A stretch of 64,000 nt of DNA from contig NZ_CP026652.1 of the NCBI RefSeq assembly GCF_002946835.1, positions 1,736,001 to 1,800,000 of the forward strand, written 5' to 3'. The position numbers and the translations under genes were made by a program. Positions 1 to 64,000 of this stretch are shown piece by piece; within the stretch, counting starts at the first letter, position 1, and the number at the start of each line of letters is the position of its first letter. Below the pieces are notes generated by a model. It saw only the letters and a program-made list of their open reading frames with translations. It made no database searches and was not told where the DNA came from. The stretch is from Streptomyces dengpaensis. GTDB taxonomy: Bacteria > Actinomycetota > Actinomycetes > Streptomycetales > Streptomycetaceae.

Positions 1-350
1 CGTCAGGAGCCCCTCAACGCCCGGCCACACTCATGTAGTCAATAGTGCGCCTGGCCAGCACATCCAAACACCCGACGCCCCATCAGAACGAGCTTAAAAT
101 GAGCGTCACGAGCGCCATCTCAGCGTCAAGATATCGCCCGTAACGCCCACACCGCACATAAGGCGCACGAATAAAACCGCAGTTCAGGAGCCCTTAGCTG
201 CCGGTCAGAGATCGCGACGCACTCCACATGATGGGTCTGCCGCGGACTGTCACGGAACCGCCTGGACACCCTCTACAGCCTGGTATCTCATAGCGGGACC
301 GTACTCGTCAGGCGAGGTCAGCTGCATCAGATCTGATCGCCCCAGCCTAT
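1..350. other. Non-coding left edge of the defence cassette
   Basis: No convincing gene is visible here. The stretch carries the first clear copy of the ~150-bp repeat described separately. At 1-40 there is what looks like the tail of a further, truncated copy: GTCAGGAGC, then a CCGG and an ACTCATG, in the same order as in the two clearer copies. This lies downstream of gajB, which reads leftwards, so the region may also hold its transcription end. Confidence 0.5.
68..237. repeat. Imperfect direct repeat, copy 1 (partner at 5187-5336)
   Basis: This matches 5187-5336 in the same orientation with small gaps. The longest identical block is about 41 bp (121-161 here, 5222-5262 there), starting CAGCGTCAAGATATCGCCCG. 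Further shared blocks are GACGCCCCATCAGAACGAGC near the left end and CGCACTCCACATGATG near the right end. The two copies enclose gajB, gajA and the CoiA-like gene. A recombination or attachment-site role is an inference; no tRNA or intact integrase is next to either copy. Confidence 0.8.
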
Positions 351-1385
351 TCACGGCAGCACGAAGGTCACGCTATGCCTCGCCCGTGTCACTGCGACGT
401 AGAACTTCGCCTGCTCATTGAGGACGTTGAAGTCGCGGGTCTTGTAGTAGGTGATCATGGGCTTCGTCGGGAAGATGAGCACCCGGTCGTAGGTGCTGCC
501 CTTCGAGGCGCCCATGTTTATCGCCTCAAGATCGCCCGTCTTGGTACGCCGGTCCCACCGCAATACGACCGGCGAGTACTGCGCTACGTACCCCGGCACG
601 TCCGACCCTCGGATGTCGAAGATGCCGTCATGCCCTGTCAGTTCCGCGTTCTTCGAGATGGTGCGGGGCAGCTTCGGGTAAAGGTCGTCTGCGAAGTCGC
701 AGATTGCCTGGTTGCAGCGATAACTCTCCACGCGGCTATCGATGACGCAGACGTCCATGCGCTCGTTGAACCAGTCGACGATGGCGCTTCCCCGGTACCG
801 CCTGTTCCTCGTGGCGGTATTGGTCGCGAACGTCGCCTGTCGGGGGTCACCCACCATCGTGAGACCGACAGGCGACTTCATCAGAGCGTCCAGTAGATCG
901 AGGTCGTACCCTGCCATATCTTGGATTTCGTCGACGTAGATGTGGTCGTACATCCCCGTAAGGCGGTCCACGACCCTGCCACCGCTTCGCTCGTTGGCCT
1001 CGTGCGCCAAGGCCGCGACCTCATTGCGGTACACGGCGCCAGCGGTATCGAGGTAGTACTGCTTCGGCTTGTCCTTGCGGGTGAACCGGGCCCGCTGCCC
1101 CAGGAAGTTAAGGCCACCCATCAGGCCGGTCTCGCCCAGAACGCAACTCTGGTAGGGGCGAGCGCACTGGTTCATCAGGAAGGTGAACCAGCCCATGACC
1201 GTGACGTGACTCGGCAGGATGCCGGTGCCTTCGCTCAGCCTGTTCACAATCTGGCTGAGGTTCTCATTGGTGTAGGTCGTCACAAGGACCCGCTTCGTCG
1301 GGTCACCGAGGACCCGGTCGATAATGTGCTGGGTCTTGTGCGAGCCGGCCGCCGCGATGATGGCCTGGTTGTTAGGAGACCGCAT
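351..1385 (-). CDS. gajB: Gabija system UvrD-like helicase GajB
   Basis: This 344-residue SF1A (UvrD/Rep/PcrA-like) helicase has the core motifs in order: Walker A variant AAAGSHKT (11-18), Walker B YVDEIQD (150-156), motif III VGDPRQ (178-183), SYRCNQ (221-226), motif V SKGSTYDRV (294-302) and motif VI YVAVTRARH (329-337). It overlaps the stop of gajA by 14 bp, so translation is probably coupled. An OLD-family nuclease followed by a small UvrD-like helicase is the signature of Gabija anti-phage defence, in which GajA cleaves DNA and GajB senses nucleotide depletion or DNA ends. It is clearly shorter than the roughly 490-residue Bacillus GajB, and the P-loop has His where Gly is usual. Confidence 0.87.
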   Translation of the reverse strand: MRSPNNQAIIAAAGSHKTQHIIDRVLGDPTKRVLVTTYTNENLSQIVNRLSEGTGILPSHVTVMGWFTFLMNQCARPYQSCVLGETGLMGGLNFLGQRARFTRKDKPKQYYLDTAGAVYRNEVAALAHEANERSGGRVVDRLTGMYDHIYVDEIQDMAGYDLDLLDALMKSPVGLTMVGDPRQATFATNTATRNRRYRGSAIVDWFNERMDVCVIDSRVESYRCNQAICDFADDLYPKLPRTISKNAELTGHDGIFDIRGSDVPGYVAQYSPVVLRWDRRTKTGDLEAINMGASKGSTYDRVLIFPTKPMITYYKTRDFNVLNEQAKFYVAVTRARHSVTFVLP

Positions 1386-2982
1386 CGATGGCCTCCGTGA
1401 TGTACGACGGCATCGTGATGGTCTGGTCGCTCTCGAAGATGGCCAGCGCGCAGTCAGTCTTGTGCTTGCTCATGTAGTCGAGCAGGGCGGTGTCAGTCCT
1501 GTGGCTCTGTCCGAGGACAGCGTTCAGATCAGTGAGTCCGTTCACCTTGAACAGCTGCGGCTCCAGGGTCTTGTACGTCGCGTCCTCGCCGACGTGGACA
1601 CTGATGTTGGGTTGAGCGGTATACCGGCTGTACCGCTGCTGCACATCCCGGGCGTCGTTCCCGTCGTTGTCCGTAACAACGGCGACGATGTTCTGCGGCA
1701 GCAGCATCGCGATATCAAGGAACCGCTTGAAGGAGAGCCCGCGGACGTTGATGACGTCGATGCCACTCTCAGCTGGAAGCTTGCCGCCATGCGTGTCCAT
1801 GTGGGCTCGCTGGATGACCAGTTCATCCGACGGGCCCTCGACGAGGATCGATCGCTTCGCTAGTACTAGACGGAGGGTGTCGTATCCCGAAAGCTTCCGG
1901 AAGTACTCCTGCGTGCCGGCCGGAAGGCGATCAAGGCGGACGCCTGCGGAGGAGGACAGCAGGACGAGCTTCTCCAGTCCGAGCTTGTTCAGCACGAAGG
2001 AGCTGTGCGTGGTGATGAAGACCTGACGGTCCTTGCACTTATCGCTGATCTTGCGGATCAGCTTGCCCAGGTTCGGGAACGAGAGGTGGTTCTCCGGCTC
2101 TTCGACGAGCACAATATGCGCGTCATCGACCTTCTTATTGAGGGCCAACAGGATTTTGAGTGTGCTCTGCTCGCCCTTGCCGACGAACTGGTAGGGAAGA
2201 TCGTCCAGGTGCGGCACGATGCCACTTTCCCAGCTCGACTTCTGCGAGACGTCGATGTTCAGCGTCAGCTCGCGGTCACTGACGTCGTTCGGGGCGCCTC
2301 GCAGGTCCCCATTGATCTTTGCGATCGAAGCATCTTCTGCGAAGGTCTCCCGAAGACTCCGGTACGCCCGTGCCAGTTTCACGCGCTCGTCTGCGTCCAG
2401 ATAGTCATTCAAGATGTGTCGCATGTAGTAGTCGACACCGCTTTGCAGGTGGATGGTGGCAGCATCGATCAAGGAAGCGGTAGCCGGGATGCTGCGGAAC
2501 GTGACCCCGTTCCCGTCAAATGAAAGCCATTCAACCTTGTAGTACTCAGTGGGGATCAGTCGAACCTTGTCAGGCCGCTTGATGAACTCCTTGTACTCCG
2601 CCTCGTAGTCCGAGTTCAAAGCGACTCGGACACGGACGCCAGGTTCATCTACCTTCAGGAGGTTGTTAGTCCCCTTGAGGCCAGCCGTCTCGGAGGACGT
2701 TTCCAGGAAGAGGTCGATGATGATTTCAGGAGGCGCAACCGGGCGCCCGACCTCCAACGCTGCGATCCACTCAGCAACGGCATCTTGGTGGAACAGATAC
2801 GGTGACAGGTCCTGGTAAAGCGGGCGTCCGCGCAGCTTACCGGTCAGGCCGAGCTCGATAGCATCCAGAATCGTCGACTTACCCGCATCGTTGTCCCCCA
2901 CCAAGATGTTCATCTTGGGGTCGAAGTCGAGAGTAAAGTCCCGGAATATTCGGTAGTTGCGAATGACGATCTTGGAAAGCAT
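1372..2982 (-). CDS. gajA: Gabija system OLD-family ATPase/TOPRIM nuclease GajA
   Basis: The 536-residue protein begins MLSKIVIRNYRIF. That ATG is preferred over an upstream in-frame start at 3090 because it follows a G-rich ribosome site and begins directly with the ABC-ATPase strand. The ATPase domain has Walker A GDNDAGKST (29-37), signature-like KGEQST (269-274), Walker B LVEEPENH (292-299) and H-loop TTHSS. The C-terminal TOPRIM domain shows LVEGPSDE (380-387) and TDNDGND (437-443), the metal-binding acidic residues. Length and architecture fit GajA (about 580 residues in Bacillus). It is the first gene of a two-gene operon with gajB. The pair is expected to act in the cytoplasm as a large supramolecular nuclease complex against phage. 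Confidence 0.9.
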   Translation of the reverse strand: MLSKIVIRNYRIFRDFTLDFDPKMNILVGDNDAGKSTILDAIELGLTGKLRGRPLYQDLSPYLFHQDAVAEWIAALEVGRPVAPPEIIIDLFLETSSETAGLKGTNNLLKVDEPGVRVRVALNSDYEAEYKEFIKRPDKVRLIPTEYYKVEWLSFDGNGVTFRSIPATASLIDAATIHLQSGVDYYMRHILNDYLDADERVKLARAYRSLRETFAEDASIAKINGDLRGAPNDVSDRELTLNIDVSQKSSWESGIVPHLDDLPYQFVGKGEQSTLKILLALNKKVDDAHIVLVEEPENHLSFPNLGKLIRKISDKCKDRQVFITTHSSFVLNKLGLEKLVLLSSSAGVRLDRLPAGTQEYFRKLSGYDTLRLVLAKRSILVEGPSDELVIQRAHMDTHGGKLPAESGIDVINVRGLSFKRFLDIAMLLPQNIVAVVTDNDGNDARDVQQRYSRYTAQPNISVHVGEDATYKTLEPQLFKVNGLTDLNAVLGQSHRTDTALLDYMSKHKTDCALAIFESDQTITMPSYITEAIDAVS

Positions 2983-3831
2983 GTACCCCCCTGGTACGAA
3001 ACTTCCTTCGGGCGAAGACCAGTGCCGAATTAGGTCAGCGGCACCAAGCTCCCCACGAGGCCCCACTACACCCTCTCGAACAAGTGGCACGGGAGCATAG
3101 CAGGCGTCACGCTAGCTCCAGGAAGAAGGCGACTTAATCGAACAAGCTCTCTATTTATGGGTCGCCACTCCGGTGGGTATCTTCTCCGTCGCCATTTGGC
3201 TGATGGGTGACCGCAGTAGCCGTACCTGACAAAATTGACGCACTGGTAACAATAAGCGCCTGCAAATATCGGTAGAGGCGCTTCGTTGTGTGCCGGGCTA
3301 CCGATTCCGAGGCGCAGGCCAGATGTGGTCGGCTCCCACGGGCTGAGCGCGAGGGAGCAACGCGCACGCACCATGGCGGGACCGCGAGCTTGACGCATTC
3401 GCCAGGACTGCGCCTCAATTCCCAGCGGGCGGCAACCCTCCCGCGAGGACATTGCCCGGTGGAAGGCGCAGCTCGACGAGGGCGAGACCTATGCCATGGG
3501 ATCCAGCAAGAGCCAGCTCCACCGATGGAACTGCCGTTCGCTCATGAGCCTCGAGAAGCGCGTCGAGGCCGTGGAGATAAGAATCGAGGTAGTCCGCACG
3601 GGCACAGCCACTGCAACCTGGCATGGCCCGGTCTTGCCTCCCTGTTCACCGCACAGGAGCTACGAGCGAAGAAGATTCGGAGGAAGCGCTGAGATCTGTG
3701 CGGACCTGACCCGCTGTAGGCGCCCTGCCCCCTGCGTCTCTCAGTGCGCCCTTTTCCGCAGGGCATCCCCGATTGTCAGACCCTCCCCGTAGCGTCGTGA
3801 GTCCTACTCATGGCGGCTGCGGGGAGCAGCA
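2983..3831. other. Intergenic region between gajA and the CoiA-like gene
   Basis: These 850 bases separate the divergent gajA (leftward) and CoiA-like gene (rightward) and should hold both promoters. On the minus strand, 3066-3452 is open for 128 codons. Its last half contains a CxxC...CGH cluster (AYCYQCVNFVRYGYCGH) that could bind zinc, and it ends just before gajA. I cannot tell whether it is translated: it has no good start site, and overlapping open frames on the other strand are equally long. Confidence 0.4.
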
Positions 3832-5055
3832 ATGGACGACGACCTTCAGATCGACAGCGACGAAGACCTCTTCCGTAACCCCGTCTACTACGAACCGGCC
3901 GGCCGGAACCTCGACCTGGACCGTCCCGACCTCGGCGTCCCGCAAGGCCAAGACCTCCTGAACGTGCTCCTGCGCATGCGAGGACGTGTCCCCGTCGAAA
4001 AGCGCGGGCTCATCTGCCCCGACTGCCGAGATCTCCGCGGCCGACGCGTCCCCATGTACCTCGTCCAGCGTGACGGCGTATGGCTTGCCTCCCACTACCG
4101 GAAACCCGGGGAGAAGCCCATCAGCCACGAGTCCGACGAGCACCTCGCCCGCAAGGAACGCGTCGCGAAGGACTCCGAAGATCACGGCTTCCACGCCGAC
4201 ATCGAGTCGCAGACCGCAGACGGGCACGCGCGCCTCGATGTACGCATCAACGGCGCCAACGGCATCATCCTGGGCTACGAGCCTCAGCTGAGCGCCCAGA
4301 CAGCCCGCGGAATGCGTGCACGGGAGGGGTTCCGGCGCCGCGGCGGCATTCAGTCTGTCTGGGACTTCGCCGACCCCGACCACGCAGGCATTGGCACCGT
4401 CCCTTACGTCCGTACACCCAACCTACCGGCCTCCGTCATCCGCGTGCAGAAGAACCCCATCGCGGTCCAGGACGGCAACTTCGTCGTGGAGGAGGGCCAG
4501 TGCAGCCAAAACGGCGCGCTCACCAGGTGCCCCGAGAAGCCCTACGACCCGGAGAACCCCACCGACGCCGGGTACTGCGGGGGCTGGCACCGCGTCCTCA
4601 TGCCCGCCCATCAGTCGAGCACCTTCACAGGCGAAGGCAGACTGACCCTCACCCGGTTCATCGTGGAAGCTGCGGCCGGTGAGCGGATCCCGTTCCAGCG
4701 GGGCGGCCACCACGGTTGGCTCCCCGCACAGCAGTGGCAGCAGTACCTTGAGGCAAACGGTCCCGCCCGGGACGACAAGGAGCGCCAGCCATTTGTACGG
4801 CAGGGGGACCGGCGCGACAGGTGCACCGAAGACCGTCCGGCTTCGGAGGTGCGGGCTGAACCGAAGCAGAGACGTGGCAGCCGCGCGATCGTCCTCGAGT
4901 CCCGCCCCCAGGAAACCGAAGCCGCCAAGGTTCCGGTCGACGCGTCGGGTCAAGCGATCCCGCTCTGCCGCTTCGGCTGTGGTCAGCCTGCAAGCCTTCC
5001 AGGACCCGAAGGGCTACCCGAGCACTTCTCGTGCCGCAGGAAGCATGAGGCGTGA
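3832..5055 (+). CDS. CoiA-like putative nuclease with terminal zinc fingers
   Basis: The 407-residue protein has an N-terminal CxxC...H element (C62, C65, H88, in a LICPDC...LASHY context) that resembles the treble-clef start of competence protein CoiA. Next comes a predicted restriction-endonuclease-like core: H104 in SDEHLARKE, D136 in ARLDVRI, and E150/Q152 in GYEPQLS followed by a basic helix. This matches the D...ExQ pattern of CoiA-like nucleases. A second zinc-ribbon-like set is at the C terminus (PLCRFGC and CRRKH). In Firmicutes CoiA acts in transformation. Here, beside Gabija and inside the repeat-flanked segment, a DNA-targeting defence role is more likely, but that is inference. 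The start ATG at 3832 follows a GGGGAG run. Confidence 0.6.
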   Translation: MDDDLQIDSDEDLFRNPVYYEPAGRNLDLDRPDLGVPQGQDLLNVLLRMRGRVPVEKRGLICPDCRDLRGRRVPMYLVQRDGVWLASHYRKPGEKPISHESDEHLARKERVAKDSEDHGFHADIESQTADGHARLDVRINGANGIILGYEPQLSAQTARGMRAREGFRRRGGIQSVWDFADPDHAGIGTVPYVRTPNLPASVIRVQKNPIAVQDGNFVVEEGQCSQNGALTRCPEKPYDPENPTDAGYCGGWHRVLMPAHQSSTFTGEGRLTLTRFIVEAAAGERIPFQRGGHHGWLPAQQWQQYLEANGPARDDKERQPFVRQGDRRDRCTEDRPASEVRAEPKQRRGSRAIVLESRPQETEAAKVPVDASGQAIPLCRFGCGQPASLPGPEGLPEHFSCRRKHEA

Positions 5056-5557
5056 TCTATCGGCCACCGCTGGCTGCCACTCGCTGTGTCACCTGGTGTC
5101 AGAGCCCCCTGCCCTGTTCGGGTGGGGGTGTCGTCTCGGCGCTCCATCAACGCTCGCCACCTCGACATGGTCTGACCTGCCCGACAAGCCACCTGACGCC
5201 CCATCAGAACGAGCGTCATTTCAGCGTCAAGATATCGCCCGTAACGCCCACACCGCACATAATGCGCACGCACAAAACCGCAGGTCAGGAGCTCTTCGCG
5301 ACCGGTTCAAGGATGGCAACGCACTCCACATGATGCGTCATCGGAAACAGGTGGAGACAATGCCGACGGCCCCAACCAGCGGTGCTGGCGCCGATTGGGC
5401 CCTATGCAACTCGCCTCCAACGCTGAACGGAGCAGGGTATCCGTCAATGGCCGGTTACCGAAACCGGTGATTCCTCGGACTATTGGCAGTCCACCGCGTC
5501 TCCCCGCTTCCCCACTGCCGCGGAAGCAACTTAACCCGAAAGGCACTGTTGACAGGA
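5056..5557. other. Intergenic region holding repeat copy 2
   Basis: No gene is recognised in these 500 bases. They contain the second copy of the ~150-bp repeat and then a GC-moderate leader that runs into the excisionase-like gene. At the repeat start, TGACGC and GCGTCA (5194-5218) form a perfect 6-bp inverted repeat, which is interrupted in copy 1. Confidence 0.5.
5187..5336. repeat. Imperfect direct repeat, copy 2
   Basis: Same orientation as 68-237. The blocks GACGCCCCATCAGAACGAGC, the 41-bp core at 5222-5262, GTCAGGAGC and CGCACTCCACATGATG occur in the same order. Copy 2 lacks roughly 15 bases present in copy 1 between the first block and the core. Confidence 0.8.
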
Positions 5558-5833
5558 ATGCCCAGTCAGAGCGGCGAAACGCCTCACGGCCAGTTCAGCC
5601 CCGAGCACATCCGCGCCACCTGGAGTGGGACGGCGAGCGTCGAGGATGCCGCTCAGGCGTTCGGCTTGTCGAGATCGAAAAGCTACGACCTCGTTCGCCG
5701 CGGAGAATTCCCATGCCGCGTGCTACCGATAGGCCGCACCGCCCGCGTCGTCACCGCCTCGCTCCTCCGCGTACTCGAGAGCGGCGAGCCGGAGTACAAC
5801 GGAGCCTCCAGTGCAAGCCCCAATCCGTCATGA
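5558..5833 (+). CDS. Excisionase-like helix-turn-helix protein
   Basis: This small protein (91 residues from the ATG at 5558) has a winged-HTH/Xis-like segment: ASVEDAAQAFGLSRSKSYDL, then VRRGEFPCRVLPIGRTARV. This is the usual layout of excisionase-family DNA-binding domains, with a recognition helix and a wing holding G-R-x-R-V. Such genes sit beside integrases in integrated streptomycete elements. No integrase is adjacent here, only a remnant near 12.6 kb on the other strand. An earlier in-frame start at 5483 exists but adds residues unlike the family. A strong terminator follows. Confidence 0.65.
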   Translation: MPSQSGETPHGQFSPEHIRATWSGTASVEDAAQAFGLSRSKSYDLVRRGEFPCRVLPIGRTARVVTASLLRVLESGEPEYNGASSASPNPS

Positions 5834-5841
5834 CCAACTGC

Positions 5842-5883
5842 ACGACGACGCCCCGCCGCGGCAAGCTGGCGGGGCGTCGTCGT
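5842..5883 (+). terminator. Strong stem-loop terminator after the excisionase-like gene
   Basis: ACGACGACGCCCCGCC (5842-5857) pairs perfectly with GGCGGGGCGTCGTCGT (5868-5883), a 16-bp stem with a 10-base loop, nine bases after the stop codon. There is no U-tract, as is usual in Streptomyces. Confidence 0.8.
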
Positions 5884-5887
5884 ATCA

Positions 5888-5946
5888 GGTCCCCGTCTAC
5901 GCAGGACCCCCGCCGGAGCAAGCCGACGGGGATCCTCACGTGTCAC
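5888..5946. repeat. 59-bp hairpin direct repeat, copy 1
   Basis: Matches 12242-12300 in the same orientation at 57 of 59 positions by direct comparison. Inside it, GGACCCCCGCCGG and GCCGACGGGGATCC form a 13-bp stem with two G-U pairs and a short loop. The copies flank a 6.35-kb segment with the transposase, SUKH, DUF6000 and abortive-infection-like genes. Confidence 0.85.
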
Positions 5947-6302
5947 AGCCCCTATGAGCGGGGTCCTGTGGCTATCTGACCAGGTAGAAGACTTTCCGGG
6001 CCGCGTCGCGTTGCCGGTACCGGGCCAACCGGGCGGTCAGAATCGTGAGGACGCCACAAAAATCGGCAGGCCCCTGACTTGTTGAATCGGGCCCAGACGC
6101 GCGGTCTGCAGCCGTAGCGTCCAGGGTGTCGGTCGGCACGGGCCCGCAGTGCCCCTTGCCGCCCATGGGCTGGCTCTCCGATAGCGTGCCGCCGCCGGCC
6201 GACACCCACGCGGTGTGGCTCGACAGAGGCATGAACGTGTGCGACCGCTACTTCAAGTCAGGGTGCCCACCGCATACTTCGCCGCTTCGAGTACAGACCG
6301 GG
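5947..6302 (+). other. Long 5' non-coding leader of the IS110-type element (possible bridge RNA region)
   Basis: There is no credible gene between the 59-bp repeat and the transposase start. IS110-family elements carry a structured non-coding RNA (bridge RNA) in a non-coding end next to the recombinase gene, commonly the left end. This 350-base leader has several self-complementary GC blocks and is a fit location. The element's ends cannot be defined by eye, because the family lacks terminal inverted repeats. Confidence 0.4.
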
Positions 6303-7343
6303 ATGCGCGTGATCACGATCGGGATCGACCCCCACAAGTCCTCTCACACCGCCGTCGCCGTGGACGGCGCAGGCCACAAGACCGGCCAGCGGCGCTTCGT
6401 CGTCAACGCAGGCACTTTCACGCAGCTGATGCGCTGGTGCGAGCCGTGGCCCGAGCGCCGCTTCGCCATCGAAGGCGCCGGCGGCCTGGGCCGCGCGCTC
6501 GCCCAGCAACTGGCTGCCGCGGGTGAGGACGTGGTGGACGTCCCCTCCACCCTGTCCGCGCGTGCACGCCTGCTGGCCACCGGAGGGGACCGCAAGACCG
6601 ACCCCGCCGACGCCCTGCACGTCGCCCAGGTCGCGCTCTTCCGCCAGGACCTGCGCAAGGTCACTCCGGAGGACCAGTCCACCATCCTCCGATTGCTCAC
6701 AGAGCGTCATGACGACCTGGTCAACGAGCGGACCCGCACCACCAACCGCCTCCACGCCGTCCTGCGCGACCTGCTGCCCGGCGGAGCCCCCACCGGCCTC
6801 TCGGCGGACAAGGCCGCCACGCTAATGAAGGGCATCCGCCCGATCACGGCCACCGACAACTGCCGCCGCGACATAGCCCGTGATCTGCTGGCCCACCTGC
6901 GTCGGCTGGACCAGCAGGCCAAGGCGAACGAGGCCCAGATACGCGACGCCCTGGCCGCGTCACAGACCACGCTGACGTCGCTGCCGGGCCTGGGCACCGT
7001 GCTCGCCGCGAGGATCCTCGGCCACATCGGCGACATCGATCGCTTCCCGACTGAACACCATTTCGCCAGCTATGTTGGCGCGGCACCGCTGGACGCCTCC
7101 AGCGGGAAGAACATCCGGCACCGGCTCAACACCGGCGGAAACCGTGCCCTGAACTCCGCGCTTCACATCATCGCCGTCTGCCAGATCCGCAATCCCGGTC
7201 GCGGCCAGGACTACTACCTGCGCAAGATCGCGGAAGGCAAGACGCCCGCAGAGGCCCGCCGGGCCCTGAAACGACGCCTCTCCAACGTGGTCTACCGAAT
7301 CATGAAACGAGACCGTCGCAGCCATCTCGCAACCGCAGCTTGA
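6303..7343 (+). CDS. IS110-family transposase (DEDD recombinase)
   Basis: The 346-residue protein starts MRVITIGIDPHKSS. The N-terminal RuvC-like DEDD domain has D9 (GIDPHK), E57 (AIEGAGG) and D100/D103 (KTDPADA). A coiled middle region follows. The C-terminal Transposase_20 domain has SLPGLGTVLAARILG and YVGAAPLDASSGK, which holds the conserved serine (S266 or S267), then NRALNSALHIIA. All expected catalytic residues are present, so the element may be active. An in-frame start at 6126 would add 59 residues lacking family character. IS110 recombinases work with an element-encoded guide RNA. Confidence 0.92.
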   Translation: MRVITIGIDPHKSSHTAVAVDGAGHKTGQRRFVVNAGTFTQLMRWCEPWPERRFAIEGAGGLGRALAQQLAAAGEDVVDVPSTLSARARLLATGGDRKTDPADALHVAQVALFRQDLRKVTPEDQSTILRLLTERHDDLVNERTRTTNRLHAVLRDLLPGGAPTGLSADKAATLMKGIRPITATDNCRRDIARDLLAHLRRLDQQAKANEAQIRDALAASQTTLTSLPGLGTVLAARILGHIGDIDRFPTEHHFASYVGAAPLDASSGKNIRHRLNTGGNRALNSALHIIAVCQIRNPGRGQDYYLRKIAEGKTPAEARRALKRRLSNVVYRIMKRDRRSHLATAA

Positions 7344-7481
7344 CACACAGAGGCGCTATCGGGACACGCCCCGCCAGCCCAGCACCGACAACGCACCATC
7401 CCGGACCAACCGCCGTCAAGAACGGACGGCGGATGCCTTCTGAGTGACTCGTTGTCAGTGGTGGCTGGCACGATCTCGGCC

Positions 7482-9377
7482 ATGAGCGACGAGTCTTTCA
7501 ACTGGCACGACTTCCTCGGCCGTTGGCAGGAGGAGTGGGTTCCCCGCGCCGAGCACGAGGAGGACGGGGACGGCGGTCCAGGTCCCGTCAGGCTGGGCAG
7601 GCCAGGGGCGGACGAGGCCGCGATCACCACGGTCGAGAAGCGGCTGGGGAAGCGACTGCCGCCCTCCTACCGCCAGTTCCTGGCCACGAGCGACGGATGG
7701 CGTGTGGAGCAGACGGCCGGGGTCTATCAGCTCGGTGGGATCGCGGACATCGACTGGTCCCGGGATCCGTACGGATTGACCGAGGTGTACGAAGAGAATC
7801 TGGGCGACGACCCGCGCGAGCAGGAAGTCCTGCTCGCCGGCATGTGGCAGCGATCGCTGCGCCTGGAGACGGACTCCGATATGACGCTGGCTCTGCTCGA
7901 CCCGGGCGACCGCGACGAGCACGGCGAGTGGGCGCTCTACATCTACAAGGGCTGGAGCGGTGAATGCCCGGACCGCTACCCGTCGTTTCGTGCCTACATG
8001 GAGGCCATGTACCGGAGCTTCCACGGCGACCGGGTGGGGCGGCCGGGCTTCGAGAACGCCACCACGCGCGCCCAGGACGCCCGGGTCGAGGAGGCCCGCC
8101 TCCTCGCCCTGCGCGGACGGCATGAGGAGGCCCTGCCCTTGCTCGAGGAGGCGCGGTCCTTCGGACGACCGAACAGCGCCATTCTGCTGAACCAGTTGCA
8201 GCATCTGGCGGCTCCCCGCGCTCAGCGGGACTACGGCTCCCTTGTGGCTGACCCCCGCTATCTGCCCGAGCTCCTTACGGTGTCGGCCATCGAACCGGCC
8301 TCCGGCGAATGGCGACTGGGCGGAGACGACCACTGGCTGGGGATGATGGCCGCCCGTGGGGTCGACCGGGAAATCGCCGAGGCCCTGTTGAGCGCGCTTC
8401 GCGACGGCACCCATCGCTATGCGCCGCCGGGTGCGTGGGGCCGGGCCGTCAACGAGGCCCGGGAGTCGGCCCGATGGGGAGCGACCGATGCCGCGTGGCG
8501 AATGCTGCGCGACGCGCTTACGCAGTGGATACCACCTGGGCCTTTGCTGCTCGCGCCCCTTGGTCTGCTCGCCGATCCGGTTCTGGGGTCGCTGATCACT
8601 CCGCAGCGCGGGCGAGAGATCCTCGCGACTCCGCGCGCAGGCGAGTCCGGGCCCGCTCCCGAGCCGGCGCCCGATCTCGACCCGCCGGGTCTCACCTGGC
8701 TGACGACGACCGGGATACATGGGCGGCCATTCGACGCGTACCGCTGCGTCTGGGTCGAGGGCGCCGACCCCGCCGGCCTACCCTCTCTGATAGGCGACGA
8801 GGGTGCCGAACTGAGTGAGCCCGTGCACGCAGCCAGGGCGTACCGGCCGTTGAGGCAGAACCACGAGCGGGAGGGCGTCGAGCTTTGGGAGGACCGGGCC
8901 GCGGTCATGGCCGGCCGCTGCAGCGAGGGGTGGGCCTTCGCCTTCGACGGCCAGTCCCGCCAGGGCATCAATCACCTGTTCCAGTCCCCCGCCGCGGCCG
9001 CCTCCGCGTCGGGTCGCGCCGTGGTGGTGTGGCGTGAGCCGCAGCGGCACTTGGCTGATCACCCGGCCGCATTCCATGTCTCGGTGGCCGAACGCGGCGT
9101 GGAACTCTATGCGTTCACGGTGCGGGGCAACGACATCCGGCGCTCGGGTGCGATACCCAACACCCTGGATCCCGCGCGATTTGTCGGCTCACCTGACACC
9201 CATCTTGACCGAGAGGTACGCCTGTTGGAAACCCTGCACGCCGAACTGGGCATCTCGCTTCCCTGTTTCGCCCTGTCCCAGGGCAGCCTCCCCATGTTCA
9301 CCACCCGGTCCTGGACCCGGGCGCCGCGCGAGGGCGAAGGCTTCGCCTACCTGGGCTTCGTACGGCGTCGCCCCTGA
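7482..9377 (+). CDS. SUKH (SMI1/KNR4) domain protein, large
   Basis: 631 residues from the ATG at 7482; an upstream TTG at 7452 is less likely. The first ~190 residues form an SMI1/KNR4 (SUKH-1) domain: ITTVEKRLGKRLPPSYRQFL, then a glycine-tryptophan-rich section ending YPSFRAYMEAMYR. SUKH proteins are widespread immunity proteins against polymorphic nuclease and deaminase toxins. The remaining ~430 residues are not recognised. They include a short stretch around EEARLLALRGRHEEALPLL that looks TPR-like, and a C-terminal globular part. No toxin gene is next to it, so it could be an orphan immunity gene. Confidence 0.65.
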   Translation: MSDESFNWHDFLGRWQEEWVPRAEHEEDGDGGPGPVRLGRPGADEAAITTVEKRLGKRLPPSYRQFLATSDGWRVEQTAGVYQLGGIADIDWSRDPYGLTEVYEENLGDDPREQEVLLAGMWQRSLRLETDSDMTLALLDPGDRDEHGEWALYIYKGWSGECPDRYPSFRAYMEAMYRSFHGDRVGRPGFENATTRAQDARVEEARLLALRGRHEEALPLLEEARSFGRPNSAILLNQLQHLAAPRAQRDYGSLVADPRYLPELLTVSAIEPASGEWRLGGDDHWLGMMAARGVDREIAEALLSALRDGTHRYAPPGAWGRAVNEARESARWGATDAAWRMLRDALTQWIPPGPLLLAPLGLLADPVLGSLITPQRGREILATPRAGESGPAPEPAPDLDPPGLTWLTTTGIHGRPFDAYRCVWVEGADPAGLPSLIGDEGAELSEPVHAARAYRPLRQNHEREGVELWEDRAAVMAGRCSEGWAFAFDGQSRQGINHLFQSPAAAASASGRAVVVWREPQRHLADHPAAFHVSVAERGVELYAFTVRGNDIRRSGAIPNTLDPARFVGSPDTHLDREVRLLETLHAELGISLPCFALSQGSLPMFTTRSWTRAPREGEGFAYLGFVRRRP

Positions 9378-9451
9378 GGCGACGCTACCGCAGAGCGGCG
9401 ACCACGGCCTCGGCCACCCGGGCGAAGAGGCGGTCGTCGTATTCGGCATTG

Positions 9452-9826
9452 TCACCCTGCCCAGCCGTACACCGTGGCTACACCGCCGCCCTGAGTCCTC
9501 GCACACACCAGGACCCACCGCACACCAGGAGCCAGGTCCCGCTGATCGAGGGCCCGCACCGCAGCGCTGGCCGACTCGGCCACATCGGTGCCTGACGCAG
9601 CCGTCACGGTGATCACGTAGTCGCGTCCGGCGAGTTCGAAGAACACGGCCGGATCATCGGGCGAGTGGTAGTCCACCGTCGCCTCGGCGTCGGTCCGCCG
9701 GATCAGAGCCGCCACCACGTTGACCAGGAGCCGGTGCCTGTCCCGCTCCGACACCTCGTCACTGTGACACTGACCGTACTCGGCCAGCAGCTCCCGTACG
9801 TCCTCCATCGACCCCGCCCCGTGCAT
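9452..9826 (-). CDS. Hypothetical protein, C-terminally frameshifted
   Basis: A 124-residue frame starting MHGAGSMEDVRELLAEYG; MEDV at 9808 is an alternative start. The function is not recognised. The stop at 9452-9454 follows a GGG run on the coding strand. Removing one G would continue the frame as WAGDNAEYDDRLFARVAEA and on to a stop at 9385-9387, which converges neatly on the SUKH gene. That continuation has typical Streptomyces coding character, so the visible stop is probably a single-base insertion, either a real mutation or a sequencing error. The intact product would be about 146 residues. Confidence 0.5.
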   Translation of the reverse strand: MHGAGSMEDVRELLAEYGQCHSDEVSERDRHRLLVNVVAALIRRTDAEATVDYHSPDDPAVFFELAGRDYVITVTAASGTDVAESASAAVRALDQRDLAPGVRWVLVCARTQGGGVATVYGWAG

Positions 9827-10009
9827 CGTGCCTGCCGGGCACCACGCCCAGAGGAGCGACTGTCGCCCACACCCGGGCACGACGCGCGGTGATCACGGAG
9901 CCAGCCGCGTGAGCCGTTTGGCATCCCGCGCGACGGCCCTCCGTATCGTGATCGGCTGGCTGATCGGCGAAGTGCGTGAACTCATCGGAAGAGTATTTCG
10001 CACCGAGGA

Positions 10010-10165
10010 GTGCCTTCATGCGGCGGGTCGGCTGCTCGGGCAGGCGTTCTGCACCGCTCCCGGGAACCACTCGTGCGGGAGATCGATCGCCACCAGCGCG
10101 TCGCCGACCGCACCACCAGCCTCTTCGATGACCTCGGCGAACCACACGACGGGTCGGCCGACTGA
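10010..10165 (+). CDS. Short coding-like remnant
   Basis: The frame from a GTG at 10010 gives 51 residues ending LVREIDRHQRVADRTTSLFD and DLGEPHDGSAD, charged and helical with good third-position GC. It overlaps a GAGGAG ribosome-site-like block. It looks like the C-terminal part of a larger gene whose upstream part is missing, but I do not recognise the family. The opposite strand is open here too (10016-10267). Confidence 0.3.
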   Translation: MPSCGGSAARAGVLHRSREPLVREIDRHQRVADRTTSLFDDLGEPHDGSAD

Positions 10166-10222
10166 CCAGTGCGACTGAGAAAAACACTGGTCGCACGGCT
10201 TCGCCCAGGACAGGATGCGGCT

Positions 10223-10849
10223 ATGCGTTACGCCAACGAGGACCCCGAGCTGCTCGCTCTTGTCCACCGCTACGTCACGCCCGACAGGCGCTATCTCAAA
10301 CTCGGCGGCCCTCTCATGCGCATGACCGAGCCTGAACGCACCAAGTTCACACGGGAGCTCGGCGAGGCCGCCGACGACATCACGCCCCGCGAGCTGACCA
10401 TCCTACTCGAAGGCACGTGGCGCGAACGCAAAACCGCAGCCTGGCTCATCGCCGTCGCCCACAGAACTGAGTTCCGCGAACGCCTCGGCGAAATGCTGCT
10501 TGCCAGCGAGGTCTGCTTCGCAGGCTCGGCCTACTGCGTCACCTTCGCCACGTTCGCGACTCCCGCCGACGCGGACCTGCTGGCTGCCTACCTCGATCGC
10601 TACCTGCGACGCCTCGACCTCTACTACGACCAGCCGGCCGCCTTGGGCGCGCTCCTCCACCTCGACGCCAAGCTCCGTGCCGATCAAGCAGCCCGATTCC
10701 TGACCGCGGAAGGCCTCTGGCATCAGTGGATCGACGGACCGCCCCGCAAGGAGCACCACGGCACGCCGGACAGCTATCGCGAGGCCATCAGCCGTCTCTG
10801 CGTCTTCGCCGATGAGAGCGCCGAGCACCGCCCGGCAAGGAACGGATGA
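10223..10849 (+). CDS. DUF6000-family protein
   Basis: A 208-residue cytoplasmic protein starting MRYANEDPELLALVHRYVTP; an AGGA lies 9 bases before the ATG. The pattern RRYLKLGGPLMRM, then WRERKTAAWLIAVAHRTEFR, then LLASEVCFAGSAYC and ADADLLAAYLDRYL, is that of the actinobacterial DUF6000 family, whose role is unknown. Repeated aspartate-rich helices with conserved RYL suggest an all-helical, HEAT-like fold. It lies among immunity- and defence-type genes; a similar role is possible but unproven. Confidence 0.65.
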   Translation: MRYANEDPELLALVHRYVTPDRRYLKLGGPLMRMTEPERTKFTRELGEAADDITPRELTILLEGTWRERKTAAWLIAVAHRTEFRERLGEMLLASEVCFAGSAYCVTFATFATPADADLLAAYLDRYLRRLDLYYDQPAALGALLHLDAKLRADQAARFLTAEGLWHQWIDGPPRKEHHGTPDSYREAISRLCVFADESAEHRPARNG

Positions 10850-11070
10850 CGTCGTCCTCAGAGGGGTGACACCTGATCGAAGGGACCCACCGCCCCGCAA
10901 CTCAAGGTTGTCCAGATAATCAACGCACAAGCCGCTATTGTGGCGCTGAGGAATAGGGCAATCGTGGTGGCACAGACTGGGCACCGGCGGCTGCCCTGGC
11001 AATGCTGTACGTCGCGTGCCAAGGTCAAGGCGCTGCCTGACCGGCAGGTGGGAGAAGCTGCATCAGCGCA

Positions 11071-12045
11071 TCAGAATGGCGCTTCCGCGGTACCGCCTGA
11101 TGGCATCGCACCGGGCAGTACACCTTCGGGAAGCGGCAAGTTGGTCACAACGAACTGGTTCAGGATGTCGTCGCGATCCATGAACATGATCTGGCTCCGC
11201 TTCGCCGCGTCCAAAGCATTGCCCAGCCAGTTGCGTGCAGCCTTGGTGATCTCGCCGCCAGCGACGATGAAAGCATGATCAACGAGAACGCGCCGGTTGG
11301 TCTCGGGGTCGAAGATCTCGTGCGCCAGCATCATCAGAGCCTGGTTATGAATCTCAGCAACGTTGGCATTGCCCGCCCTGGACTTTCCCATAGCGTCCAG
11401 CTTCCCGCGCTTCACCTGGATACCGAAGTACAGGAAGTGCTGAGCCTTTGTCCCGGTGCCTGGCAGCTGTGATCCGTTGAAACCCCACCTGCCGGAAAAG
11501 AGGCAGCAGCACCTGCTCGTGAGCGCATCCTCACTGCACGTGTCCAAGAACGCAGCAAGAGCCGCACGTCGCTGCATCTCGGCGGCACTCAGGGGACGAT
11601 GTGGGTTCTTGGCCAGCACCGAGACGGTGTTCGTTCCGATGTGCCGCAGGTAGCAGTGCTTGTCCTCCCCGTAGAAGGCTTCGAACCCCTCACGGGCAAG
11701 TGCATTGTTCAGCAGCCGCAAGGCATTGGGCCGGTCGAGCCCCTCGTTGAGAGCGTCCGCGGGATTCATCAGGTGGTCGATCACCCTGGAAAAGGACTCC
11801 GGCGGGTGCGCAGGTCCCTCGTGCGGCTCCGCCAGCAACTGCTCAAGCACACCCGCGACCCAACGGTGCCGCGTCGAACCGTCATGCTCCCAGTCCATAT
11901 CGAGTTCCCCGAAGAACTCGGTGATGTACATGCTCGACCGGTACGGGAAGTACGCAGGCTCGGCATCACCCTGAGGGACGTCCGCACCGAGGTTCCCGCA
12001 AATGAGATCGCCCAGCAGTTCCAGCGTTCTCTTCCTGAACTTCAC
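11071..12045 (-). CDS. Abortive-infection-type protein with a restriction-endonuclease-like C-terminal domain
   Basis: The GTG at 12045 follows GGGGAGGGG closely and gives a 324-residue protein starting VKFRKRTLELLGDLICGN, which fits AbiJ-type N-terminal domains. It continues with FPYRSSMYITEFFGEL and DWEHDGSTRHRWV. The C-terminal half has FGIQVKRGKLDAMG, then AEIHNQALMMLAHEIF, then VDHAFIVAGGEITKAARNW. This resembles Mrr-like endonuclease folds, where a QxK or ExK pair and a following helix form the active site. It is probably a self-contained phage-defence effector in the cytoplasm, the last intact gene before the second 59-bp repeat. Which Abi subgroup it belongs to is uncertain. Confidence 0.6.
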   Translation of the reverse strand: MKFRKRTLELLGDLICGNLGADVPQGDAEPAYFPYRSSMYITEFFGELDMDWEHDGSTRHRWVAGVLEQLLAEPHEGPAHPPESFSRVIDHLMNPADALNEGLDRPNALRLLNNALAREGFEAFYGEDKHCYLRHIGTNTVSVLAKNPHRPLSAAEMQRRAALAAFLDTCSEDALTSRCCCLFSGRWGFNGSQLPGTGTKAQHFLYFGIQVKRGKLDAMGKSRAGNANVAEIHNQALMMLAHEIFDPETNRRVLVDHAFIVAGGEITKAARNWLGNALDAAKRSQIMFMDRDDILNQFVVTNLPLPEGVLPGAMPSGGTAEAPF

Positions 12046-12241
12046 GACGCCCCTCCCCAGACCCCACGCCAGCAACGACGTGCGAACGATTGTGCCCTGC
12101 AGTCGCAGGACCCGAAGGTGCGAGCCGCTGTCCCCCTCCGAAAGAGCACCCTCGTCTCGGGGTACCGATGCCTTCCTGGAACCCGCAGGACGAGACCATG
12201 CGCGCATGCCCGTGGCTCACCTGCCATCAGCGTGCGGACGC

Positions 12242-12300
12242 GGTCCCCGTCTACGCAAGACCCCCGCCGGAGCAAGCCGACGGGGGTCCTCACGTGTCAC
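12242..12300. repeat. 59-bp hairpin direct repeat, copy 2
   Basis: Second copy of 5888-5946, same orientation, two mismatches. It overlaps no recognised gene and lies about 200 bp upstream of the abortive-infection-like gene's start. The internal stem is AGACCCCCGCCGG with GCCGACGGGGGTCC. Confidence 0.85.
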
Positions 12301-12535
12301 GAGCGATCACAGGCGTGTCACCAACCCCGCGGATGCACTCATGTCACAAGGCTCTGACCTGGACTTACGCGCTCACCCTGGACCAGCTGGACGCCCGTGG
12401 ACGGTTTCTACGACATGTGCCATGTGGTACCCAGCGAGGGTCCCAAGATCAGGACTGGGGCGTCTTCTGGCCCGTCAAAGCGGCATTGCAGGGTGTTCGT
12501 CACGCTCTCACTCACGCCCTGCACGCTCTCACATC
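12301..12535. other. Junction region without intact gene
   Basis: No intact gene is seen. A short plus-strand stretch near 12355-12400 reads LTWTYALTLDQLDARG, which resembles a segment of STAND/NB-ARC regulators, but it is too short to call. CACGCTCTCAC occurs twice (near 12489 and 12519) with other TCAC-rich copies between, just beyond the 3' end of the integrase remnant. That is where arm-type or attachment sites of a tyrosine recombinase could lie. Confidence 0.3.
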
Positions 12536-12688
12536 TCACCATTTCTCACGCGCTTGGGTCGGACCCCCGTGCAAGCCGTCCCACGTTGTGGCGGCTTCGC
12601 GAAGATCCTCTGCATCCGGCTTGACGTACCACCTCTTGGTGGTCTTCGCGTTCGCGTGTCCGGTCTCGTGCTCCAGGACGTAGCCGGA
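12536..12688 (-). pseudogene. C-terminal remnant of a tyrosine recombinase (integrase)
   Basis: About 50 codons read LEHETGHANAKTTKRWYVKP followed by DAEDLREAATTW and a stop. This is the end of a phage-type integrase: the box II H (TGHANAKTT) and the nucleophilic tyrosine (RWYVKP) are present. The Arg-Lys-His-x-x-Arg part and everything upstream are missing; the neighbouring ion-channel gene starts at 12724. This remnant marks an old integration or deletion edge at the boundary between the defence region and the following stress-gene block. Confidence 0.75.
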
Positions 12689-12723
12689 GGGCGAGGGTGG
12701 GGCGCAGTCCGAGGAGGGCGCCC

Positions 12724-13596
12724 TCAAGACCGGTTTTTGTCGTGATCTTCCGCGTAGGCACGGTAGATGTCGTGCACCGAGCCACCGCGGTGCAGGAACC
12801 GCTCGTCGAGGATGGAGGCAAGGTCCTCCAGCGCCGTGGTGAGCACAGAGGCGGCGAGCCGGACCTCGGCGTGCTGGGTGTTGCTGCCGCGTTCGGCCAG
12901 TTCGGCTGCGTACCTGACTGTGGCGGCCAGTGATGTGTGGTCCTCGCCGTCGTGGAAGTAGTAGGACTCGGCGTACTGGAGGAAGTCGACGGAGACGCGT
13001 GCCACGTCAACGGAGAGGCTGTCCAGGATGGCGGCCCCCACGGGGGAGTCGAGCTGCATCGGTGAAGGGTCGTTGCGCTGCAGCTGCGACAGACGCAGGG
13101 CCAGAGCGCGTCTGCGCGTGAGCGCCGGATAGATCTCCAGCACCCAGGAGACGGTGGCAGTCAGCAGGACGAAGCCGACCAGGGCTTCCAGAGGGGCGAC
13201 AATGCGCAGCCATGGCACCGCCGGGGCGATGTCGCCGAGTCCAAGAGTCGTCACGGTGACCATGGAGATGTAGAGCGCGTCCACGAGCCCGCCGTGCTCC
13301 GCGGGCTTCAGGCCGGCAGCGAACGAAAAGGCGTCCGGCATATGGAGCCAGTAGATCAGCGCCCAGCCCACGATGACGCTGCCCGCCCACATGGCCACCA
13401 CGGTCACCATGGCGAGCGGCCCGGCGAGTCCGGCCGCCCGTCTGCGCAGGGGGAGCCGCTGCGACAGTTTCCACAACGTCGTCATGACGTGTCGGCTGAG
13501 CCCTCCGTGCCGGGTGGGGTGCCACAGGGTGTGGAAAAGATCTCTCAGAGCGACCATCACCAGCACTGCTCCGACCAACGAGACCAGCCATTTCAT
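12724..13596 (-). CDS. Two-TM potassium-channel-like membrane protein
   Basis: 290 residues from the ATG at 13596, with GGGAG seven bases upstream. An N-terminal TM helix (MKWLVSLVGAVLVMVALRDL) is followed by a second (AMVTVVAMWAGSVIVGWALI), a pore loop with the selectivity-filter-like MVTVTTLGLGDIAP, and a third helix (APLEALVGFVLLTATVSWVL). A ~150-residue cytoplasmic helical tail completes it. TLGLGD replaces the classic TVGYGD, as in many bacterial ion_trans_2 proteins, so K+ selectivity is likely but not certain. It is divergent from the universal stress gene. Confidence 0.75.
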   Translation of the reverse strand: MKWLVSLVGAVLVMVALRDLFHTLWHPTRHGGLSRHVMTTLWKLSQRLPLRRRAAGLAGPLAMVTVVAMWAGSVIVGWALIYWLHMPDAFSFAAGLKPAEHGGLVDALYISMVTVTTLGLGDIAPAVPWLRIVAPLEALVGFVLLTATVSWVLEIYPALTRRRALALRLSQLQRNDPSPMQLDSPVGAAILDSLSVDVARVSVDFLQYAESYYFHDGEDHTSLAATVRYAAELAERGSNTQHAEVRLAASVLTTALEDLASILDERFLHRGGSVHDIYRAYAEDHDKNRS

Positions 13597-13704
13597 ACGC
13601 GTCTCCCAAGGTGCGGCGTACGCGCTGCCAGCATGCACGGCTGCCCCCTCGGCCCTGTGCAGGCCACGCGCGGTGCTGGGACGTCGCTGCGCGGGTTCAC
13701 CTTG

Positions 13705-13755
13705 CATCGGCTGACCGGCACTGTGTGCGGGTCAGCCGATGGGGCCGTCGGCCCC
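13705..13755. promoter_or_regulatory. Inverted repeats between ion channel and universal stress genes
   Basis: CATCGGCTGACC (13705-13716) and GGTCAGCCGATG (13730-13741) are perfect 12-bp inverted arms, followed at once by GGGGCC-GTC-GGCCCC (13741-13755). The genes on either side diverge, so these are more likely operators or leader hairpins than terminators. GC-rich palindromes of this kind are compatible with a DevR/OsdR-type regulator, but I cannot assign one. Confidence 0.5.
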
Positions 13756-13862
13756 CGACCGGCGCACGCCGCCTCTCTGCCCCTCTCGGCGGCCCTCACA
13801 TGGCGGACCTGCCTGGAATCGCGCAGCGTGGCTGCCACGGGCATACAGAGAGGTGGAGCGGC

Positions 13863-14327
13863 ATGGACAGGCCTGATTCGGCTCCGCGCGTCGTGGTCGG
13901 CGTCGACGGTTCCCCCTCGTCGCATGCGGCGCTGCGCTGGGCGGTCCGGTATGCCGGCCTGGTCGGAGGAGCCGTAGAAGCGGTGGCGGCCTACGGGCTG
14001 CCCGGTGCGCATGGATGGTCAGCGCCGGCAGCGGATGTCGACCTGGACACGGAGGCCGCCGAGCGAGGTCTTGTCGACGAGGTTCGTGAGGTGCTCGGTG
14101 AGCCGGCTGCCTCCCAGGTGCGGGAGCTTCTGGTGCACGGCAATCCGGCCGAGGTGTTGCTGAACGCGTCCGAGGGCGCCGAGGTGCTGGTGGTGGGCAG
14201 CCGTGGCCGGGGAGGGTTCGTGCGGGCGCTGCTCGGCTCGGTAAGCCAGCAGTGCGCGCTGCATGCGAAGTGTCCGGTCGTCATCGTCCGTCCTGACGTC
14301 ACCGTGGGGGGCGCCACGGCCTCGTAA
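13863..14327 (+). CDS. Universal stress protein (UspA family)
   Basis: 154 residues in a single USP domain. It has an N-terminal VVVGVDGSPSSHAALRWAV and a C-terminal ATP-binding loop VVGSRGRGGFVRALLGSVSQ followed by CPVVIV. The G-x2-G-x9-G-(S/T) pattern indicates an ATP-binding type. GAGGTGGAG lies before the ATG. In actinobacteria such genes cluster with nitroreductases and channels under hypoxia or dormancy control; the neighbours fit this. Confidence 0.9.
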   Translation: MDRPDSAPRVVVGVDGSPSSHAALRWAVRYAGLVGGAVEAVAAYGLPGAHGWSAPAADVDLDTEAAERGLVDEVREVLGEPAASQVRELLVHGNPAEVLLNASEGAEVLVVGSRGRGGFVRALLGSVSQQCALHAKCPVVIVRPDVTVGGATAS

Positions 14328-14559
14328 GGCACGGCGCCGCATGGACAGCAAGGCGCGACCGGGAGCCGGCGCCCTGAACAGCCGGCCGGGCGATTCGAAA
14401 TGTGCACCCGCATGGTGCGCGCCCCGTGGGCCGCGTCGCCAACACGGGCGTCCATGGCAAGCCCGCGGCCCCGCACCTCGAAGACCTGTGGATCTCGGCC
14501 CTGTGCACATGGGCCGGGCCCGCGTTGGGCTGATCAGCGACGAGCTCGCGCAGGCGGTG

Positions 14560-15552
14560 TCACACGATGTCGAGGACATCACCCACCGGACGGCGTGGGG
14601 TCGCCGGCCCCGTGGGTCCGTATCCGAGGCGGATCACCATCTGCACGTGGCCCATCGCCGAACCGGGATCACGCACGGCCCACCGCAGTTCGGGCCATTC
14701 GAGCGCGTGTGAGGTCAGGGATGTGACCAGGCCGTCCAGGGTGGCTTGGAGCAGGACGCGTTCCAGTGCCTGGCCGGCCCGCAGCCAGTCCGTGGGACGG
14801 TCGTCGGCTGTGCCCAGCAGCACGAGACAGGGCCACTTCTCGAAGGTCGCCGAGCCACGGCCCGGAACGGTCTGCCTGCCCGCGAAGTCCCGCACGGGGG
14901 CGGTGACGTCGCGTTGGCGGGGACCGAACGCATAGGCCGGGATCCCCTCGGGCCGTGGTGCACCGTCATTGATGTCCGTTTGCGTCCAACGGGCCGTTTC
15001 GGCCCGCGCCTCGGGGTCCATCGCCTCCCGGCCTTCCGCGTCGTGCACCAGGTCCAGTACCGACCGCACATGCCATGCGTCGGGAACGTACAGCCGCGCG
15101 CCCTCGAGCAGCGCGGCGCCGCACAGGCCGTCGAGGATGCTTTCCGGGATCTCCTCGTCGGTGAAGGGAAACCGGCTGGTGTGCCGGCGGCGGATGGCGG
15201 GGTGGAGGACAGCGAGATCATCGTCGTCGCGTACCGGGCCGGCGAGGTTCACCTCGGCGAGCAGCCAGGGGTCGGCCGGGTCGGGGAGCAGCCTCGTAAC
15301 AGGTTCCCGGCACGCGTGCGCGGCTGTCACCCGCAGATTGAACAGGGCTGCGCCGCAACCGAGGTGGAGCGCCCGGTGCGGCGCCGGGTCCGTCTTCGGC
15401 ATCGCGCGCTCCGGATCGCCGCGCAGCTGCAAGGAGCCGCTGTGACGCAGGAAGCGGAACGTCCAGGGCTGGGCGTTGTGCATGGACGGAGCCGCTGTGG
15501 CGTCCTCCACGAGGGAGGCCACGGAGGCGGTGTCGAGTAGTGATGAGAGCAC
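14560..15552 (-). CDS. Acg-family FMN-binding nitroreductase-like protein
   Basis: 330 residues. The opening VEDATAAPSMHNAQPWTFRF is the FMN-contact signature of the nitroreductase-like Acg family (Mycobacterium tuberculosis Rv2032 type). The central RRRHTSRFPFTDEEIPESIL and a late QALERVLLQATLDGLVTSLT also fit. The two halves are a duplicated nitroreductase fold. Acg proteins bind FMN and are induced in hypoxic dormancy, but their substrate is unknown. It lies between universal stress and PPK2 genes; PPK2 ends in the same direction just upstream. Confidence 0.8.
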   Translation of the reverse strand: MLSSLLDTASVASLVEDATAAPSMHNAQPWTFRFLRHSGSLQLRGDPERAMPKTDPAPHRALHLGCGAALFNLRVTAAHACREPVTRLLPDPADPWLLAEVNLAGPVRDDDDLAVLHPAIRRRHTSRFPFTDEEIPESILDGLCGAALLEGARLYVPDAWHVRSVLDLVHDAEGREAMDPEARAETARWTQTDINDGAPRPEGIPAYAFGPRQRDVTAPVRDFAGRQTVPGRGSATFEKWPCLVLLGTADDRPTDWLRAGQALERVLLQATLDGLVTSLTSHALEWPELRWAVRDPGSAMGHVQMVIRLGYGPTGPATPRRPVGDVLDIV

Positions 15553-15593
15553 GGGAACCTCCTGGTCGTACCGACCGATCGAACCACGTTGGG

Positions 15594-16457
15594 CTAGGGT
15601 CCGGACCGGACCTGGTTCAGGAGCGCGGCGGCGTGGTCCGGCACGTAGGTCTGCAGATATCTCGGGGGCCGCTCATACCCGGTGGACGGCGGGCGGGGCG
15701 GAAGTCGCAGGTCAGGCTGCAGCAGGTCGGCGTATGGAACCGTGGACAGCAGATGAGCGATCATGTTGATGCGGGCCGTGCGCTTGTCGTCGCTCTCCAC
15801 GACGTACCACGGCGCCTCGGGGATGTCGGTGTGCACGAACATCTCGTCCTTGGCTCGTGAGTACGCCTCCCAGCGTGTGATCGACTCCAGGTCCATCGCC
15901 GAGATTTTCCAGCGCCGAGTGGGATCGCTCAGCCTCCGGCGGAACCGCTGCTCCTGCACGGCGTCACTCACGGAGAACCAGTACTTGCGCAGCAACAGCC
16001 CGTCCTCGACGAGCATTCGTTCGAATAGGGGGCACTGGCGGAGGAAGCGCCGATACTCCTCGGGGGTGCAGAAGCCCATGACGCGCTCGACACCAGCGCG
16101 GTTGTACCAGCTGCGGTCGAACAGCACGATTTCGCCGGCAGCCGGGAGGTTCTCAACGTAGCGCTGGAAGTACCACTGGGTGCGCTCGCGCTCGGTCGGC
16201 ACAGGCAGAGCGACGATGCGGGCGACGCGAGGGTTGAGATGCTCGGTGACCCGTTTGATTGTGCTGCCCTTGCCCGCCGCGTCTCGGCCCTCGAAGAGAA
16301 CGACGAGCCGCTCCCCTTCGGCCCTTACCCACTCCTGGAACTTCACCAGCTCCGTCTGCAGACGGAACAGCTCCCTCTCATACAGGGCCCGAGGCAGGCG
16401 GTCGGTCCCGCCCCCACCCTTCGACATGCCCCTCTTCGTACGTTTCGTCCCTGGCAC
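15594..16457 (-). CDS. ppk2: Polyphosphate kinase 2 family protein
   Basis: A PPK2 domain of ~285 residues. It has Walker A FEGRDAAGKGSTIKR, Walker B FDRSWYNRAGVERVMGF, the lid-region RRLSDPTRRWKISAMD and the tail APWYVVESDDKRTARINMI. It phosphorylates nucleotides from polyphosphate, or the reverse, in the cytoplasm. The GTG at 16457 has GGGAGGT about seven bases upstream; a GTG at 16466 and an ATG at 16427 are alternatives. It fits the stress/dormancy block, where polyphosphate provides energy reserve. Confidence 0.88.
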   Translation of the reverse strand: MPGTKRTKRGMSKGGGGTDRLPRALYERELFRLQTELVKFQEWVRAEGERLVVLFEGRDAAGKGSTIKRVTEHLNPRVARIVALPVPTERERTQWYFQRYVENLPAAGEIVLFDRSWYNRAGVERVMGFCTPEEYRRFLRQCPLFERMLVEDGLLLRKYWFSVSDAVQEQRFRRRLSDPTRRWKISAMDLESITRWEAYSRAKDEMFVHTDIPEAPWYVVESDDKRTARINMIAHLLSTVPYADLLQPDLRLPPRPPSTGYERPPRYLQTYVPDHAAALLNQVRSGP

Positions 16458-16571
16458 CGTCGTCACCTCCCTTACGAAGGGGCTGAAGGTGGCCCCAGCC
16501 TGCGCATCCCCTCCTGCAACTACGACTACGACATGGCCGTCGTCCCCTCGTACAGATCGTTTGCGGTGGCG

Positions 16572-16850
16572 TCAGGCGGGAATCGTCGACCGAGCCGTGA
16601 GGCGGTCGACCACCGACACCACACCGTCCACATGCTCCGCCAGCGGCAGCAGGATGGAGATCTGGCTGTCTTTCTCCAGGTGCCCTTCCAGCGTGACCAC
16701 GCCGTCGACGACGTGCACATCGACGGCATCGGGCACAAGACCCAGCGTGTCCACAACCATCTCTGCGATGACCCGGTGGTGGATCTCCGGGTCCGGGCGC
16801 CGCGCCTGGGGCAGGTCGCGCCGGGTGACGATGCCGACACGCTTGTCAGC
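16572..16850 (-). pseudogene. Truncated CBS-BON domain protein (C-terminal part only)
   Basis: About 90 codons read KRVGIVTRRDLPQARRPDPE, then HHRVIAEMVVDTLG, then VDVHVVDGVVTLEGHLEKDS and DGVVSVVDRLTA to a stop. That is the last strand of a CBS pair followed by a full BON domain, the usual C-terminal half of CBS-BON proteins found in dormancy clusters. The N-terminal CBS motifs are missing; upstream the frame runs into tandem repeats of low-complexity character. It is probably a deletion remnant. Confidence 0.7.
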
Positions 16851-16934
16851 GCCTGCGCCGGGACTGGTGCCGTGCCTGGGCACCTGCTCTTCCTGATCTG
16901 TGAAGCCGGCCGACGCCTGGACCCGGGGTGGGAA

Positions 16935-17036
16935 CGGTTCGCCCGGTGTCCGCCGGAGGGTGGTTTGTCCGCCCTGCGCTGGGGGCGGTTCGCCCGGTGT
17001 CCGCCGGGGAGTGGTTCGCCCGCCGTGCGTTGGGGG
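16935..17036. repeat. 51-bp tandem duplication
   Basis: Two adjacent copies with period 51 (16935-16985 and 16986-17036), both beginning CGGTTCGCCCGGTGTCCGCC. The period is a multiple of three, so the frame upstream of the CBS-BON remnant stays open through it. No function is visible. Confidence 0.75.
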
Positions 17037-17046
17037 GCGGGGCCGC

Positions 17047-17143
17047 GCCGGTACATCCACCCGCATCCGGACGGATCCACTGTGGGGTTCCTTGAAGCCG
17101 CTTGTGTTCGATCCGTCCGGATGCGGGCATGTGATGTACCGGC
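17047..17143. terminator. Long imperfect inverted repeat after the SWIM gene
   Basis: The arm at 17047-17077 (ending CCCGCATCCGGACGGATC) pairs with 17110-17143 (starting GATCCGTCCGGATGCGGG) over about 30 bases with a 3-base bulge, and a 32-base loop between. It lies ~100 bases downstream of the leftward SWIM-protein gene, so it could end that transcript; a REP-like element is an alternative. Confidence 0.6.
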
Positions 17144-17249
17144 ACGGCCCCTTCCGTGCGCGGGCGGGTGTCGGCCGTCCTGGGTGCGGGCCGGGTGCCT
17201 TCGGCCCAGCTGTGGGGGCGGGTGGCTGCCGTATTGGGCGTGGGGGGGG

Positions 17250-19394
17250 TCAGAGGTCCCCTGGTGCGCCGAGGCCTGTCAGGGCGCCGACCGGGTCCAG
17301 GTCGGGGGTACCTCGAGGCCACCAGTCGTTGTGGCCCGGTTCGGATTCGTAGGCGTACCAGAGGCCGTTGTGGCCGAGGCGGAGTTGGGCGTGGCCGTGG
17401 GGGTGGGTGAGGTGGTTGCGCCAGGGGCGGAAGGCGGGGAGGTCGGCGGCCAGGAGGAGCGGGCGGGCGCGGTCGAAACGGCCCGCCGGTGGATCCCAGG
17501 GTTCTTCGAGGACGCTGAGTGCTTCGAAGCCGCCCTGTCGCCAGGCGGCGACCGCCCGTGCCAGGTCGGCCGGGGTGCGTCCGGTGGCGGAGGCGAGGGA
17601 CGCGTACAGGGCTCGGGTGGTGGCGGTGAGGCCGGAACCGGGGCGGGCGGCCGCCAGGCGCACCGCGTCCTGCCAGAGGGTGAGGTCGGCGACAGGATCC
17701 CGGCCCGTGGTGAGCAGCGCGTGCGCGCGGGCGGCCGCGTCGGTGGCCAGCTGGTCGAGCGCGAAGGGGTCCGGGCCGCCCGGCACACCCGGGTAGGTCG
17801 GCGGCTGTTCGGGGTGCGCGGGCGGTGGCAATAGTGTGGGAAGGGGCGGCAGCGTGCGCCGGGCCAGGGCGTCGCGGGCTCGTATGCCGGGGAGGGGCGA
17901 CGGTTTCTGTTCCTGGGCGGCGCGGGCCGCGCGGGCGGCATTGCGGCGGGACAACGCGTCGAGCAGCTCGCGTTCGCCCCTGCCGCGCAACAGCAGCAGC
18001 ACGAAGGGGTCTTCGTCCAGCAGACGTGCCGTCTGGTAGCAGAGGGCCGCCGCGTGCTTGCAGGGGTGACCGGAGTCGGGGCAACTGCAGTGCGGGTCGA
18101 GCTCGCCGGGGCCGGGGAGCAGGGGGACTCCGCAGTCCGCGAGGGACTGCGGCAACTCCTTGTCGAGCAGCGCCGCGATGTGCCCGGGGCGCTCGGCGGC
18201 CGCGTCCAGGAAGCGGTCCCAGTCGCCGTCGGACAGCGTCCGCACCCTGACCTGCACGCGATACGGCCGCGGCCGGCTGCCGTGCACGTACGCGAGCACC
18301 AGCCCCGGCGTCACCGTGATGGCGTCGACGTGACCGTGTCCGGCGTACGCACGCCCGCGCGCCAGTCGCGCCGCGTCCAACGCACCCTCCTCCAGGGCGG
18401 TCACCCAGGCATTGCCCCACCACGTCTCGGCGAACTCGTCGGCCTCCGGCCTCCGCGCCGTGGATGCGGGGAACGTGCGGCGCAGCTCACCGTCTCGCCC
18501 TGGGGATGCCATGGAGCGGGGTACGCGGGCGGTCGGGGGTGCGCTTTCGGTTCGCGCTTCCGGCTCGGACGGGGAGGAGGGCGGGGACGAGGGGTGTGCT
18601 GGGGGCGCTTCGCCGCGTGTGCCTGCCTCGTCGGCGGGGACGAGGGGTGGCTCGGCGTCGGGTAGCTCGAAAGCCCCGGCCAGCAGGGCCCGTACGTCCC
18701 GGGCTCGGGTTCCTCGATCTTGGTCCGGGGATCTGCGGCCGCGGCCAGACCGGGGATGGGGCGACGCCGGGTCTCCCGTCCGGCGCTTGGTCTCGGCTCC
18801 CTTGTCCTGGGCCTCCGGCCGCGCCTGCCTGGATTCGGTGCGGGCCGCGCGCAGTGCCTCGCGGGCGATGTCACCAGGGCGCGCGGCGGTGACCGAGGGC
18901 TGCGTCTTTGGCCGTGCCGCGGGCGCGACGGAGGGCTCGGCGGCCCCGACGGAGGGCCCGGCGGCCCCGACGGACGCGGCATCCGCATCCTTGTCCGCGA
19001 CGCTCTCCTTCGTCGCGGCGCGTAGCAAGGCCTCCCTGGCGACGTCGCCCGGTCGGGGGCCCGGCGGGGAGGGAACCGCCTTGCGCGGCGACGCCGGTTC
19101 GGCTCCGGTGGTCGTATCCCTCGCCTCACGCTCTCGCGCGGCCCTCAGTGCCTGGCGGGCCTCGTCGGCGGGGCGGGAGGGCTGGGCGCGCTCCTCGTCC
19201 TCGCCCCCAGTCGATGGGAACGACTCGTCCGCGCCCCCAGTCGACGGGAACGACTCGTCCGCGCCCCCGGCCGACGGGAACGACTCGTCCGCGCCCCCGG
19301 CCGACGGGAACGACTCGTCCGCGCCCCCGGCCGACGGGAACCGCTCTTCCGCGCCCTGCGTCACAGGCCGCCGCTCGTCCTCGGAACCGTTCAT
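17250..19394 (-). CDS. SWIM zinc-finger protein, partner of the SNF2 helicase
   Basis: 714 residues. The SWIM motif CSCPDSGHPCKHAAALCYQ (CxC...CxH) lies in the middle, before a helical C-terminal half. The N terminus begins with five copies of a 10-residue unit (ADESFPSAGG type), followed by ~250 residues of low-complexity acidic/Ala-Arg sequence that is probably disordered. Its ATG overlaps the helicase stop by four bases, so the two are co-translated. SWIM domains bind DNA or proteins. Pairing with an SNF2 ATPase is conserved in actinobacteria and suggests chromatin- or repair-related remodelling, with exact function unknown. Confidence 0.85.
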   Translation of the reverse strand: MNGSEDERRPVTQGAEERFPSAGGADESFPSAGGADESFPSAGGADESFPSTGGADESFPSTGGEDEERAQPSRPADEARQALRAAREREARDTTTGAEPASPRKAVPSPPGPRPGDVAREALLRAATKESVADKDADAASVGAAGPSVGAAEPSVAPAARPKTQPSVTAARPGDIAREALRAARTESRQARPEAQDKGAETKRRTGDPASPHPRSGRGRRSPDQDRGTRARDVRALLAGAFELPDAEPPLVPADEAGTRGEAPPAHPSSPPSSPSEPEARTESAPPTARVPRSMASPGRDGELRRTFPASTARRPEADEFAETWWGNAWVTALEEGALDAARLARGRAYAGHGHVDAITVTPGLVLAYVHGSRPRPYRVQVRVRTLSDGDWDRFLDAAAERPGHIAALLDKELPQSLADCGVPLLPGPGELDPHCSCPDSGHPCKHAAALCYQTARLLDEDPFVLLLLRGRGERELLDALSRRNAARAARAAQEQKPSPLPGIRARDALARRTLPPLPTLLPPPAHPEQPPTYPGVPGGPDPFALDQLATDAAARAHALLTTGRDPVADLTLWQDAVRLAAARPGSGLTATTRALYASLASATGRTPADLARAVAAWRQGGFEALSVLEEPWDPPAGRFDRARPLLLAADLPAFRPWRNHLTHPHGHAQLRLGHNGLWYAYESEPGHNDWWPRGTPDLDPVGALTGLGAPGDL
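19201..19350. repeat. 30-bp tandem repeat within the SWIM gene
   Basis: Five copies of a 30-bp unit around GACGGGAACGACTCGTCCGC, nearly identical, encode the 10-residue repeats at the protein's N terminus. Near-identity at DNA level implies recent expansion and likely length variation between strains. Confidence 0.85.
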
Positions 19395-22285
19395 GCGGAC
19401 CTCCGCAGCGACACCAGGTCCGACAGCTCGCGGTCGGTCAGTTCTGTCAGGGATGCCTCGCCGGAGCCGAGGATCGCGTCGGCCAGGGCTCGCTTCGCTT
19501 CGAGCATCTCGGCGATGCGGTCCTCCACCGTGCCCTCGGTGATGAGGCGGTGGACCTGGACGGGCTGGGTCTGGCCGATGCGGTAGGCGCGGTCGGTGGC
19601 CTGTTCCTCGACGGCGGGGTTCCACCAGCGGTCGAAGTGGACGACATGGCCCGCGCGGGTGAGGTTGAGGCCGGTGCCGGCGGCCTTGAGGGACAGCACC
19701 AGGACCGGGGTCGCCCCGCTCTGGAAACGGTCCACCATGCGTTCGCGGTCGGGGACCGGCGTGCTGCCGTGCAGGAGCTCAACGGGGACGGCGCGCGCGG
19801 TGAGGTGGGCGGTGATGAGGCGGGCCATCCCCACGTACTGCGTGAAGACCAGGGCCGAGCCGTCCTCGGCCAGCAGGGTGTCCAACAGCTCGTCGAGCAG
19901 GGCCAGTTTGCCGGAGCGGGCGGAGAGGCCGTGGGTGGCCGCTCGTGCGTCCTCCTTCAGGTACTGCGCCGGGTGATTGCAGATCTGTTTGAGGGAGGTG
20001 AGGAGCTTCAGGACCAGGCCCCGGCGCGCGATGCCTTCGGCGGTCTCGATCGCCAGCATCGACTCGCGGACCACCGCCTCGTAGAGCGAGGCCTGTTCGC
20101 GGGTCAGGGGGACGGGGTGGTCCGTCTCCGTCTTCGGCGGGAGTTCGGGGACGATTCCGGGGTCGGACTTCTTGCGGCGCAGAAGGAAGGGGCGGATCAG
20201 GCGGGCCAGGCGTGTGACCGCCTCGTCGTCCTCGCCGTTCTCCACCGCGCGCGCGTGCCGGGCGCGGAAGGACTTGAGGGGGCCGAGCAGGCCGGGGGTC
20301 GTCCAGTCCAGCAGGGCCCAGAGTTCGGAGAGGTTGTTCTCCACGGGGGTGCCAGTGAGCGCCACGCGCGCGGGGGACGGGATCGTCCGCAGGGCCTTCG
20401 CCGTCGCCGAGAACGGGTTCTTGACGTGCTGCGCCTCGTCCGCGACGACCATGCCCCACTTCTGGTCGGCGAGGCGGGGGGCGGTCGAGCGCATCGTGCC
20501 GTACGTGGTGAGGACGAAGCCGCCGTCGAGGTCGTCCAGGGTGCGGTCGGGTCCATGGAAGCGGCGGACGGGGACGCCGGGCGCGAAACGGGCGATCTCC
20601 CGCTGCCAGTTGCCGAGGAGCGATGCAGGGCAGACGACCAGGGTCGGCTCGCTGCGGGCCCGCCGCAGGTGGAGCGCGATGACCGTGACGGTCTTGCCGA
20701 GGCCCATGTCGTCGGCGAGGCAGCCGCCGAGGCCGAGGGAGGTCATGAGGTCCAGCCAGGCAAGGCCACGGAGTTGGTAGTCGCGCAGGCGGGCCTGGAG
20801 GCCCGGTGGCGGCTCCACGGGGGTCACGCCCGTCGTCAGGCGGTCGCGCAGCGCGGCCAGCGCCCCGACCGGTACCGCCTCGACCGTCTCGCCGTCGACC
20901 TCGGCGCTGCCGGTGAGCGCGACGGACAGCGCGTCGACCGGGTCGAGCAGGCCCAGTTCGCGCTTGCGGGCCTTGCGGACCAGGGCCGGGTCGACGAGCA
21001 CCCACTGGTCGCGCAGCCGGACGACCGGACGGTGGGCCTCGGCCAGGGTGTCCATCTCGGCCTCGGTGAGCGGATCGCCGCCGATCGCCAACTGCCAGCG
21101 GAACTGGAGGAGTTCCTCGCTCTCGAAGAACCCGGTGCCGTCCGTCGCCGAGCCGGGCGCGGGACGCACCACCGCCGCCGCGCTCAGGTCCTGGGCGAGG
21201 TCCCGGGGCCAGTGCACGGCGACCCCGGCCGCGCCGAGCCGGGTCGCCGCGACCCCGAGCAGGTCGAACAGCTCCTCCTCGGAGAGGGCGAGTACATCGG
21301 GCACGTCCTGTTCCGACAGGCGGTCCAGGGGTGGCCAGACGCGGGCCGCGCGGCGCACCGCGAGGGCCGCGTCGACGCGCGCGCGGGGTCCGAACGTCGC
21401 GTCGGCCTCCCCCGCCCACAGGGCCGCCGCGTCCACGACAAGGGTGGGGTCGGCGAGGCTGTGCACCTGGACGACGGCCGCGCCCGCGCGCCGCGCTCCC
21501 TCGCCGTCGTCGAAGAGCTGGTACGCGGACAGGTCCAGGCGGAGCGAGATCCGTACGCCCGCGTCCATCCCCGCGGCGACCTCAGCGGCCCAGTCGTGGG
21601 CGCCGGGCAGCCGCTGCGGCTCGCTCGCCGCGAACGGTTTGCCAAAGGTGTGGGACGCGGCCGGGGTGCGCGGCAGCGTGTCGGCGACCGCGTCCAGGAA
21701 GGAACGCATCAGCGCTTCCGGCTCGGGCAGCCGGAGCGGGCCCTTGCCGGGGAGCGGGACGGCATGTCCCTCGTACGGGAGGGCCGCGGCGACCGCCCTC
21801 AGGTGGGCGATGTCGTCCTGGTCCAGCGGGCCCGCGCGCCAGGCGTCGACGCCGTCGGCCGTGAGCCCCGGCAGCAGCCGCCCGCGCGCGACGAGCCGCA
21901 GCGCGTGCAGCGCGGCCGCGCCCCAGCAAGCCGTCGCGGGATGTGCGGCGGGGTCACGGCGCGCCCCCGCCAGCAGGGGCAGGGCCTCCGCGACCGGAAG
22001 GGTCACGGCGGGGACGGTGCCTCTGCGGACTCCGGCGCCGTGCGGCCGTACGACCGTCAGCTCGGTCCGCTCCCCCGATGGCGCCCCGTCGACGCGCTCA
22101 CCGGTCAGCGCCCCCGCGGCGTGCTCGGCGGACGGCTTCCCGGTGACGGGCTCGCCGTCCGGATCCCAGAACGCGATCCGCCCCTCGCGCGGCAGGGGCG
22201 CGGGCAGGAAGACGGCTGCGTAACGCGCGGGGAGCGCCCGTACGGAAAGCGCCCGCTCGGCCACCCCGTCCACCCCGTCCCCCAT
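19391..22285 (-). CDS. SNF2-family DEAD/DEAH-box helicase
   Basis: 964 residues. An N-terminal ~480-residue region of the SNF2-associated bacterial type is followed by RecA domain 1, with Walker A LADDMGLGKTVTVIALHL, Walker B VVADEAQHVKN and motif III ALTGTPVENNLSELW. RecA domain 2 has LSLKAAGTGLNLTRAGHVVH and motif VI DRAYRIGQTQPVQVHRLI. It is an ATP-driven DNA translocase in the cytoplasm, without classical strand separation. Start at 22285, after a GGGAGGTGA block ~10 bases upstream; a GTG inside that block is an alternative. Operon head with the SWIM protein. Confidence 0.92.
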   Translation of the reverse strand: MGDGVDGVAERALSVRALPARYAAVFLPAPLPREGRIAFWDPDGEPVTGKPSAEHAAGALTGERVDGAPSGERTELTVVRPHGAGVRRGTVPAVTLPVAEALPLLAGARRDPAAHPATACWGAAALHALRLVARGRLLPGLTADGVDAWRAGPLDQDDIAHLRAVAAALPYEGHAVPLPGKGPLRLPEPEALMRSFLDAVADTLPRTPAASHTFGKPFAASEPQRLPGAHDWAAEVAAGMDAGVRISLRLDLSAYQLFDDGEGARRAGAAVVQVHSLADPTLVVDAAALWAGEADATFGPRARVDAALAVRRAARVWPPLDRLSEQDVPDVLALSEEELFDLLGVAATRLGAAGVAVHWPRDLAQDLSAAAVVRPAPGSATDGTGFFESEELLQFRWQLAIGGDPLTEAEMDTLAEAHRPVVRLRDQWVLVDPALVRKARKRELGLLDPVDALSVALTGSAEVDGETVEAVPVGALAALRDRLTTGVTPVEPPPGLQARLRDYQLRGLAWLDLMTSLGLGGCLADDMGLGKTVTVIALHLRRARSEPTLVVCPASLLGNWQREIARFAPGVPVRRFHGPDRTLDDLDGGFVLTTYGTMRSTAPRLADQKWGMVVADEAQHVKNPFSATAKALRTIPSPARVALTGTPVENNLSELWALLDWTTPGLLGPLKSFRARHARAVENGEDDEAVTRLARLIRPFLLRRKKSDPGIVPELPPKTETDHPVPLTREQASLYEAVVRESMLAIETAEGIARRGLVLKLLTSLKQICNHPAQYLKEDARAATHGLSARSGKLALLDELLDTLLAEDGSALVFTQYVGMARLITAHLTARAVPVELLHGSTPVPDRERMVDRFQSGATPVLVLSLKAAGTGLNLTRAGHVVHFDRWWNPAVEEQATDRAYRIGQTQPVQVHRLITEGTVEDRIAEMLEAKRALADAILGSGEASLTELTDRELSDLVSLRRSA

Positions 22286-22380
22286 ACGTCCGGTCACCTC
22301 CCGCCCCTCAGTCGAATCAGTTGTCTTCGACTCTACGGGCGGGGTCTGACAATCGGTCGCGGCGACCATGGCGGGACCGG

Positions 22381-22962
22381 TCAGGGAATCGTGCGCGAGA
22401 CCACATACACCATGGGGTGCTTGGGCTGAGACCAGTTCACGACGATGTCCTGGGTGGGCGCCGGGTCCTTCTGCTTGTGGACGAGCCCCCACCAGGGGCC
22501 GGGGCCCGTGAACTCCCAGCCGACGACCTTCTGGTCGCGGGCGCCGATGGTGACGTCGCCCTTGCGCAGGGCGTCGCGGCTGGTGCCGACCTTGGCCAGG
22601 AAGCGGTCCAGGTCCGCGTTGGTGGTGCCGAACTGCACGTACAGGCGGCTGGTCTTCCAGTTGTTGGTCTCGTAGTAGGCGACGTCCGTGGACTTCAGGG
22701 GGATGGGTACTTGGTACAGCCGGCGCTGGACGCGCGACGGCCAGCCCGCGGTGAGGCCGGTCGCCGAGTACTTCTCCTCCTTCTGCTTGCCCGCGTCGCG
22801 GCTCTGGTTGGCGGAGATCACCAGATAGCCGGCGGGTACGCCGATGAGCAGCACGATGATCAGCAGCGTGATGGCGCGGCGGCGGAACTTGTGCCGCGGG
22901 TCCTCCAGCTTCCGGTCCGGCTCGTCGGGCGGCGGTGCCTGGTGCGGCAGAGAGGGCGTCAC
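22381..22962 (-). CDS. Single-pass membrane protein in the sugar cluster
   Basis: 193 residues. The cytoplasmic N terminus is proline-rich, then one TM helix (AITLLIIVLLIGVPAGYLVI), then a ~140-residue extracellular domain with RLYVQFGTTNADLDRFLAKV and WWGLVHKQKDPAPTQDIVV. The GTG overlaps the ROK kinase stop (GTGA), so they are translationally coupled. I do not recognise the family. Its conserved coupling to the kinase suggests a role linked to uptake. Confidence 0.75.
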   Translation of the reverse strand: MTPSLPHQAPPPDEPDRKLEDPRHKFRRRAITLLIIVLLIGVPAGYLVISANQSRDAGKQKEEKYSATGLTAGWPSRVQRRLYQVPIPLKSTDVAYYETNNWKTSRLYVQFGTTNADLDRFLAKVGTSRDALRKGDVTIGARDQKVVGWEFTGPGPWWGLVHKQKDPAPTQDIVVNWSQPKHPMVYVVSRTIP

Positions 22963-24104
22963 AGCGATCCCTGGGTCGAACGGCGGGACTCCGTGTAGCG
23001 CTCGTACCGCTCGTAGCGCTCCACGCGGCGCCGCTTGGCGCGGCGGAAGCGGCGGGCGACGAGGCGGGCGAGGTCGGCGGCGCCGACCATGCCGGCCTCG
23101 GGGCCGAGCTGGGCGCGGGCGATACGGGCCTCGGGGCGGTAGCCGCGGCCCGTGAGGTGCCTGCGGAACGCGTCCCGCGCGGGGCCGATCAGCAGGTCGT
23201 CGGCCGCGCTGACGCCGCCGCCGATGACGAAGCAGGAGGGGTCCAGGGCGGCGGCCAGGTTGGCGATGCCGACGCCGAGCCACTGGCCGATGTCCTGGAG
23301 CAGCTCGATGCACATGGCGTCGCCCTCACGGGCGAGTTCCGTGATCATCGGCCCTGTGATGTCGCCGATGTTGCCCTTGACGTGCTCGATGATCCCGTAC
23401 GCCACCGGGGAGTCCGCGGCGGCGAGCTCGCGGGCCTCGCGGACCAGCGCGTTGCCGGAGCTGTACTGCTCCCAGCAGCCGCGGTTGCCGCACGGGCAGC
23501 GGTGGCCGCCGGGTACGACCTGCATGTGGCCGAACTCACCCGCGACGCCGAACTTGCCGCGCTTGACCTGGCCGTCCTCCAGGATCGCGCCGCCGATGCC
23601 GGTGCCGAGCGTGATCATGACGAGGTGGTCCTCGCCGCGCCCGGCGCCGAAGCGCCACTCGGCCCAGGCGGCGGTGTTGGCGTCGTTGTCGACCAGGACA
23701 GGCACGGACAGGCGGCCCGAGATGCGGTCGCGCAGGGGCTCGTTGCGCCATGACAGGTGGGGCGCGAACAGGATGCGGTTGCGCTCGGCGTCGACCCAGC
23801 CGGCCGCGCCGATGCCGACCGCGTGCACGTCGTGCCGGTCGGAGAGGTCCAGGACCAGCTCGACGATGGTGTCCTCGACGGCCTTGGGGCTCTTGGACTT
23901 GTCCGGCGTCTCGGCGCGGACCTTCTCCAGGATGTTGCCGTCGGCGTCCACGACGCCCGCCATCACCTTCGTGCCGCCGATGTCGATGCCGACGGTCGGA
24001 ACGCGGGGGGCCGTCAGATGGGAACGGCGTTCGCGCGTTCCTACGGTCCGCAGGACGGTGGCGCGCGCGGAGCCGCGGTGTGCGAGGTCGCGGTAGGTGC
24101 TCAT
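22959..24104 (-). CDS. ROK-family sugar kinase (glucokinase-like)
   Basis: 381 residues. The ATP-binding start TVGIDIGGTKVMAGVVD is at ~37-53. The sugar-binding EFGHMQVVPGGHRCPCGNRG contains the ROK signature with the zinc-type CxCGxxGC cluster, then WEQYSSG. No N-terminal HTH, so it is an enzyme rather than a repressor. It phosphorylates a hexose or derivative in the cytoplasm, presumably the sugar imported by the adjacent ABC transporter. The ~35-residue basic N-terminal extension may be overcalled. Confidence 0.88.
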   Translation of the reverse strand: MSTYRDLAHRGSARATVLRTVGTRERRSHLTAPRVPTVGIDIGGTKVMAGVVDADGNILEKVRAETPDKSKSPKAVEDTIVELVLDLSDRHDVHAVGIGAAGWVDAERNRILFAPHLSWRNEPLRDRISGRLSVPVLVDNDANTAAWAEWRFGAGRGEDHLVMITLGTGIGGAILEDGQVKRGKFGVAGEFGHMQVVPGGHRCPCGNRGCWEQYSSGNALVREARELAAADSPVAYGIIEHVKGNIGDITGPMITELAREGDAMCIELLQDIGQWLGVGIANLAAALDPSCFVIGGGVSAADDLLIGPARDAFRRHLTGRGYRPEARIARAQLGPEAGMVGAADLARLVARRFRRAKRRRVERYERYERYTESRRSTQGSL

Positions 24105-24237
24105 CGCTGCGATTCTGCCTTACGCTCCGGAGGGGCTGCACCGTGGGAGCTTCCGGCCGCCCCTGGGCCGAGTACCCCCTGCGGCTGGTCGCGCCCACGC
24201 GGCACAGCCGGCTCCGCGCCCCTGACGGGGCGCCTCC

Positions 24238-25059
24238 TCACGTGGCGCGTTCGAGCTCATGACGGAGGTCGTCCAGCTCGCTGCCACCGGCCATCTGTCG
24301 CGTCAGCTCGTCCAGCGTGATCTCGTCCCGCGTATGGCTGCCGACCATCGCCCCCCGCTTCAGGAGCACGAACCGGTCGCCCACCAGGTACGCGTGATGG
24401 GGATTGTGGGTGATCAACACAACACCCAGTCCGGCGTCCCGTGCTGCTGCCACATATTTGAGGACCACACCGGACTGCTTCACACCGAGGGCCGCGGTGG
24501 GCTCGTCAAGGACGAGGACCTTGGCGCCGAAGTAGACGGCGCGGGCGATCGCCACGCACTGGCGCTCGCCGCCGGAGAGGGTGCCGATGGGCTGGTCGAC
24601 GTCGCGCAGGTCGATGCCCATGCGCAGCAGCTCGGCATGGGTGGTCCGGCGCATGAAGTCGACGTCCAGGCGCTTGAAGGGGCCGACGCCCTTGCGCGGC
24701 TCGGAGCCGAGGAAGAAGTTGCGCCAGACCGGCATCAGCGGGACGACGGCGAGGTCCTGGTAGACCGTGGCGATGCCGTGGTCGAGGGCCTCGCGCGGGG
24801 ACGACAGCCTGGTGGCCGCGCCCTCGATGCGCAGGGTGCCCGCGTCGTGCTGGTGCCGGCCCGCGATGATCTTGATGAGGGTGGACTTGCCCGCGCCGTT
24901 GTCGCCGAGCACGCAGGAGATTTCGCCCGCGTGGACTTCCAGGGAGACGCCTTCGAGGGCACGGATGTTGCCGTAGTACTTGCTGACGTCGTCGAGCTCG
25001 ACGAGCGGCGAACGCTCCGTGGAGGCCGAGTCGGTCGTCATGTCCGCGTCCGTGGTCAC
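24238..25059 (-). CDS. Sugar ABC transporter ATP-binding protein
   Basis: 273 residues with one nucleotide-binding domain. Walker [12 protein letters not shown]-loop VYQD, signature LSGGERQ, Walker [12 protein letters not shown] and H-loop ITHN are all present. RbsA/XylG-type ATPases usually have two such domains; this is the shorter single-domain type (FrcA/XylG-like). The GTG overlaps the permease stop as GTGA. It powers import by the permease at 25056-26117 with the binding protein at 26114-27118. Confidence 0.9.
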
Positions 25060-26117
25060 TTTGTCGCCTCCGCGCGCTTGCGGACCCAGTGGTTGAGCAG
25101 GGTCGCCAGGAGCAGCATCACTCCCAGGAAGAACTTGAACCAGTCGGGGTTCCACTCGGCGAACACGATGCCCTTGCTCACCATGCCGAAGATCAGCGCG
25201 CCGACCGCAGCGCCGACCGCGGAGCCGTAGCCGCCGGTGATCAGACAGCCGCCGATGACGGCCGCGATGATGTAGGTCAGCTCGTTGCCGACGCCCTCGC
25301 CGGACTGGACGACGTCGAACGAGAACAGCAGGTGCTGGCCGGAGATCCAGGCGCCGAAGGCGACCCCCATGTAGAGGCCGATCTTGGTCTTGTCGACCGG
25401 GACGCCGACCGCGCGGGCCGCTTCCTCGCCGCCGCCGACGGCGAAGATCCAGTTGCCGACGCGGGTGCGCAGCAGGATCCAGGTGGCTACGGCGACCAGG
25501 GCCAGCCACCACAGGATGGTGATCTTGAAGTCGACGCCGCCGATGGTGATCGTCGAGGCGAACACGTCGTGGGCGGAGGAGAAGCCCTCCATGTCGGAGA
25601 TCGACTTCGTGGAGACCGTGCCGCTGATCAGCTTGGTGAAGCCGAGGTTCATGCCGGTCAGCATCAGGAAGGTGCCGAGCGTGATGATGAAGCTCGGCGG
25701 ATCGGTGCGGGTCAGCATGACGCCGTTGAAGACGCCGATCGCGAGCGTGACGAGGAGCGAGACGAGGACGCCGACCCACACGTTCGCGGTCATCTGGTAG
25801 CTGAACATCGAGGAGATCAGCGCGGAGCTGGTCACCATGACGCCCGCGGAGAGGTCGAACTCGCCGCCGATCATCAGCAGCGCGACCGGGACGGCCATGA
25901 TGCCGATGGTCGACGCGGCGTACAGGACCGTGCTGAGGCTCGTGGCGCGTACGAAGCTGTCCGCGAAGAGCGCGAAGAAGACGAAGACGGCGATCGCGCC
26001 GACCACGGAGCCGAGCTCGGGGCGGCCCATGAGCCTGCGCAGCGGCGAGGTCTTCAGGAGGCGTTCGTCCGCCATGGTGCCCGGCGACGGCGCGGGCGCG
26101 GGTGCCGTGGCGGTCAT
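25056..26117 (-). CDS. Sugar ABC transporter permease (RbsC/XylH type)
   Basis: 353 residues with about nine TM segments, for example [40 protein letters not shown] and [15 protein letters not shown]. The GGEFDLSAG motif and the late [19 protein letters not shown] are standard for the branched BPD_transp_2 family that imports pentoses, inositol and related sugars. Coupled to both neighbours by four-base overlaps. Confidence 0.9.
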
Positions 26118-27118
26118 CGGGTCCCCCGCTCCGCGTAGTCCTCGAGCGCGCCGGCCTGGTCCTTGGTGATGATCTGGGGGCCGGTGAGGACGGGCTTGCC
26201 GCCGCCGAGGAGGTCGGCGTTGTACTTGTACAGCCAGAGCAGGTCGACAGCCTCGTACCCCTGGAGGTACGGCTGCTGGTCGACGGCGAAGCCGAGGGTG
26301 CCGTTCTTGAGCTGCGCGGCCACCTTCTCGTTCAGGTCGAAGGTGTCGATCTCGGCCTTGCTGCCCGCGTCCTGCCTGGCCTTGACCGCGGTGTCCGCGA
26401 AGGGGGCGCCCAGCGTGACGACCGCGTCGATGGACTTGTCGGCCTGCAGCTTGGCGCCGATGGAGGCCTGGACGTCGGGCATGCTGGTGCCCTGGACGTA
26501 GAGGTTCTGCACCTCGCCGTCGAAGGTCTGGCCGACGCCCTCGCAGCGCTGCTCGTGGCCGACGTTGCCCTGCTCGTGCAGGACGCACAGGGCCTTCTTC
26601 TTTCCGCGCTTGTTCAGCTCGTCGCCGACTGCCTCGCCGGCGATCGTCTCGTCCTGGCCGATGTGCGTGAGCGCGCCGAACGCCTTGGACTCCTCGGAAC
26701 CCGAGTTCACCGTGATCACGGGGATGCCGGCCTTCTGGGCGCGCGCGACGGCCGCCTTCATGGCGTCGGGCTTGGCGAGCGTGACGATGATGCCGTCGAC
26801 CTTCTTGTCGACGGCGGCGTCCACGAGCTGCGCCTGCTGCTGTGCCTCGGCGTTGTGCGAGTACAGGAAGTTGATGTTGTCCTTGACGGCGGCCTGCTTG
26901 GCGCCGTTCTGCACGATGTCCCAGAAGGTGTCGCCGTCGCCCGAGTGGGTGATCATGGCGAAGGTCCACCTGGGCGTGTTCACCGCGGCCCTGCCCTGGG
27001 CTGCCGCCGCCTTGCGGGCGTCCTCGGCCCGCTTCCCGCCGGTGCTGCTGCATCCCGCGAGGGACAGCCCGAGCGCCCCTGCGAGCGCGATGCTTACCCA
27101 GGTCCGAGTCCGTGCCAC
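26114..27118 (-). CDS. Sugar ABC transporter substrate-binding lipoprotein
   Basis: 334 residues, starting with GTG after AAGGGGC. Type II signal peptide with lipobox LSLAGC. Periplasmic-binding-protein type 1 fold: [20 protein letters not shown], then [26 protein letters not shown] and [13 protein letters not shown]. These match the RbsB/inositol-binding family. The ligand cannot be read from sequence. A divergent Gfo/Idh dehydrogenase nearby makes myo-inositol or a related polyol possible. First gene of the transporter operon. Confidence 0.9.
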
Positions 27119-27351
27119 GAGGCCGCGCCCCTTCTTGCCTTGATCCTTGGTGCACCGGGCCCAGCGGCCCGGCGGGCCATCCAGTAGGCCCCGCGGGGAC
27201 CGGCGTCTCACCGGCCCCAAACGCCCAAGTATCAATCACGAGGAACGTGCACCCCATCAGCGGGTCCCGCACACGGTGCATTCCCGCGGTCGCGCCCCAC
27301 CCTGGTCACGGCCGTACGACGAGCCCAGTCACGGCCGTAAGGTGAGCCGCA
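27119..27351. other. Promoter region of the transporter operon
   Basis: The leader contains no gene. Its distal part carries the 23-bp repeats that extend from the GntR gene end. A promoter for the transporter operon is expected nearer 27119-27300, but I see no clear -35/-10 pair. Confidence 0.4.
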
Positions 27352-27362
27352 TCACGGCCGTA
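27306..27362. repeat. Three 23-bp-phased repeats of the GntR gene 3' end
   Basis: TCACGGCCGTA occurs at 27306, 27329 and 27352, exactly 23 bases apart. The last copy contains the stop codon of the GntR gene (LLVRP-stop). Duplication has therefore copied the gene's end twice downstream. The unit may also be a binding site, because ACGGCCGT is palindromic. Confidence 0.75.
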
Positions 27363-28116
27363 CGAGGAGCTGGAACTCGAAGGAGTAGCGCGAGGCGCGG
27401 TAGATGTGCGTGCCGAACTCGACGGCGCGGCCCGTGTCGTCGAAGGTCGTGCGCTGCATGGTGAGCAGGGGCGCGCCGGCCGGTTCACCGAGCCGCTCGC
27501 CCTCCTCCGCGGTGGCCGCGCGGGCGCCGACGGACTGGCGGGCGCTGTGCAGGGTGATGCCCGCCGCGCGCATCAGCCGGTACAGCCCGGTGGCCTCCAT
27601 CTGCGCGCTGTCCAGCTTCAGCAGGTCGGGCGGCAGATAGTTGCAGAGGTACGCCATCGGCTCGCCGTGGGCGAGACGCAGCCGCTCCACGCGGTGCACC
27701 TCGCTGCCCTCGGCCACGCCCAGGGCGGCCGCGACCTCGGCGGACGCCGGTACGACCGTGTTCACGACCACCTGGGTCGCCGGGCGCTGGCCCGCCGATT
27801 CCAGGTCGTCGTAGAGGCTGCTGAGCTCCAGCGGGCGCTTGACCTGGCTGTGTACGACCTGGGTGCCCACGCCGCGGCGCCGTACGAGCAGCCCCTTGTC
27901 GACGAGGGACTGGATGGCCTGGCGGACCGTGGGCCGGGACAGTCCGAGCCGCCCGGCGAGCTCGATCTCGTTGCCCAGCAGGCTGCCCGGGGTCAGCGTC
28001 CCGTGCTCGATCGCGGCCTCCAGCTGCTGGGACAGCTGGAAGTAGAGCGGGACCGGGCTGCTGCGGTCGACGCTCAGCTGGAGCGAGAGGGTCGGATCGA
28101 CATCTGGTTTGGGCAC
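27352..28116 (-). CDS. GntR/HutC-type transcriptional regulator
   Basis: 254 residues from GTG at 28116. N-terminal winged HTH: SPVPLYFQLSQQLEAAIEHG, NEIELAGRLGLSRPTVRQAI, then GLLVRRRGVGTQVV. C-terminal UTRA ligand-binding domain: GSEVHRVERLRLAHGEPMAY and a final RYSFEFQLLVRP. HutC-subfamily members sense sugars or their phosphates. It is divergent from the Gfo/Idh gene and adjacent to the transporter, so it probably controls both; a 12-bp palindrome sits in the shared promoter region. Confidence 0.9.
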   Translation of the reverse strand: MPKPDVDPTLSLQLSVDRSSPVPLYFQLSQQLEAAIEHGTLTPGSLLGNEIELAGRLGLSRPTVRQAIQSLVDKGLLVRRRGVGTQVVHSQVKRPLELSSLYDDLESAGQRPATQVVVNTVVPASAEVAAALGVAEGSEVHRVERLRLAHGEPMAYLCNYLPPDLLKLDSAQMEATGLYRLMRAAGITLHSARQSVGARAATAEEGERLGEPAGAPLLTMQRTTFDDTGRAVEFGTHIYRASRYSFEFQLLVRP

Positions 28117-28165
28117 GGCCCGAGCGTAGCTCCGTGAGATGTTGACGGGAAGTTGTGAAGTTCGA

Positions 28166-28211
28166 TTGTCCGGACAAACCATTGACACGATGCCGGGTGC
28201 GCCCCCAATTT
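28166..28211 (+). promoter_or_regulatory. GntR-type operator and leaderless promoter of the Gfo/Idh gene
   Basis: TTGTCCGGACAA (28166-28177) is a perfect 12-bp palindrome with the GT...AC half-sites typical of GntR operators. It is followed directly by TTGACA (28182-28187) and, 18 bases on, CAATTT (28206-28211). The dehydrogenase ATG at 28218 is about seven bases after that -10 and has no ribosome site, so the mRNA is probably leaderless. Confidence 0.65.
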
Positions 28212-28217
28212 GTTCCC

Positions 28218-29231
28218 ATGCGCATCGGACTCATCGGAGCGGGTCGTATCGGCACATTCCACGCGACCACTCTCAGCCGCCACCGTGAGGTCGGCGGCTC
28301 CCTCATCGTCACGGACGCGGACACCGCGCGGGCCCATCGGCTGGCGGACCGGCTGGGCGCGACGGCGGCGCCCAGCGTCGACGAGGTCTTCACCTGGGGC
28401 GTGGACGCCGTGGTGATCACCGCGGCCACGTCGGCCCACGCCGAACTGATCGGTCGGGCAGCACGCTCGGGGCTCCCCGTCTTCTGCGAGAAGCCCATCG
28501 CCCTCGATCTGCAGGGCACGCTGGCCGCGCTCGCCGAGGTCGACGCCGCGGGGACGGTCCTGCAACTGGGCTTCCAGCGGCGCTTCGACGCGGGCTACAC
28601 CACCGCCCGCGAGGCGGTGCGGTCGGGACGGCTCGGCCGGCTGCACACGGTCCGGGCGATGACGTCCGACCCGGCGCCGCCCCCGGCCGGCTACCTATCG
28701 CTCTCCGGCGGGCTCTACCGGGACTGTCTGATCCACGACTTCGACATGCTGCGCTGGGTCACGGGCCGCGAGGTCACCGAGGTGTACGCGACCGGGTCCG
28801 ACGCCGGGCCCGCGATGTTCCGCGAGGCCGGGGACATCGACACCGCCGCGGCCGTCCTCACCCTCGACGACGGCACGCTCGCCACGGCGACGGCGACGCG
28901 GATGAACGGCGCGGGCTACGACGTACGGATGGAGCTGGCCGGCGAGCTGGACCAGATCGCCGTCGGCCTCGACGACCGTACGCCGATCGCCTCCACCGAA
29001 CCGGCCGGGCCGCCGCCCGCCGACAAGCCGTGGACCGGTTTCCTGGAGCGCTTCGGGCCCGCGTACGAGGCCGAGCTCGCCGCCTTCGTCGAGGTCGTCC
29101 GCGGTGAACGCGCCAACCCCTGCGACGGCCGCGAGGCCCTGCAGGCCCTGCGCATCGCCGAGGCCTGCGTCCTGTCGCGACAGGAGCGGCGCTCGGTGCG
29201 GCTCGGGGAGATCGCGGGCGGACGGGACTGA
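28218..29231 (+). CDS. Gfo/Idh/MocA-family oxidoreductase (inositol 2-dehydrogenase-like)
   Basis: 337 residues. The Rossmann start MRIGLIGAGRIGTFHATTL binds NAD(P), with conserved CEKPIALDL (catalytic lysine in EKP) at ~97-105. The C-terminal dehydrogenase domain has GGLYRDCLIHDFDMLRWVTG, with the HDFD catalytic motif, as in myo-inositol 2-dehydrogenase. It oxidises a cyclitol or sugar in the cytoplasm. Divergent from the GntR regulator; context suggests that the transporter brings in its substrate. Inositol is the best guess but not demonstrated. Confidence 0.85.
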   Translation: MRIGLIGAGRIGTFHATTLSRHREVGGSLIVTDADTARAHRLADRLGATAAPSVDEVFTWGVDAVVITAATSAHAELIGRAARSGLPVFCEKPIALDLQGTLAALAEVDAAGTVLQLGFQRRFDAGYTTAREAVRSGRLGRLHTVRAMTSDPAPPPAGYLSLSGGLYRDCLIHDFDMLRWVTGREVTEVYATGSDAGPAMFREAGDIDTAAAVLTLDDGTLATATATRMNGAGYDVRMELAGELDQIAVGLDDRTPIASTEPAGPPPADKPWTGFLERFGPAYEAELAAFVEVVRGERANPCDGREALQALRIAEACVLSRQERRSVRLGEIAGGRD

Positions 29232-29253
29232 GCACCGCCTCGCGTCGTCCCGA

Positions 29254-29307
29254 TCAGTGCCCGTCCTCCTCCAGAAGCCCCGCGTCGTACGTCAACAGGG
29301 CGATCTC
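29254..29307 (-). pseudogene. Terminal remnant, LuxR/NarL regulator-like
   Basis: Seventeen codons read EIALLTYDAGLLEEDGH and then stop. This resembles the last helix of NarL/LuxR response regulators (…VQIALLAYDAGLL). The frame is broken upstream by the DMT transporter remnant. Too short to be certain; it is reported because it forms one of three fused gene ends here. Confidence 0.4.
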
Positions 29308-29870
29308 CGGCGCCCCCACGCGGTCCCCGCGAGGACGAGTGCGCCGCCCGCCAGGCCGAGCACCCCGAGCCGTTCACCGCCGAGGGCGATCCCCGCGGCG
29401 GCGGCCCACAGGGGCTCGGTTCCGAGGAGCAGACTGACCCGGGACGGCGAGGTCCGGCGCACCGCCCGCATCTGCACGAAGAAGGCGAACAGCGTGCAGA
29501 ACACGGAGAGGAACAGCAGCCCGGCCCACGCCCGCAGGCCGAAGCCCGCGGCCGTGCTCCACGGCGTGGTGTCGGCGCCGGTCGACAGCACCGCGAACAC
29601 CGCGACGGCGGCGCCGAGTTGGACCGTGGTCAGCGGTAGCGCCTCGGCGCCCTGCACGGACTTGACGCGTGACATGGCGAGCACATGCACGGTGCGGGCG
29701 AGGGCGGCCAGCAGCATCAGCAGATCGCCGAGCGATGGACGCGTGAAACCGCCGCCCTGGGTGAGCAGTACGACGCCGAGTACGAAGACACCGGCCGCGG
29801 CGAGGAACGCACGCGAGGGACGCACCCGGGTCACGGCCGCTTCGGCGAGCGGCGTGAAGATCATGGTCAG
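29292..29870 (-). pseudogene. 5'-truncated EamA/DMT-family transporter
   Basis: About 190 codons from SLTMIFTPLAEAAVTRVRPS to AGTAWGRRR correspond to the end of the first EamA repeat plus the full second repeat: ~6 TM helices, with GTEPLWAAAAGIALGGERLG being the conserved motif before the last two helices. Full family members have ~300 residues and 10 TM. The upstream half is missing and the frame continues into antisense of an SDR fragment. Probably non-functional. Confidence 0.75.
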
Positions 29871-29882
29871 GCTGATGATGCG

Positions 29883-29936
29883 GCCGGCTACGTCACGGGG
29901 GCGGAGTTCTCGGTGGACGGGGGGCATGCCGCCTGA
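29883..29936 (+). pseudogene. C-terminal remnant of a short-chain dehydrogenase
   Basis: Seventeen codons AGYVTGAEFSVDGGHAA and stop are the near-universal end of classical SDR proteins (…ITGA…VDGG…). Nothing upstream is SDR-like, so this is a deletion scar fused back-to-back with the truncated DMT gene. Confidence 0.65.
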
Positions 29937-29948
29937 GGGCCCAGGGTT

Positions 29949-30959
29949 TCAGGACAGACCCTGCTCCACCCGGTGCACATAGCTGAAATCGTGGTCGTCG
30001 CGCGCCCTGCTCAGCGGGCGGATTTCTCGGGTCGCCACGTTGATCGCGTAGCCGCTGCCCGCGCCCAGGAGCCACCCGAAATCGGGGATCACCAAGGCGC
30101 CCACGGCCGCGGCGGCCACCCCCACCGTGACCGTTACGCTCCTGTTCACCCATGCCATTCGGCTGCTCTTCGCGGCTCCCCGGTAGTCCTTCGCCGCCTG
30201 CTTCAGCTCAACTTCCAGTTGTGCCAGGACGTCGGCGGGATGGTCGTAGTCCCGGCGCAGATCTCCCAGCATGCGGTGGAGGGCGCGCATCAGGCGCAGC
30301 CGCTCGTCGTCATAACGCTCACGGAAGGCGAGGACGTCGGCGGTCGCCGTGCCTGGGGCGGGGACGGGCAGCAGTTTGCCGAGTTCCACCTCCCAGGCGG
30401 GCACACGGTCCTGTGCGGGGGCGCGCAGGGCCCACCGGTACGCCTCGTCGTTCTCGGTGTAAGGGACGTACGAAGCGCGATCGCCACAGGCCAGTTCCCG
30501 CACCGTGACACCGATAATCAGCTGCCAGACCTCGGTCGGCACGGTCAGGCTCCAGAAACCGCGCTCCCGGTTCGGGACGGCCAGGTCGAGGCGGAGCAGC
30601 TCCCGCTCAAGCCAATAGCTCATCTTCGAGCCGTAGATGACAGAGTTCGGTACGAGCCCCCACCGGTCACGGTTCCTGGAGAGCCGGTGCAGTTCCTCCA
30701 TCAGCACCTGGGAGGCCGAGTTGCCACGGAACGCGCCCCGGTATTCAGGGTCTTGCAGCACCTCCATGGAGCGGCGGTCGAAGGTGAGTGGCGTGTACAG
30801 ACCTCGCCGCCGCAGGTCCTTCAAGTCCGGCGACACCGCCGCGTCGTAGATCTCGGACTCTCGCGGTACGACTGAGGCGACGCCGTCCCAGTAGAGCAGC
30901 GCCTGATGGACGATCTCCGTGGGCGGGGTCACCAGCGGGTAGTAAAGCAGAACGGCCAT
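29949..30959 (-). CDS. DUF6236-family protein with a C-terminal membrane hairpin
   Basis: 336 residues. The start AVLLYYPLVTPPTEIVHQAL, then LYWDGVASVVPRE, matches the DUF6236 pattern (YYP at the start, LYWD-x-h-x-VVP). The middle is hydrophilic and helical. Near the C terminus SVTVTVGVAAAAVGALVIPD is hydrophobic and could span the membrane. Function unknown. It is transcribed alone, between a gene scar and the allantoin genes, so it may be an accessory insertion. Start is the ATG at 30959. Confidence 0.6.
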   Translation of the reverse strand: MAVLLYYPLVTPPTEIVHQALLYWDGVASVVPRESEIYDAAVSPDLKDLRRRGLYTPLTFDRRSMEVLQDPEYRGAFRGNSASQVLMEELHRLSRNRDRWGLVPNSVIYGSKMSYWLERELLRLDLAVPNRERGFWSLTVPTEVWQLIIGVTVRELACGDRASYVPYTENDEAYRWALRAPAQDRVPAWEVELGKLLPVPAPGTATADVLAFRERYDDERLRLMRALHRMLGDLRRDYDHPADVLAQLEVELKQAAKDYRGAAKSSRMAWVNRSVTVTVGVAAAAVGALVIPDFGWLLGAGSGYAINVATREIRPLSRARDDHDFSYVHRVEQGLS

Positions 30960-31077
30960 CAGGTCTCCCCCGGCATGAACTTCTCGCCTGCAAGCGGTAG
31001 TTCAACCTAGCGGAACGCCACAGCCCGTAGGGCACACCCAGGTCGTACCGCGGGTGCGCCCCCACGATGCCGCGGGG

Positions 31078-33621
31078 TCAGCCGCCCAACTCCTGGTGGC
31101 GGGCCGCCAGTCGGGCCGCGCCCTCCTCCGTGAGGGAGCCGAACAGGCGCAGGCGGGAGATGCCGCCGTCGGGGAAGATGTCCACGCGCGCGTGGGTGGC
31201 GACTGCCGGGTCCGGGAGCACGAAGCGGTGGTTGGTGTCCGGCTGGAGGCGGGTGCGCGGCAGGATCTCCGTCCAGTCGCCGTCCGCGCTGTCGGCCACC
31301 GACACCGACGCCCACCCCGCCGCGTTGCCCTTCAAGTACGCCGTGTCGATCTCGATGGCGCGGATCTCGGACTGGGCCACCAGCTGATACCGGATCCAGT
31401 CGTTGCCCTGGTCGCGGCGACGGCGCGTCTCCCAGCCGTCGTCCATCTTGCGGGAGCGCCCGGGCTGGATGGTGTTGGTGGCGGGCGAGTAGAAGAGGTT
31501 GGACGCGTCCTCGACCTGGCCGCCGTTCTCCAGGGCGACGACGTCGAAGGTGCCGAGAACCGCAAGCCACTTCGGGTCCGGAACCGCCTCTCCGTACACC
31601 CGCAGACGCGCGATGCCCCCGTCAGGGTGCTGGTTGACGCGCAGGTGCGTGAAGCGCTGCTCGACGGAGACGGCGAAGCCGTTCGCCGCGTGCCCGCCGA
31701 CCGCCGTGCGCGGGACGAGCGTCGTCCACTTCACGTCGTCGGCGAGGAGTTCCTCGGGCGACGGGGAGCCGGCGACGGACGCGCCCTCGACGGACACGGC
31801 CTGCGGGTAGTTGCCGCGGAAGTGGGCGGTGTCCACGACGATGCCGCGGATCACGCCGGGCGCGCCGAGGCGGACCAGCGCCCAGTCGTGGTCCTCCGCC
31901 GTCGGCCACGGGTGCCCGGCCGAGGCACCGCGGCGCCGCCGCGTCTCCCAGCCGTCCATGATCTTGCCCTTGTGGCCGAAGCGCTCGGGGTCGAACTCCG
32001 CACGCTCGGGCACCAGCAGGTTCTCGCGCTGGGCGAAGAACTCGTCGTTGGCGGCGATGACACCGGCACCGAGCCGCCGGTCGGCGAGGTTGGCGTACTG
32101 GGTGAAGGGGAAGTCGTCGGTGCGGTAGTCCGCGTACGGGTCGCCGCCTCCGTAGGGGTTCGCGTCGCCGGTGAAACGAGCCAGAGGCGATGGATGCTGC
32201 GCCGTCACGATGATCGATCCGCCTTTCGAGGTTCGGCCCCCGCGGGTGCGCGAGCGGGTGCGTGATGACGGGTGCCGGGACAGGAGTTGGCCGGTCGGTT
32301 CGCCGAACTCGCCGTCGGCCACGATGCGTTCGCCGCGCAGCCAGGTGGACTTGACGACACCGCTGAGGGTCTTGCCCGCGTACGCCGTGACCCGGTTGCG
32401 GTGCTGGAGCGCGGCCGGGTCCACGGTGAAGGTCTCGTCGGGGGCGAGGACCGCGAAGTCGGCGTCGCGTCCGGCCTCGATGGCGCCCTTCTGACCGAGC
32501 CCCGCGAGGTGCGCCGTGCGCGTGGACATCCAGCGGACGACGTCCTCTAGGCCGTAGCCCCGCTTGCGGGCCTCCGTCCAGACCGCCGACAGGCTCAGCT
32601 GGAGGCCGGAGATGCCGCCCCACGCGGTCGCGAAGTCGTCGGTCTTCAGGTCGGCCGTCGACGGCGAGTGGTCGGTGACGACACAGTCGATGATGCCGTC
32701 GGTGAGCGCCTGCCACAGCAGGTCCTGGTTGGCGGCCTCGCGGATGGGCGGGCAGCACTTGAACTCGCTGGCGCCGTCCGGGACTTCCTCGGCGGTGAGC
32801 GTGAGGTAGTGCGGGCAGGTCTCCACCGTGAGCCGTACGCCCTCGGCCTTCGCGGCGGCGATCAGCGGCAGCGCGTCGCTGGACGACAGGTGCAGCACGT
32901 GTACGCGCGCGTTGAGGCGCCTGGCCTGGGCGATGACGTTCTCGATGGCGGTGTCCTCGGCGTCGCGCGGGCGCGAGGCGAGGAAGTCTGTGTATTTCAT
33001 GGCCTTCTGCCCGCCCATCCGCGGGGCGGCGGACAGGTGGTGCGGGTCTTCGGCGTGCACGATCAGCAGGCCGTCGAATCCGGCGATCTCGGTGAGGGAC
33101 CGGGCGAGTTGCTCCTGGTCCAGCTCGGGGAACTCGTCGACTCCGGAGGGCGACAGGAACGCCTTGAAGCCGAAGACGCCCGCGTCGTGCAGCGGCCTGA
33201 GGTCCTTGACGTTGCCGGGCAGCGCGCCGCCCCAGAAGCCGACGTCGATGTGCGCCTTGGAGCGGGCGACGTCCTTCTTCGTGCGGAGGTGGTCGACCGT
33301 CGTCGTCGGGGGGAGGGAGTTGAGCGGCATGTCGATCAGGGTGGTGATGCCACCGGCGGCCGCGGCGCGTGTCGCGGTCCAGAAGCCCTCCCACTCCGTG
33401 CGGCCGGGGTCGTTGACATGGACGTGCGTGTCGACGAGGCCGGGCAGCAGGACGTCGTCGCCGAAGTCCTCCCGCCGGGCACCGGCCGGCACCTCCGCGT
33501 CGTACGCGAGCACGGCCGTGATCTTCCCCGCGGCGACCGCGACCGAGGCGGCACGCGTCCCTTCGGGAGTGATGACGCGCGTCGAGCGCAGCACCCGTTC
33601 GACCGTTCCGACGTCGGACAC
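31078..33621 (-). CDS. Allantoinase-allantoicase in one open frame (AllB-Alc)
   Basis: 847 codons without a stop. The first ~445 are allantoinase: metal ligands [11 protein letters not shown], carbamylated-Lys segment [29 protein letters not shown] and VVTDHSPS. The last ~376 are allantoicase, with two related jelly-roll repeats: [20 protein letters not shown] and [19 protein letters not shown]. In other streptomycetes these are separate genes that convert allantoin to allantoate and then to ureidoglycolate plus urea. Here the usual stop after [11 protein letters not shown] is absent. Start GTG at 33621 after AGAGGGG. Divergent from an IclR regulator. Confidence 0.88.
32206..32208 (-). other. 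alc: Internal GTG: likely separate start of allantoicase
   Basis: Within the fused frame, GTG-ACG-GCG-CAG at 32208 begins [20 protein letters not shown], the normal allantoicase N terminus, with AAAGGCGG about ten bases upstream. If used, it gives a 376-residue allantoicase (31078-32208) beside the fused polypeptide. Confidence 0.6.
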
Positions 33622-33945
33622 CCGGACCCCTCTCTGCCGTTGTCGACTCCCGATACGCGGGTTTACGCCCACGTAACAAAATTCAACGTTCTGTTGAAGG
33701 AGTCTTCACTCCGGCTCTCACCTCGTCAAGAGCCCGCTTCTTCACTCTCCCCCCGATCCACCTACCCTCTGGCATATCCGCAAAGTGGAAGTAGAATTCC
33801 AACCAGCAGAACGTTGCCACGCGCAACCTGGGAGTCAACCAACTCCCCGGTAGGCTGCATCCCTGCCCACCCGTCTCCCGCCACCGCCCTGTCCGAGACC
33901 CTTCGGGTCGCCCCTCTGAATTCCGCGCCTGAAAGGACCGCCGCC
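33622..33945. promoter_or_regulatory. Divergent allantoin/IclR promoter region with two palindromes
   Basis: TTCAACGTTCTGTTGAA (33682-33698) has 6-bp perfect arms and lies ~60 bp from the allantoinase start. TGGAAGTAGAATTCCA (33786-33801) has 5-bp perfect arms with a 6-base spacer. The second resembles GGAA/TTCC operators of IclR/AllR-type regulators. Both would suit control of both divergent genes by the adjacent IclR protein. Confidence 0.55.
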
Positions 33946-34749
33946 GTGCCGTCGTCCAGCGCCAGCACCACCGACGCCGCCAAGTCACCCGCTCCCAGCG
34001 GCGGCGTCCAGTCCCTCGAGCGCGCCTTCGATCTGCTCGAGCGCATGGCGAACGCCGGCGGCGAGGTCGGCCTGAGCGAGCTGTCGGCGAGCAGCGGGCT
34101 GCCGCTGCCCACCATCCACCGGCTCATGCGCACGCTGGTGGCCTGCGGATACGTACGACAGCAGACCAACCGCCGGTACGCGCTCGGCCCCCGCCTGATC
34201 CGCCTCGGGGAGTCCGCCTCCCGGCTGCTCGGCACCTGGGCCCGCCCGTACCTCGCCCGCCTCGTCGAGGAGACTGGCGAGACCGCGAACATGGCGCTGC
34301 TCGACGGGGACGAGATCGTCTACGTCGCCCAGGTGCCGTCCAAGCACTCGATGCGCATGTTCACCGAGGTGGGCCGCCGGGTGCTGCCGCACTCCACGGG
34401 CGTGGGCAAGGCGCTGCTCGCGCACACCCCGGACGACGAGGTGCGCGCGCTGCTGGCCCGTACGGGCATGCCCGCCGCGACGGAGAAGACGATCACCACG
34501 CCGGACGGCTTCCTCGCCGCGCTCGACGAGGTGCGCCGGCTCGGTTACGCGGTCGACGACAACGAGCAGGAGATCGGCGTCCGCTGCCTGGCCGTCTCCG
34601 TACCCGACTCCCCCACCGCCGCCGCCATTTCGATCTCCGGCCCGGCGGGCCGGGTCACCGACGCGGCCACCGAGAAGATCGTGCCCGTGCTGCAACAGGT
34701 CGCGTCGGAGCTGTCGGGGGCCCTGGCCAGTTCCGGGCCCGGGGCCTGA
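33946..34749 (+). CDS. IclR-family regulator of the allantoin genes (AllR-like)
   Basis: 267 residues. N-terminal winged HTH: GVQSLERAFDLLERMANAGG, then GLSELSASSGLPLPTIHRLM. C-terminal IclR effector domain: GRRVLPHSTGVGKALLAHTP, EIGVRCLAVSVPDS and the final AISISGPAGRVT. GTG start after AGGA. Family members here sense allantoate or glyoxylate-type ligands and repress catabolism; the genomic position strongly suggests control of allantoinase/allantoicase and malate synthase. Confidence 0.88.
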   Translation: MPSSSASTTDAAKSPAPSGGVQSLERAFDLLERMANAGGEVGLSELSASSGLPLPTIHRLMRTLVACGYVRQQTNRRYALGPRLIRLGESASRLLGTWARPYLARLVEETGETANMALLDGDEIVYVAQVPSKHSMRMFTEVGRRVLPHSTGVGKALLAHTPDDEVRALLARTGMPAATEKTITTPDGFLAALDEVRRLGYAVDDNEQEIGVRCLAVSVPDSPTAAAISISGPAGRVTDAATEKIVPVLQQVASELSGALASSGPGA

Positions 34750-34781
34750 TCAGAGCCCCGAGGCCCCAGGGACGTGCGGGG

Positions 34782-35069
34782 CTAGCGCAGCGGCGGTTCC
34801 CGGAACAGATCCACCGCACTGCGGACATCGGCGAGGCTGGTGGCCAGTGCGCTGACGGAGCCGATCGCGCCCGCGACCAGGAGGAGGGAGCGGCGCAGCC
34901 GCGGGATTTCGGGGATGCCCGTGACGGCCATCGCGGCGAGGGCCGCGAGTTCGTCCTCGGCGATGCCGCGGTCGGGGAACTCGGCGGGATGCGCGGCGAG
35001 TTCACGGCGCAGCCGCGAGACGGCGGTCCGTAGCTCCGCCACCCTCGGGTCCTCGTCGCTGCCGGTCAC
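34782..35069 (-). CDS. DUF5955-family small helical protein
   Basis: 95 residues. The pattern RVAELRTAVSRLRRELAAHP, then FPDRGIAEDELAALAAMA, then IPEIPRLRRSLLLVAGAIGS is typical of streptomycete DUF5955. Amphipathic helices, function unknown. GTG at 35069; an upstream start at 35114 cannot be excluded. Convergent with the IclR gene. Confidence 0.7.
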   Translation of the reverse strand: MTGSDEDPRVAELRTAVSRLRRELAAHPAEFPDRGIAEDELAALAAMAVTGIPEIPRLRRSLLLVAGAIGSVSALATSLADVRSAVDLFREPPLR

Positions 35070-35304
35070 TGGCCTCTGCCCCAAGCTCCGCAACACAGCG
35101 CTCCCCCCTCGCACACCGTTGTGCGTCGGTCCTTCGTACGTCCCCCGGATCCCCCATGGCGGTGGTCGGGCGCCGGGGGACGCGGGTCAGTAAACGCCAC
35201 CCCGCGCGCCGGGCGCCACTCCGTGGACCGAAATTCAGCCCAAGGGGCACGGGGTCCGAACGGGTTCCGGCGCACGCCCGGCGCCGGCCGGGTATGCAGA
35301 GGAC

Positions 35305-35904
35305 ATGACGGAGAACAAAGCCCAGGTCGCCGGGCTGCTGCTGGCGGCCGGCGGCGGGCGGCGCCTCGGCGGGCGGCCCAAGGCCCTCCTGCGGCACCGC
35401 GGACGCCCCCTCGTCGAACACGCGGTCGGAGTACTGCGCGCGGGGGGCTGCACCCGCGTCCATGTGGTCCTGGGCGCCCAGGCCGATGCCGTACGCGAAC
35501 AGGCGTTGCTGCCCGGGTGTGTCCTCGTGGACAACCCGGACTGGGAGGAGGGCATGGGTTCCTCGCTGCGGGCGGGACTCCGCTCACTGGCGGACACGGG
35601 GGCGCGGGCCGCGCTGGTGTCGCTCGTCGATCAGCCCGGAATCGGGCGGGAGGCGGTGGCCCGGGTGCTCGCCGCGTACCAGTCCCCCCTGTCGCTCGCC
35701 GCGGCGGCGTACGGCGGAGTACGCGGCCACCCGGTGCTGTTCGGCTCCGGTCACTGGGCGGGCATCGCGGCGACCGCGACCGGCGACCGGGGGGCACGCG
35801 CCTATCTGAGGGCCCACGACGACATCGTCACGCTCGTCGAGTGCGGGGATGTGGCCGAGGCGTACGACATCGACACGGAGGGCGATCTGATCCACCTTGA
35901 GTGA
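35305..35904 (+). CDS. MocA/MobA-like nucleotidyltransferase
   Basis: 199 residues. NTP-transferase motif GLLLAAGGGRRLGGRPKALL (the LAAGxxxRxGxxK signature) and a metal site SLVDQPGI. The family transfers CMP or GMP to molybdopterin to make the cofactor used by xanthine dehydrogenase. Between the allantoin genes and malate synthase, it probably matures xanthine dehydrogenase for purine breakdown. No dehydrogenase genes are in the window. Other members modify sugars or alcohols, so the role is inferred. Confidence 0.78.
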   Translation: MTENKAQVAGLLLAAGGGRRLGGRPKALLRHRGRPLVEHAVGVLRAGGCTRVHVVLGAQADAVREQALLPGCVLVDNPDWEEGMGSSLRAGLRSLADTGARAALVSLVDQPGIGREAVARVLAAYQSPLSLAAAAYGGVRGHPVLFGSGHWAGIAATATGDRGARAYLRAHDDIVTLVECGDVAEAYDIDTEGDLIHLE

Positions 35905-35969
35905 GCGGGGTGGCACCGAGCGCCACCTTGCCTCGACCCGGAGAATCTCGACATCAACAAACCATTGAA

Positions 35970-35986
35970 TTTCCACCATGAGGAAA
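35970..35986. promoter_or_regulatory. Palindrome upstream of malate synthase
   Basis: TTTCCACCATGAGGAAA has perfect TTTCC/GGAAA arms with a 7-base spacer, ~135 bases before the aceB start. It resembles the GGAA/TTCC palindrome in the IclR-allantoinase promoter region (arms inverted), so the same regulator may act here. Confidence 0.5.
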
Positions 35987-36121
35987 CTAGTATCCACTGC
36001 TCAGAAGCCGCTGGACCGCTCCGAGGACGTGGTCAGCCGTATCCGGTGCCCGTGACACCCAGTGCCCTACGTAACGCCGAGCGCCCTACGTAACGCAGTT
36101 CGCCGAAGGAAGTGACAGCTC

Positions 36122-37747
<1,626 letters not shown>

Positions 37748-37762
37748 ACCGGCTCCAGAAGA

Positions 37763-38065
37763 TCACTTCTCCGAGTGGCCCAGGGACTTCCCCGGGGCCA
37801 CTCGGTCGCGTACGAGCCGCTTGACCGCCGTGGGCTCGGGAAAGCCCTGCTCGCGGCGGTCCCAGACCACCTCGTCGTTCACGCGGACGACGAAAACGCC
37901 CCCGGTGCCGGGCTTCAACGACAGCTCGGTCAGCTCCGCCTCGAACGTCGTCAGCAGCTCCTGCGCCAGCCAGGCGGCACGCGGCAGCCACCGGCACTGG
38001 GTGCAGTACTCGATCTGGACGCGCTGGGTGTTGTCCGAGGGCGGCTGGGGGTTTTCCGGGGTCAT
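37763..38065 (-). CDS. SelW/SelT/SelH-family Rdx protein
   Basis: 100 residues. The thioredoxin-like Rdx fold starts VQIEYCTQCRWLPRAAW, with redox CxxC (Cys replacing the Sec of some homologues), followed by GTGGVFVVRVNDEVVWDR and FPEPTAVKRLVRD. Cytoplasmic thiol-redox protein, partner unknown. Its ATG overlaps the stop of the HipA-like gene (ATGA), so they form an operon. Confidence 0.85.
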   Translation of the reverse strand: MTPENPQPPSDNTQRVQIEYCTQCRWLPRAAWLAQELLTTFEAELTELSLKPGTGGVFVVRVNDEVVWDRREQGFPEPTAVKRLVRDRVAPGKSLGHSEK

Positions 38066-38976
38066 CCGAGGTGCACCGACCAATCCTGTTCCGCGTCCGG
38101 TTTGCCGTGCAGGTCGGGGACCCGCTTGAGCCACTTCGGCCGGCCTGCCTGTGTCTTCGCCGCGCGCAGGGCCTCCTCGGCGGCGAGCTCCTCCCGGCTG
38201 GGGAAGTCCGTGGGCAGCCAGGCCGCCGACGCCTTCGCGCGCGCCAAGAGGTGGTCGACGTACGCCGCCCGGACCTCGTCGGGCGTCGCGAATCCCGGTT
38301 CGTCCGCCAGCCAGGCGTCCGGCACCTCGGCGGTGATCTCCCGCAGCAGCTCCGCCGTCACACGGGGTGCCAGCTCGGCGTCAGCGGCGCGGGTGTCGGG
38401 GGCGTGTCCGCCGAGCGCGTGGTGGCGGAAGTCGTACGCCTTCTCGGGGGAGGAGGCGTCCCAGCGGTGGTGGAACACGAGGGCCGCGCCGTGGTCGATC
38501 AGCCAGAGGCGCGGGGGTGCGACGCCGAGTGTGGGCCAGACCATCAGATTCGAGCTGTGGACCGTGCGGTCGACGTTCACGGTGAGGGCGTCGAGCCAGA
38601 TGATCTTGCCGGCTTCCAGCGGGTCGACGTGGAAGCCCTGGGCGACCTCCGGCGTGAAGTCCTTCGCGCCCGAGAGGTAGTCCATGCCGAGGTTGATGCC
38701 CGCGCTGGCGCTGTGCAGGTCCCGTACCTCCTGGTGCGGTTCGTGCGCGGCGACCGCCGGGTCGAAGTGCACGAGGACCAGCTCGGGGAACCGCAACCCG
38801 AGGGCGCGCGCCAGCTCACCGACGATGACCTCGGCGACCAGCGCCTTGCGGCCCTGCGCGGAGCCCCGGAACTTCACGACGTACGTCCCCAGGTCGTCGG
38901 CCTCGACGACTCCGGGGACGGAGCCGCCAGACCGCAAGGGATCGATGTAGCGGGTTGCGAAGACCTCTCTTAGCAT
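38062..38976 (-). CDS. HipA-family kinase-like protein
   Basis: 304 residues. The N-terminal phosphate-loop-like VVKFRGSAQGRKALVAEVIV and the catalytic part LDALTVNVDRTVHSSNLMV (D and N of the HipA-type active site) lead to the metal-binding LWLIDHGAALVFHH. This is the stand-alone HipA-like kinase group without a HipB partner, not a classic persister toxin. Substrate unknown. Coupled to the SelW-like gene. Its upstream edge is the border of the second accessory island. Confidence 0.78.
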   Translation of the reverse strand: MLREVFATRYIDPLRSGGSVPGVVEADDLGTYVVKFRGSAQGRKALVAEVIVGELARALGLRFPELVLVHFDPAVAAHEPHQEVRDLHSASAGINLGMDYLSGAKDFTPEVAQGFHVDPLEAGKIIWLDALTVNVDRTVHSSNLMVWPTLGVAPPRLWLIDHGAALVFHHRWDASSPEKAYDFRHHALGGHAPDTRAADAELAPRVTAELLREITAEVPDAWLADEPGFATPDEVRAAYVDHLLARAKASAAWLPTDFPSREELAAEEALRAAKTQAGRPKWLKRVPDLHGKPDAEQDWSVHLG

Positions 38977-39055
38977 TTTCCCAGGCCACCCGCCTCTTCA
39001 GCCTTGAAATCCGCGCTCGGCATCGGAGGCACGCAACAGCGGGAATCGCCCATCA

Positions 39056-39246
39056 TCAGCCCTGGGGAGAATCTGGGGAGTTTCGACTGGCATGCAGATC
39101 TCCCTGTCTCCCCAGCATTCCATCGATGGCCGTCCGCCCCTTGCTTCCGACCTCCGGCATGAAGTGAGCATACTGACCGAGGGTGACCGCTGGTGAGGAG
39201 TGCCCGAGCCACCGAGGCATAGGTGGCGCAGCACCTGGCGAACCAA
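39056..39246 (-). pseudogene. Decayed tyrosine recombinase (integrase) C terminus
   Basis: One frame reads PRWLGHSSPAVTLGQYAHFM followed by PEVGSKGRTAIDG and a stop at 39056: the end of a phage integrase with the box II His and the nucleophilic Tyr (QYAHFMP). Immediately upstream the family's LRH-TYAS block is seen split over two other frames (VLRH and TYASV), so the copy has frameshifts and a small deletion. It marks the left border of the 39-49.6 kb island. Confidence 0.75.
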
Positions 39247-39349
39247 GTCGTCTGGTCAAGGACGTGCCGTTGTACCTGGTGGACGACGGCACGGCGCCCT
39301 CCGTCTCCGTGAGCGAGCATGACAGGCCAGGTGGGACTGCCCGCCACGA

Positions 39350-39826
39350 TCACGTGGCGACGTTGCGCAGAGCCGCCGCAAGCTCCTTGAGGTCCAGGCC
39401 CGAGAAATGGTCGAGGAAGTGGCGGCGAACGGAAGCCAGGTGGGTCGGATAGGCCTCTTCCAGCCGGGCGAAGCCGGCATCGGTGAGGATTGCGTTCCAG
39501 CCGCGGGCGTCCTCTTCCGACCTGACCCGCTGGATGAGTCCTCGGCTCTCCAACCGGCTCGCCAGCCGCGTCATGCCGCTGAGCGACATATCGCAGGCGT
39601 TGGCAAGATCACCCATGCGCAACTGGCGGTCCGAAGCCTCGGAAAGGTTCATCAGAGTCAGGTACTCAGTGAGGGAAAGACGCTGCTCCCGGACCATGTC
39701 GGCGTCAATGGCGCGCGGCAGGGAGTAGACGACGCGACTCAGTGACCGTACGACGGCCTCTTCGTCCGGGGCGAGGGGTTGCAGCCCCGGCTCAGCGGGG
39801 GCTGCCAGCCGTGCAACAGGTGACAT
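39350..39826 (-). CDS. MarR-family regulator 1
   Basis: 158 residues. MarR winged HTH: LTEYLTLMNLSEASDRQLRM, DLANACDMSLSGMTRLASRL, ESRGLIQRVRSEEDARGWN, LTDAGFARLEE. Helices at both ends form the dimer. About 70% identical, by manual alignment, to the MarR at 41064-41531. There is no ribosome site. TAATAT on the coding strand ends six bases before the ATG, so the message is probably leaderless, and a TTGC half-site overlaps this promoter, suggesting autoregulation. Confidence 0.88.
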   Translation of the reverse strand: MSPVARLAAPAEPGLQPLAPDEEAVVRSLSRVVYSLPRAIDADMVREQRLSLTEYLTLMNLSEASDRQLRMGDLANACDMSLSGMTRLASRLESRGLIQRVRSEEDARGWNAILTDAGFARLEEAYPTHLASVRRHFLDHFSGLDLKELAAALRNVAT

Positions 39827-39839
39827 GACTGCATATTAC

Positions 39840-39855
39840 TTGCTCGGCGAAGGGA
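39840..39855. promoter_or_regulatory. MarR-type site upstream of MarR 1
   Basis: TTGC-TCGGCGAA-GGGA keeps the left half of the TTGY-N8-GCAA motif; only two of four bases match on the right. It overlaps the likely -10/-35 region of the leaderless MarR 1 gene. Confidence 0.45.
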
Positions 39856-40152
39856 CTGCCCAAGGAGCCCCTGCACCGGTGAGCGGCAGGCGCTCGAGCG
39901 AACGCCCCAGGACGTCGGGGGAGAGTGATGTACCGCACTGGGTTCGCTTCCGGCACGGCGAGCCCGGCGTCGGGGGGTGCTACCTACGGGCCGGCGGCAC
40001 CGGAACATGTACGCCAGACCGATACGTATGCCAACCGGTGGAATCCGCGGTGGCGCCGTTGCCGCCCGGGAGTCCACCGGTCGTGCCCCTATCGCCCGTG
40101 GCCGCCATCTCCACCGCAGGACAGCGCTCGGGCAACGAGGACTGTTGGTCCG
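39856..40152. other. Intergenic stretch with no clear gene
   Basis: No gene is convincing. On the plus strand 40090-40150 reads VAAISTAGQRSGNEDCWSV, reminiscent of the start of PP2C-type phosphatases (AxSxxGxxRxxNEDxxxV). It stops within the end of the oppositely oriented reductase. I treat it as a possible remnant only. Confidence 0.3.
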
Positions 40153-40713
40153 TTACGCGGCGCGCAGCGGGGCGAGGGCCTTGCTCCAGGCCAGCACCTG
40201 GTCCAGCGTGGTGTTCAGCGCCTCGACCTGGAAGTCGCCGGGCTTGAACTCGCTGAAGTTCTCGAAGTCGTTGAACAGCGACAGCGCGACCTGAGAGCGC
40301 ACGTCGGCCATCTGGAGTTCACCCGCGACCAGGCGCAGGTGCTCCACCGCGCGGGCGCCGCCCAGGGAGCCGTAGCTGACGAAGCCGACCGCCTTGTTGT
40401 TCCACTCCGCGTAAAGGAAGTCGATCGCGTTCTTCAGAACTCCGGACGTCGAGTGGTTGTACTCGGGCGTCACCATGATGAAGCCGTCGAACGAGTCGAT
40501 CTTGCTCGCCCATTCCTGAGTGTGCGGCTGAGCGTACTGGCCCAGCGACGGCGGGAGCATCTCGTCGAGGTGCGGAAGCTTGTAGTCCAGCAGATCGACC
40601 AGCTCGAACTCCGCATCGGTGCGCTGCGCGGCGATGTCCTGCACCCAGTGGGCCACGGCCTCGCCGTTACGTCCGGGACGGGTGCTGCCGAGGATGATTC
40701 CAATCTTGGTCAC
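40153..40713 (-). CDS. NADPH-dependent FMN reductase
   Basis: 186 residues, flavodoxin-like. The FMN phosphate loop GIILGSTRPGRNGEAVAHWV, the flavin contact VTPEYNHSTSGVLKNAIDFL and VGFVSYGSLGGARAVEHLR are those of the NADPH-dependent FMN/azo-reductase (SsuE/YhdA-like) family. It reduces free FMN or quinones. Start GTG at 40713, with GAAGGG about nine bases upstream. Two TTGY-N8-GCAA sites lie 50-95 bases upstream, so it is a candidate target of the MarR proteins. Confidence 0.88.
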   Translation of the reverse strand: MTKIGIILGSTRPGRNGEAVAHWVQDIAAQRTDAEFELVDLLDYKLPHLDEMLPPSLGQYAQPHTQEWASKIDSFDGFIMVTPEYNHSTSGVLKNAIDFLYAEWNNKAVGFVSYGSLGGARAVEHLRLVAGELQMADVRSQVALSLFNDFENFSEFKPGDFQVEALNTTLDQVLAWSKALAPLRAA

Positions 40714-40761
40714 GTCAAAGGCCCTTCGTAGAGGCACTCCCGGAGCGCTTCCGGGATATGC

Positions 40762-40808
40762 TTGTTTCGACAAGCAATCTAGATCGCAGTCGTTGCCTAG
40801 TCAAGCAA
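40762..40808. promoter_or_regulatory. Two MarR-type sites between the FMN reductase and MarR 2
   Basis: TTGT-TTCGACAA-GCAA (40762-40777) lies within the larger palindrome TGCTTGTTTCGACAAGCA (40759-40776), which has perfect 7-base arms. TTGC-CTAGTCAA-GCAA follows at 40793-40808. The spacer is eight bases in both. The region serves a leftward reductase and a rightward MarR gene. Confidence 0.65.
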
Positions 40809-41063
40809 ACTCCTTGGGGCGGCTCACGCCGATCAGGGATTGGCGCGCTACGACGACGATCAGTTGGCCCGGATCAGGTCGACCGATGCCATCGCCGGGG
40901 CGGGGTGGCGTCCGGGAGAAGCCGTCGCCGCCCGACCGGTCCGCTCAACACACTCAGGACCGAGACGAAGCGAGGCCAGACCGAATCCCTTCACAGAAGC
41001 GCAGAGCCTGCTCGCCCTACCGACCCACACTTCCTGGACCGCAACAACGAGGTGATGTCTTCC
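40809..41063. other. Leader of MarR 2
   Basis: No gene is seen between the operator pair and the MarR 2 start. The last bases carry GAGGTG nine bases before the chosen ATG. Confidence 0.4.
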
Positions 41064-41531
41064 ATGACTGCGAAGCCGACCCGATCCGTCGACACGGTGC
41101 GACCGCTCACTGCGGACGAAGAGGCCGTCGTCCGATCCCTTCCGCAGCTCATCCACGCCCTGCCGCGCGCCATCGACGCAGACATGCTCCGGGAGCAGCG
41201 CCTTTCCCTCACTGAGTACGTGACTCTGATGACCCTTTCCGAGGCGCCGGACCGTCAGCTGCGCATGGGCCAACTCGCCGACGCCTGCGAGATGTCGCTC
41301 AGCGGCACGACACGTATCGTGCACCGACTGGAGAGCCAGGGGTTCATTCAGCGGACGCAGTGCTCCCAGGACGGTCGTAGTTGGCTCGCCGCCCTCACCG
41401 ATGCCGGCATGGCCCGGCTGCAAGAGGTGTATCCGGTCAACCTGGCCGCCGTCCGTCGCCACTTCCTCGACCATCTTGTCGGGCTGGATCTCAGGAAGCT
41501 GGCCGCCGCCCTGCGGGACGTCGGGGCCTGA
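41064..41531 (+). CDS. MarR-family regulator 2 (paralogue)
   Basis: 155 residues. The winged HTH is almost the same as MarR 1: LTEYVTLMTLSEAPDRQLRM, QLADACEMSLSGTTRIVHRL, LTDAGMARLQE, then VRRHFLDHLVGLDL. The wing differs most (RTQCSQDGRSW against RVRSEEDARGW), which may alter ligand response more than DNA recognition. ATG at 41064 follows GAGGTG; 41055 is also in frame. Confidence 0.88.
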   Translation: MTAKPTRSVDTVRPLTADEEAVVRSLPQLIHALPRAIDADMLREQRLSLTEYVTLMTLSEAPDRQLRMGQLADACEMSLSGTTRIVHRLESQGFIQRTQCSQDGRSWLAALTDAGMARLQEVYPVNLAAVRRHFLDHLVGLDLRKLAAALRDVGA

Positions 41532-41828
41532 GCGCTCCGCACGCCTCGCCACGGATCCCCTGCTGAGCACACGGTTGCCCACACGAGGGTGGCATGCCCG
41601 CCGCGGCCACCCTCGTGTCCAGCGTCCCGCCCGGATGCCGACGCGAGCGCCCCAGCCGACAGCCACTACGGCCGGGACTCAGTGCCCACGGCGAGGTCCC
41701 CATGACCAGGAGGCACTGGGCGCCGCCGGCCTGATCGCAGTGCGAACGATCACAGTCAGAACTTGCTTGACGCGGCAAATAAATGTTCTATGGTTCATCC
41801 GTCAAACGAAAAGCGAGGTGAACCAACC
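41532..41828. other. Intergenic leader of the membrane operon
   Basis: No gene is visible. The distal part holds the MarR-type site at 41763-41778 and, before the next start, GAGGTGA at 41816-41822. Confidence 0.4.
41763..41778. promoter_or_regulatory. MarR-type site upstream of the membrane operon
   Basis: TTGC-TTGACGCG-GCAA, a perfect match to TTGC-N8-GCAA. It lies ~50 bases before the strong ribosome site at 41816-41822. Confidence 0.6.
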
Positions 41829-42017
41829 ATGGGAACTCACGCCCCGACAGCGACAGGCCCCGCCTTCGCGCCGCGTCGCTCACCCGGTCCTGCACAGCGA
41901 CCGCCAAGAACCGCTCCCCTCTCCGCTCGCACGCGGCTGCCGTTGCGTCCGTTCAACGGCATGTCCAGCGGAACCAGCAGTCACATCACTGCTCTTGAGC
42001 TGGGACGGGAACGTTGA
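41829..42017 (+). CDS. Short leader ORF, possibly a gene remnant
   Basis: 62 residues starting MGTHAPTATGPAFAPRRSPG, with a strong GAGGTGA eight bases upstream and a MarR-type site before it. Pro/Arg/Ser-rich, with no domain. The stop overlaps the TTG start of the next gene (TTGA), so it may serve to couple translation. Alternatively it is the scrambled start of a lost MarR-controlled gene. Confidence 0.4.
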   Translation: MGTHAPTATGPAFAPRRSPGPAQRPPRTAPLSARTRLPLRPFNGMSSGTSSHITALELGRER

Positions 42018-42733
42018 GGCCCACCGTCGGCGCCCACCGCCCACCCATGCGGTCAGCGGCTGTGAAGCGGACCTTGCGACACGTAGGGACGGGTGCGGCG
42101 GCGCTCGCTCTCATGTACGCAGCAGTCCTCGGCGTCTCCCCCGTCGACCGGTCCTATGTCGACCTCTTGCGCCTGGACTCGGCACCCGTACCGGTACAGA
42201 TGCACACCGTGGCCGCCTGGCTCCTGATGGCCCTGACCCTGCTCTGGCTGGCTCATCGTCGTTCTGCGGTCTACGCACGTGCAGCCATCGCGTTGCTGCT
42301 GGCGAGCGCCGCCGGCCTGATCTTCGCCGGCGCCGTCTCCCTGCCGGGTCTGCCGGTGCCCGAGGGCTCCCTCGTCCGTGACTACCTGGCGCTGCCCGGA
42401 GCTCTCGCAGGCTGGTACGTGCTGGCAGGGCTCGCGGTCGCCGCAGGCCTTTCGGCCGTCCGGGCCCGAATAGTCGTCTTGGTGGTCGCCCTGTCCGCGG
42501 TCACGATTGCTGTGCTGACGTCCGATCACCGCATGCTCAGCGCCGTGTGGGCCGCAGGCGTCCCCCTTGTCGCCTGGTGCGTCGCGGGGCTCGTGCAGCG
42601 GCCGGAAACCAGCAGTCGTGGGCCTGTGGACGCCTGGGAGCCGGACGGTCGCACGGTGCCATTCCGGCCTCGCCCCGACGCGACGGGCCAATGGGGTGCC
42701 CCCCTGTCCGAGCCGCTACGCGAGGCAAGCTGA
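42014..42733 (+). CDS. Integral membrane protein, possibly PAP2-like
   Basis: 239 residues. About six hydrophobic helices, among them VGTGAAALALMYAAVLGV, MHTVAAWLLMALTLLWLA, ARAAIALLLASAAGLIFAGA and IVVLVVALSAVTIAVLT. The late SDHRMLSAVWAAGVPLVAWC resembles the last part of PAP2 phosphatases (SxxH...D/AxxxG), but the K-x6-RP motif is not seen. Start TTG at 42014, coupled to the leader ORF; ATG at 42047 is an alternative. First membrane gene of a tight four-gene operon. Confidence 0.5.
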   Translation: MRPTVGAHRPPMRSAAVKRTLRHVGTGAAALALMYAAVLGVSPVDRSYVDLLRLDSAPVPVQMHTVAAWLLMALTLLWLAHRRSAVYARAAIALLLASAAGLIFAGAVSLPGLPVPEGSLVRDYLALPGALAGWYVLAGLAVAAGLSAVRARIVVLVVALSAVTIAVLTSDHRMLSAVWAAGVPLVAWCVAGLVQRPETSSRGPVDAWEPDGRTVPFRPRPDATGQWGAPLSEPLREAS

Positions 42734-43443
42734 TGACCCAGCACATCGATGGATTCATCGAGGCAGCGGGATGGTGGTCCTACCTGGTCGTGTTCGCGGC
42801 GACGGCCTGCGAGACCAGTGCCTTCATCGGCCTGCTGGTTCCCGGGGAGATGGTCGTCCTTCTCGCGTCCGCCATCGCGGGCCAAGGCGACCTCAACGCC
42901 CTGATCCTGGGCGTCGCCGTCGTGGCCGGCGGGGTGACCGGTGACAACCTCGGTTATGCACTGGGCCGCCGGTGCGCGCGTCGCCCCGGCAGACGGCGAG
43001 TACGCCTGAACCGGCACCGGCATCACCAGAGACGGACACAGGCCTTTCTGGTGCGTCACGGTGGCGCGGCGGTTTTCACCGGCCGGTTCATCGGTTTCGT
43101 ACGGACCTTCCTGCCCTACGCCGCCGGCGCGTCGGGCATGCCGTACCGCCGCTTCGTCCTTTACAGCACCGCCGCGGCGCTGGTCTGGGGCATCGGCAAT
43201 GTGCTGCTCGGCTACTTCGCCGGGGCGGCCGCCGTCGAGTTCCTGCACTCGGCCGGTCCGATCGGCATCGCAGCGCTCGCCACCGTAAGCGTGGCGGCCT
43301 ACCTCGTCGCTCGGATCCGTGCGCACCACCGCAACAGCGCCGGCGCGCCGGCCCAGTCCACCGTGGTCATGTACGGCCCGGCCGCCTCGCGGAGCACGTA
43401 TCAGCCTCCGGCACACACTTTCACGCATCCACAGGAGAAATGA
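42733..43443 (+). CDS. DedA-family membrane protein
   Basis: 236 residues. Typical DedA/VTT features: an N-terminal acidic-to-hydrophobic segment with ETSAFIGLLVPGEMVVLLAS, re-entrant GGVTGDNLGYALGRR, and TGRFIGFVRTFLPYAAGASG with the conserved F/Y-x-x-R-x3-G. Then two TM helices and a ~40-residue cytoplasmic tail. DedA proteins are lipid scramblase-type transporters needed for envelope homeostasis. The loop after ALGRRC is unusually arginine-rich. Its ATG shares one base with the preceding stop. Confidence 0.85.
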   Translation: MTQHIDGFIEAAGWWSYLVVFAATACETSAFIGLLVPGEMVVLLASAIAGQGDLNALILGVAVVAGGVTGDNLGYALGRRCARRPGRRRVRLNRHRHHQRRTQAFLVRHGGAAVFTGRFIGFVRTFLPYAAGASGMPYRRFVLYSTAAALVWGIGNVLLGYFAGAAAVEFLHSAGPIGIAALATVSVAAYLVARIRAHHRNSAGAPAQSTVVMYGPAASRSTYQPPAHTFTHPQEK

Positions 43444-43446
43444 GTC

Positions 43447-45546
43447 ATGTCATTCGAGGATCTGGCTCTGGCGGTCGTGCCGCTGGACGCCCCCGAAGCC
43501 GCGGACCCGTCCGTCACCGGCGCAAAGGCCGCCCACTTGGCCCGCGCCTCCGGGGCAGGGCTGCCCGTGCTGCCCGGCTTCGTACTGGTGCCGACGCAGC
43601 GGGTGCCCGACGCCCCCAGCGGACCGGAGGCAGTGCGCTCCGCCTGGCGCACCCTGGCCGGCGCACAGGGTTCTGATCGTGCGGTGGTGGTGCGCTCCTC
43701 GTCCGTGTACGAGGACGCCGAGGATTCGTCGATGGCGGGGCGCTTCGCATCAGTGCTGGATGTATGGGGCTGGGAGGAGTTCGCCGCCGCGGTGCGGACC
43801 GTGCTCGATTCCGCGCGGCGGGTACAGCCCTTGCGCCCGCCGGCCGGAGCCGTGCCGGGGGACGGGATGGCCGTGCTGGTCCAGCCCATGCTCACGTCGG
43901 CCGTGGGAGGCGTGATGTTCGGCGCCGACCCGGTCGAGGGCCGTACCGACCGCATTCTGGTCAGCGCGGTGCGCGGTGGCCCGGACCAACTGGTCGACGG
44001 CAGTACGCAAGGGGTCCGCTACCAGCTGACAAGGCGCGGTCGGCTCGTGCGGGCCGAACCGGCCGAACGCCGCGTGGCCCGGCTGCTCCCGCGCCGCCGG
44101 ACCGACCGTCTGGTGGCACTGGCCAAGAAGACCGAGCGGGTCTTCGGCAGTCCGCAGGACATGGAGTTCGGTTTCGACCCCGAGGGTCAGCTGTGGCTGT
44201 TCCAGTCGCGTCCCATCACCGCCATGGCCGCGCGGCCGCGGCGTGGCGCCCGGCTGCTGGGTCCCGGGCCGGTGGCCGAAACCTTCCCCGCCGTCATCCA
44301 GCCGCTCGAGGAGGATCTGTGGGTGGTGCCGATGTCCCACGGCCTGACCGCCGCGCTCGACATCTCCGGCGCGGCATCCCGGAGACGGCTGCGCAAGGTG
44401 CCGGCGGTAGTCACGGTGCAGGGGCGTGCGGTGGCTGATCTGCGGCTGCTCGGGGTCACACCTCCCCGTCATCCCTTCCTCGACCGTCTCAACCCCGTGC
44501 CGGGCGCACGACGCGCCTCGGCGGCCTGGCGAGTGGGTCGGCTGCGCGGCGCTCTGCCGCTGCTGGCGATCGACCTGATGGCGGACGTGGACCGGGCGCT
44601 GGCCGGCTTCCCGTCACCCTCCGAGATGCTCGGCGGACAGTTGCTGGACTCCGTCGCCTGGGGTCGGCAGGTACTGGTCGCCCTGCACGCCCAGGAGTCG
44701 CTGGCCGGGGCGCTGCTCGGCGCCGGCCCCGGCACCACGGCTGCGGGTGAGGCGCTCGCCGAACTCACCGAGGGCCGGTCCCAAGGACTGAGTGACCAGG
44801 AACTCATGGAACGCCACCCCGCTGTGCTGGCTCTGCTGCCGCCCACGCTGGCCGACCGCGCACCCCTGCCCGCGCCGGCCGGACGGACCGCGCTGCCGCG
44901 CGGAGTGGGCGCGCTGCCGGTGCGTGAGGGGCTCAGGCTGCGCATCCGCTGGGTTCAGGAGATGCAGGCGCAGATGCTGCGGGAGCTGGGACGCCGACTC
45001 GGAGTGGGCACCTGTGAACTCGGCCTGTCCCGCCTGGTGTTGTTGCGCTGGGCAGAGCTCGTGCGGGCGGCGCGGGGCGAAGGGCTTCCGGCGGACTTCG
45101 CCCAGCGAGTGCCGCGTCAGGACACCGGTGCACTCCCCGACGAGTTCCGCCTGGCGGACGGCGTTCCCGTGGCCGAGCCCAGACCCGGATCCCGAACTGC
45201 GGGGCAGGGGTCGGGCGGCGGCTTCGGCACCGGCACGGCCTGGGACGGTCGCGGTGAGCGCCCCGACCGCCCGGTGCTGGTGGTCCGCTTCCTGGATCCC
45301 GCCCTGGCACCGCTGCTGCCGGGCCTGGCCGGCCTGGTCGCCGAGACCGGCAGCCCCCTGTCCCACCTCGCTCTCCTCGCTCGCGAATACCGCATTCCCA
45401 CCGCGGTCGGCATATCTGGAGCGACGACGCGCTTTCCCATCGGCACGCACCTGACCGTCGACGGCGGGACAGGCGCGGTGACCGAGCGCGACGTCCCCGA
45501 GACCGCGTCCCTTACCGTCCCGGCACGACAGGAGTCGGCTGCGTGA
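43447..45546 (+). CDS. PEP synthase/rifampin phosphotransferase-like protein
   Basis: 699 residues. The N-terminal ATP-grasp of the PPDK type has VTGAKAAHLARASGAGLPVL, VVVRSSSVYEDAEDSSMAGR and DMEFGFDPEGQLWLFQSRPI. A ~350-residue middle region follows. The C-terminal phosphohistidine domain is AETGSPLSHLALLAREYRIP (catalytic His in SPLSH), then TAVGI. The order ATP-grasp, substrate region, mobile His domain is that of rifampin phosphotransferase. There is no TIM-barrel PEP domain, so it is not a true PEP synthase. The substrate is unknown. Second enzyme in the operon with DedA. Confidence 0.78.
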   Translation: MSFEDLALAVVPLDAPEAADPSVTGAKAAHLARASGAGLPVLPGFVLVPTQRVPDAPSGPEAVRSAWRTLAGAQGSDRAVVVRSSSVYEDAEDSSMAGRFASVLDVWGWEEFAAAVRTVLDSARRVQPLRPPAGAVPGDGMAVLVQPMLTSAVGGVMFGADPVEGRTDRILVSAVRGGPDQLVDGSTQGVRYQLTRRGRLVRAEPAERRVARLLPRRRTDRLVALAKKTERVFGSPQDMEFGFDPEGQLWLFQSRPITAMAARPRRGARLLGPGPVAETFPAVIQPLEEDLWVVPMSHGLTAALDISGAASRRRLRKVPAVVTVQGRAVADLRLLGVTPPRHPFLDRLNPVPGARRASAAWRVGRLRGALPLLAIDLMADVDRALAGFPSPSEMLGGQLLDSVAWGRQVLVALHAQESLAGALLGAGPGTTAAGEALAELTEGRSQGLSDQELMERHPAVLALLPPTLADRAPLPAPAGRTALPRGVGALPVREGLRLRIRWVQEMQAQMLRELGRRLGVGTCELGLSRLVLLRWAELVRAARGEGLPADFAQRVPRQDTGALPDEFRLADGVPVAEPRPGSRTAGQGSGGGFGTGTAWDGRGERPDRPVLVVRFLDPALAPLLPGLAGLVAETGSPLSHLALLAREYRIPTAVGISGATTRFPIGTHLTVDGGTGAVTERDVPETASLTVPARQESAA

Positions 45547-46445
45547 AAACCATCAGACTGACTGGCTACGCCTTCGGAGGACTCTCCGCCGCCTACGCCG
45601 GCTTTTACACGGTGCTCTACCTGACCAGGTGGGAATGGCAGCGGGCCCTGATCTCCGCAGTCCTGCTGGTGATCGTCGAGATTCTCCTCGCCACCGTCCT
45701 GCTGCTCGCGCGTTTCTCCCGGTTGGACCACCGGCTGAACGAGGCCGAGGCCCGCACGAAGGAGGTGCGCGGCCGACTGGAGCAGACCAGGCAGACCAGG
45801 ACACCCACAGGGAACCGCTTCGCGTGGCTCCCATCGGCCGACCCCGGTGAGGCGAGCGGCGTCCAACGCACCTTCGTGTTCGTACCGGTTCTCATGGTCG
45901 CGGGCGCGGTCCTCTCCGGACTCGCGATGGTCATCCAGAAAGTCGCCGGCGCGACCGTCAGAGCCGGCGCGGAACGGCGCCTGGCCGGGCGCCTGACGGC
46001 ACTCACCGCCCCGCCGGTCGACGACGTGGTCCCGCTGGAGGACCAACCGGCCGTGGCTCCTTCGCGCCCAGGACGCAGAGCACTCACCGTGACCGCGGTC
46101 CTGGCGAGTCTGCCCCTCGCCCTGCTTCTGTGGTCCGCACTCGCGGACGCGACCCAGACACGCCCCGAGCGCACGCCCGACGCATCCAGTACGACCGTGG
46201 TCTTCACGGTCGCGACCTACGGGGAACAGAGCTCCGAAGTCGTGCGGCTCGCGGCGAATGACCTGTGGGAAACCTGCCGCCGCTCCACTGCCGCGAGGAA
46301 CGACAAGGCCGGCCTCCAGCGCATGGACGAGGACCTCTTCGCCGGCGTCGTCAGCCCCGCCCTGCCCTCACACGACCTCATGCGTCTGCGGGGTTGCCTC
46401 GAGGACGCCAACACCCACCGTACGACCGCAGTTGTACTGGACTGA
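45543..46445 (+). CDS. Multi-pass membrane protein of the same operon
   Basis: 300 residues. Two N-terminal TM helices (TGYAFGGLSAAYAGFYTVLY and ALISAVLLVIVEILLATVLL), a charged coiled segment LNEAEARTKEVRGRLEQTRQ, another TM pair around VPVLMVAGAVLSGLAMVIQK and TAVLASLPLALLLWSALADA, and an outer ~110-residue domain. The family is not recognised. GTGA overlap with the PEP-synthase-like gene indicates co-translation. Confidence 0.7.
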   Translation: MKTIRLTGYAFGGLSAAYAGFYTVLYLTRWEWQRALISAVLLVIVEILLATVLLLARFSRLDHRLNEAEARTKEVRGRLEQTRQTRTPTGNRFAWLPSADPGEASGVQRTFVFVPVLMVAGAVLSGLAMVIQKVAGATVRAGAERRLAGRLTALTAPPVDDVVPLEDQPAVAPSRPGRRALTVTAVLASLPLALLLWSALADATQTRPERTPDASSTTVVFTVATYGEQSSEVVRLAANDLWETCRRSTAARNDKAGLQRMDEDLFAGVVSPALPSHDLMRLRGCLEDANTHRTTAVVLD

Positions 46446-46484
46446 CGCTTCCTCAGCGTGACGCAGGGCACAGCACCCATTTAC

Positions 46485-46529
46485 TTGTCCGGCAAAGCAT
46501 GCAATCCATATACTTGCTTCGCGTAGCAA
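46485..46529. promoter_or_regulatory. Two MarR-type sites before the SDR remnant
   Basis: TTGT-CCGGCAAA-GCAT (46485-46500) and TTGC-TTCGCGTA-GCAA (46514-46529, perfect) lie 29 bases apart, ~50-95 bases before the SDR start. Confidence 0.6.
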
Positions 46530-46579
46530 TTGCTGGTCGGACCCGGCGCGTGGGCCGGAGAGACATAGAGGAGAAGGAC

Positions 46580-47005
46580 ATGCACGGCCTCAAGAAGAAG
46601 ATCGCCATCGTCGCCGGTGCGGCACCGGGCAATATCGGCGGCGCGACAGCCGTCCGCCTGGCCGAAGAGGGCATGCTCGTCGTCGCAGCCGACCTCAACC
46701 CGGCCGCCGCCCAGGCAGTAGCCGACGAGATCACTGCCTTCGACGGAACAGCGGTGGCGCACGGCGTCGACATCAGCGACGAGGACTCTTACACGGAGCT
46801 CATCGACTTCACCGTCGAGCGATTCGGCGGCGTGCACGGCCTGTTCAACGTGGCCGCCGACCTCTCACCGCAGACCATCGGCCGCGACAGCGACGTCGTC
46901 TCGGAGCCCCTCGAGGTGTGGCGGCACACCACCGACGTCACCCTCACCGGTTACATGTATGGAATCCGGTCCCTACTGGTCGACGGCGGCGCCAACTTCA
47001 CCTGA
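46580..47005 (+). pseudogene. Short-chain dehydrogenase with an internal deletion
   Basis: 141 codons, in frame throughout. The N-terminal half is a normal SDR: IAIVAGAAPGNIGGATAVRL (TGxxxGIG variant), VAADLNPAA, HGVDISDED, GLFNVAADLS (NNAG equivalent) and TLTGYMYGIR. It then jumps directly to SLLVDGGANFT, the standard C terminus. The ~110 residues with the catalytic Ser and YxxxK are missing. A strong GAGGAGAAGGA ribosome site and two MarR-type sites precede it, so it is well expressed in principle but catalytically dead. Confidence 0.82.
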
Positions 47006-47154
47006 GGCCACGGCGGTGCACCCGGCCGCCGAACCAGGCGCCCCTTGCGCCATCGACGTGACTCCACGCGGCACACACACATCGCACAGCAGCGTGCAAC
47101 CCCCAGACCTCCAGTTCAACAGCAGTGAAGAATCTGCGCTAGGAGAAGATCCAC
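47006..47154. other. Leader region
   Basis: Nothing is recognised apart from the ribosome site TAGGAGAAG close to the next start. Confidence 0.3.
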
Positions 47155-47469
47155 ATGACGCACCCCATCACCGAAATCCAGTCTCACCTCTCCTGGCTCG
47201 AGAGCAACTTCGCCGGTTCAGGCACCGGCCGGCATCGGGGCGGGCGCGCTGATGAAGGACGATGCATGCCCGGCAGCGACGCGTCCGTGGCACACGGCCG
47301 TCATCGCAGAACCACTCGAACTCCCCTGCTCCAGCCAACGGAAGACTCCGGCAGCCACGGCAACGAACCGACGGCGACTCCTCTGCGCGAGGACGGCGCG
47401 TTGGCTGATACGCGCCGTCCTGGCACCACAAGGCATCGCGACACGTTCTCTGACTTTCTCCTGGTGTAG
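47155..47469 (+). CDS. Small ORF of uncertain status
   Basis: 104 residues starting MTHPITEIQSHLSWLESNFA, with GGAGAAG seven bases upstream. The first 20 residues look like a genuine protein start; the rest is Arg/Thr/Gly-rich and irregular. A different frame carries GIGAGALMKDDA nearby, so a frameshifted remnant is plausible. It lies directly before the LLM pair. Confidence 0.35.
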   Translation: MTHPITEIQSHLSWLESNFAGSGTGRHRGGRADEGRCMPGSDASVAHGRHRRTTRTPLLQPTEDSGSHGNEPTATPLREDGALADTRRPGTTRHRDTFSDFLLV

Positions 47470-47526
47470 CGGCGAAGACAGCGCTCACCCAAAGGCCGAC
47501 ATTCAACACACACGCAGGAGCTACAC

Positions 47527-48633
47527 ATGCAATTCGGAATCTTCGGAGTCGGGGACGTGGCCCGCGACCCGGTGTCCGGCCGGACACCCACGGAACACGA
47601 CCGGATCAAGGCACTCGTGGACTACGCGCAGCTCGCCGAGGATGTCGGCCTGGACGTCTTCGCGATCGGCGAGCATCACAACCAGCCCTTCATCGCGTCC
47701 TCTCCGACCACGCTGCTCGGGTACATCGCGGCGCGGACGGAACGGATCCTGCTGTCCACGTCGACCACCCTGATCACCACCAACGATCCGGTGAAGATCG
47801 CCGAGGACTACGCGATGCTCCAGCACCTCGCCGACGGCCGGCTCGACCTGATGATGGGTCGGGGCAACACCGGCCCCGTCTACCCCTGGTTCGGCCAGGA
47901 CATCCGCAACGGCATCGCACTGGCAGTGGAGAACTACGCCCTGCTGCGCCGACTGTGGCGCGAGGACGTCGTCGACTGGGAAGGCCGGTTCCGGACCCCG
48001 CTGCAGAGCTTCACCTCCACTCCCCGCCCGCTGGACGGCGTGGCACCCTTCGTCTGGCACGCCTCCATCCGCAGCCCGGAGATCGCAGAACAGGCCGCGT
48101 ACTACGGCGACGGCTTCTTCCACAACAACATCTTCTGGCCCAAGGAACACGTCCGGCAGCTGATCGACGTCTACCGGCGCCGCTTCGAGCACTACGGGCA
48201 CGGCGCGGCCGACCAGGCCATCGTCGGCCTCGCCGCGCATGTGTTCATGCACAGGAACTCCCAGGACGCCATACGTGAGTTCCGGCCCTACTTCGAGGGC
48301 TCCTCCGCGTACGGCAACGGTCCGTCCCTGGAGGACACCATGACACAGACCGCGGTGGTGGTCGGCAGCCCTCAAGAAGTGATCGAGCGCGTGCTCACCT
48401 ACCGAGAAAACGCTGGTGGCGACTACCAGCGCCAACTCTTCAACGTGGACGGCATCGGCGTCCCGCACAAGAGGGTGCTCGAACAGATCGAGTTGCTGGG
48501 CGAGATCGTGCCGGTCCTGCGCAAGGAATTCGCCCAGAGCCGCCCCGCACACGTTCCGGACGCGCCCACCCACACCTCCCTGATCGCGGCGGAGCAGGCG
48601 CAGGTCACGCGATCGGAGACGGACCGACCATGA
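47527..48633 (+). CDS. LLM-class flavin-dependent monooxygenase (CE1758-type)
   Basis: 368 residues, luciferase-like TIM barrel. Visible are MQFGIFGVGDVARDP, DVFAIGEHHNQPFIASSPTT, ILLSTSTTLITTNDPVKIAE and DLMMGRGNTGPVYPWF. These match the LLM_duo_CE1758 subgroup, whose partner is an FMN reductase encoded next to it. It uses reduced flavin and O2; the substrate is unknown. AGGAG lies seven bases before the ATG. Coupled to the following gene. Confidence 0.88.
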   Translation: MQFGIFGVGDVARDPVSGRTPTEHDRIKALVDYAQLAEDVGLDVFAIGEHHNQPFIASSPTTLLGYIAARTERILLSTSTTLITTNDPVKIAEDYAMLQHLADGRLDLMMGRGNTGPVYPWFGQDIRNGIALAVENYALLRRLWREDVVDWEGRFRTPLQSFTSTPRPLDGVAPFVWHASIRSPEIAEQAAYYGDGFFHNNIFWPKEHVRQLIDVYRRRFEHYGHGAADQAIVGLAAHVFMHRNSQDAIREFRPYFEGSSAYGNGPSLEDTMTQTAVVVGSPQEVIERVLTYRENAGGDYQRQLFNVDGIGVPHKRVLEQIELLGEIVPVLRKEFAQSRPAHVPDAPTHTSLIAAEQAQVTRSETDRP

Positions 48634-49244
48634 AGCGCACACTCACGGTTGTCTCGGCCGGACTGCGGCTGCCGTCCTCCACCCGGATGCTGGCCGACCG
48701 ACTGGCCGATGCCGCCCGCAAAGAGCTGGAGATCCGCGGCACCCAAGTCGACGTCAGCGTCATCGAGGTACGAGACCACGCCCACGACCTGGTCAACAAC
48801 CTGACGGCGGGTTACCCGACACCGGAACTCAGGCATGTATTCGACACTGTCGCCCAGGCGGACGGTCTGATCGCGGTGACACCGACCTTCACCGCCTCGT
48901 ACAACGGGCTGTTCAAGATGTTCTTCGACTGCCTCGAAGACACCGCACTGGTCAACAAGCCAGTACTGATCGCCGCCACCGGTGGCACCGGCCGGCACTC
49001 ACTCGTACTCGAACACGCCCTGAGACCGATGTTCGCCTACCTGCACGCCGTGATCATGCCCACTGCGGTGTTCGCCGGGCCGGAGGACTGGGGCAGCGGC
49101 GACACCAGCCAGGAACCACTCGTCCGGCGTATCGAGCAGGCAGCTGGGGAACTCGCTGGTGAAGTGAGCCGGCGTGAGACGCCCACCATCAATGATCCCT
49201 ACGCCGCCCCCGTGCCGTTCGAGCGTTTGCTGCACGGCGACTGA
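48630..49244 (+). CDS. FMN reductase partner of the LLM enzyme (CE1759-type)
   Basis: 204 residues, flavodoxin-like. TLTVVSAGLRLPSSTRMLAD is the phosphate loop; VTPTFTASYNGLFKMFFDCL and GRHSLVLEHALRPMFAYL follow. This is the CE1759 partner that supplies reduced FMN. The ATG overlaps the stop of the monooxygenase gene (ATGA), consistent with a two-component system. Confidence 0.86.
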   Translation: MKRTLTVVSAGLRLPSSTRMLADRLADAARKELEIRGTQVDVSVIEVRDHAHDLVNNLTAGYPTPELRHVFDTVAQADGLIAVTPTFTASYNGLFKMFFDCLEDTALVNKPVLIAATGGTGRHSLVLEHALRPMFAYLHAVIMPTAVFAGPEDWGSGDTSQEPLVRRIEQAAGELAGEVSRRETPTINDPYAAPVPFERLLHGD

Positions 49245-49717
49245 AGAAATCGGAGGTCCCCTGGCTTCGCCGCATCGCCCGCGCAACACAGGCGGCCCCC
49301 TCGCGACTCGGCGCAGCAGCACACCGAAGACGACGTGAAGAACGATTCGAAGGCCACCGTCTTGCCGACGTCGTGGCGCTTGGCCCGGTGTTGGTTCTTC
49401 GAGCCGAGAGGCCGTCCAGGGCCTGGTCGTGTGGGTTTCGGTACGGCCGCCGGACTCGCGGTCGTGGCGCGGAGGTTGCGAAACCCGCGGCGGACGCGGG
49501 CCGGGGTGAGGCGGCGGGGCCCTGGGCGGCGTTCCCAGGGTCGGCGTGCACCATGGGCGCCGACGGCGCCTACGCCACCCCGGCCGGTGGAGCACACCCC
49601 GTGACATACGCCGGACCCCTTCTGCCTCGTTCTGCCCGCCAGGCCCTGACACCTTTCATGGCTTGGCGGGCAGACGAGGTGAACCGCAAGGACCTCCCCG
49701 TCGCGGTGTGGAGACAA
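49245..49717. other. Right edge of the second accessory island
   Basis: No intact gene is present. It contains the IS701-type transposase tail described separately; the sequence on either side of this tail has no recognised content. Confidence 0.5.
49358..49555 (-). pseudogene. C-terminal tail of an IS701-type transposase
   Basis: About 65 codons read RRPWERRPGPRRLTPARVRR, GFRNLRATTASPAAVPKP and TRPGPGRPLGSKNQHRAKRH, DVGKT. This proline/arginine-rich end with GPGRPxGSKN is characteristic of a family of streptomycete IS701-like transposases. The catalytic DDE part is missing. It bounds the 39-49.6 kb island opposite the integrase remnant. Confidence 0.7.
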
Positions 49718-51244
49718 TCAACTCCGCGTGCCGCGAAGCGGGTTGGGCAGCGGTACATACCGCGCGTCCGCGCCGTCGGCGCCCGTCCACCGCAGCAGCA
49801 GGTTTGTCTTGCCGGGAACGGTGGGCGAGGAGAGCAGGTCCGCGATCTCCGGGAGGCCGTGTTCGGTGTCGTAGCGGATCAACTCCCGTCGTACGGCAGG
49901 CCACAGGTCCGTGCCCGGGTGGCGTTCGGCGAGGAGCGCGGCGAGTTCGGTGAGGTGGTTGACGATCAGGCAGTACACGAGCCGTTCCCAGCCGGCCGCG
50001 CGTGTCACGCCGGGCAGCAGCTTCACGCCTTCCGCGTCCCGGAACAGGGCCTGGACGGGCATGCCGTCGGCGTCGACGGCCACCAGCGTGTTCTGCACAT
50101 GTGCCTCGAGGACGACTCCGTGCCGGTGGAAGGCGTCCAGCACCGGTGGGACGACCTGGCGCAGATACGCCGCCCACCAGGCGGAGGGGTCGGTGAGCCG
50201 GTCGAGGGGGCTGCCGTCGAAGCCCTCGACGAGGGCGGCCGCGAGGAGCGGGGTCGCGCCGGGGACGAGGTGGCCGCGCAGCCCGTCGCGGGCGAGAACG
50301 GCCAGCTCCTCGAAGGCGAAGCCCGCGGTGCGGTAGCCGCGGTCGCTCAGCCAGGCGGCGGACCCTGGCGCGGCCGCGAAGGCGGTGGCGGTCGCCTGGT
50401 CGGTGCGGCGCATCTTCCGCAGGTCGTGGCGCCACAGCCGGCGAATGTCGTTGGTGATGCGCACGTCAAGGCTGAACTTCACGAAGAGGTCGTCCTCGGG
50501 GGCGTACAGCGTACGGAGGGCGGCCGTCGGCCACAGAGGCCGTGCGGTGCGCCCCAGTCGTACCAGCCGGCCGTCCGCGAAGGCGTCCTGGATCTCCGGG
50601 CGGGCGCCGACGAGGGCGAGCTGCCAGGGGTGGGCCGGGAGCAGTCGGTAGCCGGGCGGGGGCTGGCCGAGGGGGTCGAGTGCCGTCGTGTCGCCCTCCT
50701 CGACGACCGCGTCCTCGCGTACACCGAGCAGTTCCAGCGGGAAGCGGGCGTACGCCTCGGGCGCGTACGGCAGCCAGTCGGTGGCCGGGCCGCCGCCGCG
50801 GGCCTTGGGCGCGGGGTGGTGGGGGTGCCCGGTGATCAGGGACTGTTCGGAGCGCAGATACGGGTCGTCGGGCGGTGTCGTGCGGATGCGCGCGCTGAGC
50901 AGGGCGGCCACCGCGTCCCGGCTGTCGATCATCTCGGTGAGCAGCTCGGAGTTGGCCAGTCCGGTGTGCCACCGCAGTTCCTCGGCGGTGAGTTTGACCA
51001 GCTCGGGGTGGGTGAGCCGGTGCCAGGCGCCGTCGGCGCGCACCTCGGGTGCCGTGGGTCGCCGCGCGCCCCGCACCCGCAGCAGCCGGCCACTGGCCCG
51101 GAGACGGTACACGCCGGGACTCTCGGCGGGCTCTCCCACCTCCCGCAGGAGACAATTGAGCAGCGGCGCGGCGGCGTACGCGTCAGCGGTCTCTTCGATG
51201 GTGCCCCTGGCGAGCGGGGGAAACTTGGGGGGGCATAGAGTCAC
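49718..51244 (-). CDS. IucA/IucC-family siderophore (NIS) synthetase 1
   Basis: 508 residues. It joins a carboxylic acid such as citrate with an amine or alcohol using ATP. Signatures are LITGHPHHPAPKARGG (ATP/citrate-binding HPxHPxxKxRxG), LLPAHPWQLALVGARP, VKFSLDVRITNDIRRLW and VLEAHVQNTLVAVDADG (HxQN). All key motifs are intact. It lacks an FhuF-like C-terminal domain. Divergent from synthetase 2. No exporter, decarboxylase or monooxygenase is nearby, unlike complete desferrioxamine-type operons. Confidence 0.92.
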   Translation of the reverse strand: MTLCPPKFPPLARGTIEETADAYAAAPLLNCLLREVGEPAESPGVYRLRASGRLLRVRGARRPTAPEVRADGAWHRLTHPELVKLTAEELRWHTGLANSELLTEMIDSRDAVAALLSARIRTTPPDDPYLRSEQSLITGHPHHPAPKARGGGPATDWLPYAPEAYARFPLELLGVREDAVVEEGDTTALDPLGQPPPGYRLLPAHPWQLALVGARPEIQDAFADGRLVRLGRTARPLWPTAALRTLYAPEDDLFVKFSLDVRITNDIRRLWRHDLRKMRRTDQATATAFAAAPGSAAWLSDRGYRTAGFAFEELAVLARDGLRGHLVPGATPLLAAALVEGFDGSPLDRLTDPSAWWAAYLRQVVPPVLDAFHRHGVVLEAHVQNTLVAVDADGMPVQALFRDAEGVKLLPGVTRAAGWERLVYCLIVNHLTELAALLAERHPGTDLWPAVRRELIRYDTEHGLPEIADLLSSPTVPGKTNLLLRWTGADGADARYVPLPNPLRGTRS

Positions 51245-51365
51245 GGCGATCCATTCGTTCCCTACGGTGCGGTGGTGACCAGTATGTCTGTTGTCGCGGA
51301 TGAGCAGCGCGTGGGCGTCGCGCAGGCGCGGGATGTCCGCCGTCGCGGATCATCAGTATCCGTGC
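51245..51365. other. Left part of the divergent siderophore promoter region
   Basis: No gene and no DmdR/Fur-type iron box (TTAGGTTAG-type) is visible. CGGATCATCAGTATCCG (51346-51362) is a weak palindrome just outside the 19-bp repeats. Confidence 0.4.
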
Positions 51366-51462
51366 CCTTGATCAGCGTCTCCGCCGTTGATCAGCGTCTC
51401 CGCGCTTGATCATTGTCTGTGCCGTTGATCATTGTCTGTGCCGTTGATCGGCGTCTCTGCCG
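51366..51462. repeat. Five phased 19-bp repeats between the siderophore synthetases
   Basis: TTGATC occurs at 51368, 51387, 51406, 51425 and 51444, exactly 19 bases apart, within a unit of the type TTGATCAGCGTCTCCGCCG or TTGATCATTGTCTGTGCCG. The array ends 45 bases before the synthetase 2 start. Exact phasing with sequence drift suggests an iteron-like binding array or a promoter-length polymorphism. Confidence 0.85.
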
Positions 51463-51507
51463 TCGCGGGCGGCCGTGACGCAGTCCGCGTACCCAAGGAG
51501 CCCGCCC

Positions 51508-53004
51508 GTGCACCGTCCTTCCCCGCCCGAGGCCGAGGGCGCGCTCGCCGAGGAGCTGAGCGTCGTACGCCCCGGCCTGTCGGCGTCGTACGCCAAGGCG
51601 CTGCCGGGCGCACGGTCGGCCGTGCTGACCCGTCTGTGGCGGGCACTGGCGTATGAGCCGCTGCCGTGGATCGCGCGCCGCGAGCCGGGGCGCGACGGTC
51701 TCACGCTCCGCCTGACCGACGGCCGCCGACTGCACGGCCCCCACGCGGACCCGTACGCCACCACCGCGTACGTCACCGAGGTGCGGCTCGACGACACGCC
51801 GTACGAGCATCCGGCCCGACTCGTCGACGCCCTCGCGGTCCCGCACGGTCCCGCCTTCGCTGCCGAACTCGGGAACAGCGTGGCCTCCTTGGCGCTGTCC
51901 CGTGCCGGTCAGCCGGCCGCGGCCACCGCCGGGACCACGGCGAGCTGGGTGTGGGAGCAGGAGGTCGTGGACGGGCATCCGTATCACCCCAACTGCCGGT
52001 CGCGGCCGGGGTTCTCCGTGGCCGAGCAGCTGGCGTACGCCCCCGAGCACCGGCCTGTGGTGGAACTGGGGCTGGTGGCCGTGGACGACTGTCTCGTCAC
52101 GGGCGAGTGGCCGAAGTGGCTGCGGGACGGGGAGCGCGTGCTGATTCCGGTGCACCCCTGGCAGTCGGCGCATGTGCTCGACCGTCCGGTCCAGGAGGGG
52201 TTCACCGCCCATCCGTTGATGTCCCTGCGCACCCTGGCCCCGCCGGACGGCGGCCCGCACGTCAAGACCGCGCTGAGCGCCCGGCTCACCTCCTCCGTGC
52301 GGGACATCTCGGTGTACTCGGTCCAGACGGCCGAGACCGTCTCGGCGCTCATGGATGCCGTGACCGATCGCCTCGACGTGCCGCTGCACATCACCCGGAC
52401 CCTCGGCGCGGTCTCCGCCGGCGGGCCGGATCTGGCGGCGGTGCTGCGGGAGTCCCCGGACTGGTACGCGGGGCCGGGCGAGGGGGTCGTCCCGGTGGCC
52501 GCCCTTCCCCTGACCGTCCTGCCCGAACATCCCGCCTGGCTGGCGGAGTTCGCCCGGCTCGTGCTCACGGCCGGGCTGCGGCTGCTCGACCTGGGCGTGG
52601 CTCTGGAGGCGCACGGCCAGAACCTGCTCGTGGTCCTCGACCACGTGGGCGCGCCGGTCCGGCTCATCTACCGCGATCTGGCCGACATCCGCATCAGCCC
52701 GGCCCGGCTGGCCCGCCACGGCATCGCGGCCCCGGGTCTGTCCGGTCGTATCGTCACGGACGACGAGCCCGCCCTGCGCCGCAAGCTTTTCGGATCCCTC
52801 GTCGGCGGCGCACTGGGGGCGACGGCGGGCTCGTCCGCCGCGCTGCGCAAGGCTCTGGAGACGGCCGTAGGGGATCTTCCGCGCACATCGGACCTCGCCG
52901 CGCTCCTCGAAGAGCCGCTCCCCACGAAGGCGTTGACCCTGATGCGGCTGTCTCCGGAAACTCCCGGTGACATCTGGACCTCGCTCCCCAACCCCCTCGT
53001 TTGA
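51508..53004 (+). CDS. IucA/IucC-family siderophore (NIS) synthetase 2
   Basis: 498 residues from GTG 51508, which has AGGAG seven bases upstream; an earlier GTG at 51475 lacks one. Motifs: VVDGHPYHPNCRSRPGF, LIPVHPWQSAHVLDRP, VKTALSARLTSSVRDISVY, ALEAHGQNLLVVLDHVG and LIYRDLADIRIS. The conserved KxRxG is CRSRPG here, as in other subfamilies. It differs in type from synthetase 1, so the two may make one siderophore in sequence. Confidence 0.9.
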   Translation: MHRPSPPEAEGALAEELSVVRPGLSASYAKALPGARSAVLTRLWRALAYEPLPWIARREPGRDGLTLRLTDGRRLHGPHADPYATTAYVTEVRLDDTPYEHPARLVDALAVPHGPAFAAELGNSVASLALSRAGQPAAATAGTTASWVWEQEVVDGHPYHPNCRSRPGFSVAEQLAYAPEHRPVVELGLVAVDDCLVTGEWPKWLRDGERVLIPVHPWQSAHVLDRPVQEGFTAHPLMSLRTLAPPDGGPHVKTALSARLTSSVRDISVYSVQTAETVSALMDAVTDRLDVPLHITRTLGAVSAGGPDLAAVLRESPDWYAGPGEGVVPVAALPLTVLPEHPAWLAEFARLVLTAGLRLLDLGVALEAHGQNLLVVLDHVGAPVRLIYRDLADIRISPARLARHGIAAPGLSGRIVTDDEPALRRKLFGSLVGGALGATAGSSAALRKALETAVGDLPRTSDLAALLEEPLPTKALTLMRLSPETPGDIWTSLPNPLV

Positions 53005-53036
53005 AGCGCGGCACCTTTGATCAATAGGATCCGTCG

Positions 53037-54299
53037 ATGATCACAAGACAACGGCTGGCGGCAGGAGTTTGCACCCTGCTCGCCGCCCTGACGGCCGGGA
53101 TCGCCTTCCCGGCCGGAGCGGTCGCCGACGAAACGACGGCGACCGCTCCCAAGGTCGAACTCGTACTGGACGTCAGCGGTTCGATGCGAGCCCGGGACAT
53201 CGACGGCGAATCACGGATGTCCGCGGCGAAGCAGGCGTTCAACGAGGTGCTCGACGCGACGCCTGAGGAGGTGCAGCTCGGCATCCGCACCCTCGGCGCC
53301 AACTACCCCGGCGACGACCGCAAGACGGGCTGCAAGGACACGGCGCAGCTGTATCCGGTGGGGACGCTGGACCGCACCGAGGCGAAGACCGCCGTCGCGA
53401 CCCTCACGCCCACCGGCTGGACGCCGATCGGTCCCGCGCTGCTCAAGGCGGCCGACGACCTCGACGGCGGCGAGGGCACCAAGCGCATCGTGCTGATCAG
53501 CGACGGCGAGGACACCTGCGCCCCGCTCGACCCGTGCGAGGTGGCGCGGGAGATCGCGGCCAAGGGGATCGGCCTCACCATCGACACCCTCGGTCTCGTG
53601 CCGAACGTCAAGATGCGCCAGCAGCTGAGCTGCATCGCGGAAGCGACCGGCGGAACGTACTCCTCGGTGGAGCACAAGGACGAACTCACCGACCGGGTCA
53701 ACCAGTTGGTGGACCGGGCCGCCGATCCGGTGGTCGTGCCGCAGGCCGTGGAGGGCGCCGACGCGTGCGCGAAGGCACCCACGGTCAAGTCCGGGCTCTT
53801 CACCGACCGCGACGAGTTCGGGCAGCACCGCTGGTACCGCGTCGACGTCGCGCCGGGCCAGGAGCTGCGCACCTCGGTGAGCGTCGCGGCGGACCGCGCG
53901 GTCAACCGTGACTACGGGGTGCTGCTGCGCGCCGTCACCGTGCGCGGGCGCGAGATCGTCCGCGGTGAGGCGGCGGGCAACGGCCGCACCGACGTGATCT
54001 CGACCGGGCTGCGCTACCCGAAGCCCGAGAGCGACGACGAGGACGCCGCCGCCGAGGTCGTGTGTCTGGAGGTGTCGCACTCCTTCTCCGCGGCGAGCGG
54101 AGTGAAGACCACGCCCGGTCTGCCCCTGGAGCTGACGGTCGACGTCGTCGACGGGCCCGGCCAGGCGGACGACGTGGCCTCGTTCGGCCTCGGGCGCGGC
54201 TGGTGGCTGCTCGGCGCCCTCATACTCACCGGCTTCCTCGCGGGTGTGCTGTGGGGCTGGATCTCGCGCTGGCGGGTCGCGGTCTGGAGGACCAACTGA
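53037..54299 (+). CDS. Secreted, membrane-anchored vWA-domain protein
   Basis: 420 residues. Signal peptide RLAAGVCTLLAALTAGIAFP with cleavage near AVADE; vWA domain with MIDAS motif VLDVSGSMRAR (DxSxS) and LISDGEDTCAPLDPC; ~130-residue beta-rich domain; C-terminal TM WWLLGALILTGFLAGVLWGW and a short basic tail. Three cysteine pairs are likely oxidised outside. Probably a surface adhesion or assembly factor. It shares one base with the next gene. Confidence 0.85.
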   Translation: MITRQRLAAGVCTLLAALTAGIAFPAGAVADETTATAPKVELVLDVSGSMRARDIDGESRMSAAKQAFNEVLDATPEEVQLGIRTLGANYPGDDRKTGCKDTAQLYPVGTLDRTEAKTAVATLTPTGWTPIGPALLKAADDLDGGEGTKRIVLISDGEDTCAPLDPCEVAREIAAKGIGLTIDTLGLVPNVKMRQQLSCIAEATGGTYSSVEHKDELTDRVNQLVDRAADPVVVPQAVEGADACAKAPTVKSGLFTDRDEFGQHRWYRVDVAPGQELRTSVSVAADRAVNRDYGVLLRAVTVRGREIVRGEAAGNGRTDVISTGLRYPKPESDDEDAAAEVVCLEVSHSFSAASGVKTTPGLPLELTVDVVDGPGQADDVASFGLGRGWWLLGALILTGFLAGVLWGWISRWRVAVWRTN

Positions 54300-55117
54300 T
54301 GAGCATCACACGTGTGTTGAGCGCCGCCCTGCTGGCGCTCGGCCTGGCCGCGGCCCCCGCGGCGGCTGACTCCCCCTCGGCGAGCCCGTCGGGCGACGAC
54401 GGCGCGCCCACCGAGGCCGGCACGTCGTTCCGTACGGCCACGGAGATCGAGCAGGGGCAGCAGGCCACCGCCAGCGGGTCCACGGGTGACTACCTGTACT
54501 GGTCGTTCCCCGCGGACGCCGGGCAGCGGCCCACCGTGAAGGCGACGGTGAAGCTGCCCGAGGCCTCGACGCGGGGCGGCGCCGAGACCTGGCAGGTCGA
54601 CGTGTACGACGGGCTGCGGCGCCGCCAGGCGTGCCAGTACGGCACGCAGACGCGGACGGCGGCGCAGGACGCGGCCTCCGTGGATCTGTCCTGCACCCTG
54701 CGCACCGTGCGTGGCTGGTCGGAGCCCTGGGCCAACGACCCGCTGCCGGGCACGTACTACATCCGGCTCACCGCCACGGGCCTCGGGGCGTCGGAGCTGG
54801 GTCTGCCGGTGAACGCGGAGGTCCAGGTGGACTCCAAGGACATCGGCGGCGCCGCGGCGGTCGACGGCTCGCTCGCGAAGCCGCTGGTCCCGGGGATCGC
54901 GACGACCGCCGAGACGTCGGACTCCGACGCGGGCTCCGACGCGACGACGGCCACGCTGTCCTCGATCGACCCCGACGACGGCTGGGCCTCCGGCTGGTGG
55001 TCCGACCGCTGGGTGTGGACCGCGATCGGCGGCGTCCTCGCGGCGCTCGCGGGCATCGGCGGATACGCGCTGACGCGAGGTTCGGGCCGCGCGTCCCGGG
55101 TATCGCCGGGCGCCTGA
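54299..55117 (+). CDS. Secreted partner of the vWA protein
   Basis: 272 residues. Signal peptide MSITRVLSAALLALGLAAAP, cleavage after AAA; a ~180-residue beta-rich domain with one cysteine pair (RRQACQYG and VDLSCTLRT) and PGTYYIRLTATGLG; then a Ser/Thr/Asp linker and a C-terminal TM WVWTAIGGVLAALAGIGGYA. The domain resembles the beta-rich part of the vWA protein. Paired with the vWA gene by a one-base overlap, so they probably work together at the membrane. Confidence 0.8.
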   Translation: MSITRVLSAALLALGLAAAPAAADSPSASPSGDDGAPTEAGTSFRTATEIEQGQQATASGSTGDYLYWSFPADAGQRPTVKATVKLPEASTRGGAETWQVDVYDGLRRRQACQYGTQTRTAAQDAASVDLSCTLRTVRGWSEPWANDPLPGTYYIRLTATGLGASELGLPVNAEVQVDSKDIGGAAAVDGSLAKPLVPGIATTAETSDSDAGSDATTATLSSIDPDDGWASGWWSDRWVWTAIGGVLAALAGIGGYALTRGSGRASRVSPGA

Positions 55118-55427
55118 CCCGCGCCGACTCCTCAAACGCCGGAGGGGCTATGAGTCTTCAGCCCCTCCGGCATTCGAGGACGAGGCAACGAGCCGCACCC
55201 CACCCCGCCGCATTCCCACCCACCCCGCCGCGCCCCTCCCCCCACCCCGGCCCCGGAAAGTGTTCAGCCCGTCCGGCGTTTGAGGACGAGGCCGTCCAGG
55301 CCGAAGCGGGGGTCTGGGGGCGGCAGCCCCCGGATACGGGACGGGTAGGGCGGAGGGGGCGAACAGAACACCCCCCGAAGCCCCCACCCACCCGCACCCG
55401 GGGGGCCCACGGCGCAATCTCGCGGCT
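55118..55427. other. Intergenic region with Streptomyces-type palindromic repeats
   Basis: No gene is found. It holds repeated palindromes (55131-55178 and near 55262-55290) and C/G-rich low-complexity sequence. Both flanking genes converge here, so transcription ends in this stretch. Confidence 0.6.
55131..55178. terminator. Bidirectional stem-loop (REP-like)
   Basis: CTCAAACGCCGGAGGGGCT (55131-55149) pairs with AGCCCCTCCGGCATTCGAG (55160-55178), ten bases apart, between convergent genes. A related block TCAGCCCGTCCGGCGTTTGA recurs near 55263. This is the common Streptomyces intergenic palindrome. Confidence 0.75.
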
Positions 55428-56054
55428 TCACACCTCCCGCAACCCCTTGGCCAAAGCCCCCTCGCCCGCCACCCCAACACGCCCCGCCCGCACCGCGTCC
55501 AGCAGGGTGAGAGCCCCCCGGCTCACGGCCTCACACGTCCCCGTGTCCAGCGACAGCCGCGCGTCCGGCTCCTCCGGGGCAGCCCCGTCCCCGTACACGG
55601 GCCCTTCCCCCGCTCCGAGCCACACGTGGAACTCCCCTTCGTCCAGCCGGACTTCGACGAGCCCCTCCCCCTCAAGACCGCGCAGCAACGGCAGCGCGAA
55701 CCAGTGCGCCCGTACGGCGTCGGTGGGCCGCCGCTCCCCCAGCGCGGCCGCACCCCACTCCCCGAGGGCCTGCAGCACGGGGAGCAACTCCCGTCCCCGG
55801 ACGGTGAGTTCGTAGACGTACGCCGCAGTCGGCGGCGGCAGGCGCCGCCGGGTGGTCAGCCCGTCGCGCTCCATGTCCTTGAGCCGGGACGCGAGAACGT
55901 CCGTGCTGACGCCCGGCAGGTCGGCGTGCAGATCGGTGTAGCGGCGCGGTCCGCCGAGCAGCTCACGGACGATCAGGAGGGTCCACCGGTCACCGACGGC
56001 GTCGAGGGCCCGGGCGGCGGAACAGTACTGGTCGTAGCTTCGGCGCGGTGACAT
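55428..56054 (-). CDS. HxlR-family winged-helix regulator
   Basis: 208 residues. The HxlR domain is in the first ~110: RSYDQYCSAARALDAVGDRW, TLLIVRELLGGPRRYTDLHA, VSTDVLASRLKDMERDGLTT and VYELTVRGRELLPVLQALGE. The C-terminal ~90 residues look like an SCP2-type lipid-binding domain (LDEGEFHVWLGAGEGPVYG). Divergent from the aminotransferase gene with palindromes between. Confidence 0.85.
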   Translation of the reverse strand: MSPRRSYDQYCSAARALDAVGDRWTLLIVRELLGGPRRYTDLHADLPGVSTDVLASRLKDMERDGLTTRRRLPPPTAAYVYELTVRGRELLPVLQALGEWGAAALGERRPTDAVRAHWFALPLLRGLEGEGLVEVRLDEGEFHVWLGAGEGPVYGDGAAPEEPDARLSLDTGTCEAVSRGALTLLDAVRAGRVGVAGEGALAKGLREV

Positions 56055-56076
56055 GCGACGCAGTCTAGCTATCTTG

Positions 56077-56111
56077 TTGGACTTTCCAAGCGGCTACTTG
56101 GTAAAACCAAG
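56077..56111. promoter_or_regulatory. Palindromes between the HxlR and aminotransferase genes
   Basis: TTGGACTTTCCAA (56077-56089) and CTTGGTAAAACCAAG (56097-56111) are both perfect inverted repeats, 20 bases apart, in the 85-bp divergent gap. They fit HxlR operators for both genes. Confidence 0.65.
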
Positions 56112-56139
56112 CAACACCACGAACCGGAGGGCGCAGCGC

Positions 56140-57348
56140 ATGGAGTTCCGGCAGTCGAGCAAGCTCAGCGAGGTCTGTTACGAGATCCGCGGCCCGGTGA
56201 TCGAGCACGCCAACGCCCTTGAGGAGGCGGGCCACACAGTGCTGCGCCTCAACACCGGCAACCCCGCGCTCTTCGGCTTCGAGGCACCGGAGGAGATCCT
56301 CCAGGACATGATCCGGATGCTGCCCCAGGCGCACGGCTACACGGACTCGCGCGGCATCCTCTCCGCCCGCCGCGCCGTCGCCCAGCGCTACCAGGACCGG
56401 GGCCTGGAGGTCGGCGTGGACGACGTCTTCCTCGGCAACGGAGTCTCCGAACTCGTCTCCATGGCGGTGCAGGCCCTCGTCGAGGACGGCGACGAAGTCC
56501 TCATCCCCGCCCCGGACTTCCCGCTCTGGACGGCCGTGACCACCCTCGCGGGCGGCAAGGCGGTGCACTACCTCTGCGACGAACAGTCCTCCTGGTACCC
56601 GGACTTGGAGGACATGGCGGCAAAGATCACCGACCGCACGCGCGCGGTCGTCATCATCAACCCCAACAACCCGACCGGCGCGGTCTATCCGAAGGAGATC
56701 GTCGAGGGCATCCTCGACCTCGCCCGCCGCCACGGCCTGATGGTCTTCGCGGACGAGATCTACGACCAGATCCTGTACGACGACGCCGTGCACCACTCGG
56801 CCGCCGCGCTCGCCCCGGACTTGGTGGTCCTCACCTTCTGCGGCCTGTCGAAGACGTACCGTGTGGCGGGCTTCCGCTCGGGCTGGCTGGTGGTGACGGG
56901 CCCGAAGCAGCACGCCCGCAACTACCTGGAGGGCCTGACGATGCTGGCCTCCATGCGCCTGTGCGCCAACGCCCCCGCCCAGTACGCCATTCAGGCCGCG
57001 CTCGGCGGCCGCCAGTCCATCCGCGAACTGACGGCCCCGGGCGGCCGGCTGCACGAGCAGCGCAACGTGGTCTGGGAGAAACTGAACGAGATCCCGGGCG
57101 TGTCCTGCGTGAAGCCCAAGGGCGCGCTGTACGCGTTCCCGCGCATCGACCCCAAGGTCCACAAGATCCACGACGACGAGAAGTTCGTCCTCGACCTCCT
57201 CCTGCGCGAAAAGATCCAGGTCGTCCAGGGCACTGGCTTCAACTGGCCCCACCCCGATCACTTCCGCATCCTCACCCTCCCGCACGCGGACGACCTGGAC
57301 GCGGCGATCAGCCGGATCGGGCGGTTCCTAAGCGGGTACCGGCAGTAG
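56140..57348 (+). CDS. Alanine transaminase-type PLP aminotransferase
   Basis: 402 residues, class I/II. Visible: LRLNTGNPALFGFEAPEEIL, GNGVSELVSMAVQAL, IINPNNPTGAVYPKEI (the NPTG cofactor-binding motif), FADEIYDQILYDD and the PLP lysine in FCGLSKTYRVAGFRSGW. Close to E. coli AlaA/YfbQ-type, which converts pyruvate and glutamate to alanine and 2-oxoglutarate. ATG at 56140 with GGAGG ten bases upstream. Confidence 0.92.
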   Translation: MEFRQSSKLSEVCYEIRGPVIEHANALEEAGHTVLRLNTGNPALFGFEAPEEILQDMIRMLPQAHGYTDSRGILSARRAVAQRYQDRGLEVGVDDVFLGNGVSELVSMAVQALVEDGDEVLIPAPDFPLWTAVTTLAGGKAVHYLCDEQSSWYPDLEDMAAKITDRTRAVVIINPNNPTGAVYPKEIVEGILDLARRHGLMVFADEIYDQILYDDAVHHSAAALAPDLVVLTFCGLSKTYRVAGFRSGWLVVTGPKQHARNYLEGLTMLASMRLCANAPAQYAIQAALGGRQSIRELTAPGGRLHEQRNVVWEKLNEIPGVSCVKPKGALYAFPRIDPKVHKIHDDEKFVLDLLLREKIQVVQGTGFNWPHPDHFRILTLPHADDLDAAISRIGRFLSGYRQ

Positions 57349-57367
57349 CCCGGTGACAGCCTGAGGG

Positions 57368-57898
57368 TCAGTGGTAGGCGTGGACGACGGCGTGGCCCTT
57401 GCCGCGGCCGATCATCCACTTGTTCACCGGCGTGGTGACCAGGAACGCGACGGCGAACCCGCCCAGGATGGCGGACCAGAACTGCCCGTCCGACAGATGG
57501 GCGTCCATGGCGCCCGGCACCAGGGCGATGATGAGGTTGTCGACCAGTTCCATCACGGCGATCGAGACGGTGTCGGCGGCCAGTGCCACCTTGATGGCGG
57601 CCTTGAAGTCCAGGCCTGCCCGGCGGACCGCGACCAGCGTGAACGCGTAGCCGAACACGAACGCGAGCGCGATGGCCAGGATCATGGTCTCCACGTTGCC
57701 CCACAGGAGGGCGGTGCCGATGACCATGCCGAGGATCTCGCCGATGGCGCATCCGGTCAGGCAGTGCAGCGTCGCCTTCGCCGCCGTGGACCAGGACGCT
57801 CCGGATACGTGAGCGTGCTGGTGCCCGGCGTGGGCGCGGTGGGCGGCTTGGTCGTGTGCGGCGCCGCTGTGGTGCGTGCTGTGGTCCATGACCGTCAT
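57368..57898 (-). CDS. DUF4396 membrane protein with His-rich N terminus
   Basis: ~176 residues. N-terminal 30 residues hold many histidines (DHSTHHSGAAHDQAAHRAHA, then GHQHAH), a likely copper or other metal binder. Then four TM helices, including GCAIGEILGMVIGTALLWGN and ETMILAIALAFVFGYAFTLV, the DUF4396 core with a GCAIGE motif. A CsoR-type palindrome lies upstream, so it is probably a copper-induced membrane protein. Start could be any of several Mets between 57889 and 57910. Confidence 0.78.
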   Translation of the reverse strand: MTVMDHSTHHSGAAHDQAAHRAHAGHQHAHVSGASWSTAAKATLHCLTGCAIGEILGMVIGTALLWGNVETMILAIALAFVFGYAFTLVAVRRAGLDFKAAIKVALAADTVSIAVMELVDNLIIALVPGAMDAHLSDGQFWSAILGGFAVAFLVTTPVNKWMIGRGKGHAVVHAYH

Positions 57899-57949
57899 CC
57901 CCATCCCCATCCAGTGTGGCTGTTTCCCAGCCCTTACACGGAGAACCAT

Positions 57950-57966
57950 ATACCCCCCAGGGGTAT
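57950..57966. promoter_or_regulatory. CsoR-type copper operator
   Basis: ATACCCCCCAGGGGTAT has perfect 7-base arms (ATACCCC/GGGGTAT). It matches the GC-rich palindromes recognised by CsoR copper-sensing repressors (TACCC...GGGTA core), and lies ~50 bases before the DUF4396 start. Confidence 0.75.
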
Positions 57967-58023
57967 TCCTCGCGCCTTGTGAAGGGCGGGCGCCGTCGGC
58001 ACCCGCCCCTCCGTGCGGCCTGG

Positions 58024-58653
58024 TCAGTTCCTGCCGAGCAGCTCGTTCATCTTGTCGATCTCGGCGGTCTGGGAGCTGATGATCTGTCCGGCCATCTTCT
58101 TGGCGGGGGCGTACGAGCCGTCGGCCTGTTCCGTCTTGGCCATGGACACGGCGCCCTCGTGATGCTTGATCATCATCTCCATGAAGGCGGTGTCGAACGC
58201 CTTGCCCGAAGCCTTCTGGAGTTCGTCCATCTCCGCGGTGGTCATCATGCCGCCCGTGTCGTGCATCGAGTGGTCCATGGCACCTTCGGCGGGTACCTCC
58301 TCGCCCCAGGAGGTCAGCCAGCCCGACAGTGTCTCGATCTCCGGGCCCTGTGCCTTCTTGATGTCCTCGGCGAGCTTCGTCGTCTGTGCCGACCGAGCCC
58401 TGCCGTGTGCGAGGTCGGCCATCCGAACGGCCTGGCGGTGGTGGGGGATCATCCCCTTGGCGAAGGCGACATCGGCAGCGTTGTGCCGCCCCTGCGAAGC
58501 CGAAGCCGCCGTGGACGAGGGGGATGCCGTCGTGTGGCCGTCATGTCCGGCCGAACTGTCGCCGCCGCCTCCGCAGGCGGCCAAGACGAGAGCCGCGGCA
58601 CCGGCGGCGGCCACGGCGGCATGGCGACGAAACACGGAACGCTTGCTGTTCAT
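58024..58653 (-). CDS. DUF305 lipoprotein
   Basis: 209 residues. Lipobox ALVLAAC, then a Ser/Gly/His linker; two DUF305 repeats: FAKGMIPHHRQAVRMADLAH and TAFMEMMIKHHEGAVSMAKT, with conserved M-x-x-HH and Met-rich metal-binding DHSMHDTGGMM. Exported copper-binding or storage type protein. Expressed in the same direction as the DUF4396 gene; a shared copper-response is likely. Confidence 0.9.
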   Translation of the reverse strand: MNSKRSVFRRHAAVAAAGAAALVLAACGGGGDSSAGHDGHTTASPSSTAASASQGRHNAADVAFAKGMIPHHRQAVRMADLAHGRARSAQTTKLAEDIKKAQGPEIETLSGWLTSWGEEVPAEGAMDHSMHDTGGMMTTAEMDELQKASGKAFDTAFMEMMIKHHEGAVSMAKTEQADGSYAPAKKMAGQIISSQTAEIDKMNELLGRN

Positions 58654-58773
58654 GGGAGTGCAACTCCTTCACGCACGCCGGTCGAGGCGTGCGGATTCAG
58701 TGGATCGAGAGCAGGCGAAAGCGCGGCACCGCCACCGGGAAAATCCGGCCTGAAAGGTGCCGTGCGGGCCGCT

Positions 58774-59175
58774 CTAGATCCGCAGAAGTTGCAGCTCGGA
58801 AAGGTCAGGCGGAGCCCGGCCGCTCTGCGCCGACGCCACCGCTCTCACCATGAGCGAAGAGGTGCCGGGCTCGGCCTGCAGGGCGCCGGTCAGCGCGGGC
58901 GGGGTGTACGCGGAACCGGTCCCGGACGCCGCGCACGTCCCGTCCGCATGAGCAGGATGATCCGCGCCGCCATCCGTGTGCGAGCATCCCCCGCCGACGT
59001 GCGGCACACCGTCCGGTTGGGCCATCACCATCTCGTGCCCGGCTTCGGCGGGCATGGCCAGGCCCCCGCCGGGGGCCAGAGCGTGCATGCCCAGCACACC
59101 GGTCAGCACCGCCAGAACCAGCAGCCCCAACAGCCGCCCTGCCGGGCGGTTGTGCGGTGGGACGCTGCTGGCCAT
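58774..59175 (-). CDS. DUF6153-family small secreted protein
   Basis: 133 residues. One N-terminal TM/signal segment LLGLLVLAVLTGVLGMHALA, then a His- and Cys-containing exposed part (VGGGCSHTDGGADHPAH) and the conserved C terminus PPDLSELQLLRI typical of DUF6153. Probably metal-related given neighbours. ATG at 59175 chosen; ATGs upstream are possible. Confidence 0.7.
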   Translation of the reverse strand: MASSVPPHNRPAGRLLGLLVLAVLTGVLGMHALAPGGGLAMPAEAGHEMVMAQPDGVPHVGGGCSHTDGGADHPAHADGTCAASGTGSAYTPPALTGALQAEPGTSSLMVRAVASAQSGRAPPDLSELQLLRI

Positions 59176-59464
59176 GGCGCCCATCGTAGGGGTCGCGACC
59201 AAGTGGCCCCGTCATCGGGGCCGACGAGTCCGCGGCATGGCGCGCAACGTGGCAGGCGCGATGACAGTTGGGTCTGATCTGTCCTTGTTCCCGACAGAGT
59301 TCGCACCACACGGGCCGAGTCGGAAGTCCCGGCCTCTCTCCCGGGCGCGCAGCGCGGCGTTCGCGATGAGTTCCGCGGTGAGGAGTGCGTGGACCGCCTT
59401 CGTCTCGTACGCCGCCCATCGCTGAGTCGCGCGGCCTGAGCGCCGGGCGCCTAGCCTGTGAGGT
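59176..59464. other. Intergenic stretch with a possible gene fragment
   Basis: No intact gene is present. On the minus strand 59340-59420 reads AVHALLTAELIANAALRARE, RGRDFRLG. This resembles the end of L-aspartate oxidase-like flavoproteins but is too short and lacks context. The histidine phosphatase promoter should lie at the right. Confidence 0.35.
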
Positions 59465-60115
59465 ATGGGTGATCTTCTGCTCGTACGGCACGGTGAGACC
59501 GAGTGGTCGTTGTCCGGGCGGCACACCGGATCGACCGACATCCCGCTGACCGAGAAGGGCCGGGAGCAGGCGCGCAAGCTGGCTCCGCTGATCGCGCGGC
59601 ACCACATCGGGGCGGCGTTCGTCAGCCCGATGCGGCGGTCCCAGGAGACGGCGCGGCTGGCCGGGGTCGACGGGGCACGGGTCGACGCGGACCTGTCCGA
59701 GTGGGACTACGGCGGGTACGAGGGGATCACGACCGTCGAGATCCAGCGGAGCAGGCCCGACTGGTTCCTGTTCACGGACGGGGTCGCGCCCGGTCCGCCC
59801 GAGCACCCCGGGGAGAGCCCGGACGAGGTCGGGGCGCGCGCGGACCGGATGCTGGCCAAGATCGACGCGGCGCTCGCCGAGGCGGAGGGCAGTGTGGTGG
59901 TCGTGTCGCACGGGCACTTCCTGCGGGTGCTGACCGCGCGGCGTCTGGGCCTGCCCGCCCAGGCCGGCGCCCTGTTCCAGCTCGGCACCGGGACGATGAG
60001 CCGGCTGAGCACGGAGCACTGCCGGCATGTGGTGGCCGGCTGGAATGTCAGACCCGACGCGTACTGTTCCCATGGGTCGCTCTCCTCGGCGGGAGAGGGG
60101 CCCGAGCAGCACTGA
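59465..60115 (+). CDS. Histidine phosphatase-family protein
   Basis: 216 residues. Catalytic LVRHGETEW (RHG), VSPMRRSQETARLAG, DLSEWDYGGYEG and the second catalytic His VVVVSHGHFLRVL are present. Phosphoglycerate-mutase-like fold, broad phosphatase. Cytoplasmic. The substrate is not inferable. Confidence 0.9.
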   Translation: MGDLLLVRHGETEWSLSGRHTGSTDIPLTEKGREQARKLAPLIARHHIGAAFVSPMRRSQETARLAGVDGARVDADLSEWDYGGYEGITTVEIQRSRPDWFLFTDGVAPGPPEHPGESPDEVGARADRMLAKIDAALAEAEGSVVVVSHGHFLRVLTARRLGLPAQAGALFQLGTGTMSRLSTEHCRHVVAGWNVRPDAYCSHGSLSSAGEGPEQH

Positions 60116-60171
60116 CGCGCGGAGGGGGCGCCGCCTCGCCGCGACACGACCGACGGCGGAGGGAGCGCGCC

Positions 60172-60801
60172 GTGACACGACCGCCGACCGCCGCTCAGCG
60201 GCGCGTCATCGAGGCCGCCGATCCCGTGACCGGGCGCCTGAAGGGCACGGAGGCCCAGCTCGCCGCGCTGGTGAAGCGGGGGCTCGCCTTCCGGCATCCC
60301 CGCCCGCCGCACGACCACTTTCTGACGCCCGCCGGGCATCGCATACGTGAGGCGCCGCCTGAGCCGGTCGCCGCCGTGGAGGCTCCGGCGGGCGCCGAGA
60401 CGGGTGTGTTCGCCGCGCGGGTCGGCGGCGAGGAGAGCGCCGACGCCGGGCCTGCGCGCATACGTGAAGTGCACAGCGCCTGGCAGGGGCTCCTGGAGCT
60501 GCGCCGGATGACCAATCCGGACGGTGACGCCGACCGACCGTGCGGGTGGGAACGTACGCATCTGGTGCAGGCCGCCGCGCTCGCGCTGGAGGCTGCCGGG
60601 CACCGGCCGGCGGGGGCGGAGGGCGGTGGCTACCGGGTGCGGGCGACTCCGCAGCCGGAGGCCGTCGCCGTACGCGAGCCGGATCCCGGGGCGCTGCGCG
60701 CCTGCGCGGCCACGCTGGAGAAGGCGGGCTGGCAGGTCGGCGAGCACACGGAGCCGCGCACGGGGGTGCGGTATGTGCTGGCTTCTCCCAGACGCGCGTG
60801 A
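60172..60801 (+). CDS. Conserved hypothetical actinobacterial protein
   Basis: 209 residues from GTG, with GGGAG seven bases upstream. The N-terminal 60 residues look like a small winged-helix (AQLAALVKRGLAFRHPRPPH, then DHFLTPAGHRIRE), followed by a linker and a second part REVHSAWQGLLELRRMTNPD ... GWERTHLVQAAALALEAAGH. No firm family is known to me. Probably DNA- or nucleotide-related, by the HTH-like start only. Confidence 0.6.
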   Translation: MTRPPTAAQRRVIEAADPVTGRLKGTEAQLAALVKRGLAFRHPRPPHDHFLTPAGHRIREAPPEPVAAVEAPAGAETGVFAARVGGEESADAGPARIREVHSAWQGLLELRRMTNPDGDADRPCGWERTHLVQAAALALEAAGHRPAGAEGGGYRVRATPQPEAVAVREPDPGALRACAATLEKAGWQVGEHTEPRTGVRYVLASPRRA

Positions 60802-60886
60802 AGCACTGAAACGGCTTGCTGTACAACGGAGTTGAATATGTACCGTCGTCCTGAGCGTCGTAGAAGTTGCGCGTCGCGGGGAGTCC

Positions 60887-60958
60887 GACCGCCGTAGAAC
60901 CGCCGTAGAAGTACCGACCGCCGTAGAACCGCCGTAGAAGTACCGACCGCCGTAGAAG
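60887..60958. repeat. 29-bp tandem repeats before the thioesterase
   Basis: GACCGCCGTAGAA begins at 60887, 60916 and 60945, period 29, each unit containing the 12-13-base subrepeat ACCGCCGTAGAA twice. The array ends ~10 bases before the thioesterase start, so copy number changes the leader length. Confidence 0.8.
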
Positions 60959-60966
60959 GGAAAGTC

Positions 60967-61389
60967 GTGGCAGAGCCGTTTTCCGTCGCAGTGACCGTCC
61001 GCGGGTACGAGACCGATGTGCAGGGACACCTCAACCAAAGCGTGTATCTGCAGTACGCGGAGCACGCCCGCTGGTCGCTGCTGCATGCGGCCGGGATCAG
61101 CCAGACGGAGCTGACAGGCAGGGGCGTGGGACCGGTCGTCCTGGAGACGAAGATCCGCTACCTGCGGGAGCTGCGCGCGGGGGACGAGGTCGAGGTGACG
61201 TGCGCCTTCGCCTGGGGCGAAGGCAAGAGCTTCCGCGTCGAGCAGACGATCCGGAAGACGGACGGCACGGTGTCCGCCGAGATCTCGTCCGTAGGCGGAC
61301 TGCTGGACCTCAAGGAGCGCAAGCTGGTCGCCGACCCTCGGGAGGCCTTCAAGGCGCTGGTCGCCGACCCGCAGATGTTCGATCTCTGA
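60967..61389 (+). CDS. Hot-dog fold acyl-CoA thioesterase
   Basis: 140 residues. The 4-hydroxybenzoyl-CoA thioesterase-type pattern is present: RGYETDVQGHLNQSVYLQYA (catalytic Asp in DxxGHxN), EHARWSLLHAAGI, VLETKIRYLRELRAGDEVEV. GTG start with AGGGA eight bases upstream. It hydrolyses an acyl- or aromatic acyl-CoA. Confidence 0.88.
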   Translation: MAEPFSVAVTVRGYETDVQGHLNQSVYLQYAEHARWSLLHAAGISQTELTGRGVGPVVLETKIRYLRELRAGDEVEVTCAFAWGEGKSFRVEQTIRKTDGTVSAEISSVGGLLDLKERKLVADPREAFKALVADPQMFDL

Positions 61390-61423
61390 TCCGCAGGCTC
61401 GATTTCTGATCCGCAGGCTCGGG

Positions 61424-61660
61424 CAAGGTGGCGAGGCCCGCGGTGAACAGGCAGGCGCCGGTGAGGAAGGTCAGTTCAGTGGCGGAGAGGCCCACGGCCG
61501 CGCCGACGATCAGGGGTGGGGCGACCACTCCGGCGTACATGGCGGCCACATGCTGGAGGCCGCTGGTCGCCATATTCAGGGCGGGGAGTTTCTCGTCAAC
61601 TGAATGCTTGTGCGGACCAGTTGGTGCTGCATCGATGCTGGGCTCGGGCTGGGCGGCCAC
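61424..61660 (-). pseudogene. 5' remnant of an NCS2 purine permease
   Basis: 79 codons starting with GTG after GGAGGA: VDEKLPALNMATSGLQHVAA, MYAGVVAPPLIVGAAVGLSA, TELTFLTGACLFTAGLATL. This is the first ~80 residues of a uric acid/xanthine permease (nucleobase:cation symporter 2), which normally continues to ~450 residues. After ATL the sequence becomes unrelated and stops. The original gene presumably imported urate or xanthine for the deaminase and uricase next to it. Confidence 0.85.
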
Positions 61661-61948
61661 GGCGGCTCCTCCGGTCGGTTACACGTCGGCGTTGACGCGG
61701 GGTTCAGGGAGGTGATGCGCGGTCGTGCGGGACCGGGACGGAAACCGTTCGGGAACGGTGACCCTTCCGGGGCGCGCACGATCATGCACGCCCCGGACAC
61801 GGCCGCCATGGACCCCCGCTCGGGTCCACAGCTACCGGCCGAGGGCCGTCCCCCTCGGCCGGAGATCAAGCGCGTACGGCTCCACGTGCCGTACAACTGC
61901 TGCTGCAAGTGCCGTACGACGCAGGGCATTTGCCTGCGCCGGTCGGCG
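61661..61948. other. Intergenic region between the deaminase and the permease remnant
   Basis: No gene is supported. GTGCCGTAC repeats near 61890 and 61910. It would hold the promoter of the lost permease. Confidence 0.3.
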
Positions 61949-63349
61949 TCAGCCCCGCGCGGCGATCTCCGCGAGGCGCTGCGCCTCTTCCCGCGTGGAG
62001 CGGGCGACGGCGTCCTCGTCGACGTGCAGCAGGCGGGTGTCCTCGACGACAGGATTGCCGCCCACGAGGGAGAGCGTGACCGGGGCCGCCGCTCCGAAGA
62101 CCAGCGCGGTCACCGGGTCGGCGATCGAGGCGTGCGCCAGGGTGTCCAGCTTCCACAGGACGAGGTCGGCGAGCTTGCCCGCCTCCAGGGAGCCGATCTC
62201 CGCGGCGCGGCCCAGGACTTGGGCGCCGCCGTACGTGCCGAGGCGCAGCGCCTGGCGGGCGTTCAGGGCGGCCTCGCGGTGGGCGCCGAGGCGGTTGATG
62301 AGGAGTGCGTTGCGCAGTTCGGTGTGCAGCTCGCCCGACTCGTTCGACGCGGTGCCGTCGACGCCGAGGCCGACGGGGACGCCGGCCGCCAGCATGTCGG
62401 GGACGCGCGCGATGCCTGCCGCCAGGCGGGCGTTGGAGGAGGGGCAGTGGGCCACACCCGTCTTCGTACGGGCGAAGGCGGCGATGTCGGAGTCGTTCAT
62501 GTGGACGCAGTGCGCCATCCACACGTCCTCGCCGAGCCAGCCGGTGGATGCGAAGTAGTCGGTCGGGCCCATGCCGAAGAGTTCGTGGCAGAACTTCTCC
62601 TCCTCGACGGTCTCGCTGCCGTGGGTGTGCAGGCGTACGCCGAGGCGGCGGGCCAGTTCGGCGCCCTGCTTCATCAGCTCGGTGGAGACAGAGAACGGCG
62701 AGCAGGGGGCGACCGCGACCTGGGTCATCGCGTCGAAGGAGGCGTCGTGGTGCTTTCCGACGGTCTCCTCGGTGGCGGCGAGGGCGCCTTCGATGGTCTC
62801 GACGGCGAAGTCCGGCGGCAGACCGCCGTCCTTCTCGCTGCGGTCCATGGAGCCGCGGGCGAGGGTGAAGCGGACGCCCGTCTCGCGGGCGGCCCGGATG
62901 ATGGCGCCGGACAGGTCGCCGGAGCCCTTCGGGAAGACGTAGTGGTGGTCCATGGCGGTGGTGACGCCGCCGCGGGCCATCATGGCGAGGGAGCCCTGCG
63001 CGGCGGCGTACACCATCTTCTCGTCGATGTGCGCCCAGGTCGGGTAGAGGGCGACGAGCCAGTTGAAGAGGTTGTGGTCCGTGGCCAGGCCGCGGGTGAT
63101 CCACTGGTAGAAGTGGTGATGGGTGTTCACCAGGCCGGGCGTGGCCAGGTGACCTGTGCCGTCGACGCGGCGGACCACGTTCTCCAGGTTCTCGGGAGCC
63201 TTTCCGGTGCCCACCGACTCGATCTTGTTGCCGGCGACGACGATGTGGCCGGACGCGTACTCGGTGTCGGTGGCGTCCACGGTCGCGATCGCGCAGTTCT
63301 CGATGACGATGCGCGGGGCTGCTGCCGGTGCTGCTGCCGGTGCTGCCAT
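61949..63349 (-). CDS. 8-oxoguanine deaminase-type amidohydrolase
   Basis: 466 residues. Metal-dependent deaminase of the cytosine/guanine deaminase superfamily: LVNTHHHFYQWITRG (HxH metal ligands), RLHTHGSETVEEEKFCHELF, WMAHCVHMNDSDI and GLGVDGTASNESGELHTELR (catalytic Asp). Length and the GLATDHNLFNWLVALYPTW segment fit 8-oxoguanine deaminase, giving urate, which the adjacent uricase would oxidise. Confidence 0.88.
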   Translation of the reverse strand: MAAPAAAPAAAPRIVIENCAIATVDATDTEYASGHIVVAGNKIESVGTGKAPENLENVVRRVDGTGHLATPGLVNTHHHFYQWITRGLATDHNLFNWLVALYPTWAHIDEKMVYAAAQGSLAMMARGGVTTAMDHHYVFPKGSGDLSGAIIRAARETGVRFTLARGSMDRSEKDGGLPPDFAVETIEGALAATEETVGKHHDASFDAMTQVAVAPCSPFSVSTELMKQGAELARRLGVRLHTHGSETVEEEKFCHELFGMGPTDYFASTGWLGEDVWMAHCVHMNDSDIAAFARTKTGVAHCPSSNARLAAGIARVPDMLAAGVPVGLGVDGTASNESGELHTELRNALLINRLGAHREAALNARQALRLGTYGGAQVLGRAAEIGSLEAGKLADLVLWKLDTLAHASIADPVTALVFGAAAPVTLSLVGGNPVVEDTRLLHVDEDAVARSTREEAQRLAEIAARG

Positions 63350-63453
63350 GGCGGTGCGTCCTTTGTCTCTCAGGAGCGGTGTCTCAGGAGCGGTGTCTCA
63401 AGAGCGCTCTCGCGGGGGGCGATCTCTCGGGTGCGGTGGGGCACGGCAGGGTG
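63350..63453. repeat. 14-bp tandem repeat between uricase and deaminase
   Basis: TCTCAGGAGCGGTG or close variants occur at 63368, 63382 and 63396, period 14. The repeat ends before the uricase stop at 63454. Confidence 0.7.
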
Positions 63454-64000
63454 TCAGAGGTTGGTCATGTCGACCGGGATCCGCGGCTCGGCGCCGTCCC
63501 GCAGGATCGTGGCCTCGATGAGGCCGTACGGGCGGTCGGCCGCGAAGTAGACAGCCCCATCGGCGGTATCGTTCTCGAGCCCGAACGGCTTCAGGTCCAC
63601 CAGGAAGTGGTGCTTGTTCGGGAGCGAGAAGCGGACCTCGTCGATCTCGCCGCGGTTCTCGATGATCCGCGAACCCATCTGGTACAGGGTCTGCTGGAGC
63701 GACAGCGAGTACGTCTCCGCGAAGGCCTGGAGCATGTGCTTCCTGACCTGGTCGTAGGACTTCTCCCAGTCGGGCATCTTCTGCTCGTCACCAGTCCAGT
63801 TGAAGCGCCAGCGGCCGGAGACCTCGGTGGCCAGGATGCGGTCGTACGCCTCGGGGAGCGTCGTGTACTTGTCCTTGACGTAGCCCCAGAACTCGGAGTT
63901 CGTCGAGTTCATCACGACGAGGTCCTTCAGCCCTGAGATGACCTCCCACGTCTCACCGTCATAGGTGATCTGGGTGAGGCGGGTCTCCTGGCCCTTGCGG
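63454..64000 (-). CDS. Uricase (urate oxidase), 5' part beyond the window
   Basis: 182 codons of the C-terminal half are visible, up to the right edge; the start lies outside. Typical segments are LTQITYDGETWEVISGLKDL, VMNSTNSEFWGYVKDKYTTL, VSGRWRFNWT, YSLSLQQTLYQMGSRIIENR, FSLPNKHHFLVDLKPFGLEN and RPYGLIEATI. These are the conserved T-fold pieces of cofactor-free uricases, including the conserved SEFWGY block and KHH. It converts urate to 5-hydroxyisourate. Sits upstream of 8-oxoguanine deaminase in the same direction. Confidence 0.93.
   Translation of the reverse strand, partial: RKGQETRLTQITYDGETWEVISGLKDLVVMNSTNSEFWGYVKDKYTTLPEAYDRILATEVSGRWRFNWTGDEQKMPDWEKSYDQVRKHMLQAFAETYSLSLQQTLYQMGSRIIENRGEIDEVRFSLPNKHHFLVDLKPFGLENDTADGAVYFAADRPYGLIEATILRDGAEPRIPVDMTNL

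Follow-up and report, generated by a model that had tools for sequence, protein, structure and literature searches.

A repeat containing a methyltransferase gene end flanks a Gabija unit and probably marks integrated defence islands in Streptomyces

A Gabija unit between two repeat copies

The window, that is, the whole stretch of 64,000 nucleotides of Streptomyces dengpaensis that was analysed, opens with two direct repeat copies enclosing a gajB-gajA pair and one divergent open reading frame (ORF). The features are listed below, where MT stands for a TrmA-superfamily uracil methyltransferase.

1..40, plus strand: possible truncated gene-end remnant ("copy 0"), marginal, from local alignment
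52..240, plus strand: repeat copy 1, iteron arm and MT gene-end remnant (profile hmm 2-191, E 6.9e-54; alignment; MT-end frames)
121..161, plus strand: 41-bp core of copy 1, identical to the copy 2 core and exact in 59 other stretches
351..1385, minus strand: gajB, UvrD-like helicase, 344 aa (PADLOC GajB 1.7e-109; Pfam UvrD-helicase 1.1e-9)
1372..2982, minus strand: gajA, ATPase and OLD-like TOPRIM (PADLOC GajA 1e-206; Pfam AAA_15, OLD-like_TOPRIM)
3832..5055, plus strand: possible PD-(D/E)XK nuclease ("CoiA-like"), 407 aa (invariant residues; weak fold matches)
5173..5352, plus strand: repeat copy 2, iteron arm and MT gene-end remnant (profile hmm 2-201, E 1.2e-54)
5222..5262, plus strand: 41-bp core of copy 2, identical to the copy 1 core
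5285..5352, minus strand: MT gene-end part of copy 2 (minus-strand frame ending ...LFPMTHHVECVAILEPVAKSS-stop)
5353..5482, plus strand: second (P'-type) arm, judged by eye to match in type the one beside the repeat in locus L022
5483..5833, plus strand: HTH_17 protein adjoining copy 2 (Pfam HTH_17 2e-6)
6126-7343, strand not given: IS110 transposase (Pfam search)

The PADLOC matches placed both Gabija genes between the repeat copies, as an earlier note on this DNA had described. GajA, an ATPase-TOPRIM protein, lies beside the UvrD-like helicase GajB, the arrangement of a Gabija system, and an anti-phage role is predicted. GajB is short, the best PADLOC models having 365-369 positions, and gajA has an ATG start at 2982 in an open frame that extends to 3090. 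The divergent ORF at 3832-5055 had been called CoiA-like. Searches against Pfam (to E 10, CoiA included), PADLOC and NCBIfam gave no match. When it was aligned with 14 homologues, E125, D136, E150 and Q152 were kept in all 15 rows. A structure model of modest quality (pLDDT 65.5) gave no fold match as strong as E 0.001; EndoMS, VRR_NUC, Hjc and MspJI were among the ten best, which ranged from E 0.013 to 0.14. The four named proteins share the PD-(D/E)XK fold, which is also the fold of CoiA. The label is plausible, not proven, in the sense of a nuclease fold, and as a family assignment it was not borne out.

A repeat search recovered 98 bp at 90% (108-205 / 5209-5306) with flanking blocks, and the profile extended the copies to 52-240 and 5173-5352. 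The imperfect direct repeat of about 150 bp with a 41-bp identical core, as first noticed, is real, and it is not a chance similarity because the core is identical in both copies and in the 59 other genome stretches. By alignment, copy 1 has a 1-bp deletion and a right end that is cut short, and copy 2 lacks one 20-bp iteron pair in its arm. The repeat had been taken for non-coding DNA. Instead, an MT gene contributes its final ~70 bp as the right third of the repeat, with MT residues 433-456 matched at 5362-5291 in copy 2, and a conserved arm of ~110 bp carrying GAGCGTCA iterons makes up the remainder. Where it lies at the native, intact MT gene, the repeat is continuous with the 3' end of that gene. 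Both copies flank the Gabija unit and carry this gene end, as the border repeats of an integrated element would.

At 1-40, where a truncated third copy had been proposed, 23 columns could be aligned locally with the gene-end part, the first 11 bases being identical. The score of this alignment was equalled by 3 of 2000 shuffles and by 7 of 1719 window 60-mers, and the repeat profile did not report this segment. The identification as a third copy was rejected as marginal. On the other side, the HTH_17 protein adjoining copy 2 appears excisionase-like by size, domain and position. Among its homologues, those in L022 (82%), G012 and G355 are separated from a repeat by 106-133 bp and the one in L042 (66%) by 1.5 kb.

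Repeat copies at and away from the methyltransferase gene

Of the 59 other stretches with the exact core, 58 are titled Streptomyces, and repeat copies were found on two plasmids. We then used 51 genomes, a selection from those with few contigs (1-5) and a repeat match. The native MT gene carries the arm in 36 of them, which would give the genus an intact target gene with an attachment-type site. Outside the source genome, one copy lies at the intact MT gene, and further copies, each with a remnant of the MT end, follow downstream and are oriented alike, as in attL/attR pairs and accretion. The native MT gene and a same-orientation distal copy 11-29 kb away are present in six genomes that were chosen for having two listed copies near each other (G003, G028, G064, G072, G109 and G155; G082 was dropped, its MT match being only 29% identical over residues 310-455). 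Among the 51 genomes, every one of the 63 non-native hits found downstream of the MT gene has the same orientation as the native copy, 39 of them lying within 100 kb, and G133 has 6 downstream hits in 63 kb.

We conclude that the repeats are probably attachment-type sites at which islands have integrated, with the 3' end of the conserved MT gene as their target. Each copy would consist of an arm with GAGCGTCA iterons followed by an attachment core that corresponds to the final ~70 bp of the gene. This core passes into the intact gene at the native site and into a second arm (P') in many other copies. Beyond the core, the motif AGCGTCA was present in 11 of 33 non-native and 0 of 26 native copies, and AGGTCAG in 13 of 33 and 0 of 26, with a shuffle expectation of about 0.4 for each motif; both were picked after seeing the sequences. 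This count took in 59 of the 61 exact-core copies, as the flank of two was too short, and the comparison of P' arms with L022 used 93 copies, including overlapping loci of the same genomes. The lack of AGGTCAG in 20 of the 33 non-native copies counts against the island reading.

A position just downstream of the MT gene, native in 36 of 51 genomes, would also suit an ordinary regulatory or terminator element of that gene that was duplicated by chance with neighbouring DNA. However, for 33 of the 59 exact-core copies counted no adjacent MT gene was detected, two plasmids carry copies, the source genome's native MT gene is without the conserved arm, and copy 2 as single-strand DNA folded no better than shuffles. 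This explanation is already disfavoured and we regard it as very improbable. The missing arm at the native gene of the source genome counts against the island reading as well. The uniform orientation of the copies could also be expected of integron-like single-strand recombination sites, and the bottom strand of copy 1 folded somewhat better than shuffles (z -2.1). In contrast, copy 2 folded no better on either strand (z 0.76 and 1.05), and the recombinases adjoining repeats, as tested, matched the general phage-integrase family in a profile search. An integron cassette with a folded attC bottom strand was rejected, there being no consistent fold across the two copies, and integron-like sites in general are extremely improbable.

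Hits more than 100 kb from the native gene were mostly of one orientation relative to the origin, 28 of 30 pointing away from dnaA. Four hits of 23-28 bp (G046, G086, G102 and G181) were omitted from this count, one pointing away and three towards, and with them it becomes 29 to 5. Also outside it are one hit on another contig and three far copies, all pointing away from dnaA, on assemblies treated as permuted. From this count, the downstream count and the score comparison below, four rows were omitted as second pieces of listed copies (G000, G003, G009 and G190). The flanks of far copies are mostly different; among 24 copies compared, 13 pairs share a flank of at least 150 bp, 8 of these on the same side. 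Because some copies share flank, the number of independent orientation events is below 30. The orientation, the differing flanks and the higher scores of far copies led to the reading that they are not random strays but form, across the genus, a network of a single attachment site that is polarised by the origin and extends over chromosome arms and linear plasmids, which we consider unlikely. If it existed, whole defence units or arm ends could be swapped between arms, plasmids and strains, because a crossover between equally oriented sites would leave a viable linear chromosome. The idea that old copies were displaced serially outward from the MT gene was rejected, as far hits outscore near hits (median 123 vs 60.8 bits).

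Variable cargo and a site without the island

The cargo linked to the repeat differs between species and between homologous loci. The expectation that the same repeat would flank other defence genes elsewhere was borne out in other species. A clear defence system lay beside the MT copy in 5 of 15 genomes (type I RM, pPIWI-RE, Shedu and PglZ). This reading by region covered 16 proteins from 12 of the 15 regions together with the type I RM genes, which were placed in L094 and L105 through cluster 11; the PADLOC contrast lists families, not regions, with control regions seen in summary only. ORFs were picked by a third-position-GC rule.

In the source genome, copy 2 would be the right border of a 40-kb island holding BREX/Pgl, pPIWI-RE, Gabija and the ORF at 3832-5055. 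At the homologous locus of relative G376, 437 bp stand in place of the 40 kb, and similarity starts inside the core region of copy 2 at 5307, in the MT gene-end part. Relative G012 has one full repeat and other cargo at this locus. A site of the kind that the earlier note had named as support exists for the whole island and not for the 5-kb unit by itself. In G376 the site without the island is joined at the repeat on the right, and the left junction has no repeat. The left flank of the island rests on a 1.1-kb block at 80%, and in G376 also on further collinear blocks. The profile found no repeat copy at the left end of the island, which counts against an integrated island. The idea that repeats delimit each module failed here, as BREX/Pgl and pPIWI-RE lie left of copy 1 with no copy detected between them or at their left end.

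Close GajA homologues occurred in 3 other genomes out of 199. One was not near a repeat (G190), one was on a contig other than that of the listed repeat (G136), and for the third (G177) the repeat match was not among the matches listed, so that no link between Gabija and the repeat was seen among these three. The gene of the ORF at 3832-5055 was found elsewhere without Gabija within the 9-20 kb read, and we rejected Gabija and this ORF as one travelling pair, the pairing not being seen elsewhere.

Proposed gene-end integration and related systems

The earlier note had stated that no intact recombinase lies next to the defence genes, and this holds for tyrosine recombinases. In the window, the only match to integrases of six relatives at E < 0.1 was a fragment of 37 residues at 39110-39220 (E 1e-8), and the closest phage-integrase profile match in the source genome is 47 kb left of copy 1. 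A unit without its own tyrosine recombinase counts against the integrated-island reading. In relatives, a tyrosine recombinase adjoins some copies. Full-length L071-type integrases, 89-95% identical, were found in two of the 51 genomes, 542 and 629 bp from a repeat. However, this type was present at E <= 1e-30 in only 8 of the 51, which also counts against an island, and none of the other six matches is near a repeat (five are fragments of 83-186 residues and one is 51% identical over 308).

An alternative is homologous recombination only, with the repeat as an old immobile remnant of past integrations that allows RecA-type exchange between copies, and no site-specific recombinase acting today. 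Of 86 loci spanning 4-30 kb, only 6 showed a tyrosine recombinase of the clustered kind, the source-genome copies are 438-708 kb from the native MT gene (again a point against the island reading), and in G353, G333, G161 and G228 the right-flank similarity starts at window position 5534 or 5618, outside the repeat. In contrast, the similarity in G376 begins inside the core, the P' arms have common motifs, and full-length integrases adjoin repeats. We regard exchange by homologous recombination alone as possible but rather doubtful.

Under gene-end integration, a circle with one site would recombine with a resident site and leave one copy at each end. The likely agent would be the tyrosine recombinase and HTH pair seen beside some copies. 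Repeated events would build arrays, and the order P-core-P' in internal copies is the one that abutting successive elements should give. Copies 1 and 2 would delimit the Gabija unit, which, having no recombinase of its own, could move only in trans or by homologous recombination between copies. The anatomy and distribution of the repeat, its variable cargo and the island-free site are observed; the acting recombinase, excision and such movement are what we infer. A modular cassette exchanged through the repeats, as first suggested, is consistent with the variable cargo and the site without an island. Repeats are not at every border, and the 5-kb unit itself may have moved. The idea is largely right, but the object would be a gene-end integration island of a known kind (PAISt, SCC, GItrmA). 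The contrast once drawn with prophages or ICEs was wrong in emphasis for ICEs, as the anatomy resembles a site-specific island in a gene 3' end with an adjacent tyrosine recombinase in relatives.

A limited search of the open-access literature, judged by title and abstract, found no description of this attachment site. For a recurrent defence-island locus of Streptomyces, a genus central to antibiotic discovery, the analysis yields the attachment site, an arm alignment, a candidate recombinase and HTH pair and an island-free site. The repeat is usable as bait for island borders, and the repeat-linked protein family c3, with no PDB fold match at E <= 0.001, becomes a defined target.

The comparisons that follow draw on excerpts of the cited accounts. 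PAISt of Streptomyces turgidiscabies is likewise an island at the 3' end of a conserved gene, bacA, bordered by 138-141-bp gene-end copies. It has an internal third copy, which makes modules able to excise apart, and a tyrosine recombinase at one end, and tandem insertion of a test plasmid was seen (PMC4057263). In contrast, the target gene differs here, units measure a few kb to tens of kb (vs PAISt modules of 105 and 569 kb) and often have no recombinase, and the repeat includes a conserved non-coding arm (PMC4057263). SCCmec and the Enterococcus cassette chromosome share an RNA methyltransferase gene 3' end and highly variable cargo, with ~50-bp att repeats at rlmH and several attR in some elements (PMC6222049). 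Their target and large serine recombinases, CcrAB, set them apart from the TrmA-superfamily target and tyrosine recombinase candidate found here (PMC6222049).

GItrmA of Shewanella putrefaciens is a defence island in a gene of the same methyltransferase superfamily, carrying type I RM, Kiwa, DarTG and an excisionase (PMC12016545). Unlike the present case, it is a single 31.6-kb island inside trmA of a gammaproteobacterium, and the excerpt describes no repeat array (PMC12016545). Streptococcal ICEs in rumA also target a 23S rRNA uracil methyltransferase gene, but with a serine integrase, 2-21-bp repeats and conjugation modules (PMC4701971). Streptomyces AICEs differ in their tRNA and rlmN targets and in being traB/rep/int elements (PMC9513070), and no TraB-, Rep- or Int-like gene was found among the genes of the window's unit in Pfam, PADLOC and NCBIfam. 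The resemblance lies in AICE accretion, where elements and decayed remnants are stacked at one site with the same direct repeats bordering them and the cargo includes phage resistance (PMC9513070).

The repeat and the methyltransferase gene end

The imperfect direct repeat of about 150 bp that the earlier note had placed around the Gabija genes was borne out. A gapless search aligned 98 bp at 90% identity (108-205 vs 5209-5306), plus further matching blocks, and a profile made from the two window copies together with the copies of 59 genome stretches (61 in all) aligned both window 52-240 (copy 1) and window 5173-5352 (copy 2). Copy 2 is shorter by one 20-bp iteron pair, and the truncated third copy proposed at 1-40 was only marginal. 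As claimed, gajB and gajA are enclosed by the copies (PADLOC, 1.7e-109 and 1e-206), and a divergent gene of 407 aa is the third occupant.

The 41-bp core occurred exactly in 59 stretches, 58 of them from Streptomyces, in a one-genome-per-species collection. Right of the core, the aligned exact-core copies formed two sequence classes: in one, the sequence continues as reverse complement into a gene ending ...LRAFDLFPMTHHVECVAILEP..., and in the other the match to this gene ends at about GCGTCATCGG. Because the sequence of one class runs into the gene, the right part of the repeat was recognized as a gene end. The earlier description of a non-coding repeat thus held for the left ~110 bp, a conserved arm with repeated GAGCGTCA, and failed for the right part. 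The S. dengpaensis gene matched Pfam tRNA_U5-meth_tr above the cut-off and was assigned to the TrmA superfamily of uracil methyltransferases (hereafter MT gene); we take it to be RumA/RlmD-like. The MT homologue was single in each of 51 genomes selected for few contigs and was without an internal stop in 50 of them.

Spread and polarity of the site in Streptomyces

A 176-base query was matched in 170 of 199 genomes of the genus, some by the gene end alone; since such matches are possible in any intact MT gene, part of this count may reflect the MT gene itself. The match extended into the arm in at least 102 of the 199. At the native MT gene of the 51 selected genomes, the arm was present in 36 and the gene end only in 12, and there was no BLAST match within 400 bp in three, S. 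dengpaensis among them. Six genomes (G003, G028, G064, G072, G109 and G155) had the native gene and a distal copy 11-29 kb downstream, and G133 had six hits within 63 kb.

In the 51 genomes, the orientation of the MT gene was kept by every one of the 63 non-native hits downstream of it. Of 30 hits that lie over 100 kb from the native gene in linear assemblies of this set, 28 pointed away from dnaA (binomial p 4e-7, a figure that overstates the independence of the copies). Of the two exceptions, one was in G091, where the native gene is inverted as well, and the other was weak, with 44 bases matched; when the four short hits that had been dropped were included, the tally became 29 to 5 (29/34). 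Far hits outscored near hits, which is evidence against old copies having been displaced outward. Most flanks differed among 24 far copies, but 13 pairs shared at least 150 bp, eight of them on the same side, so some far copies occupy the same place by descent or have mobile genes in common.

The site was also seen on two linear Streptomyces plasmids (NZ_CP108566.1 254507-254657 and NZ_CP120984.1 48618-48786), with one side in common (a T7SS-type protein and a CHAT protein) and differing genes on the other.

Defence cargo and the S. dengpaensis locus

Cargo was sampled in 15 genomes picked regardless of content (parts of G003, G077 and G089 had been fetched earlier). The 10 kb adjoining the native repeat gave 125 PADLOC families at E <= 1e-20, many of them overlapping models of one system, whereas control stretches of the same length 300 kb further out gave six (102 vs 115 proteins). 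Judged by protein, a clear system was present in five of the 15 regions, in agreement with the expectation that the same repeat flanks different defence cargo: type I RM (L094 and L105, placed through cluster 11), pPIWI-RE with DinG (L097), Shedu (L098) and PglZ (L104). L100 and L103 were left out of this tally because the mad3-type models that they match also match three control proteins. The per-region reading covered 16 proteins from 12 of the 15 regions; the tested proteins of L091, L092, L093, L096, L099, L101 and L102 gave nothing in PADLOC at E 1e-10, and some cargo proteins were plainly metabolic (L095 and L102).

When the sequence was extended left of window base 1, a complete-looking BREX/Pgl set, which is presumably type 2, and a pPIWI-RE protein were found in the 35 kb preceding copy 1; the left end of this stretch carries ORFs, one a DDE transposase. 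The native MT gene lies at 2.18 Mb, flanked by Wadjet genes and by two small ORFs resembling a toxin-antitoxin pair; the stretch downstream of the MT gene contains GAGCGTCA and CAGGTCAG motifs.

Defence loci of S. dengpaensis outside the window
G000:C1:1709174-1735885 (L065:13174 to L064:19885), directly left of copy 1: BREX/Pgl set (PglW, PglX, BrxC/PglY, PglZ, BrxD, BrxHI) and pPIWI-RE
L064:13446-17264, between the BREX/Pgl set and pPIWI-RE: 1272-aa ORF with a weak AAA match alone
G000:C1:2171088-2178009 (L070:1089-8010), beside the native MT gene: Wadjet JetA2-JetB2-JetC2

A 144-kb portion of the S. dengpaensis genome was compared with the loci of relatives. The right flank of copy 2 was found in G012 and G376 at 95% identity over 607 of 786 bases. 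G376 has the locus without the island: the shared flanks are 437 bp apart, compared to 40.2 kb in S. dengpaensis. The shared right flank starts at window 5307, within the stretch of copy 2 that derives from the gene end; on the left, the last shared block (80%) ends 34.9 kb before window base 1, and more collinear blocks reach as far as -79 kb. In G012, a single full repeat and the same HTH gene are separated from the same left block by 4.2 kb of different DNA, which encodes a 692-aa protein without a family. G353 has 9.8 kb at the locus, with pPIWI-RE.

Separately, a 6.3-kb insertion (window 5888-12300; an IS110 transposase, an SMI1/KNR4 gene, a DUF6000 gene and another ORF) is bordered by 59-bp direct repeats (5888-5946 and 12242-12300, 97%), and six relatives (G012, G376, G353, G333, G161 and G228) have the flanks joined without it.

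Recombinases, a proposed route and repeat-linked genes

Non-native copies often had another arm on the gene side, of several types and with the same motifs. Two motifs, picked after the sequences had been seen, were present there in 11 of 33 (AGCGTCA) and 13 of 33 (AGGTCAG) non-native copies, and neither was present in any of 26 native copies. Window copy 2 and locus L022 have similar second arms, each followed by a related HTH gene (window 5483-5833; 82% identical). Tyrosine recombinases were present in six of the 86 loci clustered, a set biased because loci had been fetched around repeats: L024, L025, L037, L071 and L080 by Pfam, and L056 by 89% identity to L080. A related HTH gene lies upstream of the integrase in L071, L037 and L024; that of L071, the only one of the three run on Pfam, matched HTH_17 just under the cut-off. 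The L071-type integrase had matches in 8 of the 51 genomes. Both full-length enzymes are near a repeat (629 bp in G106 and 542 bp in G004), and the other six matches, fragments or more distant relatives, are not. The S. dengpaensis genome has no L071-type integrase, and none of its 23 phage-integrase profile matches lies within 26 kb of a copy, which upholds, for tyrosine recombinases, the claim that no intact recombinase adjoins the window genes. It does carry a 37-residue fragment resembling the C-terminus of the L025 enzyme (window 39110-39220, - strand; 49% identical, E 1e-8).

The simplest account of this analysis would be that an island enters the MT gene end by site-specific integration, and that accretion at the gene end would follow, with many units losing their recombinases. 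From this account, the window unit would be a recombinase-less module between two sites, with putative movement. Exchange between these sites by homologous recombination is a serious competing account, and it may operate alongside integration and accretion. Published work describes accretion with recombinase loss for AICE remnants (PMC9513070), a like account for modular PAISt (PMC4057263), and islands at gene ends, at RNA methyltransferase genes and, with defence genes, at trmA (PMC6222049, PMC12016545, PMC4701971, PMC4057263). Features that may surprise a specialist are the polarity of the site, its genus-wide spread and the scarcity of recombinases in the defence units.

An ORF family, c3, adjoins repeats in many loci (L041:3294-4691, L077:3506-5005 and relatives). 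At E <= 1e-6 it matched in 24 of the 51 genomes and had no match in S. dengpaensis; it lay within 300 bp of a repeat at 10 places in eight genomes, with many other places far off, and in G355 it stands left of a repeat-HTH pair. Five members run on Pfam gave no match. The predicted model (pLDDT 76.5, pTM 0.45) has a helical N-terminus, then strands and a long helix; it had no significant match in the PDB, and several low-ranking, high-probability hits were winged-helix proteins. Our guess is that c3 might be a DNA-binding accessory of recombination.

Residues that would fit a PD-(D/E)XK nuclease are conserved in homologues of the 407-aa gene, which makes it a putative nuclease gene. It is linked to the repeat sometimes, not always, since remnants adjoin repeats while five intact close homologues (G194, G052, G195, G018 and G016) had no repeat or Gabija in the 9-20 kb read. 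The distance from remnant to repeat is 0.3-0.5 kb in G038, where the repeat is the one at the native MT gene, and in G178 and G109; in G106 it is 6.5 kb. In G194, a relative of the HTH gene is located 6 kb from the homologue.
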